Assembly (NCBI GenBank): GCA_016875405.1
Contig: VGRJ01000015.1
Span: 1 to 64,000 of the forward strand
Length of the DNA: 64,000 nucleotides
Reading direction: 5' to 3'
From: Deltaproteobacteria bacterium
GTDB taxonomy: Bacteria > Myxococcota_A > Polyangia > Polyangiales > Polyangiaceae
Shown here: one piece after another, positions 1-64,000 of the stretch
Layout: every line of letters begins with the position of its first letter
Numbering within the stretch: position 1 is the first letter of the stretch
Made by a program: the position numbers and the translations under genes
Notes under the pieces: generated by a model
Seen by the model: only the letters and a program-made list of their open reading frames with translations
The model's database searches: none
What the model was told of the DNA's origin: nothing

Positions 1-1098
<1,098 letters not shown>

Positions 1099-1163
1099 GA
1101 CCGACGAGGGATAGCACCGCGCCCTCGACGCTCCAACGTCATCGCCGTCAAAGTCTCGCCCGT

Positions 1164-2204
1164 TTGACGCCTTCGCAGCATGATCGTGGGGCTTTGCGCT
1201 CGGGTCCGCAGCCGCTCGTTCTCGTCGTCGTCGCCGCTCTCGCAGGCGCTGGCGTGTTGCTCCGTGAGCGTCTCCTCGCGCATCGCGACGCGGTGACTCG
1301 ACCTGCCGAGGTGCCTCCGTCACGTCCAGCAGGCGATGACGTGGCGCGTGTCGAATCGTCCGCGTCGCCCGCTGCCTCGGAGCCGTCCGCGTCCCCGGCG
1401 AACAGCGCGCAGGGCGAGGCGCACGCACCCATCGCGACGACGGGCGGTCCATGCCCCGCGGGGATGGCGCTCGTCTCGGGCACCTTCTGCCCAGCGGTCG
1501 CGCACTTCTGCGCCGAGTGGGTGCGCGACGACCCGACCGCGGCGCTGACGGGGCGTCCCGTGCAGCGCTGCCGACGGTTCAAGGAGCAGCTCGTCTGCGA
1601 GGGCGACGAGGTGCGGCTGCACGTCTGCATGGACCTCCTCGAGTACCCGAACCTGCCCGGGGTCGCGCCCGCCGTGATGGCGACGTACCGCGATGCCGAG
1701 CGCGCCTGCGCCGCCGAGGGCAAGCGCGTCTGCGAGTCAGACGAGTGGATACTCGCGTGCGAGGGCCCGCGTATGCGGCCATACCCGATGGGACTCGAGC
1801 GCGACCCGAAGAGCTGCAACCTGGATCGGCCGCGACGGCTCGTGAACCCAGAGGCGCTCGCGCGACCTGCGGACGTGTCGCTCGAGGTGGCGCGCCTCGA
1901 CCAGCGAACCAGGGCCGGGACGAATCCGAAGTGCGTGAGCCACTTCGGCGTTCAGGACCTCGTCGGCAACGTCGCCGAGTGGGTCCACGACCGAAAGGGA
2001 CAGCGCGGCGGCGAGACGAGCGACACGGCACTGGCCGGTGGCGGCTGGGAGCCGGCGCCGTCGACGTGTCGCGCGCTCGACTCGAGGCACGGGCCGGATT
2101 TTGCGAGCCACCTTGGCGGATTTCGCTGTTGCGCGGACGCCCTCGACGGCGAGCCTGCACGACGAAAAGGGCTCGGGAGCGGGCGCCGACGAGCGGTTCG
2201 CTGA
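1164..2204 (+). CDS. Membrane-anchored FGE-fold (SUMF1/sulfatase-modifying-factor domain) protein 1
   Basis: About 346 residues. One hydrophobic segment (LVLVVVAALAGAGVLL, residues 18-33) is followed by a low-complexity linker and then an FGE-sulfatase (C-type-lectin-like) domain from about residue 98 to the end. Visible family motifs are CPAGMALVSGTFCP, VCMDLLEYPN, GKRVCESDEWILACEG, FGVQDLVGNVAEW and the terminal GGFRCC. True formylglycine-generating enzymes use two active-site cysteines in the GGS...C....C segment; here that segment (GGGWEPAPSTCRALDSRHG) keeps only one, so aerobic FGE catalysis looks unlikely and a binding or structural role is more plausible. The start is weak: TTG at 1164 is the longest choice and no strong Shine-Dalgarno sequence is visible. 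Related proteins lie at 30457 and 62374. The gene is divergent from uvrA, 65 bp away. Confidence 0.8.
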   Translation: MTPSQHDRGALRSGPQPLVLVVVAALAGAGVLLRERLLAHRDAVTRPAEVPPSRPAGDDVARVESSASPAASEPSASPANSAQGEAHAPIATTGGPCPAGMALVSGTFCPAVAHFCAEWVRDDPTAALTGRPVQRCRRFKEQLVCEGDEVRLHVCMDLLEYPNLPGVAPAVMATYRDAERACAAEGKRVCESDEWILACEGPRMRPYPMGLERDPKSCNLDRPRRLVNPEALARPADVSLEVARLDQRTRAGTNPKCVSHFGVQDLVGNVAEWVHDRKGQRGGETSDTALAGGGWEPAPSTCRALDSRHGPDFASHLGGFRCCADALDGEPARRKGLGSGRRRAVR

Positions 2205-2334
2205 CGCCGGCGGTTGTCCTTCCCTTGGGCGGGAAGCTGAGGTAGCGTGCCGTCGGTGGTTCAACCACAGACACCTCTCCTCGCTGTCAACCTCGTGAAA
2301 TATCGAGGGTTTTTGCGTAGGGGGGCGTGCACCG

Positions 2335-2408
2335 GGGCCCATAGCTCAAGAGGTCAGAGCCCCCGGCTCATAACCGGGTTGTTCCAGGTTCGAACCCTGG
2401 TGGGCCCA
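2335..2408 (+). tRNA. tRNA with CAT anticodon, probably tRNA-Ile2 (k2C-modified)
   Basis: A complete cloverleaf can be drawn: acceptor GGGCCCA/TGGGCCC, D arm GCTC...GAGC, anticodon stem CCCGG/CCGGG around loop CTCATAA (anticodon CAT), T arm CCAGG-TTCGAAC-CCTGG, discriminator A, and no encoded CCA. CAT tRNAs can be initiator Met, elongator Met or Ile2. Acceptor pairs C4-G69 and C5-G68, which in E. coli favour TilS lysidine modification, are present here, and the arm resembles bacterial Ile2 tRNAs, so I favour Ile2. A G+C-rich inverted repeat without a T-run follows at about 2416-2445. Confidence 0.9.
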
Positions 2409-2499
2409 TTCTTTCCACCGGCCGGGCGCTTCGCCCGCGGCGGTGCCGTTCGAGATTCGGGGGAAGCGTCTTTGGAGCTTGTAACAGGAGGCGGATCCG

Positions 2500-3288
2500 G
2501 TGGGCATTGAGGCACAAATCGAGAGCTTGGAGCAGCTGGCTGCGCTGGACGCCGAGATCCGGGAGTTGACCGAGAAGTTCGACGTTCAGCGGGGGGAGCT
2601 CGACGGGCTACGCGCGGCGCAGGCCCAGCTCGAGCAGCGCTTGGCGAACGATCGCGCCAGCCTCGGCGAGATGGAGAAGACGCGCAGCGAGCTGCAGATC
2701 GACCACCGCAACATCCTCCAGCAGCTCGAGCGCTCCCGCGAGCGGATGCAGCGCTCGCGGAACGAGCGCGAGGTCCAGGCCGCCGAGCGCGAGCTCGACG
2801 AGCTCCGCCGCCTCCAGCGCGACCGAGATGACGAGATCGGCAAGGTCCACGCGCTGTGCGAGCAGGCACGCAACAGCATCGACGACAACGAGAAGAAGCT
2901 GGCCGAGCTGCAGGGCAAGCTCTCGGGGTCCGAGGAGGGGACGATGTCGGAGCTCGGGCGCCGCGAGGCCGAGATCAACGAGAAGCGCTCCGGCCGCGCC
3001 GCGATCCTGCAGCGCCTCCCGAGCCTTACCGCTCGCCGTTACGAGTCGATGCACTCCCGGGGGAAGGTGCCGGTCGCGTTCACCACGGACGGGACCTGTC
3101 GCGGGTGCTACGTCCAGCTGCCGCCGATGCTGTTCCACAGCTTGCTGTCGCGGACGCAGTTCGGCGAGTGCCCATTCTGCCATCGGATCCTTTGGTACAC
3201 CCCGCCGCCGGTCGCCGCAGACGCTGCCGCTGTAGACGCTCTGGCTTCAGGTGATGCCGGCTCCGAAACAGGGGACGCCACGAGCTGA
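2500..3288 (+). CDS. Coiled-coil protein with C-terminal C4 zinc ribbon (DUF164/CdsZ-like family)
   Basis: This 262-residue protein starts at a GTG preceded by AGGAGG at good spacing. Residues about 1-170 are a charged heptad-rich coiled coil (repeated E, R, L, Q, with RLQRDRDDEIG near the middle). The C-terminal part holds a C4 zinc ribbon of the form CxxC-x21-CPFC (CRGC ... CPFC, residues about 204-230), followed by HRILWYTP. This is the architecture of the widespread bacterial zinc-ribbon family often found near nif3/ybgI-type genes, to which roles in translation or nucleic-acid binding have been proposed. It ends shortly before the kinase gene downstream and may be co-transcribed with it. 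A Pro/Ala tail follows the ribbon. The precise function is not shown by the sequence. Confidence 0.85.
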   Translation: MGIEAQIESLEQLAALDAEIRELTEKFDVQRGELDGLRAAQAQLEQRLANDRASLGEMEKTRSELQIDHRNILQQLERSRERMQRSRNEREVQAAERELDELRRLQRDRDDEIGKVHALCEQARNSIDDNEKKLAELQGKLSGSEEGTMSELGRREAEINEKRSGRAAILQRLPSLTARRYESMHSRGKVPVAFTTDGTCRGCYVQLPPMLFHSLLSRTQFGECPFCHRILWYTPPPVAADAAAVDALASGDAGSETGDATS

Positions 3289-3310
3289 GCTGCACCGAAG
3301 GGGGCGTGGC

Positions 3311-4615
3311 GTGAAGGCATGCGCAAAGTGCCAGCGGCTGTTTCCTGACGACGGTCACTTCTGCCCGATCGACGGCACAAAGCTCGCCCCCTCCAAGAGC
3401 GTGCCCGTCGCGCCCGACCCTGAGGACCCGCGGGTCGGCGGCACCATGTGTCAGGGTCGCTACCAGATCCGCCGCCGCATCGCGGACGGCGGTATGGGGC
3501 GCGTCTACCACGCGCTCGACATCGCGGAGAACCGCGGCGTCGCCGTGAAGGTGCTGCACTCGGACATCGCGCAGGACGACATCGCGCTAGAGCGCTTCAA
3601 GCGCGAGTTCGAGCTGAGCGCCAAGCTCCCGCACGAGCACATCGTAGACGTCCTCGATTTCCAAGAGACCGAGGACGAGTCGTTCGCGCTCGTGATGGAA
3701 TATCTCGAGGGTGAGGAGCTCCGCAGCCAGCTCCAGCGCGACGGCGTGGTGAGGCCGGCGCGTATCGTCCGTGTGCTCTCGCAGCTCGCCAAGGGACTAC
3801 GTGAGCCCCACGCGCTGAAGCTCGTCCATCGCGACATCAAGCCCGACAACATCTTCATGTGCGGCACCGAGTCCGGACCTCGCGTCAAGCTCCTCGACTT
3901 CGGGAGCGTCCGCGACAACTCGACTGGCGCGAAGAAGCTTACGTTGGTCGGCACGACGATCGGCTCGCCCTACTACATGGCCCCCGAGCAGGCGCAGGGG
4001 CTCGACACCCTCGATCAGCGCGCGGACGTCTGGTCGCTCGCCGCGATCACGTACGAGGCGTTGACGGGACAGGTGCCCTTCCTGGGCGCGACCGGCCCCC
4101 AGATTTTGCTCGCGATCCTCAGCAAGGAGCCGACGCCACCGAGCGTGCTCGCGAACGCGGACGGGTTCGCCGGCGCGCCGATCCCCGAAGCCCTCGATGA
4201 CGTCCTCGCCGACGCATTGTCGAAGAATGTCTCGCTTCGGATTAGCTCCGTTACCGAGCTCGCGGATCGGGTGGGTCAGGCGTACGGCCTCGACGGTGAC
4301 CACGCGCAGTGGGCCGAGCTCCCCGAGGAGGACTTGCAGAAGCGCATCGACCGGGCCGCCAGCACCCCGAGAGCCGCCGCGTCCTCGCGCTCGCACGGAG
4401 CCCGAGCGATGGGACTCGCGACCGGGGCGAGCGGTTGGGAAGACGCCTCGCCCGATGGCGAACGGGGAGCTTCGCTCGAGAAAGACCTGTTCGCGGACGA
4501 CGACTTCGTCATGGGCGTGCCTCAGACCGGCACCTCGACGAAGACCATGGCCCTGATCGCCGTCGTCGCCGTCGTGCTCCTCGGCGTCGGTCTCTTTTTC
4601 GCGCTGGGCAGATGA
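3311..4615 (+). CDS. Ser/Thr protein kinase with N-terminal zinc ribbon and C-terminal membrane anchor
   Basis: Read from the GTG at 3311 (434 residues); a longer in-frame start at 3251 would overlap the previous gene and add an unconserved segment. Residues about 2-30 contain CAKC and FCPIDG, a small zinc ribbon common in myxobacterial kinases. The kinase domain follows: glycine loop ADGGMGRVYHA, VAIK-type lysine in GVAVKVLHSD, catalytic HRDIKPDNIF, and DFG in LLDFGSVRD, then GSPYYMAPEQAQG, so all key catalytic residues are present. After a Ser/Ala-rich linker, the last 20 or so residues form one hydrophobic helix (MALIAVVAVVLLGVGLFFAL), a tail anchor that puts the kinase domain on the cytoplasmic face of the membrane. 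The substrate is unknown. Confidence 0.93.
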   Translation: MKACAKCQRLFPDDGHFCPIDGTKLAPSKSVPVAPDPEDPRVGGTMCQGRYQIRRRIADGGMGRVYHALDIAENRGVAVKVLHSDIAQDDIALERFKREFELSAKLPHEHIVDVLDFQETEDESFALVMEYLEGEELRSQLQRDGVVRPARIVRVLSQLAKGLREPHALKLVHRDIKPDNIFMCGTESGPRVKLLDFGSVRDNSTGAKKLTLVGTTIGSPYYMAPEQAQGLDTLDQRADVWSLAAITYEALTGQVPFLGATGPQILLAILSKEPTPPSVLANADGFAGAPIPEALDDVLADALSKNVSLRISSVTELADRVGQAYGLDGDHAQWAELPEEDLQKRIDRAASTPRAAASSRSHGARAMGLATGASGWEDASPDGERGASLEKDLFADDDFVMGVPQTGTSTKTMALIAVVAVVLLGVGLFFALGR

Positions 4616-4706
4616 GCTAGGGTCCCCCCGGGTCGAGGTTCGCGCTCGCCCCGTCGCGCGTCGGTCCTCTCCGGTGCCGAACGTTCTCGTCTTCAAGGAG
4701 CTCCTC

Positions 4707-5219
4707 ATGTTCGCCTTCGCCCGTCCTCGTCGCTCGTCCGTCGCTGTGTTCTTCGCCACGCTTGCGCTCGCGCTGGCCGCAGGAGAGGCCTCGGCCGCGA
4801 AGCCAAAGGCACCGAAGAAGGCAGCTGAGGCACCGAGGAAAGCTCCCGAGTCGTCGAGCCCGCTCGCCGAGGTCGAGCGCGACGCGTACGCCCTGGCCGC
4901 GAAGCCCACCAAGGCCAAGGTCGGCGAGCACGCCGCGCTTCACGTGGAGCTGAAGGCGAAGAACGGCTTTCACGTGAACGCGGAGTACCCGCACAAGCTC
5001 TCCGTCGACGCCGTCCCGGCGGGGCTGCGCATCGAGAAGACCGAGCTCGCGCGAGGGGATGCGTCGCTCGACGACGGGTCGCTCCGTTTTGACGTCGATG
5101 CGGTGGCCGAAAAGCCCGGTCGTTACTCGGTGCAGGCGAAGCTGAAGACCAGCGTCTGCGACGAGAAGCACTGCATCCTGAAGAGCGAGAAGGTGACGCT
5201 GAAGCTCGTCGCTCGTTAG
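4707..5219 (+). CDS. Secreted protein resembling the DsbD N-terminal/DsbC-corrector domain
   Basis: The start at 4707 is chosen because AAGGAG lies at 4695-4700; a GTG 33 bp upstream is in frame but has no such site. The 170-residue product has a signal peptide (FFATLALALAAGEASA), a Lys/Pro/Ala-rich stretch, and one domain with the pattern VGEHAALHVELKAKNGFHVN and EYPHKLSV, ending in CDEKHCILKSEKVTLKLV. The CxxxxC near the C-terminus and the immunoglobulin-like pattern match the periplasmic N-terminal domain of DsbD-type thiol:disulfide interchange proteins. No membrane or thioredoxin domain follows, so it would be a stand-alone version. The assignment rests on motif resemblance only. Confidence 0.6.
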   Translation: MFAFARPRRSSVAVFFATLALALAAGEASAAKPKAPKKAAEAPRKAPESSSPLAEVERDAYALAAKPTKAKVGEHAALHVELKAKNGFHVNAEYPHKLSVDAVPAGLRIEKTELARGDASLDDGSLRFDVDAVAEKPGRYSVQAKLKTSVCDEKHCILKSEKVTLKLVAR

Positions 5220-5263
5220 CTTCGCGCTCCCCCAGCGCTGGATTGGGGCTAAGCTCGATAGGC

Positions 5264-7591
5264 GTGGCTGACGACGAGACGACCGACGCGACCCCGGACT
5301 CGACCTTGGCGGCTCGGTGCGCGCCGGTCGAGGGGACGGCACGCCGAGTCGACGTCGCGCGGGCGCACCTCGATCGCATCGCGCAGGAGCTGGGGCGCGG
5401 CTATCGCGACGGCAAGCGGGTCCTTGGGTTCGGCGAGTACCTCGAGCTCTTCGCGGAGCATCCGGCGCGATACGGGCGACCGGCACCGAACTACGTGCGC
5501 GACCTGTTTATGCACTACGGGACCGAGACGGTCCGACGACCGTGGGGTCAGCTCACGCGTTTCCGTCTCTTCGACTGCCCGTGGGAGAGCGCGGACGAGC
5601 GCGGGCGCGAGCCGACGCTCGTTGGACACGAGGACGTACAGGGCGAGATATTTCGTGCGCTCTGCAATTTCGCGCGCGAGGGGAGGGCGAATCGGCTCGT
5701 GCTCCTCCACGGTCCCAACGGCTCGGCGAAGAGCACGGTCTCGTCCTGCATGCTGCGCGCGCTCGAGGACTACTCGCGCTCGGACGAGGGGGCGCTCTAT
5801 CGGTTCCACTGGGTGTTTCCCAAGCGCCAAACGAACCGAGGCGCGATCGGGTTTGGCGGCGCAAAGGCGACCGACGACCTCGAGACCTACGCGCACCTCG
5901 AAGATGCCGCGATCGATGCGCGACTCGTGATCGAGCTGCGAGACCACCCGCTCTTCTTGATCCCCGCGCGCGAGCGGAGGGCGATGCTCGACGAGCTCTA
6001 CGCCGCGGCGAACGTCGAAGCGGGCCCGCCCGAGTGGCTGCGCGTCGGAGAGCTGTCGCACAAGAACAAGCAGATCTTCGAGGCGCTCCTCGCGTCGTAC
6101 GGAGGCGATTACGAGGCGGTCCTGCGACACGTTCAGGTCGAGCGCTACTACATCTCGCGGCGCTACCGCGTCGGGGCCACGACGCTTGGACCCGAGATGA
6201 GCGTCGACGCGCGCGCGAGGCAAATCACGGCCGATCGGTCCCTCTCCGCGTTGCCGACGGCGCTTCAGGCGACGACGCTCTACGAGGTGTCGGGCGAGCT
6301 CGTCGAGGCCGCAGGCGGCGTCCTCGAGCTGAGCGATCTCTTGAAGCGTCCGATCGATGCGTACCGCTACCTGCAGCTCACGCTCGAGACCGGTCAGGTC
6401 GCGCTGCCCCACGAGACCGTGTTCACGAACCTCGTGATGGTGGGGAGCGCGAACGACGTCCACCTCGATGCGTTCCGGCAGCACCACGAATACGCGAGCT
6501 TTCGCGGCAGGCTCGAGCTCGTCCGGACCCCGTATCTGCGAAGCTACCGAGACGAGCAGCGCATCTACGAGGAGCAGATCCTCCCGACCTTGCGCCGTCA
6601 TGTCGCGCCCTACACGGCGCGCGTCGCTGCCGAGTTCGCGGTGTTGACGCGCCTGCGCAGGCCCAACCCCGCGCGGTACGCGAAGCCGCTCGGGGACGTG
6701 GTGACGGGGCTCGGTGCGCTCGACAAGATGGTCCTCTACGCCGACGGCGAGCCGCCGCCGGGCCTCGATCCGGACAAGCGAAAGCTGCTCGTCGCCAACG
6801 TCGACAAGCTGCACGACGAGTCGAGTGCCGAGGCCGACTACGAGGGGCGTGTCGGCCTCTCGCCGCGCACGGTCCGGACGCTGCTCTTCGATGCAGCGCA
6901 ATCCGCCGAGTACCGCTCGGTCTCGCCCTTCGCGGTGCTTCGCGGGCTCGAGGACCTCTGCCGTCGCACCGACGAGCGGGAGTGGCTCGAGCCGACGCCG
7001 GAGGAGGGCGGCTACCACGACCCGGCGTACTTCCTCGCGGTCGTCCGCCGTCGGCTCTTCGACTCGATCGAGGTCGACATGCGTGAGGCGAGCGGGCTCA
7101 TCGCGCCCGAGCAGCACGAGGACCTGTTCCGGCGGTACATCCATCATGTCCGCGCGTTTGTGAAGGGAGAGACGCTTCGCCATCCGCTGACAGGCCGCGA
7201 TGAGCCGCCCGACGCGCGGTTGATGCGCGACGTCGAGGCGCTGCTCGGCGTCACGGGTGAGCCCCGTGCCCATCGGGACGGGCTGCTCTCACGGGTCGCG
7301 GCCTGGGTCATTGAGCACCCGGACGCCGAGCCGCGGCCGACCGAGATCTTCGCCGCCCAGATCGAGCGCATGCGCGCGGCAGCTCACGAGCGAATGCGGC
7401 AGCCCTTCGCCCGCCTCCTGCGTGACCTCGTCGGACTCTTACGCGAGGGACCGTCCTCCCATGCGGCGGCGTCGAGGCGCGATGTCGCATGCATGCACGA
7501 GCGACTGGTCGAGCGCGGCTACGACGCCGACAGCGCCGCAGAGGCTGCGAGCGCGCTGCTGCGAGAGCGGTACGCCGACCTCGTCGTGTGA
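5264..7591 (+). CDS. prkA: PrkA family serine protein kinase / AAA+ protein
   Basis: PrkA (YeaG in E. coli) proteins combine an AAA+ domain with a distant kinase-like C-terminal domain and act in stress or developmental responses. Seen here: the PrkA N-terminus (FGEYLELFAEHPARYGR, then RDLFMHYG), GHEDVQGEIFRAL, the Walker-type GPNGSAKS, the NKQIFEALLASYGGDYEAVL region, LYEVSGELVEAAGG, and a C-terminal PrkA domain around YFLAVVRRRLFDSIEVDMREASG. The product is about 775 residues, longer than the roughly 640-690 usual for the family, with extra sequence at both ends. The GTG at 5264 is preferred over TTG 5243. The usual yeaH and spoVR partners are not adjacent; a tRNA gene follows on the opposite strand. 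Confidence 0.93.
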   Translation: MADDETTDATPDSTLAARCAPVEGTARRVDVARAHLDRIAQELGRGYRDGKRVLGFGEYLELFAEHPARYGRPAPNYVRDLFMHYGTETVRRPWGQLTRFRLFDCPWESADERGREPTLVGHEDVQGEIFRALCNFAREGRANRLVLLHGPNGSAKSTVSSCMLRALEDYSRSDEGALYRFHWVFPKRQTNRGAIGFGGAKATDDLETYAHLEDAAIDARLVIELRDHPLFLIPARERRAMLDELYAAANVEAGPPEWLRVGELSHKNKQIFEALLASYGGDYEAVLRHVQVERYYISRRYRVGATTLGPEMSVDARARQITADRSLSALPTALQATTLYEVSGELVEAAGGVLELSDLLKRPIDAYRYLQLTLETGQVALPHETVFTNLVMVGSANDVHLDAFRQHHEYASFRGRLELVRTPYLRSYRDEQRIYEEQILPTLRRHVAPYTARVAAEFAVLTRLRRPNPARYAKPLGDVVTGLGALDKMVLYADGEPPPGLDPDKRKLLVANVDKLHDESSAEADYEGRVGLSPRTVRTLLFDAAQSAEYRSVSPFAVLRGLEDLCRRTDEREWLEPTPEEGGYHDPAYFLAVVRRRLFDSIEVDMREASGLIAPEQHEDLFRRYIHHVRAFVKGETLRHPLTGRDEPPDARLMRDVEALLGVTGEPRAHRDGLLSRVAAWVIEHPDAEPRPTEIFAAQIERMRAAAHERMRQPFARLLRDLVGLLREGPSSHAAASRRDVACMHERLVERGYDADSAAEAASALLRERYADLVV

Positions 7592-7651
7592 ACGGAGTCC
7601 GAGCGCTTGGCCCACCCACGCCAGAGGCGCGAATCGAGGGGAGAAAAAGGG

Positions 7652-7725
7652 TGCCGAGGGAGGGAATCGAACCCCCGACCCGGCGCGTATGAAACGCCTG
7701 CTCTAGCCGACTGAGCTACCTCGGC
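7652..7725 (-). tRNA. tRNA-Met (CAT), elongator type
   Basis: On the minus strand a full cloverleaf forms: acceptor GCCGAGG/CCTCGGC, D arm GCTC...GAGC, anticodon stem GGCGT/GCGCC with loop TTCATAC (anticodon CAT), T arm GGGGG-TTCGATT-CCCTC and discriminator A. Acceptor positions 4-5 are G-A, unlike the C4/C5 pattern associated with Ile2, and the anticodon stem lacks the three G:C pairs and 1:72 mismatch of initiators, so elongator Met is the best call. A run of T follows the 3' end on this strand and may end transcription. Confidence 0.92.
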
Positions 7726-7736
7726 GGGGGGTGCGT

Positions 7737-7766
7737 ACTATCCTCAATCGACCGGTCCTGAGTCAA
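7737..7766 (-). promoter_or_regulatory. sigma70-type promoter of the tRNA-Met gene
   Basis: On the minus strand TTGACT (7761-7766) and GATAGT (7737-7742) are separated by 18 bp. The predicted start point falls about 4-6 nt upstream of the mature tRNA 5' end. The promoter sits in the short gap before the stop of the upstream lipoprotein gene at 7768. Confidence 0.7.
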
Positions 7767-7767
7767 G

Positions 7768-9327
7768 TCACTTGTGGACGTAGACGATCGGGCTCGTCGC
7801 GTCGTCGGCCACCGAGACACCGTGCCAACCTTCGGGCAGCTCGACGTCGGTCCAGTGCCAGAGCCAGTGCGCGTCGACGGGTGCGAGCGTGATGTTGTGG
7901 AAGTTCGTCGGCTCCCCGAAGCTCGACTGCCAGTAGCTGCCCGTGATCGCGAACCCGTCCGCGAACTCGAGCACCCACGGCGCTTCCGAGATCGAATACT
8001 CTCCCTTCAGCTCGGCGTCGTCGAGGCCGCGGGTGACGTGCTTGCTCCGCACTCGGAACTGGCCCTGCAGCGTCGCCGGCGCGCCAGTCGAGGGATCGCC
8101 CAGCCGATCCATCCCGGTCGACGCCAGCGTCGCGTACACGGGACGACGCCCCTCCCAGGCAATGAGCGTCTGGTTCGCGAGCGAGATGTCGATCCACTTC
8201 TGTCCGGGCTGAGCGAAATCGGGGAATTTGTGGCGCGGCAGCACCATCACCAAGTCTTTGTGGCGGATCCAGCGCTTGTCGTCGGCGGTGGCGTAGAAGA
8301 GGGTCCCGTCCACGGTGCGGAACCGACCGGAGAGTCGCACCGCGTCTTTCGACTCGAACTCCTCGTCGAGCTGCTCGGGGTGCTCGCCGCGATCGAGCGA
8401 CCAGGTGTGCGGGTTTCGAATCGCGAAGGCGACAGGTAGGCTGCCCTGCGAGAAATCGACCCCGTGCCATGTCGTCCCGAGCGCCTCGCCGAGGCGATCG
8501 ATCGGGATGAAGCGACCCTCCGGCGTGATGCCGAACCTTCGCTCCTCCGCGCTCTCGCCGACGAGGAAGGACGCCGTGACGGCGACGCCGCTGCGGGTCT
8601 TGACGATGCGGTTGTCGGACGCGCCAAGCGCGGCCCCGAGGGTGAGCGGGGCAGGCATCGTCTGCGGGCCAGAGAACAGGAACGCCGTGGCCGTCGTGCG
8701 GTAACCGTCGGGGCCGACGCCCTCCGCATCAGGCGCGAGAACCGGGACGCCGGTCGGGAGAAAGGTCTCGCCGAGCGGCACGTCGTTCGCGCCCGGCCCG
8801 AGGCGCTTCGGCTCTTTTTCGCGCATGTCGCCGAGCTTGGGTTCGGCCTGCACCTGCTCGTCTCGGGTGGGCAGCTTCGCGTAAAGCACGCCTTCGCCCT
8901 TCTTCACGCGGCCGTACCGGTAGGGCAGTGGGCGCTCGAGCGAGGGGCCTTCGGCGAGGAGCTTCGCGACCGGATGCTCGAGGTCGAGTCCAGCCTCGTC
9001 GCCGGCGCAGACGAAGCCGCGCGGGCGAACCGGGTACCAACCGCCGACGCAACTCCGCTTCGAGTAGGGGTCGTTGGCGCGCGACACCCGCCCGCCCGCC
9101 CGCAGCACGCCCAGGACCTTCCCGTTCGGCGACGGCCGGTCTCGCACCACGACGCCGTGCTTTAGCGCGACCAGCTTGGGGCCGTTGGCTGCCGGGACCG
9201 GGACCTGCGGGATCGTCTCGTCGTCGGCCGGCTCGCTGTCCGTACCTGCGGCTCCCTTTGCGGCGCAGCCGAGGGAGAGCGAAGCGAAGAGCGTGAGACC
9301 GACGACGGAGAGCGACGTTCGATGCAT
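7768..9327 (-). CDS. Lipoprotein with SH3-like and degenerate L,D-transpeptidase (YkuD-fold) domains
   Basis: The start is ATG 9327, with AGGGA 6-10 nt upstream; the reading frame is open further upstream without support. The 519-residue product has a signal peptide ending in lipobox LSLGC, a linker, a bacterial SH3-like region (VVVRDRPSPNGKVLGVLRAG) and a C-terminal YkuD-like domain: WIDISLANQTLIAWEGRRPV, LASTG, QGQFRVRSKH, SEAPWVLEFADGFAITGSYW, then LAPVDAHWLWHWT. In active L,D-transpeptidases this last part reads HG ... SHGCVNLAP; here HG is TG and SHGCVN is NFHNIT, so the nucleophilic Cys and both His are gone. It is therefore probably a non-catalytic peptidoglycan-binding or regulatory protein of the outer envelope. 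It is divergently arranged with the gene at 9389. Confidence 0.85.
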   Translation of the reverse strand: MHRTSLSVVGLTLFASLSLGCAAKGAAGTDSEPADDETIPQVPVPAANGPKLVALKHGVVVRDRPSPNGKVLGVLRAGGRVSRANDPYSKRSCVGGWYPVRPRGFVCAGDEAGLDLEHPVAKLLAEGPSLERPLPYRYGRVKKGEGVLYAKLPTRDEQVQAEPKLGDMREKEPKRLGPGANDVPLGETFLPTGVPVLAPDAEGVGPDGYRTTATAFLFSGPQTMPAPLTLGAALGASDNRIVKTRSGVAVTASFLVGESAEERRFGITPEGRFIPIDRLGEALGTTWHGVDFSQGSLPVAFAIRNPHTWSLDRGEHPEQLDEEFESKDAVRLSGRFRTVDGTLFYATADDKRWIRHKDLVMVLPRHKFPDFAQPGQKWIDISLANQTLIAWEGRRPVYATLASTGMDRLGDPSTGAPATLQGQFRVRSKHVTRGLDDAELKGEYSISEAPWVLEFADGFAITGSYWQSSFGEPTNFHNITLAPVDAHWLWHWTDVELPEGWHGVSVADDATSPIVYVHK

Positions 9328-9388
9328 GGACGTCCCTTGCCGAAAGCGGCGCGCGGAGGCCAAGTATGTGGTAACGGTCGCCGCCACG

Positions 9389-11803
9389 ATGGTGGCAGAC
9401 GGTTCGAGCCGCCCGCGTGCGTTGCCGGTCGCGGCGGCGCTCGTCGGTGCCTCCGGCGCGCTGGTAGAGCTCGCCGCCTATCGCCTCGACGCGGCGGTCT
9501 ACGGCTGGGGGTACGCACGCCTCGTCGCGGCCGTGGCGGCGGGGCTCGGAGGCCTCGTGGCTGCCTGGATCGGAGCGCGCGCGTCACGTGATGACGATCC
9601 AGGTTCGGGCCTCGAGCGCGGGGCGACGTCGTCGGGCGCGGCCGCCGTCTCGTGCGCACTGGCGGCCATCGCGCTCACCTGGAGCAGTCAGCGCATGCTC
9701 CGCCCGGACGGCATGCTCGTCGCGATGCTGGTGCCGCTGGCCGCGTGGACTGCGTTCGGCGCGTCGACGGGCGTTGCGATCGGGGCGCTCCTGCGCCACG
9801 AGCCGCGACGCGTGGGGCGTCAGCTCTTCGCGGTGGGCCTCGGGGCCGCGGTCGGGGGGCTCTTCACCCCGGCGGCGCTCGCGCTTGGGTGCCCGCGCAC
9901 GCTCCTCGTCGCTGCATTTTTGTTCGCGGGTGCGGCGTGGTCCTTCGCCCGCGCGACTGGCGTCCGTCGTCATCGCGCGGTGCTGCTCACGATCCCGCTC
10001 GCGTTGCTCTCTCTCTCGCTGGGAGACATTCGTTACCCGTGGCTGAAGGTCCGCACCGACGTGGGGCGAAAGGGCAGGGTTGGCCTCGCGACCTGGACCC
10101 ATGCCGGTCTCTTCCAGGTCGACCAGGGGAAGGCGGGCGGGCTCGCGTACACCGTCGACCGCAGCCCCGCAGGCACGCTCTCGCTCGAGGACAAAGGCCG
10201 CAAGCGTCAGGCGTTCGAGCTTTCGGACATGGCCTATTTTGGGGGCGGGGCGAAGGGTGCCGCGCTGATCGTGGAGTCGGGCGGCGGCCGTGAGGTGCGC
10301 GAGGCGAGGGACGCCGGGCACTCGCAGGTCGACGTGGTCGAGCGGACCGCAGGGTTCACGCGTGCGGTGGCGCATGAGTTCGGGGCGGAGTGGCGCGGGG
10401 TACGCTCGCCCGAGGTGACGTTCGCCTTCGGTTCGGCGGCGACGGCCAACCCCGCGAACGAGGCCGCCTACGAGCGCATCGTCGTCGTCGGCGAGCCGCG
10501 ACTCGAGCCTCTCGCGTCTCGCTTCGTCTCAGACGACCATCGCGCGGTCTCGGTCGAGTCGCTCCGAGCGTACGTCGGCCGGCTCGCGGAGCCCCGGGGA
10601 ACCTTGCTCGTCCGCGGGCCGAAGGACGCGCTGCCGGACCTCCTCGCGACCCTCGCCGCCGCGGCGCCTCAAGGGATAGGCTCGCTCGTGGGGCGCCTCA
10701 TCGTTTGCTCCGAGCGCAAGGACGACGGGGCGACCGGCGCGCTCTTCTTGATGGGGGAGATGCGCGGGGCCGAGCTTGCGAGCGCGGAGAAAAGCTGCAA
10801 GCGCAAGGGCCTCACGGTCGAGCTCACGACCGCGTCGTCGCGCAGGGATGAGCGCGACGCCGAGGCGAAGCCCGGCCCCGAGGAGCGGCTACGTGAGCTC
10901 GTCGCGCGCGGTCGGGTGGTCACCGAAGACCGCCCGTTCCTCGGCGAAGCCCCCACGGTTGCCGGGATGCGCGCGGCGGCGCGTGAGTCGCTGAAGGCTC
11001 TCCGGACGGCCGAGGCCCCGCGTGGCAAGGCGAAGGGGCGCGACGCGGCCGACAAGGAGAAGGACAAGAACGGCGGCGAGGCGGGGAAGCCGCCGGCCGT
11101 CGAGTCGCCGCGGCAGAGCGGGCTCGGCATCGCGACGTCGGCAGCCGCGCTCGTGCTCGTTGCTTGGGTCCTCGCCTTGTTCGCGCCGTTCGCGTCTGGT
11201 CGACCCTCGACGTCGCTGCTCGGGCTGCGGGTCGGCGTTCCGCTTCAGGCCGTGGGCCTCGGCATTGCGACGCTCGCGGTTGGGGATGTCGCGACGCGGC
11301 TCCTCGGTGGCCTCGACGCCGGGCACGCCGTCGTGGTCCCGACATGGACGCTCACGGTCGCCGCGGGAGCGCTCCTCGCCGACGTTGCGCGGGAGTCGTC
11401 TCTCCCGAGGTGGCTCACCGCTTCCGCGCTCGTGGGCGTGCTCGTCCTCGTGGCGCTCGGATCCGGCGCGAGCGTCATCGGGAGCGTGTCGAGCGCGGGC
11501 GTCGCGGCGCGCTACGGCGTGGCCTTCTTCGTCCTCCTCGTCGGAGGCGGCGCGTGCGGACTGCCGCTGGGTCTCGCGATGCGCCTCGCATCTCACCGGG
11601 GGCCTGCACCCGCGGCCTGGGGCTGGGGCGCGCACTTGGTCGGGGTCGCGACGGGTCTTGCGATCGGTCAAGTTGCCGTGCGCGCGCTCGGGGTCGGCTC
11701 GCTGGCGTTGCTCGGGGCGAGCCTCCTCGGCGTGGGCGCGCTCATGGCGGCGGCGGCGTGGCTGCGCGGCGGCGCAACGGCCGGCGCGGTCAGCGGCGCC
11801 TGA
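9389..11803 (+). CDS. Polytopic membrane protein with spermidine-synthase-like soluble domain
   Basis: This protein of about 804 residues is read from ATG 9389; upstream in-frame sequence overlaps the divergent lipoprotein and is not conserved-looking. About seven hydrophobic helices (first ALPVAAALVGASGALVELAA) precede a soluble domain, and about seven more follow it (for example LALLGASLLGVGALMAAAAW). The soluble part has the nucleotide-binding pattern of spermidine synthases, ALIVESGGGREVREARDAGH followed by VDVVE, and ends in GTLLVRGP. The membrane-SpeE-membrane layout matches fused spermidine-synthase-like membrane proteins. The acidic residues that bind polyamine are not obvious, and a Lys/Asp-rich loop (KAKGRDAADKEKDKNGG) separates the halves. 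The substrate is unknown. The 3' end overlaps murJ, transcribed convergently, by 14 bp. Confidence 0.7.
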   Translation: MVADGSSRPRALPVAAALVGASGALVELAAYRLDAAVYGWGYARLVAAVAAGLGGLVAAWIGARASRDDDPGSGLERGATSSGAAAVSCALAAIALTWSSQRMLRPDGMLVAMLVPLAAWTAFGASTGVAIGALLRHEPRRVGRQLFAVGLGAAVGGLFTPAALALGCPRTLLVAAFLFAGAAWSFARATGVRRHRAVLLTIPLALLSLSLGDIRYPWLKVRTDVGRKGRVGLATWTHAGLFQVDQGKAGGLAYTVDRSPAGTLSLEDKGRKRQAFELSDMAYFGGGAKGAALIVESGGGREVREARDAGHSQVDVVERTAGFTRAVAHEFGAEWRGVRSPEVTFAFGSAATANPANEAAYERIVVVGEPRLEPLASRFVSDDHRAVSVESLRAYVGRLAEPRGTLLVRGPKDALPDLLATLAAAAPQGIGSLVGRLIVCSERKDDGATGALFLMGEMRGAELASAEKSCKRKGLTVELTTASSRRDERDAEAKPGPEERLRELVARGRVVTEDRPFLGEAPTVAGMRAAARESLKALRTAEAPRGKAKGRDAADKEKDKNGGEAGKPPAVESPRQSGLGIATSAAALVLVAWVLALFAPFASGRPSTSLLGLRVGVPLQAVGLGIATLAVGDVATRLLGGLDAGHAVVVPTWTLTVAAGALLADVARESSLPRWLTASALVGVLVLVALGSGASVIGSVSSAGVAARYGVAFFVLLVGGGACGLPLGLAMRLASHRGPAPAAWGWGAHLVGVATGLAIGQVAVRALGVGSLALLGASLLGVGALMAAAAWLRGGATAGAVSGA

Positions 11804-13370
11804 GACGTCGGACGAGGCGCGTCGGATCGACGAGCCGCAGCCCTGCCGCGGCGGCGACGTACACGAGCCCGGTGGTGGCAAGGCTCGCGAGCGCGAGGAG
11901 CGGCGTCGACTCTCGCCCGGCGAGCAGGCGACGCGCGGCGAGCGCTGGCGCGGCGGTCGCGCACGCGAGCAGCACGAGGCGACGCCAGGGCAGCGCACGG
12001 AGCCCGAGGCCGTCGAGCTCGCTCGCGAGCGAGCGTCCCAGCAGCGAGGCTTCGACCCAGGCCGCGGCGACCGCCCCCGCGACGACGCCCGCCATGCCGA
12101 GAGGGCCCATCAGCGTGAGCGCCAGCGCGGTGCTGACCGCGACGCGAACGAGCGCAAGGCGCGCCGGGGTTCGCGTGTCGCCGAGTGCGTAGAACGTGGT
12201 CGCGAACAGGCGCCCCGACGCGTTTCCGAGGAGCGCGAGCCCATACACGGCGACTGCCGCGGCGACGCGCTCGACCGAGTCGCGATCGAAGCGACCCGTC
12301 CTGAAGAGGACGGCGACGAGCGCCTCCCCCGACAGCGTCAGGACGACCACCGCGGGGATCGCGAGCACCGTGACGCGCTCGAGGCTCGCCGCGAGGCGCT
12401 CGCGGAGGCGCGCGTTGCGGGCATCGCGGCTCCCTTCGCCCATCTCGGCCGCCATCTCCGGCAGCGAGGCTGCTGCCTCGCCCGTCCCGAGGATGCTCAT
12501 CGGAAGCAGGTAGACCGTCTGCGCGTAGTTGAACGCCGAGACCGCGCTGTCGCCAAGGAAGCTCACGAGCAAGGTGTCGACGAGGCCGGAGAGCTGGATG
12601 ACGCCACGGCCGAGCAGCACGCTCGGAAACCGCCGCACGGCCTCCCGGAGCTCCGGGTCCGCGAAATCGAACGACGGGCGTAGGGTCCCCGTGAACCGAC
12701 GTGCCCTCCGGAGCAAGACGACGAGCACCAGCGCCGCCCCGAGCAGCGCACCGAGCGCGAGCGCGCGCGCGAGTCCTGCCTCGCCGACATGCAACGAACC
12801 GGCAACGAGAATCGCGGCGATTTGCGCTACGCTCCACAGCACGGGTGCGGCGTAGGGCAAGAAGAACTCGCGGTGTGAGTTGAGGACGCCGAGCGCCCAG
12901 GCGCCGACGACGAGGAGCCCGGTCATCGGAAAGAGCAGCCGTACTTGCTCGACCGTGAGCGACAGCTTCTCGCCCGAAAATCCCGCCGCGAGGGCCTGGG
13001 TGAGCGCGCGCGCACCGAGGACACCGAGCAGCGTCACCGACCCTACGGCGAGGAGCAGCGCACCAAGCGCGCGCATCGCGAAGGCCCGAGCGTCGTCCTC
13101 GCGCCCGCTCCCTCGAAGGCGCGCGTAACCTGGGATGAAGGTCGCGCTCAGGGTGCCCTCGCCGAGCAGGTTCTGCGCGAGGTTGCCGATTCGGAAGGAC
13201 GCCGCGACGATGTCCGCGACCGCCGACGTCCCGAGGTAGTGCGCCGCGACGCGTTGTCGTACCAGCCCGACGAGCCGCGACAGGACGATTGCGACGGTCA
13301 CCACCGCCGCCGACCGCGAACCGCTCGTGCGCGCCTCAGACACGCCCCGTTCTCGCGCGATCGCCCGCAT
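11790..13370 (-). CDS. murJ: MurJ (MviN), lipid II flippase
   Basis: MurJ moves lipid-linked peptidoglycan precursor across the inner membrane. The 526-residue product has the family's opening ([10 protein letters not shown]-type motif, here [20 protein letters not shown]), then [21 protein letters not shown] and [12 protein letters not shown], and about 14 hydrophobic helices. Other typical stretches are [40 protein letters not shown] and [20 protein letters not shown]. The length is normal. The start ATG 13370 lies only 64 bp from the divergently transcribed transketolase gene. Confidence 0.95.
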
Positions 13371-13434
13371 CTGGACAAGTCATCCGAGGTCCGAAAGCCC
13401 TTCCGGCGCTCGCCGACTTCGCGTACGGGACGCC

Positions 13435-15429
13435 ATGCTGAACGCTCTCGACCCGACGCTCGTCGACACCGCTGTGAAGACCATCCAGATGCTGTCCGTC
13501 GACGGCGTCGAGCGTGCGAACTCGGGGCACCCGGGTGCGCCCATGGGCCTCGCCTCGGTTGCCTTCGAGGTGTTCACCCACGCGCTGCGCTTCGATCCGA
13601 AGGAGCCGTCCTGGCCGAATCGCGACCGCTTCGTCCTCTCGTGCGGACATGCGTCAATGCTCCTCTACTCGCTCCTTCACTTGTCGGGTTACGACCTCTC
13701 GCTCGACGATCTCAAGAGCTTCCGTCAGTGGGGGAGTCGTACGCCCGGTCACCCCGAAGTTGGCGTCACGCCCGGCGTCGAGACGACGACCGGCCCGCTC
13801 GGGCAAGGCATCGCGACCGCCGTCGGGATGGCCGCGAGCCAGAAGATGCTCGCCGCGCGCTTCCCAACCGACCCGGAGCTCTTCGACGGGCGCGTCATCG
13901 GCATCGCGTCCGACGGCGACATGATGGAGGGGATCTCCGGTGAGGCGTCGAGCCTCGCGGGCCACCTCGGCCTCGACAACCTGATCTTTTTCTACGACGA
14001 CAACGGCATCACCATCGACGGCAAGACCGACCTCGCGTTCACCGAGGACGTTGGCAAGCGCTACGAGGCGTACGGCTGGTACGTGCAGCGCGTCGACGGC
14101 CACGAGCACGTCGCCATCCGCGAGGCCCTCGACCGCGCGCTCGCGGAGCCGTCGCGTCCCTCGCTCATCATCGCCAAGACCCACATCGGCAAGGGGTCGC
14201 CGAGCAAGCAGGACAAGTCGAGCGCGCACGGGGAGCCACTCGGCGCGAAGGAACTCGCCGCGACCAAGGCGGCGCTGGGCTGGGAGCACGAGCCGTTTCA
14301 CGTGCCCTCCGAGGTGCGGGCACTGTTCGCCGACGTGGTGGCGCGCGGCGTCGCGCGAAACGAGGCTTGGAAGGTTCGACGCGACGCACTCCTCGCTCGC
14401 GGCGGGGAGGAGGCGGCGCTCCTGCGGACCCTCCTCTCCGGCGAGACGCCTTCGGATTTGCTCGAGCGCCTCGTCGCCATCGTGCCGCCGGGCGAGAACG
14501 CGACGCGAATCAGCGGAGGGCTCGTTCAGCAAGAGGTCGCCAAGCACGTCCCCGGGCTCGTCGGCGGGTCGGCGGATCTGACCCCCTCGAACAAGACCTG
14601 GCTGAAGGACGCAGGCGTCGTGCAGCGCGGCGCGTTCGGCGGCCGGAACTTCCATTTCGGGATCCGCGAGCACGCGATGGGAGCGTTCGCGAACGGGCTC
14701 GCGCTCGGCGGCTCGTTCGTTCCCTACACATCGACGTTCCTCGTGTTCAGCGACTACATGCGGCCTGCGATCCGACTCGCGGCGCTCTCGCATCTCCGCT
14801 CGGTGTTCGTCTACACGCACGACAGCCTCTACCTCGGCGAGGACGGGCCGACGCACCAGCCGGTCGAGCACCTCTGGGCGCTCCGCGCGATCCCGAACGT
14901 GTTCGTGGTGCGACCTGCGGACTCGCTCGAGTGCGCGGCCGCCTGGACCCTCGCGGTCGAGCGAACGAGCGGCCCGACCGTGCTCGCGCTCACGCGACAG
15001 AACTTGCCGATGCTCGACCGTCCGTCCGGTTTCAAGCCGCGCGACATGCTGCGCGGGGCGTACGTGGTGAGCGAGGAGAGCGGTACGCTCGATGCCGTGG
15101 TGCTCGCGACCGGCTCGGAGGTCTCGGTCGCGGTCGCGGCAAAGCAGGCGCTCGGCGAGCGAGGGCGCGGGGTCCGGGTGGTCTCGGTGTTGTGCTGGGA
15201 GCAGTTCCAGCGCGAGGATTCGTCCTACCGTGACCGCGTGCTCCCGCGTGGCATCCGGCGCGCCTCCGTCGAGCTCGGGATCACCGGGCCGTGGCGCGGT
15301 ATCGTCGGAGACGACGGCCTCGCGCTGGGGCACGATGGCTTTGGGCACTCGGCTCCCTGGCAGGTGATCCGCGACAAGGTCGGCATGACCGGCGAGGCCG
15401 TGGCGTCGCGTCTCGCGTCCTGGCTCTGA
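13435..15429 (+). CDS. tkt: Transketolase
   Basis: Transketolase transfers two-carbon ketol units in the pentose phosphate and Calvin-type pathways using thiamine diphosphate (TPP). The 664-residue product shows the family motifs in order: [14 protein letters not shown] near the start, [14 protein letters not shown], the TPP motif [20 protein letters not shown] continuing to [15 protein letters not shown], the central [26 protein letters not shown], and [18 protein letters not shown]. The C-terminal regulatory domain ends SRLASWL. ATG 13435 is chosen because homology starts there; an in-frame upstream start at 13327 would overlap murJ. All catalytic His and Asp motifs appear intact. Confidence 0.97.
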
Positions 15430-15488
15430 GGGGCGCTCGGCGCGGGGCAGCGCGCGCGTCGGTCTGTCGCGAGGACCCGCGCGTCGGT

Positions 15489-16988
15489 TCAGCGCCGCAT
15501 GACGCGGTCGTCGAGCGCCGCGAGCGCAGCGTTGTAGCCACACATGCCGTGGGCGCCTGCGCCGGGGTGCGCGTACGACGAGCCGAGGTAGAGTCCCTCG
15601 ATCGGCGTTCGGTAGCGGAAGTACGGAAACGTTGGCCTGAAGATTAGCTGCTGCTCGATCTGCGCGGAGCCGCCGCCGAGGTCTCCGCCGATCAGGTTCT
15701 CGTTCGTCGCCTCGAGATCGGGTGGGGCAGAGATGTGTCGGGCGAGGATCCTTCCGCGGAAGCCTGGCGCGAGGCCTTCGATGCGGGCCTCGATCGCGTC
15801 GGCGAACGACTCGCGCTCCTTCGACCATGGGCGGTGCGACGGCACGCGCGAATAGCACCAGAGCGTGTGTTTTCCTTCGGGGGCGCGCGTCGGGTCGAGC
15901 AGGGACTGCTGCCCGAGGACGAGGTAGGGCCGGTCAGGGAGGTCGCCCGCACGCACCTGGCGAACGAAGCGCGTGAGGTCGTCGTTGTTCTCACCGGCGT
16001 GGACGACCGCGGCCCGCGCGCAGTCGGGATGGGACCACGGAACCGCACCGTCGAGCGCCCAGTCCACCTTGAAGGTCCCGAAGCCGTGCCGAAATCGCCG
16101 CATCGAGCCGATGACGCTGCTCGGGAGCTCGGACTCGGGGACGAGCTCGAGGAAGAGCCGGGGCGCCGCGACGTCCGCGACGACGATCCGAGCTTCGCGC
16201 TCGCCGCGCCCGGTCCGGACCCCGTGTGCGCGACCTCGCCGGACGATGATGCTCTCGACCCGCTCGCCGGTGACGACCTCGCCGCCCGCCTCGTTGAGCC
16301 GAGCGATGAGCGCGCGCGTGATGGCGCTGGTCCCGCCGCGCGGTACCGCGAACCCGTCGATCGACGCGAGCGCCGCGAGCATGAAGCCGACCGCCGCGCC
16401 GCAGTCGTCGTCGGGGCCTACGTCGGTGTGCAGCGCGAGCCCGGGCAACACACGGCGCGCAGCCTCGCTCGCGAAGCGACGCTCGGAGTAGCCGCGGCCG
16501 CTCGAGAGCCCGACCTCCGCGAGCCGCAAGAGATTGCCGACGCCGAACCGCCACGCTGCGCCCATCGGCACAGGCGGCGCGAGCAGCAGGTCGAGAAGCT
16601 TGGTTTTCACGCTCGACGCCCAAGTGGCGGCCTTGCGCCAGGCCGCGCCATCGCCGGCGAAGCAGGTCTCGAGGGCATAGAGATCACGCGTCAGGCTCGC
16701 GCAGGTCCCGTCAAGGGCGGGGTGCGCGCTCTCGAGGTCGCCGCGGCACCACTCGAGTCCGACCGCCTCGAGGTCGAGGCCTCGAAGGGCAGGGCTCGCG
16801 TTCGCGAACGGGAAGAACGCGGCGCCGAGGTCGTGCACGAAGCCTGGCCGCGTGAGCTCGCGCGACCGGACCGCTCCCCCAGGCTCGCGGTTGGCCTCGA
16901 GCACGGTCACCGACAGACCGGCCCGCGCGAGGTACGTCGCGGCAACGAGGCCGTTTGGGCCGGAACCGATGACGATGGCGTCGGTCAT
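15489..16988 (-). CDS. CrtI/PYROXD2-like FAD-dependent oxidoreductase
   Basis: The 499-residue product begins with a classic dinucleotide-binding fold (MTDAIVIGSGPNGLVAATYL then VTVLEANREPGGAV) and ends with the C-terminal FAD signature of phytoene-desaturase relatives (YLGSSYAHPGAGAHGMCGYN). The middle contains PRGGTSAITRALIARLNEAG, typical of this group. No carotenoid genes are nearby, and the closest-looking well-known group is the pyridine nucleotide-disulfide oxidoreductase domain 2 type, so carotenoid desaturation should not be assumed. ATG 16988 is preferred over longer in-frame starts because the fold begins at once. The start lies 8 nt downstream of the stop of the Yip1-like gene, so the two are likely one transcript. 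Confidence 0.85.
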   Translation of the reverse strand: MTDAIVIGSGPNGLVAATYLARAGLSVTVLEANREPGGAVRSRELTRPGFVHDLGAAFFPFANASPALRGLDLEAVGLEWCRGDLESAHPALDGTCASLTRDLYALETCFAGDGAAWRKAATWASSVKTKLLDLLLAPPVPMGAAWRFGVGNLLRLAEVGLSSGRGYSERRFASEAARRVLPGLALHTDVGPDDDCGAAVGFMLAALASIDGFAVPRGGTSAITRALIARLNEAGGEVVTGERVESIIVRRGRAHGVRTGRGEREARIVVADVAAPRLFLELVPESELPSSVIGSMRRFRHGFGTFKVDWALDGAVPWSHPDCARAAVVHAGENNDDLTRFVRQVRAGDLPDRPYLVLGQQSLLDPTRAPEGKHTLWCYSRVPSHRPWSKERESFADAIEARIEGLAPGFRGRILARHISAPPDLEATNENLIGGDLGGGSAQIEQQLIFRPTFPYFRYRTPIEGLYLGSSYAHPGAGAHGMCGYNAALAALDDRVMRR

Positions 16989-16996
16989 GGTGGCCT

Positions 16997-17773
16997 TCAG
17001 AGGCTTACCGCGGAGACGAGGCTCAGGATAGTCGAGAAGCCGGCGCAGCCGCAGCACGAGCAGACGACCGGCGCGCCGAGCGCCAGCAAGACTTTGCCTG
17101 CGCCGCATCGGTGCACCTCGTCGTAGGCGTCGATGTGCAGCTTCACCACGAGGATGAGCGTGACGAGCGAGCCGATGTACGGCACCACCGAAAACACCGA
17201 CGAGCCCGCCGACGCGTAGGCGTGCGCGCGGACCGTGTGGGCGTACGACCGGTCAGGTGGAACTCCGCCGAGCATCGCCAGAACGAGGTGATGGATCCCG
17301 CCGACGAGCCAGGGCAGGACGAAGCCGATGGTGGCTCCCCCGAGGGTCAGCCCGAGCCAACAAGCGGCGCCGAAGAGCCACACGCTGCCCGCGAGGAAGC
17401 CCGGCCCGCTCCAGGCGCCGAAGGGCACGGCGATGGCGGCGCCGATCAGACCGAGCAGCAGGAAGTACATCGCCCCCACCGCGAAGCCCATCAGCGCCCA
17501 GGTCACGGTGTGGAAGGTCACGGCGCTCATGGCGTCGTCGCTGGCCGCGACGCTCGCGTAAAACGACCGACCGCGCATCGTCGCGCCGAGCGTGCGCCAC
17601 CAACGCGAGAGCATGCCGCCGCTCGCCGACTCCCAGGCGATCCCGTCACGGGCGTCGGGCGGCTCGTGGTGCCAGCCCGGAGGCATGCCGGGCGGTGGGC
17701 CGAAGGCGCCCGGGATCCCGTAGCTGCTTGGACTCACCCCGACGGGCCGCTGCTCCGAACCGGCGTTCGACAT
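16997..17773 (-). CDS. Yip1-like polytopic membrane protein
   Basis: The 258-residue product has a Pro/Gly-rich cytoplasmic N-terminus (about 60 residues) and then five hydrophobic helices. Motifs such as WRRTLGATMRGRSFYASV-type entry (here WWRTLGATMRGRSFYASVAA), VGGIHHLVLAMLGG and YASAGSSVFSVVPYIGSLVT are typical of bacterial Yip1-domain proteins. A CSCCGCAGFS cysteine cluster sits in the last helix, which is unusual. The gene immediately precedes the FAD oxidoreductase with 8 nt between them, so the two are probably co-expressed. The function is unknown. Confidence 0.7.
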   Translation of the reverse strand: MSNAGSEQRPVGVSPSSYGIPGAFGPPPGMPPGWHHEPPDARDGIAWESASGGMLSRWWRTLGATMRGRSFYASVAASDDAMSAVTFHTVTWALMGFAVGAMYFLLLGLIGAAIAVPFGAWSGPGFLAGSVWLFGAACWLGLTLGGATIGFVLPWLVGGIHHLVLAMLGGVPPDRSYAHTVRAHAYASAGSSVFSVVPYIGSLVTLILVVKLHIDAYDEVHRCGAGKVLLALGAPVVCSCCGCAGFSTILSLVSAVSL

Positions 17774-17855
17774 CCTGGGACCTCACGACGTGTCGCGCGA
17801 GGCACGTCCCTGACCGCCCCATGCCCGCGCGCATCGATGGCGCGGGCGTCGCCGG

Positions 17856-19877
17856 TCAGAACATGCCCACAGGGCCGATGAACGGCGCCAGCACGGTGCC
17901 CGCCGTCGGGACCATGAACATCGCCTTCACTTCGACGTTGATGCCGAAGTTCTCGTGGACCGGGAAGATCGCGCCGAGGCCGACTGGGACGAAGTTGAGC
18001 CCGGTGATCTGATAGGCGTCGACCTGCCGACGCTCGTGCGGCGCGGTCACGCCGTTGCACGGGCCCGGGGCGGTCGCCGGGAGGCCGCCCGACTGGGCGA
18101 GGTCACACACGTCGATGCTGACGCCGGCGTTGACTTGACCGACGCCAAATCCGCTAAAGACGTACGGGCGTGGCTCGTAGAGCGAGCCTGCCGACGACAG
18201 GCTCTCGAGCGGGAACCACTTCAGCTGAAGCTCGGCGTGCGCAGGCAAGAAGTCGAGCGCGCTGGGCTTTCGGAACGCGCAGCTCGGGTCCTCCTGGCAC
18301 TTCTGGTAGCGCTCCTCGACATCACCGATGCTGGGCGAGCCTCCGAAGGCGTAGCCGAGCCGTGCGCCCGCCACGAAGCCGTGGAGGCTGTCGCTCACCG
18401 TGCCAAAGTTGAAGTCGTAACCGACGAGGAGCCGCGCGCCTCCGACCGCGCCGCCGCCGAGGACCTGGTTCGCCGCGCCCTTGAAGGGGCGGCCGATGAA
18501 TTCGCCACCATCGTTCGGCAGAAAGCAGCTGAAGTTCTCGAGCGGGGCGGTAAAGGTGCTCCCGTCGTACGACCCGCACACGTCGTTGGCGCTCGCGAGG
18601 AACAGCACATCGAGCTGAAGCCCCGCGGTGACGAGGTGATTCGCGAGCGGCGGCCCCGCAGCGCCGCTGTCTCGTTTCGTCTCGCCGGCGGTTGACCCGC
18701 CATCCGAGCTCGAGCCGGACGACTCGCCTTGCTCGCAGCTTCCGTTCAGGCAAACGAACCCCGACTTGCACTCGGCGGTGTTCTCGCAGGTCGCCCCCCA
18801 GCCCTTGCCGTCGCGCTCCGCGCCGGACTTGCTGCCCTTGCAGCCGGGGAAGTCGGGCGGGCACTCGACGGACGAGCACTTCTCGGGAGCCTTCTCACCG
18901 GGCAGGGCCGGCTGATCGCCGCTGATCTTGTTCTTGATCGAGACCTCGAGCGGCGCCTTGGCGCTGCCCGCCTGCGCGACCGGCTCACCGTCCTTGTCTT
19001 TCAGGAAGATGTAGAGCTTGAGCTTGCCGGTCGTGGTCGTCTGCGCGCAGGGGATCTCGGCGCCGAAGCCGCCCTCGACCTTGCGCATGCCGAGCGCGAG
19101 CCACTTGGTCTCACCGAACGGCTTGTAGCGGAGCTTCGCGCTCACGGCACCGAGCCCCTCGTCGACCGGGATGAAGATCGGCAGCGGGGTGTTGACCTGC
19201 GCTTCGCTGGGCGCCTTCCAGTCGACGGAGCCGCTCGCTGAAGCCGCGTCCTCCGACTCCTCGTCCGACTTTGGCTTCTTGGGCGGAGCCTCCTCCTCCG
19301 TCGCCTCCGCCGCAGGCTCGCTCGCCTCCTCGGTTGCCTCGGCAGGCTTCTTTTTCTTCTTCTTTTTCTTCTTCGGCGCGTCTTCGGTCTCGGTCGACTC
19401 GCTGGACGCCTCCTCTGCCCCGGCTGGCTTCTTCGGGGACGCCTCGGCCTCCTCGTCGGCGCCGCCGCCCGCGCTCTTCTTCGCGGCCTCGAAGAGCTTG
19501 CGGAGCTCGTCGGTGAAGTAAAGGTCGAGCGGCTTGGCGTTCTTGTCGGCCTTGAACGCCTTCTCGAACGCGGCCTTCGCCGCCTTGGTGCCGCCCTTGC
19601 CGGCGCCGTTCACGACCGCGAGCGCGACGTACAGCTTGCCGAGCAGCTGCTTGTTGCACTTCTTGCCGCACTGCTTGACCGCCTTGTTCAGCTTCGCCGC
19701 GGCGTCGTCGAACTTGGTGTTCAAGTAGTCGTTGTCCATCGCGTCGTCGTAGAGCGACTGCGCTTGCTCCTCCTGCGCGAAGGAGCGGGCGGGCACGACG
19801 GTCACGGCGGCCGCAGCGAGGAGCGCCGCAGCAAGCGTGGACTTGAAGGACTTGCGGGAGTGCGGGCGGGGCGACAT
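17856..19877 (-). CDS. Large outer-membrane protein with acidic/lysine-rich linker and C-terminal beta-barrel
   Basis: A 673-residue exported protein; ATG 19877 lies 2 nt after the OmpA gene's stop, so the pair is coupled. In order: signal peptide (AAALLAAAAVTVVPARSFA); a helical region of about 110 residues with the pair CGKKCNK; a low-complexity linker of Glu, Ala and Lys including a run of nine Lys; an Ig-like module (about 205-310, NTPLPIFIPVDEGLGAVSAK); a small Cys-rich segment (CPPDFPGC, then CENTAECKSGFVCLNGSC); and a C-terminal half with alternating hydrophobic strands ending in Phe, as expected of a barrel recognised by BamA. No recognised family name. Its operon with two peptidoglycan-associated-type lipoproteins suggests a role in cell-envelope structure. 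Confidence 0.75.
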   Translation of the reverse strand: MSPRPHSRKSFKSTLAAALLAAAAVTVVPARSFAQEEQAQSLYDDAMDNDYLNTKFDDAAAKLNKAVKQCGKKCNKQLLGKLYVALAVVNGAGKGGTKAAKAAFEKAFKADKNAKPLDLYFTDELRKLFEAAKKSAGGGADEEAEASPKKPAGAEEASSESTETEDAPKKKKKKKKKPAEATEEASEPAAEATEEEAPPKKPKSDEESEDAASASGSVDWKAPSEAQVNTPLPIFIPVDEGLGAVSAKLRYKPFGETKWLALGMRKVEGGFGAEIPCAQTTTTGKLKLYIFLKDKDGEPVAQAGSAKAPLEVSIKNKISGDQPALPGEKAPEKCSSVECPPDFPGCKGSKSGAERDGKGWGATCENTAECKSGFVCLNGSCEQGESSGSSSDGGSTAGETKRDSGAAGPPLANHLVTAGLQLDVLFLASANDVCGSYDGSTFTAPLENFSCFLPNDGGEFIGRPFKGAANQVLGGGAVGGARLLVGYDFNFGTVSDSLHGFVAGARLGYAFGGSPSIGDVEERYQKCQEDPSCAFRKPSALDFLPAHAELQLKWFPLESLSSAGSLYEPRPYVFSGFGVGQVNAGVSIDVCDLAQSGGLPATAPGPCNGVTAPHERRQVDAYQITGLNFVPVGLGAIFPVHENFGINVEVKAMFMVPTAGTVLAPFIGPVGMF

Positions 19878-19879
19878 CG

Positions 19880-21022
19880 TCAGGGCTTTTCCATTCGGAC
19901 GAACTGAACGCGGCGGTTCAACGCGCGGTTGCGGTCGGTCGTGTTCGGGACGAGCGGCTGATCCTGCCCGTAGCCGACCGAGGTCAGGCGGTTGGGCTGG
20001 ACGCCGTGATCGACGAGGTATTTTCGGACCGCGTCGGCGCGCTGCTGGCTGAGCGGCTTGTTGATCGAGGGGGCGCCGACGTTGTCGGTGTGGCCCTGGA
20101 CCTCGATCTGCATCTTCGGGTTGTCCTTCAAGACCTGCACGACGGCGTCGAGGACCGGGTAGCTCTCGGGACGGATCATCGCCTTGTTGAAGGCGAAGTG
20201 AATCTGCTGAGTGATCTTGATTTCCTTGTCGGTGACGACGACGAGGGTGTTCTTTTGCGGGCAACCCGGGCGTGCGCCGCCCTTGACGCCTGGCACCATC
20301 GGGCACTCGTCGTCCAGGTCAACCACTTCGTCACCGTCGTTGTCCGGGTCCGGGCACCCATCCTCGTCCTGGAAGCCGTCCGGATCCTCGGGCTGGTTGA
20401 TGCACTCGGGCTTCGCCTCGGCGCTGTCGGGGACCTGATCGAGATCGTTGTCGAGGTCAGGGCAGCCGTCGGCATCGAGGTAGCCGTCGGCGTCCTCGGG
20501 CACGAGCTCGCAGGCGTCCTTCGAGTCGGGGAGGCCGTCGCCGTCCGTGTCGGGGTCGTCAGGGCACCCGTCGAGATCCTCGTCGCCGTTGTAGGTCTCG
20601 GGCTTGTCCGGGCACTCGTCGACGTCGTCGGTGTAGCCGTCGCCGTCCGTGTCGCCGGGCTGGGGCGGGGGAGGAGGCGGTGGCGGCTCCTCGATCACGA
20701 AGCGCCGCTCCGAGCATCGCACCGCCGGGGACAAGTCGTAAGCGGCCTGGGCGTTCGGACGCGCCACGATCAAGTGATCCTCGGCGCGGAGCGAGTTGGC
20801 CTCGTCGAGCTCGACCGTCGCGAAGGTCGTGTGCGCACGCGCAAGGGCGAGCTCCCGAGGCGCGCAGCGCTTGGCGCCATTGCGCTCGGCCTGCTCGATC
20901 AGCTTCTCGAGGCCCTCGATCTCGCCGCGCATGACGGGCACCTTCGTGCAGCCTGTCGCGACGACCAGCAGCGCAAGGAGAGCGCTGCGGCGCATCGTAC
21001 GGCGTGGTTCACCTCGGCTCAT
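19880..21022 (-). CDS. OmpA-family lipoprotein with DUF4398 region and thrombospondin type 3 repeats
   Basis: This lipoprotein of about 380 residues has lipobox VATGC after MRRSALLALLV; the real start may be ATG 20995 rather than 21022. Residues about 30-105 resemble DUF4398 (LELALARAHTTFATVELDEA-type helix). A poly-Pro stretch leads into calcium-binding thrombospondin type 3 repeats (DTDGDGYTDDVDECPDKPE and further DxDxDG units, about 125-240). The last 120 residues are an OmpA peptidoglycan-binding domain: IHFAFNKAMIRPESYPVLDA, VQGHTDNVGAPSINKPLSQQ, RADAVRKYL and NRALNRRVQF. It overlaps the upstream DUF4398 gene by an ATGA and is followed at once by the barrel protein, so the three form one operon. 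Confidence 0.92.
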   Translation of the reverse strand: MSRGEPRRTMRRSALLALLVVATGCTKVPVMRGEIEGLEKLIEQAERNGAKRCAPRELALARAHTTFATVELDEANSLRAEDHLIVARPNAQAAYDLSPAVRCSERRFVIEEPPPPPPPPQPGDTDGDGYTDDVDECPDKPETYNGDEDLDGCPDDPDTDGDGLPDSKDACELVPEDADGYLDADGCPDLDNDLDQVPDSAEAKPECINQPEDPDGFQDEDGCPDPDNDGDEVVDLDDECPMVPGVKGGARPGCPQKNTLVVVTDKEIKITQQIHFAFNKAMIRPESYPVLDAVVQVLKDNPKMQIEVQGHTDNVGAPSINKPLSQQRADAVRKYLVDHGVQPNRLTSVGYGQDQPLVPNTTDRNRALNRRVQFVRMEKP

Positions 21023-21357
21023 CGGCCGGCTCCGCGGTGCGCCGAGCGGGCCTGCTCGATCGCGCGGTCAGCGGACGCCTTCGCGACGTCGGCGAACTCG
21101 ATGGCGTCGCCGTAGGACGCCTCGGCCGCCTCTTCCATCGCCTTCTGAAGGTTCTCGCGGGCGAAGTAGTAGTCGTACTCGGCGAGCTTGTCGGCGTTCA
21201 GCGTCTTCGCCTCCTCGATGGCCGCGGCCGCCGAGTTTGCCTTGAAGGCGTAGACGCTCCCGACGACGCAACCCGTGCTCGTGGTCGACACGAGCGCCAT
21301 CGTGATCATAACGGCGACTCGGTGACGAGCGCCTCTCTTGTGGTCCTTCGGCTTCAA
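21019..21357 (-). CDS. Small DUF4398-type lipoprotein
   Basis: The 112-residue product has a signal peptide with lipobox STSTGC (Cys at residue 30) and a helical mature part (AAAAIEEAKTLNADKLAEYD then YYFARENLQKAMEEAAEASY), matching DUF4398, a helical family found beside OmpA proteins. It is the first gene of the operon with the OmpA-TSP3 lipoprotein, and the two overlap by 4 bp (ATGA), implying translational coupling. The neighbouring OmpA protein contains a similar helical region, so this may be a stand-alone copy of the same module. Likely anchored in the outer membrane facing the periplasm; its role is unknown. Confidence 0.78.
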   Translation of the reverse strand: MKPKDHKRGARHRVAVMITMALVSTTSTGCVVGSVYAFKANSAAAAIEEAKTLNADKLAEYDYYFARENLQKAMEEAAEASYGDAIEFADVAKASADRAIEQARSAHRGAGR

Positions 21358-21497
21358 CGCGTCCTCTGCGCCCCTGTCCAGGGGGGCACGCTACCAAGTC
21401 ATGGTGCGCCGCGTCAACGACGCCATGAGCGAGCCGCGAGGAACTTCGCCTCGCTGGCGCGGCCTCAGGCAGCCCGCGCGTCTCGCGGCGCGCGCCC

Positions 21498-22133
21498 TCA
21501 GATCCGGCGGTAGAGGCCGACCACGACGCCGAGCAGCATCGTCGGTCGAAAGTCGGTCGCCCGCACGAGGATCGGAGCCATCCCGCTGTTCTCGGGCTGG
21601 AAGCGCACGTAGTCCTTCTCGGGGAAATAGCGCTTCACCGTCGCCTCGTCGCCGATCAGGGCCACGACGATGTCGCCGCGCTCGGCGGTCGACTGCTTGC
21701 GAACGAAGACGTAGTCCCCGTTGTGGATCCCCGCCTCGATCATCGAGTCGCCGGTCACCTTCAGGCCGAAGATCTCCCCCGAGCGCAGCAGGCTCTGGTC
21801 GATTCGCACTGTGTCGATGAGGTGCTCCTGGGCGTAGAGGGGCATGCCCGCGGCGACGCGACCGAGGATGGCGATTTCGACGAGATCGTCGTCGTTCGCC
21901 GGGCTCACGGTGTCGAGGTGCAGCTCCTTCGGGCGGAGCGCGCGGGACTTCATGTCCTCACGGGTGAGGTAGCCCTTGCGCTCGAGCGCGCGGAGATGGT
22001 CGTTGACGCCGTTGGTCGAACGAATCCCCATGTGGGCGCCGATCTCGCGTAGGGTAGGCGGGTAGCCGCGGTCGACGATCGACTGGCGGATGAACCGAAG
22101 CACTTGCTCCTGGCGCGAGGTAAGTCCTTGCAT
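21498..22133 (-). CDS. lexA: LexA, SOS repressor/protease
   Basis: LexA represses DNA-damage genes and cleaves itself when RecA filaments form. The 211-residue product has the N-terminal winged helix ([51 protein letters not shown]), the Ala-Gly cleavage site in RVAAGMPL, and the catalytic dyad: Ser in [20 protein letters not shown] and Lys in DEATVKRYF. It is of normal length and complete. The start codon lies only 6 nt after a predicted -10 box, so its mRNA may be leaderless, and an inverted repeat overlaps this promoter. Confidence 0.97.
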
Positions 22134-22135
22134 GC

Positions 22136-22168
22136 GGTTACCCTACTGAACGGGTGGTAACCTGTCAA
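22136..22168 (-). promoter_or_regulatory. lexA promoter with overlapping inverted-repeat operator
   Basis: On the minus strand the -35 TTGACA (22163-22168) and -10 TAGGGT (22140-22145) are 17 bp apart. A perfect 7-bp inverted repeat, GGTTACC (22136-22142) and GGTAACC (22156-22162), separated by 13 bp, covers the -10 and spacer; a GTTCAG hexamer (minus strand, 22146-22151) lies between the arms. GTTCAG is the core of the LexA motif described for Myxococcus, so LexA autorepression here is plausible. The ATG begins 7 nt downstream of the -10, leaving no room for a leader. Confidence 0.72.
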
Positions 22169-22276
22169 ATTCGCTCCCTGTGCGTACGGCGCCCCTGAGC
22201 GTCCGCCACTGGATCGACGCCCCGGGTACGGACGTCGCCGGACGGACGTCACGCTCCGCGCCGGGCGGCGGGTCGC

Positions 22277-22744
22277 TCAGCGCGGCAGGGTGCGCGACAG
22301 CAGGGTGAGCCGCTCGTTGGTTTTGCGGAGCCGCCGTCCGAGCACCCGCACCAGGTTCCACAGGATCTCGACCGCGATGTCTTGGCGCATGAGGAGGAGG
22401 TCCTCGAGCGCGTCGGCCGGGATCGCGAGCACGCGGGTCCTCTCGTCGGTGCGGGCGGTGGCGGAGCGTGGCTCGCCGTCGAGGAAGGCGAGCTCGCCGA
22501 AGACCTCTCCGGCACCGAGGACGGCGAGCACCGCGTCGCCGTAAGGGACGACGCCCCGGGTGAGCCGGACGCTCCCCTCGAGCACCACGTAGAGGTGGGT
22601 CGCTGCGGTTTCCTCCGCGAACAGTTCGGCGCCGCGCTCGAAGCGCTGCTCCTCACCGAGGCCGAGGAGCAGCTCGAGCGTCTCGGGGGCGAGGGCGGCG
22701 AAGAGCGGCGCGCTCGCCAGCGTGGTTCGATCGTCGTCCTGCAA
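22277..22744 (-). CDS. Stand-alone cyclic-nucleotide-binding-domain protein (Crp/cNMP fold, no HTH)
   Basis: The 155-residue product is one cNMP-binding beta-roll: LFAALAPETLELLLGLGEEQ, FERGAELFAEE, LYVVLEGSVRLTRG, and the phosphate-binding cassette region GEVFGELAFLDGEPRSATAR, which retains the Glu and Arg typical of nucleotide binders. It ends after the C helix (ILWNLVRVLGRRLRKTNERL); there is no DNA-binding helix-turn-helix. It therefore probably acts as a sensor or protein-interaction module rather than a transcription factor. It starts 18 nt after the TonB-like gene and is likely the last gene of the exbB-exbD-tonB transcript. Confidence 0.88.
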   Translation of the reverse strand: MQDDDRTTLASAPLFAALAPETLELLLGLGEEQRFERGAELFAEETAATHLYVVLEGSVRLTRGVVPYGDAVLAVLGAGEVFGELAFLDGEPRSATARTDERTRVLAIPADALEDLLLMRQDIAVEILWNLVRVLGRRLRKTNERLTLLSRTLPR

Positions 22745-22762
22745 GCTCCCCCCAGTCTGCGC

Positions 22763-23662
22763 TCAGCGGTTGAACCGGAAGCGCAGCGTCGGTGTGGTCC
22801 CGACGATCGGCTCGCCGGATGGCCCCACCGCCGGCTCGTAGCGCATCGCGAGGGCGCAGCGTCGCGCCTGCGGCCCGAATCCGTAGCCGGGGTCCGCCAT
22901 GACCGAGGCATTGGTTGGCCGACCGGACGGGTCAACCGTCACCGTCACGTCGACCACCGCGCGGTCCACCTGGGCCATGTCCGCCTGTGGCGGGAAGGGG
23001 CAATCGCTGAGGTTGCGGGTCTGCGGCATCGCTGGCCGCGAGCGGTTCACCGTCGGGGCGCCGACCGAGCCCGTCCCCTTGTCGCCGCGGCCGCCCTCTT
23101 TGCCGGTCGAGGTCGCGCGCCGGTCGTAGACCGGCGTCTTCCCCGTGCCCTCGCTCGAGGTGTAGCCGCCGCCCGTGTCCTTCGAGCCCTCCTTGTGAAC
23201 CATCGTCCAGCTGCTGAGGTCCTCGCCAGCGTCCGCCTCGGTGCCCTGGTGCAGCACGTCGGGCGCGGCTGCTGCGGCCGGCGGTGGCGCCGAATCGTAA
23301 GGCTCGTCGTTCTTTGCGTCAGGCGCCTTCTCGTCGGTCGGGCTCGGCTCGGGCTTCGGCTCGTCGGCGCGCTGCGGCTCGGGCTCGTCCGGCGGGGCCT
23401 CGGGCGGCGGTTCGGGGGGCTTCTCGGGCTCGGGGGTCTTCACCTCCTCGGCTTCGACGTCGATGTCGACGACCCCGAAGTAGGTGCGCAGGTCGCCTTG
23501 GAGCGCGCGCACGTGCTGACGCATCGGCATCAGCGTCACCTGCGGGCTCACGACCGCGCCGGTGTGCGTCGCGAGCGCGATCAGCATCCACGGGGCGATC
23601 CCGAACAGAGAGCGCGAAGGGCCGAGGTCCTTCAGGGCTTCCCAGGGGTCACGTGGTCGCAT
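22763..23662 (-). CDS. TonB-family energy transducer (AgmX/PglI C-terminal type)
   Basis: A 299-residue protein with one N-terminal hydrophobic segment (SLFGIAPWMLIALATHTGAV), a long Pro/Glu/Lys-rich periplasmic spacer (PEPEKPPEPPPEAPPDEPEP) and a C-terminal domain: CPFPPQADMAQVDRAVVDVT, VTVDPSGRPTNASVMADPGY, ARRCALAMRYEPA and TPTLRFRFNR. This layout is that of TonB, which transmits energy from the inner-membrane ExbB-ExbD motor to outer-membrane receptors; the Cys pair around the domain fits the myxobacterial subgroup. The gene follows exbB and exbD on the same strand with a 41-nt gap. No TonB-dependent receptor lies within the window, so the cargo is unknown. Confidence 0.85.
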   Translation of the reverse strand: MRPRDPWEALKDLGPSRSLFGIAPWMLIALATHTGAVVSPQVTLMPMRQHVRALQGDLRTYFGVVDIDVEAEEVKTPEPEKPPEPPPEAPPDEPEPQRADEPKPEPSPTDEKAPDAKNDEPYDSAPPPAAAAAPDVLHQGTEADAGEDLSSWTMVHKEGSKDTGGGYTSSEGTGKTPVYDRRATSTGKEGGRGDKGTGSVGAPTVNRSRPAMPQTRNLSDCPFPPQADMAQVDRAVVDVTVTVDPSGRPTNASVMADPGYGFGPQARRCALAMRYEPAVGPSGEPIVGTTPTLRFRFNR

Positions 23663-23703
23663 GGATCGGGGACGAGTTAGGGTGCGCTTCGACGAGGCGC
23701 GCG

Positions 23704-24174
23704 TCAGTTCGAGGGCTTGCCGTCCTTCGCGGGGGCGGCGTCCGAGGGCTTGGCCCCCTCGATCTCGGCGGAGATCGGCGCGACGCCGAACGCGATCTTC
23801 GACACGCCCGCCTGCTTCAAGAGGTCGAGCACGCGAATGATGCGGCCGTGCTGTACGGTCTTGTCGGCGCGAATGACCGCGCGGAGGTCCTTGTTCTTCG
23901 CGAGGCCCTTCTTCGCCTCGTCGATGAGCAGTTTATCGTCGATGATCTTCCTGCCGTCGACCATCAGCTCGCCGGTCGCGTTGACTTCGACCCCGAACAC
24001 GAGCTGAGTCGCTTCGCCCTTCGCCGCCTTCGGCAGATCGAGCGTCATGGAGTTCGACGCGATGAAGCGAGCCGTCACCATCAGGATGACGAGCAGCACA
24101 AGACAGACGTCGACGAGCGGGGTGACGTTGATCCCCGCGACGAGGCCGTCTTCATCCTGGCTAGCGCCCGCCAT
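23704..24174 (-). CDS. exbD: ExbD/TolR-family proton-channel subunit
   Basis: Read from ATG 24174, giving 156 residues; longer in-frame starts would lie inside exbB. A short cytoplasmic N-terminus is followed by the single transmembrane helix with the essential Asp (INVTPLVDVCLVLLVILMVT), the signature of ExbD/TolR. The periplasmic domain contains VNATGELMVDGRKIIDD, AVIRADKTVQHGRIIRVLDL and LKQAGVSKIAFGV, all typical. The C-terminal tail is Lys/Pro/Ala-rich. The start is 1 nt after the exbB stop, so it is translationally coupled to its partner subunit. Confidence 0.94.
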   Translation of the reverse strand: MAGASQDEDGLVAGINVTPLVDVCLVLLVILMVTARFIASNSMTLDLPKAAKGEATQLVFGVEVNATGELMVDGRKIIDDKLLIDEAKKGLAKNKDLRAVIRADKTVQHGRIIRVLDLLKQAGVSKIAFGVAPISAEIEGAKPSDAAPAKDGKPSN

Positions 24175-24175
24175 G

Positions 24176-24997
24176 TCAGCTCTCGGCTCCCTCGCCGCTC
24201 TTGGCGTCGTCGTCCTTCGGCTTCTTGCCGCCCTCGGACTTCTTGCCGCCCTTGCCCGACTTCTCGGCGGGCTTCTCCGCTGACTTTTCGGCCGATTTCT
24301 CGACGGGGCGCACGCTTGCCTCGGCGCGCGGGACGGCACGGAGGTGAGCGAGCAGGACCTTCGAGAGAGCTTCGGTGTTCGCCAGCGTGGACTTGATCAT
24401 GCGCTGGTAGGTGTTGTTCGCGGCGACGGCCGGGATGGCGACGGCGATGCCGACGGCCGTCGCGACGAGCGCCTCGGCGATCGCACCCATGACCTGCTTG
24501 TTCGCCATCTGCCCTGCGGCCTCGGTGGCGCCCTTGGCGGCGTCCGCGTCGAGGGCCTTGAACGCCCCGATGACGCCGATGACCGTGCCGAAGAGGCCGA
24601 TGAACGGCGCGTTGTTGCCGAGCGTGGCGAGGTAGGCGAGGCGCCGCTCAAGCTTCATCCGCTGGAGCGCCGCGGCGCCTTCCATCGCGGTCTCGACCGA
24701 ATCTGCGCCCTTGTCGGCGAGCTCGAGGCCCGCCATGACGACGGCGGCCTCGGCCGAGGGGGACTGCTCGAGGCGCTTTCGCGCCGCATCGAACGACACG
24801 TCGAGGGCCTTGCGGAGGTCGGCCGCGAGCTGGGCGAGATCGTCCTTCAGGCTATGAAAGAACCAGGCGCGCTCGAGGATGATCCCGAGCGAGATCACGC
24901 TGAGACCTAGCATTAGGTACATGACCCAGCCGGCGCCGAAGCCGACCATGATCTGTTCGAGCCACGTGACGATCTTGCTCTGTTGATCGGAAGCCAT
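24176..24997 (-). CDS. exbB: ExbB/TolQ/MotA-family proton-channel subunit
   Basis: The 273-residue inner-membrane protein has three hydrophobic helices: GWVMYLMLGLSVISLGIIL, then LGNNAPFIGLFGTVIGVIGA, the best-conserved ExbB motif, and VATAVGIAVAIPAVAANNTY. With ExbD it forms the proton-motive-force-driven motor for TonB. The C-terminal 70 residues are a highly charged tail of repeated EKSAEK and KGGKK units that is much longer than in E. coli ExbB and would lie in the cytoplasm. First gene of the exbB-exbD-tonB-cNMP set. No convincing Shine-Dalgarno sequence is visible before ATG 24997. The 268-bp spacer shared with the divergent gene at 25266 holds no other gene. Confidence 0.94.
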   Translation of the reverse strand: MASDQQSKIVTWLEQIMVGFGAGWVMYLMLGLSVISLGIILERAWFFHSLKDDLAQLAADLRKALDVSFDAARKRLEQSPSAEAAVVMAGLELADKGADSVETAMEGAAALQRMKLERRLAYLATLGNNAPFIGLFGTVIGVIGAFKALDADAAKGATEAAGQMANKQVMGAIAEALVATAVGIAVAIPAVAANNTYQRMIKSTLANTEALSKVLLAHLRAVPRAEASVRPVEKSAEKSAEKPAEKSGKGGKKSEGGKKPKDDDAKSGEGAES

Positions 24998-25265
24998 CGG
25001 GGGCAGGTCTTAGTGGGGTTCCTTCTGGGGGTAAAGCGACGAGTCCTCGACGAGGCGAGGGCCCTCTCCTCGGAGCGGCGGCAGCCGCGATACCAGCTGT
25101 CGATATGGCACCCCTTGGAGGGTCGCGCAAGAAAACCCTTTACGAAGCCTATGCGCGCGAGCGCTCACTCCCCCTGGGAGCGGAGCGCCGTGGTGGCGGA
25201 CCCCGGGAGCGAAGAACTAACGCCCGCCCCCGGGGTCGTGCTTTTATAAGACGCTGGAGAAGAGC

Positions 25266-27188
25266 ATGAACTTCCTACGCATCGCTGCGGGCGTCGCCGC
25301 CCTGGGTTTCGTCTTTGCTGCCTCGTGCAAGTCCGAAGAGCCGCAGGGCTTGAGCTGTCCGGAACCGCTCTCGACCTGCGAGGGCGCATGCGTCGATGTT
25401 CGTTTCGATCCCGCGAACTGTGGCGCTTGCGGCGCCGCGTGCAGCGCGGGGCAGGTGTGCGTCGACGGCGCGTGCGCGGTGAGCTGTCCTGACGGCAGCG
25501 AGAAGTGCGAGGCCGACGGCAAGCCGGTGTGCGCGGACACGAAGCTCGATCGCAACCACTGCGGCGGCTGCGGCAAGGCCTGCAGCGCGGCCGAGGTGTG
25601 CAGCGCCGGGGCCTGCGGGCTCGAGTGCGCGGGCGGTGCGACCAAGTGCGACGGCCCGGGCGGCGCGGTGTGCGTCGACACGTTGCTCGACGAGGCGAAC
25701 TGCGGCGGCTGCGGGAAAGTGTGCGGGGTCGGGCTCACGTGCATCGCCGGGGCCTGCGTCACGAAGTGCGTCGGGGGCACGAAGGTCTGCTCGGTGACGT
25801 CGTCCGGCAGCGGCGGCGCGGGCGGCTCGAGCTCGCCGACCACCACCGAGATCTGCGTCGACACGACGAAGGACCCGCTCCACTGCGGCGACTGCAACAA
25901 CGCGTGCCCGGTCGGGATGGTGTGTCAGGCTAGCCAGTGCCTGACCGACTGCACCGGCGGCACGAAGAAGTGCAAGAACGCGGACATGAACGACGTCTGC
26001 GTCAACACGGCGATCGACGTCGAATACTGCGGCAACTGCGACACGAAGTGCCCGGCCGGGCAGGTCTGCCAGCAGGGCATGTGCGTAACCGACTGCGTCG
26101 CGGGCGCGACCAAGTGCAAGGACGCGGAGGACAAGGACGTCTGCGCCAACACGCAAACCGACTCGAAGTACTGCGGCGACTGCGTCACGTCGTGCGGCGC
26201 GGGGCAGGTGTGCCAGCAGGGCAAGTGCGTGACGACCTGCGCGGCGAACCTCGAGAAGTGCGATGTCGGCGGCGTCGACCAGTGCGTCGACACGAAGAAC
26301 GACCCGATGAACTGCGGCGGCTGCGGGCAGGCGGACGCGAAGTTCAAGTGCGGGGCGGGCAAGGTCTGCCAGCAGGGCAAGTGCGTCATCGACTGCCTCG
26401 GCGGGACGACGAAGTGCCAGGACGCCGAGAACAACGACATTTGCACGAACCTGGCCTTCGACCCCGGCCACTGCGGCGCGTGCGAGACGTCGTGCGCGCA
26501 GCCGGCGAACGCGACGGGCTACTGCTCGACGGGGGCCTGCGGCTTCAACTGCAAGGCGGGCTTCGGCGACTGCAACGTGATGGGCGCCGACGGCTGCGAG
26601 TCGCCGCTCAACACGGTGACGAACTGCGGGTTCTGCGCGAAGTCATGCTCGACCGCGAACGGCACGCCTGCCTGCGTCGACAGCGCCTGCGCGGTCAGCG
26701 CATGCAACACGGGCTTCGCCAACTGCAACAACACGGTGGCGGACGGCTGCGAGGTGAACCTCAAGACCGACGTCAACAACTGCGGCACTTGCGGCAAGAA
26801 GTGCGCGTCGGGCGAGACGTGTGAAGCCGGGACATGCAAGAACTTGACGTGCAAGGTCGTCGCGGGCGCGGGCGGCCTCACCTGGTGTTCGCACGCGCAG
26901 GCTACCAAGGGCGCGAGCTGCACGACCACCTGCGCCAGCGTCGGCAAGACGCCGTTCGCCAACACCACGACCTGGTTCAACGCGCAGGACACGTCCGGGG
27001 AGTGCGGGGCGATCGCGAGCGCGTTCGGGATCAACGCGACCATCCAGGTCGGCTCGATCTCGAACGCCTGCGCTGGCTACAACTCCGGGATGGGGTTCTT
27101 TGCTTGCTCTTCGAACTCTTCGTGCCCAGCCAACATGGTGCAGGCGGGACAAGGCAACGACTTCCTGTCGTTCTGCCCGTGCCAGTGA
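25266..27188 (+). CDS. Cys-rich repeat lipoprotein (myxobacterial CxxC repeat family)
   Basis: The start ATG has GGAGA 5-9 nt upstream. The 640-residue product carries a lipobox (FAASC, Cys at residue 20) and then some ten imperfect repeats of 35-45 residues, each with a core like NCGGCGKVC followed by GxxC.xGxC.xxC and xTKCxxA...VC; one repeat is interrupted by a Ser/Gly-rich loop (SSGSGGAGGSSS). From about residue 545 the repeats give way to a distinct C-terminal domain of about 95 residues with further Cys pairs (LTWCSHAQA, CTTTCASVG, ending FLSFCPCQ). About one residue in seven is Cys, implying many disulfides and export to an oxidising site. Similar repeats occur in the GH18 protein at 27274. 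Likely a surface adhesin or structural protein; the ligand is unknown. Confidence 0.85.
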   Translation: MNFLRIAAGVAALGFVFAASCKSEEPQGLSCPEPLSTCEGACVDVRFDPANCGACGAACSAGQVCVDGACAVSCPDGSEKCEADGKPVCADTKLDRNHCGGCGKACSAAEVCSAGACGLECAGGATKCDGPGGAVCVDTLLDEANCGGCGKVCGVGLTCIAGACVTKCVGGTKVCSVTSSGSGGAGGSSSPTTTEICVDTTKDPLHCGDCNNACPVGMVCQASQCLTDCTGGTKKCKNADMNDVCVNTAIDVEYCGNCDTKCPAGQVCQQGMCVTDCVAGATKCKDAEDKDVCANTQTDSKYCGDCVTSCGAGQVCQQGKCVTTCAANLEKCDVGGVDQCVDTKNDPMNCGGCGQADAKFKCGAGKVCQQGKCVIDCLGGTTKCQDAENNDICTNLAFDPGHCGACETSCAQPANATGYCSTGACGFNCKAGFGDCNVMGADGCESPLNTVTNCGFCAKSCSTANGTPACVDSACAVSACNTGFANCNNTVADGCEVNLKTDVNNCGTCGKKCASGETCEAGTCKNLTCKVVAGAGGLTWCSHAQATKGASCTTTCASVGKTPFANTTTWFNAQDTSGECGAIASAFGINATIQVGSISNACAGYNSGMGFFACSSNSSCPANMVQAGQGNDFLSFCPCQ

Positions 27189-27214
27189 GCGCCGCGCGTC
27201 GCTGAGGCGAGCCA

Positions 27215-27244
27215 CTCGGGGTCCGGCGAGCGCCGGGCCCCGAG
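27215..27244. terminator. Strong hairpin between convergent genes, likely bidirectional terminator
   Basis: A 13-bp stem (27215-27227 with 27232-27244, one G-T pair) closes on a GAGC tetraloop. It lies 27 bp after the Cys-rich gene's stop and 30 bp after the stop of the convergent GH18 gene. Only a TTT follows on the plus strand, so Rho-independent action is likely but not certain. Confidence 0.65.
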
Positions 27245-27273
27245 CTCGTTTGTGGGGCCGGCGACCCGCGGGG

Positions 27274-29205
27274 CTAGCGCGCCGAGCGTCGACGACGCGT
27301 CGCCATCCAGGTCACGAGCGCCGCCGCGAGCGCGAGCCCGCCTGGCCGCGGAGCGACGGCGCCGGGCACCGCGCAGCCGCAGCCGTCCTCGGCTCGGAGC
27401 CCAGCATCGACCGGCGGCTCCTCGACCGGCGGCTCTTCGACGGGAGGTTCGCCCGTGCACGCGCCCGCGACGCAGGTTTGCCCCTCGGAGCAGGCCTCGC
27501 CGCACGCGCCGCAGTGGGCAGCGTCGGTCTGCACATCGACGCACGCGCCGTCGCACTCGGTCTGGCCCGCGCCAGGGCAGACGCAGTCGCCCGCGTCGCA
27601 GGTGAGGTGCGAGGCGCAGCCGCTCGAGCCCGCCTCGGGGGTGAAGTCGACGGTGAGCTCGTACTCGCCCTCTTGCGCGACGCCCTTCGCCACGTAGCTG
27701 TCGACGACGACGTAATAGCGCCCGGGCTTCACCGCGACGTCGACCGCCGTGTGACCGCGCGCGATGCACGCGGCCTCGGTCGGAGCGCCGAGCACGTGCA
27801 GATCCGGATCGCGGTCCTCGTAATCCGGGACCGTCGCCGAGAGCGTCCCTGGTTGACAAACGTCAACCCTGTAGACCCACTCGCGGCCGTACTCGGGCTT
27901 CTCAAGATCGCACGAGTAGAAGTTGAAGTAGTGAGACGGTCCGTCGACGGTGGTCTGCGTGTCCTTGAACGGGAAGGCGTCGACGACCACCGGGTTGTCG
28001 CGGTGACCGACGGGCCAGGTCGGCTCCTCGGCGAAGGTCGTCTCGAGCAGGTTCCAGAGCTCTTGGTGAGGTTTGTCGAAGTTCAGCGCCCACATCCCGA
28101 CGCCCCCGAGGTCCTGCGCGAGCGCGAACTCGTACTTGGCCGCGAGACTCTTCGCGTCGTCGTAGTAGACTTGGTGCCACACACCCGCGTCTTGCCAGCG
28201 GTACCAGGGCGTCTTCGAGCCCTCGTCCCACAGCGACTCGGCGAACCCCTTCGCGAGGTCGGCCTTGGCCTCGTGGTACATCACGGCCCCGACGTTCGCG
28301 AGGACCGAGGCCCCGAGGTCGCCCGACACCGTCTTCCACTCGCGCCCGTAGTAGGGGACGCCGAGGATCATCTTGCGGCGCCGCTCGGCGGGCAGCTCGA
28401 GCGTGAACTCGGCGATCGAGCGCGTCTCGGTGCGGCTCGCGATGCCTTGCCAAGCGTCCGACATGCGGAAGATCCCGACCGGGCCGGCCTTGTTTGAGCC
28501 CGACCAAAAGTAGTCGTAGCCCATCACGAAGAACCAGTCGGTGGTCTCGAGGAGCGCCGGCAGATCGATGCCGCCTGCCCAGTCGACGGCCGGTCCCGCG
28601 ATGCTGATCTCGGCGTCGGGGTGACCGCGCTTCACAAGCTCGGCGCGGAGCTCCTTCATCAGCGTGACGAAGCCCTCGCGGGCGGCGGCGTTCACGAACT
28701 CGAAGTCGATCGAGACGCCGTCGGCCCCGCCGGCCTCCATCTGCGTGATCATCGTGTTGATCGCCTTCGCCCGCGCGGTGGGCGAGTTGCACAGGTTCGC
28801 TATGGCGGTGTTATCGAAGAGCGTGAACGCGAGGTCCACCTTCACGCCGGCGGCGTGTGCCACCTCGACCGCCTCGGTGTCTGGCCAGTCGTGCTTGACC
28901 CCCGCGCTTCCGTCCGCGTTGATGCCGACGCTGAACCACGCGATGTGCGTGAGCGCCGACCAGCGGATCGTCGAGAGATCATTGGTCCAGTAGGGCAGGT
29001 AGCCGTAGACGGCGCGCTTCGGCGCGACCTCGCCGTCTTTGAAGGTGAGCTCCGGGAGCTTGCGGCTCGGGCGACCCTCGAGGCCGTGTCGGAGGAGCTC
29101 TTCGCGATGGATCGAGATGGGCTCCTGCTCGTCGGCGCGGACCGGCCCGGCGAGCGTGAGACCGAGGACGGTGAGCGAGAGGGGGGTAAGGCGAGGGCGC
29201 TTCAC
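27274..29205 (-). CDS. Secreted GH18-family glycoside hydrolase with Cys-rich module and MYXO-CTERM-type tail
   Basis: GTG 29205 is the only start that places a signal peptide (LTPLSLTVLGLTLAGPVRA) at the N-terminus, giving 643 residues. The GH18 domain (about 50-390) opens with VYGYLPYWTNDLSTIRWSAL and carries the catalytic signature GADGVSIDFEF, with Glu as acid/base, then WFFVMGYDYFWSGS and MILGVPYYGREW. GH18 enzymes cleave chitin or related GlcNAc polymers. A pre-peptidase-like beta domain follows, then one myxobacterial Cys repeat (CDGACVDVQTDAAHCGACG), a repeated PPVEE linker, and a tail of GCGC, one hydrophobic helix and RRRRSAR, the MYXO-CTERM sorting pattern that anchors proteins at the myxobacterial surface. 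Likely a surface hydrolase for nutrition or predation. Confidence 0.9.
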   Translation of the reverse strand: MKRPRLTPLSLTVLGLTLAGPVRADEQEPISIHREELLRHGLEGRPSRKLPELTFKDGEVAPKRAVYGYLPYWTNDLSTIRWSALTHIAWFSVGINADGSAGVKHDWPDTEAVEVAHAAGVKVDLAFTLFDNTAIANLCNSPTARAKAINTMITQMEAGGADGVSIDFEFVNAAAREGFVTLMKELRAELVKRGHPDAEISIAGPAVDWAGGIDLPALLETTDWFFVMGYDYFWSGSNKAGPVGIFRMSDAWQGIASRTETRSIAEFTLELPAERRRKMILGVPYYGREWKTVSGDLGASVLANVGAVMYHEAKADLAKGFAESLWDEGSKTPWYRWQDAGVWHQVYYDDAKSLAAKYEFALAQDLGGVGMWALNFDKPHQELWNLLETTFAEEPTWPVGHRDNPVVVDAFPFKDTQTTVDGPSHYFNFYSCDLEKPEYGREWVYRVDVCQPGTLSATVPDYEDRDPDLHVLGAPTEAACIARGHTAVDVAVKPGRYYVVVDSYVAKGVAQEGEYELTVDFTPEAGSSGCASHLTCDAGDCVCPGAGQTECDGACVDVQTDAAHCGACGEACSEGQTCVAGACTGEPPVEEPPVEEPPVDAGLRAEDGCGCAVPGAVAPRPGGLALAAALVTWMATRRRRSAR

Positions 29206-29321
29206 GGCGTCCTGAATGTCCACGACTCGAGGCGCTCGCGCAAGCGCCGCGGCGCTGACCGTCGAGAGAGCGCGCGATGGTCGCGACAGGAGGACGGTCG
29301 CGCCTCCTTCCCTCGTGCGCC

Positions 29322-30425
29322 TCAGCCCTCGGCGACGTCGCTCGACTCGTCGCCCTTGGGCTCTCCGTCCTCGTGAGGCTCGCGTCGAGCGAGGCTCGCG
29401 TCGACGAGAATGCAGGCGCGAGACAGCACCGTCGTCGCGTAGCCGCCCTTGGTGAGGACGAACGAGACGACGAGCGCGTCGGCCCCATCGTGTCGGAACT
29501 CGAGGTCTTGCACCCACAGCCGCAGCGCGCGGCGCGCGCCCTCGCCGTAGCTCGAGAACGCGTCGAGGCGGCTCGGATCGTCGATGAGCTCGGCGAGCGC
29601 CTCGCGCTCGAGGTCGGCCGGGTGGCCCTCGGGCCAGCGCATCTTCGAGCCGAACATCGGGCCGGTGGCGCTGACGAGCCCCTCCTCGCAGCGGCGCCTC
29701 GCGTCGTCGAGGTCGGCAGCCCCAACCAGGAACACCCCTCCGGAGTCATGCTTCTGCGCGAGGTCCCCCTCGAGCAGGGAGGCCCAGCTCCCCTCGGCTT
29801 CGCGACGCGCGAGCACCTGATTGAAGGCGCGTGACTGCAGCGCCGAGAAGAGCATCCGCCGCTCGCGCTTGTCGCGCGGGGGGCGCGCCTTGCCTTGGAG
29901 CCACGCGATCGCGCGCTCGGGGTTCGACCCGTCGCGGCCGAAGCGCTGCGGACCAAAGGCGTTCGGGACGCCCACGCGGCGGATCTCGTCGAGGCGAGCT
30001 TCGACGACGGGGACGGCGTCGAGCGTGAGGTCGCGGAGCGCGATGGTGAAGCGATTTCCGCGCAGGTGGCCGGTGCGGAGCTTGTTCCGGTGGCGCCGTG
30101 CGTCGAGGATCGCGACGTCCGGGAGGGCGAGCCCTAGCGCCTCGTTCGGCGAGCGGCCCGCAGCGAACGGGAACGACGCGGTCTGCGTGGTGACGGCGTG
30201 GCGGTCCTTCATCCCCGCGAAGCCCGCCTCGCGAGGATCGACGCCGAGCCCGTCGGCTAGCGCGCGCACGACGTCGAGCGTTGTGCGTCCGCGCTTCTTG
30301 AAGGTGACGAAGAGGTGGTCGCCTTCGCCCGACGCTTCGTAGGCCGGCAGCTCGTCGACGACGAAGTCCTCTGGGGTCTTGCGGAGGACGGCCGAAAGCT
30401 GCTCGGGCGAGGGGGAATTGGACAT
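29322..30425 (-). CDS. truD: TruD, tRNA pseudouridine(13) synthase
   Basis: TruD isomerises U13 of tRNA-Glu to pseudouridine. The 367-residue product, read from ATG 30425, has RKTPEDFVVDELPAYEASGE, GDHLFVTFKKRGRTTLDVVR, the catalytic Asp motif FAGMKDRHAVTTQ, LRTGHLRGNRFTIALRDL, and the NAFGPQRFGRDGSN motif of the family, with an insert typical of TruD in the middle. It is the expected length. It is divergent from the FGE-fold gene at 30457, with 31 bp between the starts. Confidence 0.95.
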   Translation of the reverse strand: MSNSPSPEQLSAVLRKTPEDFVVDELPAYEASGEGDHLFVTFKKRGRTTLDVVRALADGLGVDPREAGFAGMKDRHAVTTQTASFPFAAGRSPNEALGLALPDVAILDARRHRNKLRTGHLRGNRFTIALRDLTLDAVPVVEARLDEIRRVGVPNAFGPQRFGRDGSNPERAIAWLQGKARPPRDKRERRMLFSALQSRAFNQVLARREAEGSWASLLEGDLAQKHDSGGVFLVGAADLDDARRRCEEGLVSATGPMFGSKMRWPEGHPADLEREALAELIDDPSRLDAFSSYGEGARRALRLWVQDLEFRHDGADALVVSFVLTKGGYATTVLSRACILVDASLARREPHEDGEPKGDESSDVAEG

Positions 30426-30456
30426 GGTCACGCTGGATCGGGGATAGAAAGGGGCG

Positions 30457-31413
30457 ATGCGGCTCTCGAGGACGCTCGTCGCGCTCGGGCTCGCGGTGCT
30501 GCCGTGGGTACCGCTCGCGCGCGCGCAGAGCAAGCCTCCCGGTACCGCGACCTCGAGACCGGTCGCGAACCCTGCCGGTCGCCTGCGTTGCCCGGCGGAC
30601 ATGGTCGCGGTTGGGCTCGTGTGCGTCGACCGCTACGAAGCGTACGTGGTCGAGGTCATGTCGGGCGGGCGGACGCGCGCGCACTCGCCCTACGAGCCGG
30701 TGGCCGGTCTCGCCGTGAGGGCGATGAACGCGAAGGGGCGCGTGCCGCAGGGCTACATCAGCCGCGACGAAGCCGAGCTGGCGTGCAGCGCCGCCGGCAA
30801 GCGGCTCTGCACCGACGACGAGTGGCTGCGCGCCTGCAAGGGCAAGGGCGTGACGAGCTGGCCTTACGGCCGGGAGCGTGTCCCGGGGCGCTGCAACGAT
30901 CGCGGCACGAGCTCGTTCAACCTGCTCTTCGGCAAGGACGGCGAGGCGCCGGCGCAGAGCGAGTACACGTTCGACCACCTGAACGACCCGCGTCTCAATC
31001 AGTCGAAGGGCACGCTCGCGAGGTCTGGAGCGCACGCGCGCTGCAAGACGAGCGACGGCGTCTTCGACATGGTCGGCAACCTCCACGAGTGGACCGCCGA
31101 TCCGAACGGGACCTTTCGGGGCGGCTACTACCTCGACGTCGAGATCAACGGGCGGGGGTGCGACTATCGAACCACCGCGCACCACGACAAGTACCACGAC
31201 TACTCGACGGGCTTCCGGTGCTGCAAGACGCCCGGCGCGAAGGGGAGCGCCGCCGGAGCGGGCTTGACGAAAGTCAAGTCAATTTCTCCGCCCAAGCCGA
31301 CCAGCAAGGGGGGCAAGGGCAGCGCGCCTTTGGCGCCGGCGAGCAAGCCGGCGAAGGGGGGCGCGACGCCGAAGGCCGGCGCGAGGGCGAAGGGCGCCGC
31401 CGCGCGACGCTAG
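30457..31413 (+). CDS. Secreted FGE-fold (SUMF1-domain) protein 2
   Basis: The 318-residue product has a signal peptide (LVALGLAVLPWVPLARA) and an FGE-sulfatase domain spanning about residues 45-265: CPADMVAVGLVCVDRYEAYV, GKRLCTDDEWLRACKGKG, PYGRERVPGRCND, VFDMVGNLHEW and TGFRCC. The catalytic GGS...C....C segment reads GGYYLDVEINGRGCDYRTTA, with only one Cys, so it lacks the copper-binding Cys pair of genuine formylglycine-generating enzymes. The C-terminus is a Lys/Gly/Ser-rich tail of about 50 residues. No sulfatase gene lies nearby. It shares its motif order with the proteins at 1164 and 62374. The 3' end overlaps the convergent nucleotidase gene by 4 bp. Confidence 0.82.
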   Translation: MRLSRTLVALGLAVLPWVPLARAQSKPPGTATSRPVANPAGRLRCPADMVAVGLVCVDRYEAYVVEVMSGGRTRAHSPYEPVAGLAVRAMNAKGRVPQGYISRDEAELACSAAGKRLCTDDEWLRACKGKGVTSWPYGRERVPGRCNDRGTSSFNLLFGKDGEAPAQSEYTFDHLNDPRLNQSKGTLARSGAHARCKTSDGVFDMVGNLHEWTADPNGTFRGGYYLDVEINGRGCDYRTTAHHDKYHDYSTGFRCCKTPGAKGSAAGAGLTKVKSISPPKPTSKGGKGSAPLAPASKPAKGGATPKAGARAKGAAARR

Positions 31414-32882
31414 AGCTCGTGGTGCATCTGGTTGTGCGGCGACCGGAAGTGCTGGTGGGGCGAGTAGGGCAGCAGGTTCGAGACGCGGCTCGTGTAGACG
31501 CAGGCGTACTCGTCGACCTGGGCGCCGAAGAGCGACAGCTCGCCGCCCTCCTTGAGGAGCGAGCCCCAGTACGGGTGGAAGCGCTGATCGACCTGTCGGC
31601 GCAGCGAGCGGGCGTCGCGGTCGAGGTTGCGGAGCTGCCGCCGCACCGAGCCGAGGAGCGACTTCATGCGGGTGAGGTCGTCGCGGGCGCGAGCCGAGGC
31701 GTCGCCCTTGCCGATCGCGGCCGCGAGATCGAAGGCCCGGAGCTGCAGGTGACGGAGTGCGTCTTCGAGCTCCGCGTGCCGCTGCTGGACCTCGAGCAGC
31801 ACCGCGGCGTCGTCGCGACCCCGATCGTGTGCTGCGATCTCGTCCTCGAGCTCTTGCAGCACGAGCGCCGTGCGCCAGGTGGTGTCCTTCTTCGAGCGAA
31901 GGATGTCGCCATAGATGTGGTCGCCCACGTAGAGCACTCGGTGCCCGGGGCCGAGGGCGGCCTGGAGCTCGTGGAGGTTGCCGCCCTCGTAGACCTTGCC
32001 CCGCTCGAGGGGCAGCGCCGCACGCTTCGTCGTGCCGTCGGCGAGTCGCTCGAGGAGCGGGGCTGTCTCCTGAAAGAACGCCGGCTTCTTCGCGGCGACG
32101 ACGATCGCGTCGAAGTAATCGTGGAAGCTCGCGTACCCGACGGGTCCGTCGGAGAGCAAGTAGGAAAGGAGCTTCTCGGTGTACGGCCAGCGCGAGTTCG
32201 TGAGGACGAAGAGTCGCTTGCCGGCCGAGCGCAGCTTGTGGAGCGCGACGGGGAGCTCGGGGTCCCGCACGATGAAGCTCGAGAAGTCGGCGGCGATGGC
32301 GTGGAGGATGGTTCCATCGCGATGCGCCTCGTCGATGCACTCGCGGATGTCGCTCCACAGCTTGCCGAAGCGCGGGTGTTGGCCGCGCGCCTCGTACGCC
32401 TCGATGGTGGCCACGTACACGGCCACCTCGCTCAAAGCGTAGAGAGTGTCGATCCAGTGGTAGCGCGGGCTCTTGTGGCGGAGCTTCTTCTCGTCGTAGA
32501 GCGCGCGCAGCTCGTTGCGGGTGAGCTCGCGGCGGCCGTGGTAGCCCTTCTTGACCGCCTTGAAGCGGTCCATCTTGAGGACGTTGCCGAGCAGCTTGTC
32601 GATGTGCAGGCCTCGGATCGGGAAGTCGAGCGGGAACTCGAGCGTGCGGAGCCAGTCGGGGTAGCCGCGCGCCACGAGCTTGTCGACGGTGGCGCGTACG
32701 CTCAGCCGATCCATCGCGGACTGCCGATAGATCGCGAGCGTGTAGTCCATGTCGAAGCCGATCCAGTCGCAGCGCGCGAGCCTGAGATCGCGGTTCACGT
32801 AGATGCGACGTGCCGCGGGGATCGAGGGCGTCCGCGCGGCCTTCGGATCGAACCAGGGGAGCTCGAGCTGTTCTGGGAGCAA
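31410..32882 (-). CDS. HAD-superfamily 5'-nucleotidase, cytosolic purine (NT5C2/cN-II-like) type
   Basis: The 490-residue product starts at TTG 32882, supported by AAGGA 6 nt upstream; no ATG or GTG is available before the first motif. HAD motif I is CDWIGFDMDYTLAIY; motif II lies in LFVLTNSRWPYTEKLLSYLL, and motif IV in VLYVGDHIYGDILRSKKDTT. The distinctive spacing and the cap region (DFPIRGLHIDKLLGNVLKMD, RFKAVKKGYHG) match the large 5'-nucleotidase family typified by eukaryotic cN-II, which dephosphorylates IMP and GMP; bacterial members are fewer. The C-terminal half is a coiled coil plus LPYSPHQHFRSPHNQMHHE. Expected activity is purine mononucleotide 5'-dephosphorylation in the cytoplasm. 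Confidence 0.88.
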   Translation of the reverse strand: MLPEQLELPWFDPKAARTPSIPAARRIYVNRDLRLARCDWIGFDMDYTLAIYRQSAMDRLSVRATVDKLVARGYPDWLRTLEFPLDFPIRGLHIDKLLGNVLKMDRFKAVKKGYHGRRELTRNELRALYDEKKLRHKSPRYHWIDTLYALSEVAVYVATIEAYEARGQHPRFGKLWSDIRECIDEAHRDGTILHAIAADFSSFIVRDPELPVALHKLRSAGKRLFVLTNSRWPYTEKLLSYLLSDGPVGYASFHDYFDAIVVAAKKPAFFQETAPLLERLADGTTKRAALPLERGKVYEGGNLHELQAALGPGHRVLYVGDHIYGDILRSKKDTTWRTALVLQELEDEIAAHDRGRDDAAVLLEVQQRHAELEDALRHLQLRAFDLAAAIGKGDASARARDDLTRMKSLLGSVRRQLRNLDRDARSLRRQVDQRFHPYWGSLLKEGGELSLFGAQVDEYACVYTSRVSNLLPYSPHQHFRSPHNQMHHEL

Positions 32883-32993
32883 GCGACGTCCTTGCCTCGA
32901 AGGTACGCGACCCAGCGCAGAGGTCCAACTCCGTGAAGCGGCCGGACCGCATTCGGTCGCTCGGGGCTGCGACGGCGTGGTAGACCGGGTCCC

Positions 32994-34097
32994 GTGACGG
33001 ACGTCGCTGCGATCTGTGGGCAGCTCCTCGTGGGCGGATTCGACGGGACGACGCTGCCGCGCGAGATGGCCGTGGAGCTTGCGGCCGGACGACGCGCGGG
33101 CGTGATCCTCTTTAAGCGCAACCTCGAGCAACGCGATGGTGAGCTCGCGGTCGAGCCCCTCGTCGCGCTGAACGCGGCGATTCACTCGGCGACGGCGCGC
33201 TGGGACGAGCCGCCGTTCGTGTCGGTCGACCAGGAGGGAGGCAAGGTCGCGCGGCTGCGGGCGCCGGTGTTGAGCCTGCCGCCGATGCGGACCGTCGCGG
33301 CGAAGGGCGACATCGGCCTGACCGAGCGGCTCGGGGCCGAGCTCGGTCGTCAGCTCGCGGCGCTCGGCTTCAACCTCGATTTTGCGCCCGTGATGGACGT
33401 CGACTCGAACCCCGCGAACCCGATCATCGGTGATCGCGCCTTTGGCAGCGATCCCCGCACCGTGATGCGCCACGGCGTCGCCTTCGTGCGCGGGCTGCAG
33501 TCGGCGGGCGTGCTCGCGTGCGCGAAGCACTACCCAGGGCACGGGGACACCGCCGTCGACAGCCACCTCGAGCTGCCCGTGGTGGACGCGTCCGCCTCCC
33601 GCCTCGCCGAGATCGAGCTCCCGCCGTTTCGTGCGGCGAGCGGCGCGGGGGTGGCGTCGATGATGACGGCGCACGTCGTGGTGCGCGGGCTCGACCCGGA
33701 CGTGCCGGCCACGTTCTCGAGGCGCATCTGCACCGAGCTCCTGCGGGGCGAGATCGGCTTTGAGGGCGTGCTCTTCAGCGACGATCTCGAGATGGGCGCG
33801 ATCGCGAAGCACGGCACGATCGAGGACGCCGCGGTGCGCTCGGTCGCGGCGGGCTGCGACGTCTTGCTCGTGTGCAGCGATCTCGACGCTCAGGCGCGCG
33901 CGTTCGATGCCCTCGTGCGCGAGGCCTCGGGGAGCCCGGCGTTCCTCGAGCGCTGTCGCGAGGCGGCGGGGCGGTCGGCTCGCATTCGCGCGATGGCGCC
34001 GCCGCGGGTCGAGTCGGATCCGGCCCGGTTGCGGGCGATCCTTGGGAGCCTCTCCGCGCGTGAGCTCGAGCGGAAGGTCGCCGCGGGGCCGTCGTGA
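32994..34097 (+). CDS. nagZ: GH3 beta-N-acetylhexosaminidase, NagZ-like
   Basis: NagZ removes GlcNAc from anhydromuropeptides during cell-wall recycling. The 367-residue product has GVILFKRNLEQ, SVDQEGGKVARLRAP, LAALGFNLDFAPVMDVDSNP, the NagZ catalytic loop CAKHYPGHGDTAVDSHLELP with the His-Asp pair, and the nucleophile motif GVLFSDDLEMGAI. The first in-frame GTG at 32994 gives the typical length. No signal peptide is present, consistent with a cytoplasmic recycling enzyme. Its stop overlaps the start of hutI, an unusual partner. Confidence 0.92.
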   Translation: MTDVAAICGQLLVGGFDGTTLPREMAVELAAGRRAGVILFKRNLEQRDGELAVEPLVALNAAIHSATARWDEPPFVSVDQEGGKVARLRAPVLSLPPMRTVAAKGDIGLTERLGAELGRQLAALGFNLDFAPVMDVDSNPANPIIGDRAFGSDPRTVMRHGVAFVRGLQSAGVLACAKHYPGHGDTAVDSHLELPVVDASASRLAEIELPPFRAASGAGVASMMTAHVVVRGLDPDVPATFSRRICTELLRGEIGFEGVLFSDDLEMGAIAKHGTIEDAAVRSVAAGCDVLLVCSDLDAQARAFDALVREASGSPAFLERCREAAGRSARIRAMAPPRVESDPARLRAILGSLSARELERKVAAGPS

Positions 34098-35344
34098 TGT
34101 GGAGCTACCGTCGCTCGTCGACCGAGCCGCTCGGCAAGACGCTCCTCGTCGCGAGCCGCGTCGTCACCTGCGACACGCGCGGCCTCGATCCGCTCGGCGT
34201 CGTCGCGCCCGGCGCGGTGTTGCTCGACGGTGAGCGCATCGCCGAGGTCGGCCCCGCGGAGGCGCTGCTCGCGCGCCATCGCGACGTCGCGCGCTTCGAG
34301 CACGCGGGCCTCGTGACGCCTGGCCTCGTCGACGCGCACACGCACGCGGCTTGGGTGGGGACACGCGCCGAGGAGTACGCGATGCGGATGGCTGGCGCGG
34401 ATTACGAGGCGATCGCGGCGAAGGGTGGCGGGATCGTCGCGAGCATGCGCGCCGTACGGGCCGCGAGCGGAGACGAGCTCGCGAAGGCGCTGCACGCGCG
34501 CGTCGTGCGCATGCTCGACATGGGCGTGACGACCCTCGAGGTGAAGAGCGGCTACGGGCTCTCGGAGGTCGACGAGCGCAAGCAGCTCGAGGCGATCCGC
34601 ACCATCTCGGGAGATGGTGTGCCGACGCTGGTGCCGACCTTCCTCGGCCTGCACGCGTTGCCGCCCGAAGCTCGCACGGGCGCGAGGGACGACCGGGCGC
34701 ACTACGCGGAGCGCGCGACCGGCTGGCTCGACGGCCTCGCGCGAGATGGACTCGCCCGCTACGTGGACGCTTACCTCGATCGTGCGGCCTTCTCGGTGGG
34801 CGAGGCGCGTCCGTTCCTCGAGCGCGCGCGCGAGCTTGGCCTTGGCGTGAGGCTCCACGTCGGGCAGTTCGCCGACGTCGGCGGCGCGGAGCTCGCGGCC
34901 TCGCTAGGCGCGGCGAGCGTCGATCACCTCGAGCACCTGTCGCGCTCCGGGGCGGACGCCCTCGCCGCCGCCGGGACGAGCGCGGTGCTCCTGCCCGTCG
35001 CGAGCTACACGCTCGGTCAGGCCTCGCCCGATGTCGCGGCGCTCCGAGCCGCCGGAGTCCCCCTGGTCGTCGCGAGCGACGCGAACCCCGGCACCGCGCC
35101 GACCGAGAGCCTCCCGCTGGCGATGGCCTTCGCCGCCCGGAGCTACGGCCTCACCGTGGACGAGGTCGTGCTCGGCGTCACCGCGCGCGCCGCGGCCAGC
35201 CTCGGCGTCGACGCCGGTCGCCTCGCGCCGGGCTCGCCGGCCGACCTGGTCCTCTGGGATCTCGGGCACGAGGCCGAGCTGCTCCAGCCCTGGGGCACCT
35301 CGAAGGTGCGCCACGTCGTCCTTCGGGGCGACGGCCCGTTCTGA
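34094..35344 (+). CDS. hutI: Imidazolonepropionase
   Basis: HutI hydrolyses 4-imidazolone-5-propanoate to N-formimino-L-glutamate in histidine degradation. The 416-residue product has the metal-binding DAHTHAAWVGTRAEEYAMR, GGGIVASMRAVRAAS, TTLEVKSGYGLSEVDERKQL, the His-containing VDHLEHLSRSGADALAA and SDANPGTAPTESLPLAMAF, all typical of the family. GTG 34094 overlaps the nagZ stop, and ATG 34097 is an alternative start in the same frame. No other hut genes (hutH, hutU) are in the window, so the pathway must be completed elsewhere. The start overlap suggests joint translation with nagZ. A small inverted repeat overlaps its stop codon (35343-35358). Confidence 0.95.
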   Translation: MMWSYRRSSTEPLGKTLLVASRVVTCDTRGLDPLGVVAPGAVLLDGERIAEVGPAEALLARHRDVARFEHAGLVTPGLVDAHTHAAWVGTRAEEYAMRMAGADYEAIAAKGGGIVASMRAVRAASGDELAKALHARVVRMLDMGVTTLEVKSGYGLSEVDERKQLEAIRTISGDGVPTLVPTFLGLHALPPEARTGARDDRAHYAERATGWLDGLARDGLARYVDAYLDRAAFSVGEARPFLERARELGLGVRLHVGQFADVGGAELAASLGAASVDHLEHLSRSGADALAAAGTSAVLLPVASYTLGQASPDVAALRAAGVPLVVASDANPGTAPTESLPLAMAFAARSYGLTVDEVVLGVTARAAASLGVDAGRLAPGSPADLVLWDLGHEAELLQPWGTSKVRHVVLRGDGPF

Positions 35345-35434
35345 GCCGACCTCGGCTCGTACGACGCCGCCGCGCGGGATTCGTGCTTTGCCCCGGATTT
35401 CGCACGATTCGCTGAAACCTCGCGGCGATGACCG

Positions 35435-35463
35435 AGGAGTTCCCACCCTGGGTGGGAGGCCTC
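35435..35463. other. Inverted repeat in the hutI-hppA spacer
   Basis: TCCCACCC/GGGTGGGA (35441-35448 and 35450-35457) pair perfectly around a single T, and outer GAGG/CCTC can extend the stem. With no T-run after it, it may be a hutI terminator or part of the hppA leader, whose ATG is 92 bp further on. The rest of the 210-bp spacer shows nothing else convincing. Confidence 0.4.
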
Positions 35464-35554
35464 GAGTCGGCTGGGTGCGGGTAGGAGGAGGTCGCATAGG
35501 CTGTCCTTTCCTTTCGAATGCTGCTAGAAGCGCGCTCCGAAAAGCAGACCCCCC

Positions 35555-38038
<2,484 letters not shown>

Positions 38039-38054
38039 GCCCGGCTCGGCAAGC

Positions 38055-38084
38055 TTGACGGCATCACGCACTTAAGGCTAAAGG
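38055..38084 (+). promoter_or_regulatory. Possible promoter of the 51-residue gene
   Basis: TTGACG (38055-38060) and TAAAGG (38079-38084) are 18 bp apart in the short hppA-small gene spacer. The -10 match is weak (3 of 6) and the start would fall only about 5 nt before the ATG, so read-through from hppA is an equally good explanation. Confidence 0.25.
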
Positions 38085-38095
38085 ACCCACCTCTC

Positions 38096-38251
38096 ATGTC
38101 GAACTTCAAGACTTGGAACATCCGCAAGCGCCACGAGTGGCTCGCCACCCCGACGAAGAAGAAGCGCATCAAGCGCCGCACGCTCCGTCGCTGTGGCCAC
38201 GCCGGCGCCGAGATCAAGCCGGCCGAGGTCACTGCAGAAGAGAGCAAGTGA
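38096..38251 (+). CDS. 51-residue basic protein, unrecognised, downstream of hppA
   Basis: The complete small frame encodes MSNFKTWNIRKRHEWLATPT, then KKKRIKRRTLRRCGHAGA and a short acidic tail ending EESK. It is strongly basic in the middle, with no signal peptide or membrane segment and one Cys. AAGGA lies 11 nt before the ATG, rather far for a ribosome-binding site. The size, the Lys/Arg clusters and the Trp-containing N-terminus resemble small ribosome- or nucleic-acid-associated proteins, but I recognise no family. G+C-rich third positions match the surrounding genes, arguing for a real gene. It is 57 bp after hppA on the same strand and may be its co-transcribed partner or independent. 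Confidence 0.6.
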   Translation: MSNFKTWNIRKRHEWLATPTKKKRIKRRTLRRCGHAGAEIKPAEVTAEESK

Positions 38252-38262
38252 GCCGCTGACCC

Positions 38263-38304
38263 GTCTTTGAGTGCTCGTCTTTGAGTGCTCGTCTTTGAGT
38301 GCTC
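38263..38304 (+). repeat. Three exact tandem copies of a 14-bp unit
   Basis: GTCTTTGAGTGCTC occurs three times head to tail, 11 bp after the small gene's stop; a nearby GGTGAGAGCCC pair (about 38320-38346) is a second short direct repeat. Copies are identical, which points to recent slippage. No spacers are present, so it is not a CRISPR array. Confidence 0.9.
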
Positions 38305-38374
38305 GTCGTCGCAGTGCCGGGTGAGAGCCCGGCCCGGTGAGAGCCCTCGGATGCGGTGGTGGTAAACGACGGTC

Positions 38375-38452
38375 GACGCCTCGGACCCTCGCAGGTTCGG
38401 GGCGTCGTCGCGTTTATGGGAGCAGCCCGACGCTCGCGCCTGCGGGCTGCTC
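38375..38452. terminator. Two inverted repeats between convergent genes, possible terminators
   Basis: GACGCC...GGCGTC (38375-38380 and 38401-38406) and a perfect 9-bp repeat GAGCAGCCC...GGGCTGCTC (38420-38428 and 38444-38452) lie between the 51-residue gene and the convergent PEGA gene. Neither has a good T-run, so termination is only inferred from position. Confidence 0.4.
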
Positions 38453-38478
38453 GCTCGAGAGGGGCGCTGCCGCGCGAC

Positions 38479-38792
38479 TCAATCCGGGATCGGGAGGAGC
38501 TGCACCTCGACCGCCACGACGCCTTTCGGCGGGACGCGGACGAGGCGATCGTGCGGGAAGCGACCTGGGGCCTCGACGGTCAGGCGATGCTCGCCGTCCG
38601 ACACCTTGATGCCGAAGCGCTGCAGGCGCGCGAGCTTCCCGACGTACTGATCGTCGACGGTGATGAGCGCGTCGGGGGGGCCGCCGGTCACGCGGAGGAC
38701 GCCGACCTCGCGCCGGACGCACGCCGTGGTCGACAGCGCGAGCAGCAGCACGAGCGAGGCGGGGCCCTTGAGTGGCAGGTCCACGGTGCGCG

Positions 38793-38796
<4 letters not shown>
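38479..38796 (-). CDS. PEGA-domain-like lipoprotein, last gene of the guaA operon
   Basis: The 105-residue product is read from GTG 38796, which overlaps the guaA stop as GTGA, so translation is coupled. A signal peptide ([14 protein letters not shown]) ends in a lipobox Cys. The mature part has the PEGA pattern: [40 protein letters not shown], then [21 protein letters not shown] domains are short beta modules common in surface proteins. Later in-frame GTG codons (38784) are possible starts. Why it is tied to guaA is not evident; two more lipoprotein genes precede guaA. Confidence 0.8.
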
Positions 38797-40336
<1,540 letters not shown>

Positions 40337-40340
<4 letters not shown>

Positions 40341-40582
40341 GGCGTGGGGGCAGGCGGAGCGTTCGGAGCGGGCGTTGCGGAGGCCGATGCGATCGTCGTC
40401 GGCGGTGGTCCGGCGGGCGTCGTGGCTACGGGCGGCGCGCCGTCGATCGCGCGGTCGGGGACGTAGCCTCGCGGCGTCTCGTACTCGGGCGCGGGGCCCG
40501 AGGACGGGAGGGGCTTCGCGCCGGCGCAGCCTACGGACGACGCGAGCGCGAGCGTGAGGAGGGAGAGACGCGGTCGGCTCAT
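40337..40582 (-). CDS. Small Pro-rich lipoprotein, upstream of guaA
   Basis: The 81-residue product has a signal peptide and lipobox ([13 protein letters not shown]) and a mature part rich in Pro, Ala and Thr ([20 protein letters not shown]), without a recognised domain. ATG 40582 overlaps the previous gene's stop and its own stop overlaps the guaA ATG, both by 4 bp, so it lies in a chain of coupled genes. Likely a periplasmic or outer-membrane-anchored peptide of low sequence constraint. Its third-position G+C pattern fits the neighbours. Confidence 0.65.
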
Positions 40583-40866
40583 AGGGCGGTGGGGCCAGGG
40601 CCGCTTGGGGGCGGGTTGGCGTCGGGGTTGGGGAGCACGGGGACCGGCAGAACCTTGTCGGCCTCGGGGCTGCTTGGCGCCTGAGACGCGGTGCTCGGCG
40701 GCGCGCGCTTGGGGGGCTCTGCGCCGCGGGCGCGAGGTGCGGCCGGGGCGAGCGGGGCGATCATCGGCGCGGGGCCGTCCTCGGCCTGGGCTCGGCGTCC
40801 ACACGCCGACGCGAACACGAGGAGGGCAGCGAGGCATGCGCGCGTCACGAGCGACGACGCTAGCAC
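40579..40866 (-). CDS. Small Pro/Ala-rich lipoprotein, first gene of the guaA operon
   Basis: The 95-residue product has a signal peptide with lipobox (ALLVFASAC, Cys at residue 22) followed by [20 protein letters not shown] and a Pro-rich, low-complexity tail ([20 protein letters not shown]). No domain recognised. It overlaps the next lipoprotein gene by 4 bp. It starts 75 bp from the divergent proA gene, so the operon promoter should lie in that gap, though no clear -35/-10 pair is seen. Confidence 0.65.
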
Positions 40867-40941
40867 AGGCAGGCGCGCGATCTCGGCCGAAGCCGCACCG
40901 CGCCGCTTCCTCGCGGCCTGGGGTCGTCGTAAGACCTCGCC

Positions 40942-42192
40942 GTGGAACTAAAGGAAGAGCTCATCGCCCGCGCAGCCCGCGCGCGCAGCGCCGCCGTGAC
41001 GCTCGCGCCAGCGTCGCGCGCCGACAAGGACCGCGCGCTCGCGGCCATCGCCGACGGACTCCTCGCGCGTGAGGCCGACATCCTCGCCGTCAACGCCGAG
41101 GACGTGGCCGAGGCTCGCGCCCAGGGGCTCGACGAAGCGATGGTCGACAGGCTCCTGCTCGACCCGACGAGGCTCCGTGGAATCGTCGCCGCGGTGCGCG
41201 AGATCGCGCAAGCCGAGGACCCCGTCGGCGAGGTGCTCGGGATGAAGCGGCGGCCGAACGGCATGCGCGTCGGTCAGGTGCGCATCCCGCTCGGTGTCAT
41301 CGCGATGATCTACGAGGCGCGGCCCAACGTGACCATCGACGCGGCGGCGCTCTGCCTGAAGAGCGGCAACGCGGTGCTCTTGCGCGGCGGCAAGGAGGCG
41401 CGCCGCTCGAACGAGCTCCTCGGCGAGGTGGCTCGTCAGGGCCTCGCGTCGGTGGGGCTGCCCGAGGACGCGGTGCAGGTGATAGCGCCGCTCGGCCGCG
41501 AGGAGACGAAGGTGCTGGTCGGCTTGAGCGGCTTCATCGACCTCTTGATTCCGCGCGGCGGGGAGGGCCTCATCCGCTTCGTCACCGAGCACGCGCGCGT
41601 GCCGGTCGTGCAGCACTACAAGGGAGTCTGTCACCTCTACGTCGACGCGTCGGCCGATCTCGAGATGGCCCTCGCGCTCACCGAGAACGGCAAGCTCAGC
41701 CGACCAGGTGTGTGCAACGCGCTCGAGTGCCTGCTCGTGCACGAGGCGGTCGCGGACGCGCTGCTGCCCCGGCTCCGCAGCCTGCAGGCTGGCGGGCTCG
41801 AGGTTCGCGGTGACGAAGCGACCTGCCGGATCTTGATGGATGCTAAGCCGGCTTCGCCGGACGACTACGGCGCGGAGTTCCTCGCGAAGATCCTCGCCGT
41901 GAAGGTCGTGTCCGGGTACGAGGACGCGCGCGCGCACATCCGCCGCTACGGCTCGCAGCACACCGAGGCGATCTGTACGAACGATCATGGCATCGCCGAG
42001 CGCTTCCTCCGCGAAGTGGACGCGAGCTGCGTGCTCGTCAACGCCTCGACGCGCTTCAACGACGGTGGACAGCTCGGCCTCGGCGCCGAGGTGGGGATCT
42101 CGACGACCAAGCTCCACGCGTACGGCCCGATGGGACTCGCGAGCCTCACGGCGCTGAAGTGGATCGTGGAGGGGTCGGGACAGGTGCGCTAG
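40942..42192 (+). CDS. proA: Gamma-glutamyl phosphate reductase
   Basis: ProA reduces gamma-glutamyl phosphate with NADPH in proline synthesis. The 416-residue product starts at GTG 40942 and has the typical EDPVGEVLGMKRRPNGMRVG, the IPLGVIAMIYEARPNVTIDA motif, CLKSGNAVLLRGGKEARRSN, the catalytic Cys region SRPGVCNALECLLVHEAVAD and FNDGGQLGLGAEVGISTTKL. It is complete and of normal length. It is the first gene of a plus-strand run with rsfS and rlmH; proA often neighbours nadD-rsfS-rlmH in bacteria, but nadD is missing here. proB is not in the window. Confidence 0.97.
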   Translation: MELKEELIARAARARSAAVTLAPASRADKDRALAAIADGLLAREADILAVNAEDVAEARAQGLDEAMVDRLLLDPTRLRGIVAAVREIAQAEDPVGEVLGMKRRPNGMRVGQVRIPLGVIAMIYEARPNVTIDAAALCLKSGNAVLLRGGKEARRSNELLGEVARQGLASVGLPEDAVQVIAPLGREETKVLVGLSGFIDLLIPRGGEGLIRFVTEHARVPVVQHYKGVCHLYVDASADLEMALALTENGKLSRPGVCNALECLLVHEAVADALLPRLRSLQAGGLEVRGDEATCRILMDAKPASPDDYGAEFLAKILAVKVVSGYEDARAHIRRYGSQHTEAICTNDHGIAERFLREVDASCVLVNASTRFNDGGQLGLGAEVGISTTKLHAYGPMGLASLTALKWIVEGSGQVR

Positions 42193-42224
42193 AGTCCGCC
42201 CGAACGCCGCGTGGCAAGAGGTAG

Positions 42225-42740
42225 GTGAACGTGACTGAGAAGCGAACGACGAAGAAGGCTCCGACGCGCGGCGTGCGCGGGGGCGCCGCGAAGACCAAGG
42301 CGAAGGCGACGGAGCGGACACCGAAAGGGCCGACCGAGAACGCGAGCGACGGGGCGCGCAAGCTCGCGCTCGCGATCGCCGCGGCAGGTTTCGAGAAGAA
42401 GGCCGCGGCGGTCGAGATCCTCGATGTGGCCGACAAGGTCGACTACGCCGAGGTGTTGGTGCTGATGAGCGGCCGAAGCGATAGGCACGTCTCGTCGATC
42501 GCGCGCGGCATCGTCGACGATCTCAAGAAGTCGACCGGCACCGTTCCCCTGTCCGTCGAGGGGCTGACGGCGGGGCAGTGGGTCCTCATCGACTTCAACG
42601 ACGTCGTGGTGCACGTGTTCCAGCAGGCGACGCGCTACTACTACGATCTCGAGGGGCTCTGGATCGACGCCGCTCGACTCAAGGTGCCCGAGCCTGCGAG
42701 TCGGGGCGAGGGCGAGGGCGCCGGGCCGAGCGACGGGTGA
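42225..42740 (+). CDS. rsfS: RsfS, ribosomal silencing factor
   Basis: RsfS binds uL14 and blocks subunit joining when nutrients are short. The 171-residue product has an added basic N-terminal extension of about 45 residues (TEKRTTKKAPTRGVRGGAAK) and then the RsfS domain: LALAIAAAGFEKKAAAVEIL, YAEVLVLMSGRSDRHVSSIA, GQWVLIDFNDVVVHVFQQAT and RYYYDLEGLWIDA. A short Gly/Glu tail follows. GTG 42225 is the longest start; GTG 42231, with AGAGG at better distance, is also possible. It sits between proA and rlmH as is usual. Confidence 0.94.
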   Translation: MNVTEKRTTKKAPTRGVRGGAAKTKAKATERTPKGPTENASDGARKLALAIAAAGFEKKAAAVEILDVADKVDYAEVLVLMSGRSDRHVSSIARGIVDDLKKSTGTVPLSVEGLTAGQWVLIDFNDVVVHVFQQATRYYYDLEGLWIDAARLKVPEPASRGEGEGAGPSDG

Positions 42741-42768
42741 GCGCGACGTTGGTCGCGACGAGACCGAC

Positions 42769-43224
42769 GTGAAGCTCACCATCGTCTCCGTCGGTGGGCT
42801 TCGAGGCAGCGCCGAGCGCGAGCTCTGCGCCGAGTACCTCGAGCGGCTCGCGCACTACTGCAAGGTGCAGGAGCTGGTCGTGAAGCCCGACACGCCCGCG
42901 CGTGAGGCCGTGGCGATCGCGAAGGCGTGCGGCGGCGCGAGCGTGCTCCTCTGCGACGAGCGTGGCAGGGCGATGTCGAGCCCCGAGCTCGCGCGGAAGG
43001 TCTCGACGCTGGGCTCGCGCGGCAAGGGCGAGGTCGCGTTCGTGATCGGGGGCGCGCATGGGCTGCCTGCCGAGGTGGACGTTGCGCTCTCGAGCGCGGC
43101 GTCGGTCGAGCGCTGGAGCTTCTCACCGCTCACCTTCCCGCACCGCCTCGCGCGGGTGATCCTGTCCGAGCAGCTCTACCGCGCGATGACCATCTTGCGC
43201 GGCGAGCCGTATCACCACGCCTGA
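42769..43224 (+). CDS. rlmH: RlmH, 23S rRNA pseudouridine(1915) N3-methyltransferase
   Basis: RlmH is a SPOUT-class methyltransferase acting on assembled 70S ribosomes. The 151-residue product starts MKLTIVSVGGLRGSAERELC, has LLCDERGRAMSSPELARKV, the SAM-binding knot VAFVIGGAHGLPAEVD and the conserved C-terminus FPHRLARVILSEQLYRAMTI followed by GEPYHHA. The length is exactly typical. It follows rsfS by 28 bp and ends 9 bp before a strong hairpin. Confidence 0.96.
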   Translation: MKLTIVSVGGLRGSAERELCAEYLERLAHYCKVQELVVKPDTPAREAVAIAKACGGASVLLCDERGRAMSSPELARKVSTLGSRGKGEVAFVIGGAHGLPAEVDVALSSAASVERWSFSPLTFPHRLARVILSEQLYRAMTILRGEPYHHA

Positions 43225-43232
43225 GCGGGCCG

Positions 43233-43255
43233 CGCCTCGTCGTCAGGACGAGGCG
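43233..43255. terminator. 9-bp perfect hairpin between rlmH and tatC
   Basis: CGCCTCGTC (43233-43241) and GACGAGGCG (43247-43255) enclose GTCAG and fill the spacer between the two convergent stop codons. No long T-run on either strand, so it may act as a bidirectional or Rho-assisted terminator. Confidence 0.6.
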
Positions 43256-44116
43256 TCAGCCGGTGGTCTTGCGGCTCTTTCGCTGGTCGTGAAACCACTT
43301 GCGCTGCGCTTCGGTCGGAGGCTTGCCGAAGAGGAACGCGAGCCCGATCGAGCCGCCGTACAGGATGACGAGCGGGATCCCCATCACGAGCTGGCTCGTC
43401 ACGTCAGGAGGCGTCAGGATCGCCGCGATGATGAAGGCGCCCACGATGAAGTAACGGCCGTAGTGGATGAGGTGCAGGTAGTTGACGATCCCCGCGAGGG
43501 AGAGAAAAAAGATGAGCAACGGCAGCTCGAAGACCAGCCCGAAGCCGACCAGCATCTGCGTCACGAAGCCGATGTAGTCGTCCATCATCACCGTGGGGAC
43601 GACGTTCATCTCAATCGATTGGATCGAGCCCGAGAGGCCGAGGAAGTAATCGAAGGTGATCGGGAACGCCGCGCGCAGGCAGAAGTACGCGCCGCCAACG
43701 AAGAGCAGCGTCGACGACAGCACGAAGGGGATGACGAAGCGCTTCTCCCGCGCGTAGAGCCCGGGCGCGACGAACGCCCAGAGCTGGTAGAAGACGAAAG
43801 GCGCCGCGATGAGGAGCCCCGCGACCATCGACACCTGGAAGTAGCTCGAGAAGGCGCCTGCGGGCGAAGAGAAGTTGAGCGCGCAAGTGCCGGGCAGCTT
43901 GCTCGTGCGCCACGAGTCGCAGAACGGCCGCGCCAAGACCGCCAAGATCTTCTCGCGATAACCCCAGGTCGCCGACGCCGTGACCGTGACCGCGACCGCC
44001 GAGTAAAAGAGCCGCTTGCGCAGCTCGGCGAGGTGATCCCAGATCGTCATCGCCGGGTCGTCGTACCCGGCGGCCGGCTCTTTGCCGTGCGTGGCGTCGG
44101 CTCCCGCCTCGCTCAC
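43256..44116 (-). CDS. tatC: TatC, twin-arginine translocase core subunit
   Basis: TatC recognises twin-arginine signal peptides and, with TatA/TatB, exports folded proteins. The 286-residue product begins with a charged segment and the hallmark WDHLAELRKRLFYSAVAV, followed by six hydrophobic helices. Other typical parts are FVFYQLWAFVAPGLYAREKR, MLVGFGLVFELPLLIFFLSL and IVGAFIIAAILTPPDVTSQL. It starts 4 bp inside the tatB gene (ATGA overlap). The length fits the family. Confidence 0.96.
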   Translation of the reverse strand: MSEAGADATHGKEPAAGYDDPAMTIWDHLAELRKRLFYSAVAVTVTASATWGYREKILAVLARPFCDSWRTSKLPGTCALNFSSPAGAFSSYFQVSMVAGLLIAAPFVFYQLWAFVAPGLYAREKRFVIPFVLSSTLLFVGGAYFCLRAAFPITFDYFLGLSGSIQSIEMNVVPTVMMDDYIGFVTQMLVGFGLVFELPLLIFFLSLAGIVNYLHLIHYGRYFIVGAFIIAAILTPPDVTSQLVMGIPLVILYGGSIGLAFLFGKPPTEAQRKWFHDQRKSRKTTG

Positions 44117-44694
44117 GTCGTCGCCTCGGGCTGGTGTTCGGCCGACTCCGCTCTGGGGGCCTCGCTCGCGGTCGACGCCTCGAGCGCCGTGTCGGTCGCC
44201 TCGGCTTCGGTCGTCGCCAGCGTCTCGGAGGATTGACCGGCGTCATGTCGCGCGCCGTACGCGTCGCAGCCCTCGACCGGGTACTCGTGCGCGGGGTCGG
44301 GCGGGGCGCCCTCGAGAGAGAACGGGGGGAGCTCGACCGGCTGGGCCTCTGCGGCGTCGGGGGTGTACGGGTCGTCCGCGCCGTCGGGGGCCGCTGCTGC
44401 TGCTGCGAGAACGGCTGCCTTGCGTGCGTTGCCGGAGCTCTCGATCAGGGACTCGATGGCGCCGGACGCCGACATGTTGCGGAGCGCTCGCAAGGTGGCG
44501 AGCTCCTCCTGCAGGCCCTCTTCGCGAATGATCTCGTCGATCCCGCTCTGCTTGCGCAGCTCGGTGCTCATTCGCCTAAGCTTGGCGAGCCCGCGGCCGA
44601 GCTTTCGAAGCACCGTCGGCAGCTCCTTCGGCCCGAGGACGACGAGCGCAAGGATCGCGATGACGACCAGCTCACCGAAGCTCAGCCCGAACAC
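44113..44694 (-). CDS. tatB: TatA/TatB-family translocase subunit, TatB-like
   Basis: Read from GTG 44694 (193 residues); upstream in-frame sequence has no support. The N-terminus is the single helix with the Gly-Pro hinge (GLSFGELVVIAILALVVLGP then KELPTVLRKLGRGLAKLRR), followed by an amphipathic helix. The long acidic, Ala-rich tail and the Glu at the helix start favour TatB over TatA. Coupled to tatC by a 4-bp overlap. Only one TatA-type gene is visible here, so a second would have to lie elsewhere unless this one serves both roles. Divergent from the FadL-like gene at 44796. Confidence 0.88.
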   Translation of the reverse strand: MFGLSFGELVVIAILALVVLGPKELPTVLRKLGRGLAKLRRMSTELRKQSGIDEIIREEGLQEELATLRALRNMSASGAIESLIESSGNARKAAVLAAAAAAPDGADDPYTPDAAEAQPVELPPFSLEGAPPDPAHEYPVEGCDAYGARHDAGQSSETLATTEAEATDTALEASTASEAPRAESAEHQPEATT

Positions 44695-44795
44695 CGGGGG
44701 AAGGTAGCCCGGCGGCCGAGGGTGGTCTACCCCCTCGGCCTTCGTCGCGTGCGAAGACCTTCTGTCGCGCCGCGAGATCGGTGTATTCGCAGCGC

Positions 44796-46085
44796 ATGAG
44801 GTCTCGGATCGCTTTGCTCGTGGGGTTTGCCGCGCTCGGCGGCGCTCCCGCGGTCGCGAGCGCGTCTCCGCAAGCCGTGCTCGGCTTCGGCTCGCGGGCC
44901 ATCGGCATGGGTGGCACCGGGATCGCGGCGGGCGAGGGCGCCGATGTCGTCTACGCAAACCCGGCGCTCTTGTCGGCGGCGCGTGCGACCGAGCTCACTG
45001 TCGGGTTCCTCGGGGCGAGCTTCGACGTGCGGGCCGACGGGCCTGGGTTTCGCGGCCCGATCGACGTCGCGCCCCTCCGTGCGACGACGCTCGGCGCCGT
45101 CGTTCCGCTCCCGTTCACCGGGGCGCTCGCGCGGCGCGTGGCACTAGGGCTCGGCTTCGTGACGCCGACCGATGTCGTCGTGCGCGCGCGCATCCTCTTT
45201 CCCGAGCGCGCGCAGGTCCCGCTCGCCGATCGCGTGCAGAGCGTTGCGGTTCAAGGCGGCCTCGGGGTCGACGTCGGACACGGCGTCCGCGTCGGCGCTG
45301 GATTCGCGGCGCTCGCGGCGCTCGAGGGCTCGGTCGTCGTGCGGACCGATGCCTCGGGACGCGTCGGCACCGAAGTCCGTGACACGCTCGTCGCGAGCTA
45401 TGCGCCGGTGTTTGCCGCGAGCTGGGAGTCGCGAGACGGTCGCCATCGCGTCGGCAGCGTCGTGCGAGGGCCGCTCGTCGGCCGCTTTGACGTCGTGATT
45501 CGCGCCGAAGATCTAGGGTCGATCACGATCCCCCCGCTCCACATTTCGGGGGTCGCCCAGTATGATCCGTGGCAGGTGGGGCTCGAGGTGGCTCGAGCAG
45601 AGGGCCCTTACCGCGTCGCCATCGGGCTCACTTACTCGCACTGGCAAGATTATCCGGGGCCTGCCGAGGCGACGGTTCGCTGCGATGACGCCCCCGAGGG
45701 CACCTCGGAGTGCGCGGCTCCGGTGCCAGCGCCGCCGCGCTTCGTCGGGGTCGTCTCGCCTCGCCTCGGTGTCGAGCGCGCCTTCGAGCTCGAAGGCGGT
45801 ACGTCCCTGAAGTTCCGCGCCGGCGTCGCGTTCGAGCCGAGCCCTGCGCCCGCACAGCGCGGCCGGGCGAACCTCTTCGACATGCACCGTACCGTGGTCG
45901 CCGCGGGCTGGGGGGCCAAGCTCGGTGCCCTCCCGCTCGCGCTCGATGGCTTCTTTCAGGCGCAGGTGCTGCATGCGCGCACGCACGACAAGGACCCTGC
46001 GCTCGGTGCGCTCGAGGAGGGCGTCGTGGCGACGCGCGGCCTCGTCCTCGCGGCGGGGCTCGCGCTGACGGCGAGGTTGCGATGA
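44796..46085 (+). CDS. Outer-membrane FadL-like (OMPP1/toluene transport family) protein 1
   Basis: The 429-residue product (from ATG 44796; a GTG 15 bp upstream is also open) has a signal peptide and the FadL N-terminal motif VLGFGSRAIGMGGTGIAAGE then ADVVYANPALLSAA, typical of the OMPP1 family that forms 14-strand barrels for hydrophobic substrates. The rest is alternating strand sequence, with the C-terminus LVLAAGLALTARLR lacking the usual terminal Phe. The stop overlaps the start of a second FadL-like gene (ATGA). The transported molecule cannot be told. Confidence 0.8.
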   Translation: MRSRIALLVGFAALGGAPAVASASPQAVLGFGSRAIGMGGTGIAAGEGADVVYANPALLSAARATELTVGFLGASFDVRADGPGFRGPIDVAPLRATTLGAVVPLPFTGALARRVALGLGFVTPTDVVVRARILFPERAQVPLADRVQSVAVQGGLGVDVGHGVRVGAGFAALAALEGSVVVRTDASGRVGTEVRDTLVASYAPVFAASWESRDGRHRVGSVVRGPLVGRFDVVIRAEDLGSITIPPLHISGVAQYDPWQVGLEVARAEGPYRVAIGLTYSHWQDYPGPAEATVRCDDAPEGTSECAAPVPAPPRFVGVVSPRLGVERAFELEGGTSLKFRAGVAFEPSPAPAQRGRANLFDMHRTVVAAGWGAKLGALPLALDGFFQAQVLHARTHDKDPALGALEEGVVATRGLVLAAGLALTARLR

Positions 46086-47461
46086 GCCTCCTCGGGCGCC
46101 TCTCGGCCACGCTCGCGACCGTGCTCGTCGTCAACGCGGCGCCGCCTTCGGCCTACGCCGCGCTGCCCGAGGCTTACGGGCTCGGGTCGCGCGCGGCGGC
46201 GATGGCGGGTGCGGTCGGCGCGGATGCGAGTGATTTCTCGGCGGTCGCGTACAACCCCGCGGGCGTCGTCGCTGCGAAGGGCGTCTCGCTGTCGGTCGGC
46301 TACACCGCGAACCTCCAGGAGCTCGTCTCGAATGGCCGCGACAACGACGTCGACGACGTACGCGGGATCGTCGCCGGGCTCGTCGTGCCTGGGACGCTCG
46401 CGCGCGTGCCCTTCGCGTTCGGTGTCGCGGTTCACGTGCCGGACGGCGGCTTGAGTTTTCTCAAGGCGCGTCGGCAGGAGGCGCCGCGCTGGGAGCTCTA
46501 CGATACTCGGCAACAGCTGCTCTTCCTCGCCGCGACGCTGGCGCTCCGACCGGTCCCCTGGCTCGAGGTTGGGGGCGGGGTTGGCTTCCTCTCCGCGACG
46601 CGTGGCGCGTTCGGGATCCGCGGTCGCGCCGAGCTCACGGCGCCGTTCGACTCGCAGCTCGAGCACGAGGTGGACGCGGATCTGACCGCCGTGCGCTATC
46701 CGCTCGTGGGAGCGCGCGTTCGCGACGGACGCTGGGGCTCGGTGGGGGTGAGCTACCGCGGCGCGAGCAAGCTCGACCTCGCGTTGGGCGCACGACTCGC
46801 GGGGACCGTCAGCCTTGCCGGCCTCGACGTGCCGCTCCTCTACGAGCTCGAGGCCCGCACCTTCAGCGCTTTCACGCCGCAGACGGTCGTCGCGTCGTTC
46901 AGCTTTCAGCGGGTCCCGAGCCTCCACCTAAACCTCGACCTCGCCTGGGTGAACTGGAGCGCATACGAGAGCCCGGTCGCGCGGATCCAGGCGTCGCTCG
47001 ACGTGACGCCCCCGCCCGGTACTCCGGTCACCGTACCGGCGTCGCCCGCACCGACGGTCCCGCTCGCGCCAGCGTTTCGCGATCGCATCGTGCCTCGGGT
47101 CGGAGCCGAGTGGCGGCTCGGCGTCGGCGAACGACGCGTCGCGGTCCACGGCGAGGTGCGCCCGGCCTTCGAAGTGCCGTTGCGCGCCGGCTATGCTTAC
47201 GAGGCGACGCCCGTCCCCGAGCAGCGCCGAGTGACGACCTTCCTCGACGCGGATCGGCACACCGTCTCGCTGGGCGCAGGCCTCGCGGCGCATCGCCCGT
47301 TCGCGGTTCTCGCAGGGTCGCTGACGCTCGATCTCCACGCGTCGCTCGGGATCTTGCCGGAGCGCCGCACGGTGAAGGAGAGCCCCGCCGACTTCCGTGG
47401 TGACGTCGCCATGCGTGGCACCATCGTCGGGCTCGGGCTCACGTCGGGGGTCGTGTTCTGA
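46082..47461 (+). CDS. Outer-membrane FadL-like protein 2
   Basis: The 459-residue product starts at ATG 46082, overlapping the preceding stop by 4 bp. After the signal peptide (SATLATVLVVNAAPPSAYA) comes YGLGSRAAAMAGAVGADASD then FSAVAYNPAGVVAAKGVSLS, a clear FadL/OMPP1 N-terminal hatch motif. Later segments such as YDTRQQLLFLAATLALRPVP and SVGVSYRGASKLDLALGARL are beta strands. It resembles the upstream protein only in the N-terminal motif, so the two are likely old paralogues. The stop shares one base with the next ATG (TGATG). Confidence 0.85.
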   Translation: MSLLGRLSATLATVLVVNAAPPSAYAALPEAYGLGSRAAAMAGAVGADASDFSAVAYNPAGVVAAKGVSLSVGYTANLQELVSNGRDNDVDDVRGIVAGLVVPGTLARVPFAFGVAVHVPDGGLSFLKARRQEAPRWELYDTRQQLLFLAATLALRPVPWLEVGGGVGFLSATRGAFGIRGRAELTAPFDSQLEHEVDADLTAVRYPLVGARVRDGRWGSVGVSYRGASKLDLALGARLAGTVSLAGLDVPLLYELEARTFSAFTPQTVVASFSFQRVPSLHLNLDLAWVNWSAYESPVARIQASLDVTPPPGTPVTVPASPAPTVPLAPAFRDRIVPRVGAEWRLGVGERRVAVHGEVRPAFEVPLRAGYAYEATPVPEQRRVTTFLDADRHTVSLGAGLAAHRPFAVLAGSLTLDLHASLGILPERRTVKESPADFRGDVAMRGTIVGLGLTSGVVF

Positions 47462-48447
47462 TGCGTTGGGGGTTGCTACTCCTCGCGCTCACCGGCTGCG
47501 GGACCCTCGCCGACGCGGGGGGCGGTGATCGCGACGTGCCGAACGCGCTCGCCGGCCCCTTCCGGGAGCTTGCCGCGCTCGAGGTCGGGGCAGGGCGCGT
47601 GGCGCCCGAGGTGCTTCGCGACAAGGTGACGAGCGCTCGCGACGCCGCGGTCCTCGATGCCGACGGCGATCCCAGCACGCTCGAGGTCGTCTCGTTTTCG
47701 ATCGGACAGGCCTCGGACGGGAGCCCTGCGGTCGTCCGTCACCGCGCGACGGACGGGCGGTCGTTCGAGCGTCTGGGTGAGGTCGTTCTCCTCGCCGAGC
47801 CGGCGCTCGACGGGGCTCGCTTCGAGTCGCCGAGCGCGCTGCGCGTCGCCGACGAGGTCTGGCTCTACGTGGCAAACGAGCGAGGCGTCGTGATGGCGGT
47901 GAGCCGCGCTGGCGGGCCGTTCGAGCGCCGCGAGGGCGCCCCGGTGCTCGCTCCCGCGACGAGTGGTTGGGACGCGGGGCTACGGCCCGAGAGCCCGACG
48001 GTCGTCCGCACCGCGCGCGGATGGAACCTGTTCTATTCGGCTGGCGGCGCGCTCGGAGAGGCTCTTTCCGACGACGGGCTCACCTGGATCCGCGCGACGT
48101 CCCCCGCGCTCACGCCGCTTGCGCAGGAGCTGGCGCTCGATGCTCCCGCGGGGGTCGTGTCGCGCTCTCCGCTCGGGCGCGAGCTCGTCTGGCTCTACCA
48201 CGTGGCGCGCCGACGCGATGGGGCACGTGTCGTCGAGGTCGCGGCGCGAGCCGGCGAGGATGAACCGTTCGTGCGCGGCGCCTCGCCCGTCTTCGTAGGT
48301 GACGCAGGCTCGGTCTTGCGCGAGCCCGGGATTGTCCGCTTCGACGGCTTCTCGCTCCTCTACGTCACCGATGCTTCGGCCGAGGTGCCGTCCTTGCTCG
48401 GCGGAGTCGCGCCCGCAGACGCGCTCCTCCCGCCTCCTGCGCCGTGA
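47461..48447 (+). CDS. Lipoprotein with five-bladed beta-propeller (GH43/GH32-like) repeats
   Basis: The 328-residue product has lipobox LTGC near residue 12 (LLLLALTGCGTLADAGGGD). The mature part repeats a propeller pattern in which a Ser/Asp-Gly-x-x-Trp/Phe turn is followed by a strand: ATDGRSFERLGEVVLLAEPA, VWLYVANERGVVMAVSRAGG, GWNLFYSAGGALGEALSDDG and LLYVTDASAE, like the five-bladed GH43/68 clan. Catalytic carboxylates cannot be assigned by eye. It is the third gene of the coupled operon with two FadL-like proteins, suggesting an accessory role at the outer membrane. Confidence 0.7.
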   Translation: MRWGLLLLALTGCGTLADAGGGDRDVPNALAGPFRELAALEVGAGRVAPEVLRDKVTSARDAAVLDADGDPSTLEVVSFSIGQASDGSPAVVRHRATDGRSFERLGEVVLLAEPALDGARFESPSALRVADEVWLYVANERGVVMAVSRAGGPFERREGAPVLAPATSGWDAGLRPESPTVVRTARGWNLFYSAGGALGEALSDDGLTWIRATSPALTPLAQELALDAPAGVVSRSPLGRELVWLYHVARRRDGARVVEVAARAGEDEPFVRGASPVFVGDAGSVLREPGIVRFDGFSLLYVTDASAEVPSLLGGVAPADALLPPPAP

Positions 48448-48457
48448 GCGCGGACGC

Positions 48458-49354
48458 TCATTTCGGCTCGTCGACCGGCGCCACTGTCGTGCTGCCCGCG
48501 CCCCAGAAGCTTAGGCTCGGCGGCGCGTTCGGCACGTTGATCGGAGTCGACTGCACACCGCTGCCGACGAACTTGATTTCAAACAAGTCGCCGTAGTTGC
48601 TGAAGCCGTAAGCGCGGCCCGCCCAGTACGCGAGGCCGTAGACCGCGCCGAAGCCGACCGAGCCCCAGTTCTTCGTAAGCGCGCCGGTCTTTGGGTCGAC
48701 CTCGACGAGGCAGTCCCCGCAGCCGTTCCCGTTGACGGTGAGGTAGGTGCCGCCGTCCTTCACCGAGACGATGTCACCGCTCGACTGGTAGCCGCCGCCG
48801 AGGCTTCCGATCGGGGAGACTGCGCCCGTGAGGGTGTCGATGCGTACGTAGGCGGAGCCGTTGTAGCCGACGAGCGCCTCCTCGTTCGCGAGCAGCGTGC
48901 CCGCGGGGACGAACGAGAGCGAGTTCGGGTAGCTGCCCTGCGAGACCAACGTGCAGAACGCGGACTTCTTGTCGACGCGGTAGAGCCCACCCGGGGTCGT
49001 CGCGAAGAGGTTCGAGTTCGCGTCGATAGCGAGGTCGATGACGCTCGAGCAGCTCTTGAACGGACCCACGATCGCGACCTGCTTGGTCGTCGGGTCGAGC
49101 CGATACAGCGTCTCGGCGCTGTGCCCGAAGACCTCGGCCTCCTTGGGCGGCTCGCCTCCGCTGCCGGTCGAGGTGGTCTGCGGATCGAAGCCTCCAGCAC
49201 CGCTCGAGGCCGCAGTGTCCGCGGACGAAGCGCTCGCGCCGCCGCTGCCGGTCCCGACCGCGGAGGTCGTCACCTCGTCGAGGTCGTTGGGATTCGTCGC
49301 CGAGCAGGCGACCGAGAGCGCGGCGACGGCGAAGAGCAGGGGACGCATGCCCAT
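48458..49354 (-). CDS. Lipoprotein with beta-propeller-like repeats
   Basis: The 298-residue product (ATG 49354, or ATG 49348) has lipobox SVAC and a Ser/Gly/Ala-rich spacer (TGSGGASASSADTAASSGAG). From about residue 75 on it carries propeller-type repeats: LYRLDPTTKQVAIVGPFKSC, SVIDLAIDANSNLFATTPGG, LYRVDKKSAFCTLVSQG and CLVEVDPKTGALTKNWGSVG. Such proteins are plentiful and uncharacterised in myxobacteria. It is convergent with the operon at 47461, with only 10 bp between the two stops, and 14 bp downstream of the gene at 49369. Confidence 0.72.
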   Translation of the reverse strand: MGMRPLLFAVAALSVACSATNPNDLDEVTTSAVGTGSGGASASSADTAASSGAGGFDPQTTSTGSGGEPPKEAEVFGHSAETLYRLDPTTKQVAIVGPFKSCSSVIDLAIDANSNLFATTPGGLYRVDKKSAFCTLVSQGSYPNSLSFVPAGTLLANEEALVGYNGSAYVRIDTLTGAVSPIGSLGGGYQSSGDIVSVKDGGTYLTVNGNGCGDCLVEVDPKTGALTKNWGSVGFGAVYGLAYWAGRAYGFSNYGDLFEIKFVGSGVQSTPINVPNAPPSLSFWGAGSTTVAPVDEPK

Positions 49355-49368
49355 GACCTACCTCACAT

Positions 49369-50313
49369 TCAACGAAACTGCATCTGACGCGGGATCGCGG
49401 CCGAGCGCTGCAGGAGCTTCAACGCCTCTTTCTCGAGAGCCGGGTGGACGCCCTTCGGGTTCACGCCGCCCGGGTGCTTCTTCTTCGTGATGAAGCCCAT
49501 CAGGATCTGCACGTTCAGCTTCTCGAGCTGTCGCAGGACGTTTCGCATCTTCGAGAGCTGATCCCCCCACGCGTAAGCGAACGCGAGCGCACGCAGCAGC
49601 TGCGGCTTGAGGTCCTGGTATTCGGGGTCGTCGAGGTCGAACGTCTCGAGGAGCTCGATCGCGCGCTTCGCCTGGCCCGAGCGGCCCCACGCCTCGCCGA
49701 TGACGGTCGCCATCGTGCCGCGCACCTTCGCCTCCTTGTGACGCGACAGGTCGATGCCATCCGCGAGGGCTCGCGCCTTGTCGGTCTCGCCCAGGATCAG
49801 GTGGATCATCGCGCGCTGCGAGCGCGCCTCGTCGGCCACGCTGGCCATGACGCGGTCGAGTTTGATGGTCTCGAGCGTTGCGAGGGCGGCGCGCGGATCC
49901 TCCTGAAGCTGCAGCTGCGCCTTCGCGAAGGTCGCGGCGGGGTCGCCCTCCTTGAACTCGGTGGCGAGGCGCTCCATCGCTTGCTTGCGCCCCTCCTCGG
50001 TATCGGCCGACCGCAGGATGTCCGTCACGGCCTTGGTCCGAGTGGTGAAGCGGTAGGCCCACGCGAGCACGCCGAGGACGAGCAGCGTGACGGCGCCGGC
50101 GACCGCCTTCGGGATCCATGTCGGGAGCGCGAAGGCGATGCCCCAGACCACCAGTGCGCCGATGCCTAGGCGAACCCCGATCTTCTTCAGGTTGTCGGGG
50201 GCGAGCGGGTTCGGCACCTGATCGAGGCGATCGCGCTGCTGCGCGAGCATCTCCTCGCGCGACTGCAGCCCCGCTTGCTTCTTCTTGGATTTTTTCGAGG
50301 TTGGGGCGGACAA
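49369..50313 (-). CDS. Two-helix membrane protein with helical TPR-like repeats
   Basis: The 314-residue product starts with a Lys-rich cytoplasmic segment (SKKSKKKQAGLQSREEMLAQ), has two hydrophobic helices (IGALVVWGIAFALPTWIP and VAGAVTLLVLGVLAWAYRFT), then a soluble region of about 200 residues with TPR-like helix pairs (ATFAKAQLQLQEDPRAALAT, AWGRSGQAKRAIELLETFDL) and KKKHPGGVNPKGVHPALEKE near the end. No enzymatic motif. Likely a scaffold at the inner membrane. It lies 40 bp downstream of the AI-2E transporter gene and may share its transcript. Confidence 0.62.
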   Translation of the reverse strand: MSAPTSKKSKKKQAGLQSREEMLAQQRDRLDQVPNPLAPDNLKKIGVRLGIGALVVWGIAFALPTWIPKAVAGAVTLLVLGVLAWAYRFTTRTKAVTDILRSADTEEGRKQAMERLATEFKEGDPAATFAKAQLQLQEDPRAALATLETIKLDRVMASVADEARSQRAMIHLILGETDKARALADGIDLSRHKEAKVRGTMATVIGEAWGRSGQAKRAIELLETFDLDDPEYQDLKPQLLRALAFAYAWGDQLSKMRNVLRQLEKLNVQILMGFITKKKHPGGVNPKGVHPALEKEALKLLQRSAAIPRQMQFR

Positions 50314-50353
50314 GGCAGCGCTTCATAGCACAGCTCACACCGCCGCTAGCGCG

Positions 50354-51682
50354 CTAAGAGCGGCCCGGCTCGACCGCTGCGCGCTCGTCGGTAGGGGCCT
50401 GGACGGGCGGCGGCGACGGGCCGGCGTCGCTGGGGCGCATGCTCGGATCGGGGATGCCGAGGACCGACTCCCGGAAGTGCATGAACACCGCCTGGACCAC
50501 GGCGAGGCAAGGCACGGCGAGCAGGGCTCCCGTGATCGCGAAGAGGTTCTCGCCGAGGAGCAGCGCGAACACGACCAGCACCGGGTGGATCTTCGCCTGG
50601 TCGCCGATGATCTTCGGGTTGAGGAAGTTCGCCTCGAGCTGGTGGATGCCGAGGATCCAGAGCAGCACACCGACCGCGGTGCCCGGACCCTGCGTGAGCC
50701 CGAGCGCGACCGCTGGGACGCTCGACAGGATCGAGCCGAAGATCGGGATGATCGACATGATCCCCGCGATGAGCGAGAGCACCGGCCAGTACTTGAGGTG
50801 AAACAGCCACAGCCCGATCGCGGTGAGTACGCCGTTGACGAGGCAGATGAGGAGCTGCCCGCGCACGACGCCCGCGAGGCCGCGCTCAAGCCGCACGAGG
50901 AACCGATCGAACGAGGAGCGACGCTCCGCGTGGCACAGCTCGCGGAGGAAGCCGTGGATGTCCTCCCACGTCATCATCATGTAGCCCGCGAGCATCAGCG
51001 TGACGAAGAAGTAGAAGATGCCGCGCGAGAGCCCGCTCAGCACTTGGCGTCCGACCTGGAAGAGCTCGGCCGAGTGCGACTGCATGTGCTTGATGGAGTG
51101 GTCCAAGGCGTCACGGAGCGCACGCTCGCTCGAGAACGGCTGAGACTTTTCTTCGCGATGACCAAGGATCCAGGCCCCGTCGTTCGTCGGGTGGACGTCG
51201 ACCGAGTCCTGAAAGCGGAGCTCGTACGCGCCGTCGGCGCGCGGCGTGATGACGACCGGGGCCGGCGGAGGCGGGGCTTCGGTGCTTGGCGTCGCGCTCG
51301 GCTCGGTGGGCTGCAGGCGCCGCAGTCGCGCGTCCACCTTGGGTAGCCAAGTCTCACGGAGATCGCGCGTGATCGTCGGGAGGTCACCGGCGAGCGACTT
51401 CATCTCGTCGTAGAGCGTCGGGACCACCGACCACACGAAGCCGACCATGCCGCCTACCGCGAGGAGGTACACGAGAAGGATCGCCGCCCAGCGAGGCAGC
51501 CCCCGCCGCTCGACGCGCCGCACGATCGGGAAAAGCACGTAGGCGACGAGCACCGCGAGGAGAAACGGCAGCATCACCGCGTGCCCCGCGACCATCATCG
51601 TGACGGCGAAGGCGGCGGTCGCCCCGAGGAACACCGCGCGCGCGCGCTTCGGGACGCCTTCGGGAGAAGCTTCGCCAGACAC
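50354..51682 (-). CDS. AI-2E/PerM-family transporter
   Basis: The 442-residue inner-membrane protein has about eight hydrophobic helices: MMVAGHAVMLPFLLAVLVAY, AAILLVYLLAVGGMVGFVWS and FYFFVTLMLAGYMMMTWEDI are examples. The C-terminal AI-2E motifs LVRLERGLAGVVRGQLLICL, LIAGIMSIIPIFGSILSSVP and EANFLNPKIIGDQAKIHPVL are all present. A periplasmic or cytoplasmic insert rich in Pro and charged residues (about 125-190) is unusual. Family members move autoinducer-2, auxin-like or other small molecules or act in Na+/H+ exchange, so no substrate can be named. Confidence 0.9.
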   Translation of the reverse strand: MSGEASPEGVPKRARAVFLGATAAFAVTMMVAGHAVMLPFLLAVLVAYVLFPIVRRVERRGLPRWAAILLVYLLAVGGMVGFVWSVVPTLYDEMKSLAGDLPTITRDLRETWLPKVDARLRRLQPTEPSATPSTEAPPPPAPVVITPRADGAYELRFQDSVDVHPTNDGAWILGHREEKSQPFSSERALRDALDHSIKHMQSHSAELFQVGRQVLSGLSRGIFYFFVTLMLAGYMMMTWEDIHGFLRELCHAERRSSFDRFLVRLERGLAGVVRGQLLICLVNGVLTAIGLWLFHLKYWPVLSLIAGIMSIIPIFGSILSSVPAVALGLTQGPGTAVGVLLWILGIHQLEANFLNPKIIGDQAKIHPVLVVFALLLGENLFAITGALLAVPCLAVVQAVFMHFRESVLGIPDPSMRPSDAGPSPPPVQAPTDERAAVEPGRS

Positions 51683-51876
51683 GCCATGACGCTAGCACCA
51701 GTGCCGCGAGGCGCGTAGGCCCCGCGACCGTGAGTGGCGGCCGCTCGGTGGAGCGACGAGCGAAGGCTTCGAAGAGGCCTCTCGCGCCAACCGTGCCAGT
51801 GCCCCGAGAAAGCGGCGCTACGAGGAGTGCCATGCGCCGCGGGGGCGCTCCTCGACCGTGGCGATGACCGACGACG

Positions 51877-52332
51877 TCACCGCGAAGGCTCGGGACCTCG
51901 CAGCGCCGCGTCGAAGGCCACGCTCACCCCAAGCCCGAGCGCGGCACCGACCACGTTCCAGGCCATGTCTCGCCACGACGGCTGACCGAGGCCCGCGGCG
52001 TCGAGGCCCTCCTTGGTCGCGCCGAGCCCGAGCGCGACGCCTCCGCCGATCAGAACCCCGGCCCAGCGCTCCTCCGTCGTGGCCACCCCGAGGGCGTAGC
52101 CGCCGGAGGCGAGCGCGAACGACAGCCCGAAGTGGAGCGCCTTGTCCTGACCGAACCAAGGGTCAGGCTCGGGCGAGAGGGCAGGCGGCGGAGAGGTCGG
52201 CGCCGCCAATGAAGAAGGGGTGGCTGCGAAGGTCGTGCTCGAGAAGAGCACCGCAGCCACCCCATTCCGCGACCACTTCCCGAGCCCCGCGAAGGGGCTC
52301 AGGACACCGTGGGGTCGCGCGTCACGGTTCAC
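51877..52332 (-). CDS. YfiM/DUF2279-like envelope protein
   Basis: A 151-residue protein read from GTG 52332; GTG 52260 is an alternative that places a signal peptide (AAVLFSSTTFAATPSSLAA) right at the N-terminus. The C-terminal 100 residues carry DKALHFGLSFALASGGYALG, GVALGLGATKEGLDAAG and SWRDMAWNVVGAALGLGVSV; the DKxxHF...KE.xD...S.xD pattern is that of YfiM/DUF2279 envelope proteins. Function is unknown. Its first codons overlap a hairpin that may terminate rpsA, which supports the shorter start. Confidence 0.6.
   Translation of the reverse strand: MNRDARPHGVLSPFAGLGKWSRNGVAAVLFSSTTFAATPSSLAAPTSPPPALSPEPDPWFGQDKALHFGLSFALASGGYALGVATTEERWAGVLIGGGVALGLGATKEGLDAAGLGQPSWRDMAWNVVGAALGLGVSVAFDAALRGPEPSR
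52282..52300 (-). terminator. Hairpin downstream of rpsA
   Basis: GAGCCCC and GGGGCTC (52294-52300 and 52282-52288 on the minus strand) pair around a five-base loop, 48 bp after the rpsA stop. No T-run follows, so it may only attenuate or stabilise the rpsA message. Confidence 0.4.
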
Positions 52333-52347
52333 GCGAAGGTCGCTCGC

Positions 52348-54120
<1,773 letters not shown>

Positions 54121-54251
54121 GATGATGACGATTCCTCAGCCGCCCTCCTCGGATGTTCCCGACGCACCAGCGCGACGGGGGCACCCAACTCGTTGCCGCT
54201 TCCTGAGTTCGTCGGCGACGCCCGGGGACCTTGCCTCGGAGGGGATGCGAG

Positions 54252-54280
54252 CGTCTAGTCCAGGGGGCCCGTCATGTCAA
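54252..54280 (-). promoter_or_regulatory. rpsA promoter
   Basis: On the minus strand a consensus -35 TTGACA (54275-54280) is followed after 17 bp by TAGACG (54252-54257), a weak but plausible -10. The implied start near 54245 leaves a leader of about 125 nt before the rpsA ATG. The remainder of the 233-bp spacer to the HAD gene shows nothing else. Confidence 0.65.
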
Positions 54281-54353
54281 ACCCCGTGCAGCGTTGGCGA
54301 CGCGACGGAAGTCGAGCGGCGTCGCGCGGGGCGCCGAGAGGATGAGAGGTCGG

Positions 54354-55067
54354 CTAGCGCCCGTCGAGGATCGCCGCGACGACCGCGTCGTCGGTGAGGT
54401 CCGCGAAGGCGAACGTCGGCTCGAGCTTGCGCAAGTCCGCGAGCGGCTCCGGTCCGGTCGCGACCGCCACGCAGTCGGCGCCGATGGCCGTCGCGGCGGC
54501 GATGTCGCGGTGGGTATCGCCGATGACGACCACCCGGCACGCCTCGAGCGGCCGACCGAGCAAGGCTGCGCCGCGAACCGCCCCAGCGCGAACGAGCTCG
54601 GCGCGATCCTCGGCGTCGCAGCCGTAGCCACCGAAGGCGAAGCGTGACGCGAGGCCGACGTGCTCCAGCTTCAGGCGCGCGCCGCGGGCGACGTTGCCGG
54701 TCCCGAGGCCGAGCGCCACCCCGTCGCGTTCGGCGCAGGCATCGAGTACGCGCTCTACGCCGGGGAGGACGCGGTAGGCGTCTTCGGGGGAGCGCGCCAC
54801 CTCGAGCGCGAGGGCGTCGAGGTAGCTGTCGACGAGCTCATCGATCAGCGCCTCGGTCGGTGACCCGCCCGCCTCGAGGAGCCCGCGCCGAACGATCGCG
54901 CGATCCGTCATCCCCGCGTAGGAGAACTGGCCCGCCCCAGGTGTAGGCGAGAGCTTCACGCGGTCACCCCACGCTTCGAGGGCGCGGCGGACCGCTCGCT
55001 TGCCGGCGCCGCCCGTGGTGATGAGCGTGCCGTCGATGTCGAAGAGCAGGACCGTGGGGCGAGTCAC
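54354..55067 (-). CDS. HAD-superfamily phosphatase (phosphoglycolate-phosphatase-like)
   Basis: The 237-residue product starts at GTG 55067, overlapping the DUF420 stop (GTGA). Motif I is LLFDIDGTLITTGGAGKRAV, the cap region includes LPGVERVLDACAERDGVALG, motif II is LGTGNVARGARLKLEHVGL, and motif IV is VVVIGDTHRDIAAATAIGAD. These place it in the HAD subfamily I with a helical cap, as in phosphoglycolate phosphatases and similar housekeeping enzymes; the substrate is not determined. All catalytic residues appear present. Last gene of the coupled series before rpsA. Confidence 0.88.
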   Translation of the reverse strand: MTRPTVLLFDIDGTLITTGGAGKRAVRRALEAWGDRVKLSPTPGAGQFSYAGMTDRAIVRRGLLEAGGSPTEALIDELVDSYLDALALEVARSPEDAYRVLPGVERVLDACAERDGVALGLGTGNVARGARLKLEHVGLASRFAFGGYGCDAEDRAELVRAGAVRGAALLGRPLEACRVVVIGDTHRDIAAATAIGADCVAVATGPEPLADLRKLEPTFAFADLTDDAVVAAILDGR

Positions 55068-55606
55068 AGGTAGAGCATCGCGTAGATCGCGACGCCCGTC
55101 ACCGACACGTAGAGCCAAAGCGGCAGCGTGATCTTTGCGAGCCTTCGGTGCTTCGCGCGCTGGTCGAACCACCCGCGGTAGAGCGTGACGAGGGCGAGCG
55201 GCAGGATCACCGCCGCGAGCACGATGTGGCTCGCGAGGATCCCGAGGTACAGCCCGCGGAACGCACCGGTGTAGGCTTTCGGTCCGCTCTTGAACCAGTG
55301 ATAGATGACGTAGGTGACGAGGAACGCCGCCGACGTCCCGAACGCGCTCAGCATGACGTTTCGGTGCGCGGTGATGCGGCGCTGCTTGATCAGGACGAGC
55401 GCCGCCACGAGCAGCAAAGTCGTGAGGCCGTTCAGCGAGGCGTTGACGAGCGGGAGCGCCGACACGTCGAGGCTCCCGCCACCGGAGGGGCGAGGCCCGA
55501 GGATGAGGAACGCGACAGCCGCGCAGACGAGCGCGGACACGATGTAGATGATGCGGAGCCAGAAGCCGTCGCGGGCCTCGACATCGCGAGTGAGGGTCTC
55601 GGTCAC
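55064..55606 (-). CDS. DUF420 membrane protein
   Basis: The 180-residue product has five hydrophobic helices and the DUF420 features: IIYIVSALVCAAVAFLILGP, LPLVNASLNGLTTLLLVAAL, ITAHRNVMLSAFGTSAAFLV then TYVIYHWFKSG, and HIVLAAVILPLALVTLYRGW. Several conserved His residues (AHRN, YHW, SHIV) could bind metal or heme. In Firmicutes a member of this family (CtaM) is needed to mature a heme-copper oxidase, so an oxidase-assembly role is possible. No oxidase genes are nearby. Coupled to the HAD gene. Confidence 0.85.
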   Translation of the reverse strand: MTETLTRDVEARDGFWLRIIYIVSALVCAAVAFLILGPRPSGGGSLDVSALPLVNASLNGLTTLLLVAALVLIKQRRITAHRNVMLSAFGTSAAFLVTYVIYHWFKSGPKAYTGAFRGLYLGILASHIVLAAVILPLALVTLYRGWFDQRAKHRRLAKITLPLWLYVSVTGVAIYAMLYL

Positions 55607-55616
55607 ACGACTGGCG

Positions 55617-56651
55617 TTACTTCGTCGCGGGGGTCAGTGCAAGGGACAGGCGGACCAGATCGGCGAGCCGAGCCACCCCGCGATCGAGCGCCTCGTAGGG
55701 CCATGGCGCCTCGATGTGGACGTCGCTCCCGTCGGCGCGGACCTTCGCGGCTCCGAGCGCAGCCTTTGCCCCGCCTAGCTCGTCCGGGACGAGCAGCAGC
55801 GCGAGGTTCACGGCGGCGAGATCGGTCTCGAGCGTCTTGACGAGCTCGGTCGGCGTCGTCCCGCGGGGGCGGACACGGATGTCGACGGCCGGCGCGTCAC
55901 CGAGAAGCAGCGAACCCTCGAGGCGCTCGATGTGGGAGAGCGAGCCGAGAGAATCCAGCATCCTCGGCAGCGCGTCGCCCGCACCGCGAGTCGCGGCGCC
56001 GTTTAGCAGAAAGGTCACGGCGCCCCTCGTCGGGAGCGGCACCGCGTCGGCCTCGTCCCTCTCCTCGCGGGGCGGCAGCGCGGCGAGCGCGATCCCCTTC
56101 GTGGTGCCGAAGACCAGCGTCCCGTCATCGGCTTGGCCGATGGCGCCTCCGGTCGCGGCGTGCACGAGCAGGTCGCCGTCGCGCGTGAAGCCTTCGAAAC
56201 CGTCTTCCTTGAGCGCCTTGTCGAGCGAATCGACGAAGGAACCGGCCCGCAACGTGCCGCCGATCGCGAGGACCCACTGCTTGCCGTCGACCGAGCCCAG
56301 CGCGAGCTCGCGCACGTCGGTCGGAAGGTGGACGCCGCTCTCCTTGCCGACGCGCTCGAGCAGCGTCGAGCCCTTCGCCTCGGTCGCCTTCGCTTGCTCG
56401 AGGAGAGGCAGCAGTCGCTCGCGCACCGGGCGCCAGGTGAGGAGCTCGAGGGCGTCGATCCGCGCGGCGACCGCCGTGCCGCGTGGCAGGTGACGATGCG
56501 CGGTCTGCGTGGGCCGCAGCACCTTGAAGTACAGATACGCGCCGATGCCGCCGACGAGCGCGGCGATCGTGATCAGGGCGAGCAGCATCTTGCCGATGCC
56601 GCTCGAGCGCGGCTTCGGCGAGCGTTGGTCGGGGCGCTCTTTATCGGACAT
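55617..56651 (-). CDS. Single-anchor protein, related in layout to its upstream neighbour
   Basis: The 344-residue product has a charged cytoplasmic start, one hydrophobic helix (GKMLLALITIAALVGGIGAY) and a soluble periplasmic part. It shows LPRGTAVAARIDALELLTWR, VRELALGSVDGKQWVLAIGG, FTRDGDLLVHAATGGAIGQA and ERLEGSLLLGDAPAVDIRVR. The alternation of short strands with helices recalls DUF3352-type proteins, but I cannot confirm the family. The next gene upstream (56665-57638) shows the same order of features, suggesting an old duplication. It starts 13 bp after that gene. Function unknown. Confidence 0.6.
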   Translation of the reverse strand: MSDKERPDQRSPKPRSSGIGKMLLALITIAALVGGIGAYLYFKVLRPTQTAHRHLPRGTAVAARIDALELLTWRPVRERLLPLLEQAKATEAKGSTLLERVGKESGVHLPTDVRELALGSVDGKQWVLAIGGTLRAGSFVDSLDKALKEDGFEGFTRDGDLLVHAATGGAIGQADDGTLVFGTTKGIALAALPPREERDEADAVPLPTRGAVTFLLNGAATRGAGDALPRMLDSLGSLSHIERLEGSLLLGDAPAVDIRVRPRGTTPTELVKTLETDLAAVNLALLLVPDELGGAKAALGAAKVRADGSDVHIEAPWPYEALDRGVARLADLVRLSLALTPATK

Positions 56652-56664
56652 CGCGCATCGAAGA

Positions 56665-57638
56665 CTAGCGCGAATCGGGCCGCTCCGGGTCGGCCTGCTC
56701 CTCGGAGCGACGCTCCTCGGAGAGCAGGGCGGTGATGAGCTCGGTCGGCATGGACCAGCGGACGACGACGGTACCCTCGTTCACGTCGGTCTCGAGCGCG
56801 CCGAGCTTCTCCTTGAGCGACGCTCGTGCCTCCGAAGCCTCGCGAAACGCCTGAAGGAACCGCGCCACCCGGTCGGCCGCCGTCGCGCTCGCGCAGGTGA
56901 GCCGAGCGCTCACGACGAGGGCGTCTCGTCCCAGCTCGACGGTGCCTCTCACGCGCTCCAGTTGCGCGACGAGACCGCCTAGCGACGGGTGACGCTCCAT
57001 CCGATCCGCGGTCGGTCGCCCGGGCCGCAGGTCGAAGCTGAGGAGGCCGCGGGCCTCGGGATCCCCGCGCAACGGATCCGGACCACGCGCAAGCAGGCGT
57101 CGCACGCTCGCGGCCTCGACCGGCGTCACGAACGCGCGCGCGCGGTCGACGTCGAGGAGCTCGGCCGTCCCGTCTCGCGGCGGCGGCGCGGTCGCGACGA
57201 AGCGCTCGATCCCCTCGACGCCGCTCCGCACCCGCGTCCAGCGCTCCGGATCGGGAACGGTGAGAGCGCTCCCTTGGCGCTCGACCACGAGCACGCGGTC
57301 GCCGGTCATGAGATCCGACAGGCGAACGCCGAGCCACACGACCCCAGCCCGCGAAACACGTCGCGCGCAGTCCGATCGAGCCGCGCCTCGTCGAGGCCTT
57401 TCGCGAACAAGGCGTCGGCGGCGAGGGCGCCCAGGCTCTCGCGAATCATCCGCAAGTCGAGTCGAACCACGAGGTCGAGGTCGGCGGGGATGAGGTCGCG
57501 TGGCTCGAGGAGCGCGCGCGACGACGCCGTGGCAAACGGAGTCAGGGCGCCCGAGCTCCGCGGCTCGCCGCCTGCCGGGACGACTCTCCCGCACGCGGCG
57601 AGCAGCAAGAGCGAGGCGAGGCGCTCAGGACGCAGCAC
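56665..57638 (-). pseudogene. Lipoprotein gene interrupted by a -1 frameshift at a G run (two reading frames)
   Basis: The 5' part (57306-57638, GTG start) encodes a 110-residue lipoprotein beginning with lipobox LLLAAC and continuing LIPADLDLVVRLDLRMIRES, then RTARDVFRGLG before running out of frame. The other frame resumes the same protein at VVWLGVRLSDLMTGDRVLVV and continues through LLSFDLRPGRPTADRMERHP to the end at 56665. The change of frame lies at the run of four C on the plus strand (57342-57345, GGGG in the mRNA): slipping the GGG codon back by one base gives a smooth join. One missing base, an assembly error or a programmed -1 shift would all explain it. The joined product would have about 324 residues and resembles the neighbour at 55617. 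Its start overlaps the cmk end by 14 bp. Confidence 0.72.
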
Positions 57639-58350
57639 GGCGAACCAGCGCAGCGAGCTCCTCGACGAGCTCGTCGATTTCGCGTCCCGACGAGTCGACG
57701 AGCACGGCGTCTCTGGCCTGACGAAGCGGTGCCACCGCGCGCTCGGTGTCGCGATGATCGCGCAGCTCGACCTCCTCGCGGACCTTCTCGATGTCGATCT
57801 CCTGGCCTGCGCGCCGCAGCTCCTCGTGTCGCCGCTCGGCTCGGATCGCGACGCTCGCCGTCAGGTACACCTTCACCGCAGCTTGAGGGAACACGACGGT
57901 TCCGATGTCGCGTCCTTCCGCGACGACGCCGCCGTTTGCGCCGATCGCGCGCTGCAGCTCGAGGAGGGCCGAGCGCACTGCGGGGATCGACGAGATGCGG
58001 CTCGCGCCGAGGCTGATCGATGGCGTTCGGATCGCGGCCGAGACGTCCTCGCCCTCGAGGACGACGCGTAGGCCACGCTCGCTCGCTTCATCGCCCGTGC
58101 CGCGAGGCACGGGCTGGAGCGCGAGGCCACCGCGGCGAGCGAGGTCGGCTGCAACCTCGGTGACCCGTGCCTCGTCGTCCCACGAGACCCCCGCACGCTC
58201 GGCCGCGAGCGCCACCGAGCGGTAGATCGCGCCCGTGTCGAGCAGCACGTAGCCGAGCGTGTCGGCGAGCTTGCGGGCGATCGTGCTCTTGCCCGCTCCC
58301 GCCGGTCCGTCGATCGCCACGACCACCCGGTTTTCGCCGCCGCTCGTCAT
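57625..58350 (-). CDS. cmk: Cytidylate kinase
   Basis: Cmk phosphorylates CMP and dCMP. The 241-residue product has the P-loop VAIDGPAGAGKSTIARKLAD, LLDTGAIYRSVALAAE, the substrate-binding EGRDIGTVVFPQAAVKVYLT, the lid ASVAIRAERRHEELRRAGQE and LRDHRDTERAVAPLRQARDA, and ends normally. ATG 58350 is preferred; a TTG at 58389 would overlap the AroA-like stop. It sits in the common aroA-cmk-rpsA order, although here five genes separate it from rpsA. Confidence 0.96.
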   Translation of the reverse strand: MTSGGENRVVVAIDGPAGAGKSTIARKLADTLGYVLLDTGAIYRSVALAAERAGVSWDDEARVTEVAADLARRGGLALQPVPRGTGDEASERGLRVVLEGEDVSAAIRTPSISLGASRISSIPAVRSALLELQRAIGANGGVVAEGRDIGTVVFPQAAVKVYLTASVAIRAERRHEELRRAGQEIDIEKVREEVELRDHRDTERAVAPLRQARDAVLVDSSGREIDELVEELAALVRRAAS

Positions 58351-58385
58351 CGCGGGGTCGGAGACTACATCGAAGCGCACGCGAC

Positions 58386-59756
58386 TCAAGCCACGACGTC
58401 GATCGTCGCGCCGAGCGCGCGCAGGGTCGCGAGGAGCCGCGGATAGCGCGCGAGCAACAGGTCTGGGTTCGCGAGGACGGACGGGCCGTCGGCCCCGAGC
58501 GCGAGGACTACGGCGCCGAGCGCGAGATCGGGACGCCTCTCGACGTCGAGCGACACCGCATGGACGCGGCGCGAGCCAACTCCCTCGACGGCGATGCCAC
58601 CGTTGAGCGGGCGCGTTCCGATCCCAAAGGCGTCGAGCAGCCGCGCATGGCCTTCCTCGAGGTCCTCGAGATCCGTGAGTCGACTGTGCGCCCCTTCAGG
58701 CGCGCGCGCTGCGAGCGGAAGCAACACGGCGGTCGACACGCCGACTCGGTGGGCCCGCTCGCCGCCGAGGTCGAGTCCGCGCTCGAGCGGGCCGCGCAAG
58801 GTGACGTCGGCTGCCGCTTGCCCGAGCGCGTCCTGCTTGGCCTCCACGGCGAGGGTTGCCCCCGCATCGGTCAAGGCCTCGAGCCACCCGCTCGAGGTGC
58901 GGCGGCTCGGAGCGCGCCGCACACCGACGGTCTCTCCCCCCGGCTGCAGCGACACCGCGAGCAAGGCGACGGCCGCGTTCGCGTCGACCGGAAGCTCGCC
59001 GCGCAGACCTACGGGCTCGGCGGGCCCGTCGAGCTCGGTGAGCGGCCCGAGCGAGCGCAGCGGGACACCCGCCGCGGCGAGGAGTCCCGGCACCGTGTCG
59101 TCGCCGAGCTCGCGCTCGTAGAGCTGCGTCGTCCCCTCCGCGCGGATGCCCGAGAGCAAGGCGGCGGCCTTCACGAGCGGGCGAGCGCCTGGCCAGCTCT
59201 CGGCCTCGGCAACATCGAAGGCGAGGGGCGAGAGCGGGACGTCGCTCGGGCCAAGCTCGAACGGCGGCTCCACGACGCCGACACGTCTGCGCGGGTCTGG
59301 GTGCTCCGGCGCGACGAGCTTGCCCTCGATGCGCGCGTTGCGGTGACGCAGCACCTTGGCGATCGGCGCCATGACGTTCCGCATCGTCGCGGGGTCGCCC
59401 GAGAGCGTGGTGGAGAAGGGCAGGCCAACGGCGAGCGAGGCGAGCGCGGCCATTGCCGAGGCGTCGTCGGCGGCGTCGAGCTGGGCTTCGGGGGCTTGCC
59501 AGGTCTCGAGGTGACGTCCGCGGACCGCGAGGCCGATGACTCGGCCGCGAGCGTCGCGGCGCTCGTCGATCGACACGCCGAGCGAGCGCAGGGCGCCTAC
59601 GATCGCGAGCTGCGGGAGGCCGCGTCCGGTGAGCTCACTCTCGCGCCGCTCGCAAAGCGCGGCGATCGCGATGGCGTAGGTGGCTGCTCGCGCGTCGATC
59701 GGTCCGGGGACGACGCCGCGAAGGGGAGATGCGGACGGAGTGACGACGAGCCGCAT
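58386..59756 (-). CDS. EPSP-synthase-fold protein (AroA homologue) lacking the usual catalytic residues
   Basis: A 456-residue protein that follows the AroA fold and motif order (VVTPSASPLRGVVPGPIDAR at the start, LRSLGVSI, FSTTLSGDPATMRNVMAPIA, LPVDANAAVALLAVSLQPGG, YPRLLATLRALGA near the end) and lies at the usual aroA position before cmk. However, the positions that bind phosphoenolpyruvate and shikimate-3-phosphate in E. coli AroA are changed: no SKS..(N)R (K22, S23, R27), NAGTAMR is DDASAMA, the ERP Arg124 is Asn, KETDR is missing, DHR is ERR, and the Lys before FPDYF is gone. It is therefore unlikely to make EPSP. ATG 59756 follows a strong terminator by 39 nt. Function unknown; possibly a pseudoenzyme. 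Confidence 0.78.
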   Translation of the reverse strand: MRLVVTPSASPLRGVVPGPIDARAATYAIAIAALCERRESELTGRGLPQLAIVGALRSLGVSIDERRDARGRVIGLAVRGRHLETWQAPEAQLDAADDASAMAALASLAVGLPFSTTLSGDPATMRNVMAPIAKVLRHRNARIEGKLVAPEHPDPRRRVGVVEPPFELGPSDVPLSPLAFDVAEAESWPGARPLVKAAALLSGIRAEGTTQLYERELGDDTVPGLLAAAGVPLRSLGPLTELDGPAEPVGLRGELPVDANAAVALLAVSLQPGGETVGVRRAPSRRTSSGWLEALTDAGATLAVEAKQDALGQAAADVTLRGPLERGLDLGGERAHRVGVSTAVLLPLAARAPEGAHSRLTDLEDLEEGHARLLDAFGIGTRPLNGGIAVEGVGSRRVHAVSLDVERRPDLALGAVVLALGADGPSVLANPDLLLARYPRLLATLRALGATIDVVA

Positions 59757-59798
59757 GAAACGGACACGTAATTCCTCATGCCCACTCGAGGCGCAAAG

Positions 59799-59830
59799 AA
59801 AAACGCCCGCGACCTCGAGGGCCGCGGGCG
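59799..59830 (-). terminator. Intrinsic terminator just upstream of the AroA-like gene
   Basis: On the minus strand CGCCCGCG (59823-59830) and CGCGGGCG (59804-59811) form a perfect 8-bp stem, the loop can add CCTC/GAGG pairs, and TTTTT (59799-59803) then CTTT follow. This is the clearest Rho-independent terminator in the window. A second hairpin (ACGGCC...GGCCGT, about 59842-59859) precedes it. It may end the cupredoxin gene's transcript or attenuate the AroA-like operon. Confidence 0.75.
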
Positions 59831-59986
59831 GGCGTGTGAAGACGGCCACGATCGGCCGTGTGCGTCTGGCTTAACCCTCGCAGGGCTCGCCGCGCCGGGC
59901 CAACTCCGGGGGCATGTCCGAAACCGACGGCGCCAATCGACCCGCACGCCGGCCGCCGCGACGCGCGCGAGGTCTGAGACCTCCCG

Positions 59987-60049
59987 GTCATCTGCGCAGC
60001 ACGCGGCTCGCCAAGCGCGCACCCCGTCATCTGCGCAGCGCGCGGCTCG
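59987..60049 (+). repeat. Pair of 24-bp direct repeats
   Basis: GTCATCTGCGCAGC(A/G) followed by CGCGGCTCG occurs at 59987-60010 and 60026-60049, with one mismatch and a 39-bp period. It lies just beyond the 3' end of the cupredoxin gene. The 304-bp spacer otherwise holds only the terminator and no gene. Confidence 0.85.
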
Positions 60050-60060
60050 TCCCGCGTGCG

Positions 60061-60852
60061 TCAGGGGACCACGTACACGGCGCCCTTCATGCCCGCCGCG
60101 TAGTGAAAGTCACAGAAAAATCCGTATGCGCCAGTCTGCGGGAACGTGAACTGCGCCTGCATCCCGGAGGTCGTGGGCTTGATGGGCCCGATCGAGTCGA
60201 CCGTCTTGACGTTGTTGGAATTGATCAAGCCGCCGTACATCGGGTGCGCGGCGAAGTCCGTGCCGCTGCCGACGAAGAGCACGGGGTTTCCCTGCTTAAT
60301 CTTGATGCACGCGGGCTGGTAGCTGATCCCGCTGAACACGATGACCGGGAGCGGGTTCGCGGTGTAGTCGGTGAGAGCGTTCGGGTCGCAGCCGTTCAGC
60401 GGCATGGTGGGGTCGCCGCCTCCGGTGGCCGCGCTCGACGACATCGCGCCCGACGAAGCCATCTCGGCGCTCGAAGCGACCGCGCTCGAGGAGGCGACCA
60501 TGTCGCCGCCGGCCCCCGCGTGCATGCCGCCCGAGCCGTGCGTCATCGAGCCGCCCTCGCCGCCGCCCGCGCTCGACGAGGAGCCGACGGTCTGGGCGTC
60601 GAAGATCTCCTTCGTGACGCACGCCTTGTGCGCGACGCTGCAGTATTTGTTCTCGCCTTCGTTATCCGTGCAGCTGTCGTAGCTGAGCTCGTTGTTCGGC
60701 CCGCACGTCTCGAGCCGGTTGCCGACGCATCGCTTCTGCCCGATGCGCTCGTCCGCGCAGTCCTTGCCGCGGCACGCGCTCGAGAACGTCGACAGCGCGA
60801 GGCACAGCGCGCCAACGCCGATACCAACCCGAAGAAGCCAGTGAGTCGCCAT
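60061..60852 (-). CDS. Cupredoxin (plastocyanin-like) lipoprotein
   Basis: The 263-residue product has a signal peptide and lipobox (FSSAC), a Cys-rich N-terminal part (CADERIGQKRCVGN, LETCGPNN, SCTDNEGENKYCSVAHKAC), a long Ser/Ala/Gly/Met-rich linker, and a C-terminal cupredoxin domain. The latter has the type 1 copper ligands: His in FAAHPMYGG, then Cys, His and Met in GFFCDFHYAAGMKGAVYVV. Such domains carry single electrons in the periplasm or at the outer face of the cell. The linker's high Ser content is typical of myxobacterial lipoproteins. A TTGACA (minus strand, 60887-60892) lies 35 bp upstream but has no convincing -10. Confidence 0.85.
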   Translation of the reverse strand: MATHWLLRVGIGVGALCLALSTFSSACRGKDCADERIGQKRCVGNRLETCGPNNELSYDSCTDNEGENKYCSVAHKACVTKEIFDAQTVGSSSSAGGGEGGSMTHGSGGMHAGAGGDMVASSSAVASSAEMASSGAMSSSAATGGGDPTMPLNGCDPNALTDYTANPLPVIVFSGISYQPACIKIKQGNPVLFVGSGTDFAAHPMYGGLINSNNVKTVDSIGPIKPTTSGMQAQFTFPQTGAYGFFCDFHYAAGMKGAVYVVP

Positions 60853-60945
60853 GGGGGTCCAAGTCCTCGAAGCGTAACCGAAACTGTGTCAAACCCTAGC
60901 CCACCCAGGGCGCGTCCCACAAGCCCACGAGGAAGATCCCGCACG

Positions 60946-62358
60946 ATGACCGCCGCGATCGTCACTCCGAAAGCCACCTTCGTCGCTCGTCGCCGAGCCT
61001 TGCACGCCAAGCTGTCGGGTCCCGTTCTTATCGCTGCCGGAGAGGCCCCGAGCCGCAACTACGCGGCCAACCGGTACCCATTCCGCGCGTCGAGCCACTT
61101 CCTCTACCTGGTCGGTCGCCCGCTCTCCGGGGCCGCGCTGCTGCTCGCGAACGGGCGCTCCGTGTTGTTCACGCACCCGCCGGATCCCGAGGACGCCCTA
61201 TGGCATGGACCCCGGCCTGCGCTTGACGCGGTGTCGCACGAGCTCGGCTTCGCCGACGAGGGTGGTGACGTGCGTCCCCTCGACAGCCTCGACGCCGCGC
61301 TCGCAGCTCTCGGCCGCGACGTCGGCACGCTGCCGACGCAAGATGGCGCGAGCTCCACGTGGCTCGGCGAGCGCCTCGGCCGCTCGGTGGTGGCGCGCTC
61401 GGGGGCAAGGCTCACGGACGCTCGCGACGCGAGCCTCGCCGACGCGATGATCGCGCTTCGTTTGCGTCATGACGACGAGGCGGTCGCGCAGCTGCGCTTT
61501 GCCGCGAGCGTCAGCGCCGAGGCCCACCTCGCGGGCATGAGGGCGACCGCGCCCGGCGGGAGCGAGCGCGACGTGCACGCGGCCATGCTCGCGGTGCTGC
61601 GGCGCGCCGGCCTCGAGGACGCGTACGGCCCCATCGTCACGGTCCACGGCGAGGTCCTGCACTCGGACGACCATTCGCAGCCGCTCCGCGACGGAGACTT
61701 GCTGCTCGCGGACGTCGGCGGAGAGACCCCGGAAGGCTGGGCCGCCGACATCACCCGGGTATGGCCGGTGAGTGGGCGCTTTAGCCCAACGCAGTGCGCG
61801 CTCTACGACGTCGTCCTCGAGGCACAGCTCGCCGCGATCGACGCCGTTCGCCCGGGTCGACGGTACCGCGAGGTTCACGACGTCGCGAAGCGCGGCCTCG
61901 TCGAGGGGCTCGTCCGGCTCGGCATTTTTCGTGGCGAGGTCGACGGTCTCCTCGAGCGCGGCGCCGCCTCGCTGTTCTTCCCGCACGGCATCGGCCACCT
62001 CCTCGGGCTCGACGTCCACGACATGGAAGATCTTGGCGACCGCGCGGGCTACGCGCCGGGGCGCACGCGCTCGGCGACCTTCGGCGATGCGTTCCTGCGG
62101 CTCGATCGCGAGCTCGAGCCCGGCATGGCCGTGACGATCGAGCCGGGTTTCTACCAGGTCCCGGGGATCCTCGGGGACCCTGCGCGAACCGGCCCGTTGG
62201 GCGACGATCTGCGCCGCGAGGTGCTCGCGCGCTACGCCGATGTTCGCGGCATTCGCATCGAGGACGACGTGCGCGTGACCGACTCGGGGCACGAGGTCCT
62301 CACCGAGGCCGTCCCGAAGCGCGTCGACGAGGTCGAGGCCGTGATGCGCAATCGGTGA
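60946..62358 (+). CDS. pepP: Xaa-Pro aminopeptidase (aminopeptidase P, M24B)
   Basis: Aminopeptidase P removes an N-terminal residue preceding proline. Read from ATG 60946, with GAGGAAG 9 nt upstream (upstream in-frame sequence is unsupported), the 470-residue product has an N-terminal AMP_N domain (NYAANRYPFRASSHFLYLVG) and a pita-bread domain with all five metal ligands: Asp and Asp in LLLADVGGETPEGWAADITR, His in FPHGIGHLLGLDVHDMED, Glu in VTIEPGFYQVPG and Glu in GIRIEDDVRVTDSGHEVLT. The expected cofactor is two Mn ions. No signal peptide, so it is cytoplasmic. The gene is divergent from the cupredoxin gene. Confidence 0.94.
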   Translation: MTAAIVTPKATFVARRRALHAKLSGPVLIAAGEAPSRNYAANRYPFRASSHFLYLVGRPLSGAALLLANGRSVLFTHPPDPEDALWHGPRPALDAVSHELGFADEGGDVRPLDSLDAALAALGRDVGTLPTQDGASSTWLGERLGRSVVARSGARLTDARDASLADAMIALRLRHDDEAVAQLRFAASVSAEAHLAGMRATAPGGSERDVHAAMLAVLRRAGLEDAYGPIVTVHGEVLHSDDHSQPLRDGDLLLADVGGETPEGWAADITRVWPVSGRFSPTQCALYDVVLEAQLAAIDAVRPGRRYREVHDVAKRGLVEGLVRLGIFRGEVDGLLERGAASLFFPHGIGHLLGLDVHDMEDLGDRAGYAPGRTRSATFGDAFLRLDRELEPGMAVTIEPGFYQVPGILGDPARTGPLGDDLRREVLARYADVRGIRIEDDVRVTDSGHEVLTEAVPKRVDEVEAVMRNR

Positions 62359-62373
62359 CGCACGTCTGCTCGG

Positions 62374-64000
62374 TCAGCCCGCGTCGCGGCAACATCGAAA
62401 TCCCGCTTCGTACCCAAAATCCCCGGCGAGGTGGAACGTCGTCATCGGCCGGCAGCGGTCGCGGACGGGCCCCCACCAGCCGCCCTTCAGGCCCGACCGC
62501 GACGTCGCTGTCGGCTCGGTGCGCTCGACCCACTCGTTGACGTTGCCGTTGAGGTCAAACACGCCCGCCTGCGACACGCAGCGCAGCATCGAGCCGGAGG
62601 GTACGCGCTGATCGAGGCGATCGAACTCGGCCTTGCACGTCGGGTCGGCCATGCAGCTGTCCCAGCGCGTGTACGTGAAGGTGCGCTCGATGTAGGGGCG
62701 GTCGAAGTTGCACGCCGTCGAGTCACGGGCGTCGCCGTAGACGTAAGCGCTCATGGCCTCGCCCTCGCAGGCGAAGTTGAACTCGTCCTCGGTGCAGAGG
62801 CGCTTGCCGCGTTCCGCGCACATCGCGCGCGCCTCGAGCCAGGAGGTCAGTGTCCGTGGCAGGGCCCCCTTCTCGTTCGGCCACTCGTAGCGGTCCATGC
62901 AGAAGCGTACGTCTCTTCGTCGCGGAGCGATGCACTTCGCCTTCTCGAAGCGTTGGCACTGCATGTGGCCCTGGCCTCCGACGACGGCGGGCTGGTCGAC
63001 GCAGCGCTGCGAGACCACCGGGCAGTACGAGCCTGCGACGAGCGCCATGTCGCCCGGGCACGCGGCGCTCGTGGCGGTGCCCGAGGCGCTCGACTCCGGC
63101 GCCGCGTTGGTCGGGGTGGTCGCGCTCGTGCGGCTCGCTCCGACGGCCTCGGCGACCTGCTTCGTGTAGCTCGCGGCGGCCTCATGGACGAGGTGATCCG
63201 CGTTCTCCATCCGCGTCGCGGGAAACGTCGCGGGTGTCGTCAGGACGAGGCGCGCGCGCGGCGATCCCTCCACTGCCTTCGCGAGCGCGCCCTCGACCCC
63301 GTCGAAGTGTCGCCTCCACTCGGCGTCGCGAGCGAGCTCGTCGGCGATCGGGCTCGCCGCGAGATAGAGCGAAAATTCCCGCTCTTCGGCGAGCGCACGC
63401 AGCCTCGCTAGGGCCTCGCGGTTCTCGCGTGACACCGAGGGCTTCTTGCGACGGACGAAGCCGAGGTGTCCGCGGACGTCTCGCTTCACGCGCGCGGGCG
63501 CGGCGTCGTCGAGCCGCATGTAGCCGTCGGCGTCGAGCGCGAACTGCGGCGAGGGCTCGCCCGAGAGTGGTCGGAGCCGCTTCGCGAGCGTGGCGTGCTC
63601 GGAGTAGAGCGGCGCGTACCGCGAGGCGGCGACCGACAGCGCCTCGTCCCGCGTGAGCGTCACCTTCGGCGTCGCACGCTCCCAGAAGCCCCATGGAAGC
63701 GGGACCCGAGCGAGGAGCTGGGTGCGAAAGGCCCCGCTCATCCCGCGGTGCCAGACGTCGTAGGCGTGCATCACCACCACGCCGCCGCGCGGCGCGCCGT
63801 GTCGCGCGAGGTAGCGCTCGAGCATCCAGGCGTCGTTGGTCGCGAGCATGTCCCCGATGGTGCAGAGGTTCACCGCGGTCGCCCCGGTCGCCTCGCGCCA
63901 TATGTCCGGGCGCAGGCCCTGGTTGCAGCTCGAGTCACCGAGGAACAGCCAGTCGACCGGCGCCTCGAGCGCCTCGAGCTTCCGCCACTTCGACTCGATG
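62374..64000 (-). CDS. SGNH-hydrolase-like domain fused to an FGE-fold domain (N-terminus outside the window)
   Basis: The frame remains open to position 64000, so 542 residues are seen. The first part carries an SGNH/GDSL block-I-like motif (WLFLGDSSCNQGLRPDIWRE), then a region with HAYDVWHRGMSGAFRTQLL, and a late NADHLVHEAAASYTKQVAEA; in other SGNH proteins of this type the last motif is DxDHLN, so the usual Asp of the Asp-His dyad is Asn here. A Ser/Thr/Ala linker leads to an FGE-sulfatase domain (CPGDMALVAGSYCPVVSQRC, RFCMDRYEWPNEKG, GKRLCTEDEFNFACEG, VFDLNGNVNEW, AGFRCC), again with one Cys in the GGWWGPVRDRCRP segment. An ATG-like start at 63873 would remove the GDS motif and is rejected. 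The substrate is unknown. Confidence 0.8.
   Translation of the reverse strand, partial: IESKWRKLEALEAPVDWLFLGDSSCNQGLRPDIWREATGATAVNLCTIGDMLATNDAWMLERYLARHGAPRGGVVVMHAYDVWHRGMSGAFRTQLLARVPLPWGFWERATPKVTLTRDEALSVAASRYAPLYSEHATLAKRLRPLSGEPSPQFALDADGYMRLDDAAPARVKRDVRGHLGFVRRKKPSVSRENREALARLRALAEEREFSLYLAASPIADELARDAEWRRHFDGVEGALAKAVEGSPRARLVLTTPATFPATRMENADHLVHEAAASYTKQVAEAVGASRTSATTPTNAAPESSASGTATSAACPGDMALVAGSYCPVVSQRCVDQPAVVGGQGHMQCQRFEKAKCIAPRRRDVRFCMDRYEWPNEKGALPRTLTSWLEARAMCAERGKRLCTEDEFNFACEGEAMSAYVYGDARDSTACNFDRPYIERTFTYTRWDSCMADPTCKAEFDRLDQRVPSGSMLRCVSQAGVFDLNGNVNEWVERTEPTATSRSGLKGGWWGPVRDRCRPMTTFHLAGDFGYEAGFRCCRDAG

Follow-up and report, generated by a model that had tools for sequence, protein, structure and literature searches.

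The gene at positions 58386..59756 (minus strand) of the window, as we call the whole 64,000-nucleotide stretch of DNA analysed here, encodes a degenerate class II AroA of 456 residues, which keeps a predicted EPSP synthase fold and has lost nearly all of its active site, in a genome that carries an intact class I aroA on another contig. The explanation that we consider probable is that the ancestral class II aroA, linked to cmk, survives in this gene, that class I aroA genes have repeatedly released such genes from catalysis, and that the protein persists because of a non-catalytic role. AroA, the glyphosate target, is generally regarded as an enzyme with one function. Independent lineages in which catalysis has been handed over to another gene, and in which the old AroA is nevertheless still constrained, would point to a hidden role of the protein and provide a direct route to look for it.

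The reading frame of the window gene extends on the minus strand from an ATG at 59756 to a TGA at 58388..58386, through 456 codons uninterrupted by a stop or a frameshift. The product has a sole match in Pfam, to the EPSP synthase family PF00275 (35.7 bits, cut-off 22.8), and the bacterial EPSP synthases 3rmt, 5bs5 and 5buf are its closest solved structures by sequence. An AlphaFold model computed with an input alignment of 26 homologues reaches a mean pLDDT of 92.7 and a pTM of 0.92, and its top structural matches in the PDB are the class II EPSP synthases 5bs5 and 5buf (TM 0.82–0.86, best E 5e-39); by source, the best matches are the EPSP synthases of Acinetobacter, Coxiella and Bacillus and the CP4 enzyme, at TM ~0.8. 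On profile and fold, the protein belongs to PF00275 and to the enolpyruvyl transferase (EPT) superfamily, bearing out the AroA fold that the initial annotation had recognized by eye, and it is predicted to fold well as a class II EPSP synthase.

The neighborhood of the gene had been described in the initial annotation as an aroA-cmk-rpsA locus. The cytidylate kinase gene cmk (57625..58350, minus strand; PF02224, 226 bits) starts 35 nt past the AroA-like stop, and rpsA, encoding a ribosomal protein S1 with six S1 domains, is located on the same strand at 52348..54120 (PF00575, 276 bits). The identity of both genes is therefore confirmed, but several genes separate cmk from rpsA. Two of the open reading frames in this interval, at 56665-57594 and 55617-56651 (both minus strand), have no Pfam match, and the latter presents a membrane-anchor-like segment at its start. 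Immediately upstream of the AroA-like gene, at 60061-60852 (minus strand), lies a gene for a cupredoxin-domain protein (PF00127) with a lipoprotein-like N-terminus followed by a Ser/Gly-rich stretch.

The state of the active site was assessed on 17 columns, defined as positions whose conservation reaches 95% or more in 56 intact relatives, onto which the residues of the window protein were mapped by alignment to E. coli AroA and orthologues. The 56 intact full-length relatives retain 16–17 of these 17 residues, whereas the window protein retains one and the rest of its genus one or two. With the E. coli AroA residue given first and the window residue second, the changes are K22 to A22, S23 to R23, R27 to Y27, N94 to D97, G96 to A99, T97 to S100, R100 to A103, R124 to N127, S170 to E186, Q171 to L194, S197 to G218, D313 to V340, K340 to L366, R344 to a gap, H385 to P409 and R386 to D410. 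On the minus strand of the window, residues 22–28 (ARAATYA, 59673..59693) occupy the place of KSIxHRA in intact class II enzymes, with loss of K22, S23 and R27, and residues 96–103 (DDASAMAA, 59448..59471) that of GNSGTTMR, with loss of N94, G96, T97 and R100. Residues 331–344 (GGERAHRVGVSTAV, 58725..58766), which read GGExVxRaIDEVPI in intact enzymes, have lost the catalytic D313; the loop at residues 361–368 (TDLEDLEE, 58653..58676) is shorter than its intact counterpart, ELRVKESDR, and lacks K340 and R344; and residues 407–411 (RRPDL, 58524..58538) replace GDHRI, without H385 and R386.

Nine of the ten residues K22, R27, R124, Q171, D313, K340, E341, R344, H385 and R386 are thus lost, leaving a Glu only at E341. 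This residue, E367 of the window protein, aligns to the E341 column within the shortened loop, where the flanking Lys, Asp and Arg are absent, and for this reason the match is probably coincidental. The initial annotation had reported the replacement of the SKS..R, NAGT, ERP-Arg, KETDR, DHR and final Lys motifs, and had named equivalents of Lys22, Arg27, Arg124, Glu341 and His385 as residues whose preservation would speak against it. Apart from the isolated Glu, these equivalents are absent, and the first five motifs are indeed gone. The absence of the final Lys (K411 in E. coli) was rejected as a sign of loss, because the tabulated intact cmk-linked copies also have Thr at this position, which makes the missing Lys a trait of AroA proteins of this type.

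Profile scores lead in the same direction. Against the AroA equivalog TIGR01356, the window protein obtains 29 bits and fails the cut-off of 287, as compared with 348 and 369 bits for two intact cmk-linked relatives and 316 bits for the second AroA of the same genome. No MurA profile matched the window protein, even at an E-value of 10, and its identification as a MurA or another enolpyruvyl transferase was rejected on profile scores and on its orthology with intact AroA. An assembly or frameshift artefact was also dismissed, given the open frame and the occurrence of this state in four further members of the genus. We infer that the window protein is catalytically dead. Having lost conserved catalytic residues in a gene that is retained by selection, it has the attributes of a pseudoenzyme, with the loss of activity deduced from its sequence.

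If the window protein no longer makes EPSP, the shikimate pathway would need a second aroA elsewhere, as the initial annotation had anticipated, and such a gene is present. The genome of the window contains three EPT-family genes: a MurA-like gene with a strong PF00275 match (C28, L001), the window gene, and an aroA of class I type, intact in all motifs, at positions 34615-35802 of contig C22. The latter overlaps a fused gene for a type I dehydroquinase and shikimate dehydrogenase (aroD-aroE), with which it forms an aroDE-aroA operon, aroB lies at a distance of ~2 kb on C22, and chorismate synthase is present in the genome. Because an intact class I aroA exists on another contig, the pathway does not need the window copy, and EPSP synthesis is, as far as sequence can tell, independent of it. 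Chorismate synthase yields two matches in this genome (G000:C146:5489-6535 and G000:C164:1-879), one of them cut by a contig end, and both a duplicate and contamination are possible sources of the second match.

The association between a damaged cmk-type copy and a second aroA holds across the family. A homologue of the window gene was found in 85 of 98 family genomes, in most cases adjoining cmk, and active-site columns were read in ~90 copies; most of the genomes are metagenome assemblies. A scan of named genomes with a single peptide pattern gave only five loci, and the relatives of the window genus identified in this way are likewise metagenome assemblies, assigned to Polyangiaceae and Myxococcales. 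Across 76 genomes (a count that omits G049, in which a contig edge falls at the locus and no EPT sequence is found there), a second aroA accompanies a degenerate copy in 29 and an intact copy in none, whereas genomes without a second aroA have a degenerate copy in one case and an intact copy in 46. Every genome with an intact second aroA and a readable cmk-type copy has the latter damaged. This combination is seen in genera g1 (that of the window), g3, g7, g19, g22, g31, g40, g41 and g45, and in G166 and G167 of g5, and the damaged copies range from 15/17 residues kept, in four g19 genomes including G087, down to 1/17. The four g19 copies may still be partly active. Full-length copies in genomes without a second aroA keep 16–17 of the 17 residues, with the sole exception of G065. 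The rule that a degenerate copy implies a second aroA correctly predicted its presence in G166 and G167, where degeneracy was seen first and a second aroA was then searched for and found in both genomes; no second aroA was found in their intact g5 sisters (G162-164).

The exception, G065, carries a degenerate copy in an assembly that is 90% complete and in which no second aroA, aroB or aroC was detected. Its congener G033 possesses aroB and aroC together with an intact copy, and G065 has likely lost the shikimate pathway. Both G065 and G015 (assemblies 90–96% complete) give no aroB or aroC match and no canonical aroA, and the pathway seems to have been lost in the two genomes. The gene was not found beside cmk in relatives G016, G024, G009, G052, G083, G023 and G015. 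In G074, represented by a single metagenome assembly, the degenerate gene lies on a contig without a nearby cmk, which is located on another contig.

These losses appear to have a multiple origin. On a tree of cmk from 85 genomes, obtained with a quick method and containing many weak branches, the degenerate state requires ~9 changes and the presence of a second aroA 8 changes, as counted on 76 genomes. The tree yields five supported independent pairs (eight on all branches), of which, over random pairings, a mean of 4.9 out of 5 change in the same direction and none in the opposite one; the sign test on the five supported pairs gives p 0.0625, five pairs being unable to reach 0.05. In a tree of the proteins, the second AroA copies are separate from the class II enzymes of cmk type and join the class I enzyme of E. 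coli, and they fall in four to five clades (g1, g45, g41, g24 and g16; g19, g22, g3 and g40; g9 and g31; g5, beside E. coli; and g7), which suggests several separate acquisitions. Most second copies keep 18–19 of 19 active-site residues, and some residues are altered in a few of them (G052, G007). The second aroA genes of G167 (L151) and G166 (L153), whose place in this tree is next to E. coli AroA, point to a transfer from a proteobacterium-like source. The degenerate cmk-type copies of g1, g45 and g41 (e.g., L005, L006, L008, L009, L065 and L066) have a common GER--R at residues 332–337, and GDAD or GDPD replaces GDHR in most degenerate copies of these genera, hinting at a single common loss, after which constraint was renewed.

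Outside the active site, the degenerate genes are under purifying selection. Pairwise codon models give a dN/dS (omega) of 0.03–0.11 for unsaturated degenerate pairs and of 0.024–0.059 for intact pairs. Among the former, omega is 0.107 for G041/G068 (2/17 residues kept; dS 0.53) and 0.027 for G169/G171 (dS 1.28). The latter is a g22 pair, as is G088/G094 (omega 0.031), both with 9–10 of 17 residues kept; in the window genus, G051/G005 gives 0.045, a rough value since dS is ~4.5. Selection on the amino acid sequence in the degenerate genes of g22 is thus about as strong as in intact enzymes and in cmk. Between the window gene and its nearest relatives, with 55% amino acid identity, synonymous sites are saturated and omega is only bounded, but a value of 1 is rejected (2 delta lnL 242). 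Third codon positions change most, and there are no indels in the closest degenerate pairs (G041/G068, G169/G171 and G088/G094). Relative to cmk, the degenerate genes of g1 and g41 evolve ~2 times as fast as those of g22, and constraint is therefore somewhat relaxed in these genera.

The changes that have accumulated are concentrated in the active site, whose columns are lost preferentially in every degenerate group. In genus g1, 7 of 79 active-site cells are kept, as opposed to 318 of 543 other invariant cells (Fisher 4.5e-18, with the cells of related genomes not being independent). G093, in g19, keeps 5/17 active-site residues vs. 111/115 other invariant columns, and its comparison with a relative, G078, shows differences at 14 of 18 positions in the active site vs. 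55 of 436 elsewhere. Across 18 strongly degenerate copies, retention is lowest in the substrate-binding loops, and the columns kept in all 18 include L12, G14, G60, G80, P165, K196, E214, R280, G332, E333, R337, P439 and G449, with G332, E333 and R337 falling in the segment that has lost D313. Such a targeted pattern is what would be expected if the active site had been released while the fold continued to be selected. Conservation among relatives, which the initial annotation had proposed as a guide, is hence that of a fold under selection with a lost active site.

In the model that we favor, the window gene would be the ancestral cmk-linked class II aroA of the Polyangiaceae, turned into a pseudoenzyme. 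A laterally acquired class I aroA, next to aroD-aroE on C22, would make EPSP in the window lineage, and the class II active site, no longer needed, would have decayed, while purifying selection continued to act on the remainder, since the protein, once folded, serves in some way that is independent of the active site. This course of events would have been repeated independently in several other genera. The direct observations, namely the active-site losses, the intact second aroA, the association of both in relatives, the selection on the rest of the protein and the predicted intact fold, agree with the proposal of the initial annotation that the gene has been retained as a pseudoenzyme, without EPSP synthase chemistry. 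We infer a role that requires the fold and not the active site, most likely the binding of a partner protein. This non-catalytic role is possibly older than the losses: since the second aroA genes that accompany the pattern come from different clades, it is simpler to suppose that the class II enzyme already possessed the role, before catalysis was handed over, than that the role arose anew each time. The absence of the gene beside cmk in several relatives implies that some lineages can dispense with any second role. A broader proposition, put forward tentatively and at slightly less than even confidence, is that class II AroA proteins of Polyangiaceae, perhaps together with those of other bacteria with an aroA-cmk-rpsA arrangement, have an unrecognized second function in which the active site plays no part. 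If true, the repeated class I replacements would constitute natural separation-of-function experiments exposing a second function of AroA.

Retention of the fold could also be accounted for by a regulatory pseudoenzyme that senses shikimate-3-phosphate, or that modulates the class I AroA by pairing with it. There is a fungal precedent, in which shikimate-pathway homologues thought to be inactive serve as regulators (PMC10512348), and several replacement residues are fixed in g22 (K22R, Q171H, T411V), as those of a retained ligand site might be. In the window clade, however, the substrate-binding residues are lost and vary among species, the partners would differ from lineage to lineage given that second aroA copies belong to 4–5 clades, and G065 keeps its degenerate copy where neither the pathway genes aroB and aroC nor a second aroA are detected, all of which makes such a regulator unlikely. 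A location directly upstream of cmk in most degenerate cases, at 35 nt in the window, could mean instead that the frame is kept by translational coupling to cmk, and that selection only preserves a harmless, foldable product. The concentration of losses in the active site and the existence of clean deletions would fit this arrangement, but an omega of 0.027–0.031 in g22, as strong a constraint as in intact enzymes (0.024–0.059) and cmk, and the persistence of the gene away from cmk in G074, albeit in one metagenome assembly, render it unlikely too.

Recruitment of the fold to another substrate and reaction, the alternative that the initial annotation had offered to a pseudoenzyme, finds some basis in the selection on the sequence and in the residues newly fixed in g1 (R45, W291, R334, D410). 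The residues of EPSP synthase that bind PEP are K22, R124, R344 and R386. This Lys and these Arg are gone in the window, former pocket positions vary between species within one genus, and the same loss, with other replacements, is seen again in further lineages, so that a new enzyme is not supported and seems very improbable. An ordinary pseudogene, decaying and caught before its first stop codon, would be in keeping with the takeover of the original function by another gene and with the relatives that have no gene beside cmk; it is scarcely credible for ~30 degenerate copies that remain open and near full length across deep divergence, with dN/dS far below 1 and a high-confidence predicted fold.

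The window protein resembles class II EPSP synthases (PDB 5bs5, 3slh and the CP4 enzyme 2gg6) in its full-length fold and in its aroA-cmk gene order, and shares an orthologous position with the intact AroA of other Polyangiaceae; it departs from the class II enzymes in its active site and in its score on the AroA equivalog. The evolutionary pattern is reminiscent of the fungal Ssd1/Dis3L2 pseudonucleases, in which the active site has been lost independently several times, sometimes after duplication, with other parts conserved, and for which a second function older than the losses has been proposed (PMC8097288). These proteins are eukaryotic and of another family, and, unlike that of the window AroA, their second function is known in outline, comprising RNA binding and cytokinesis (PMC8097288). 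The fungal repressors QutR, GaaX and TanX, derived from AROM domains, are likewise homologues of shikimate-pathway enzymes presumed inactive, and QutR-type repressors are thought to sense the inducer (PMC10512348), but they are multi-domain relatives of shikimate kinase, dehydroquinase and shikimate dehydrogenase, not of EPSP synthase. In poplar, the EPSP synthase paralogue EPSP-TF acts outside the pathway, in transcription (PMC8018706), although this plant protein has an added DNA-binding N-terminal extension that the window protein lacks. In Pseudomonas syringae, the resident EPSPS domain (aroF) has been displaced by a second copy elsewhere in the genome, probably laterally acquired (PMC1173090), but the old domain is truncated there, whereas the whole protein is kept here. 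The open-access literature searched yielded no description of a bacterial AroA pseudoenzyme that has been retained. Annotation by homology can misname such genes, as illustrated by the copy of G087, which has lost two active-site residues and still scores above the AroA cut-off (325 vs. 287 bits).
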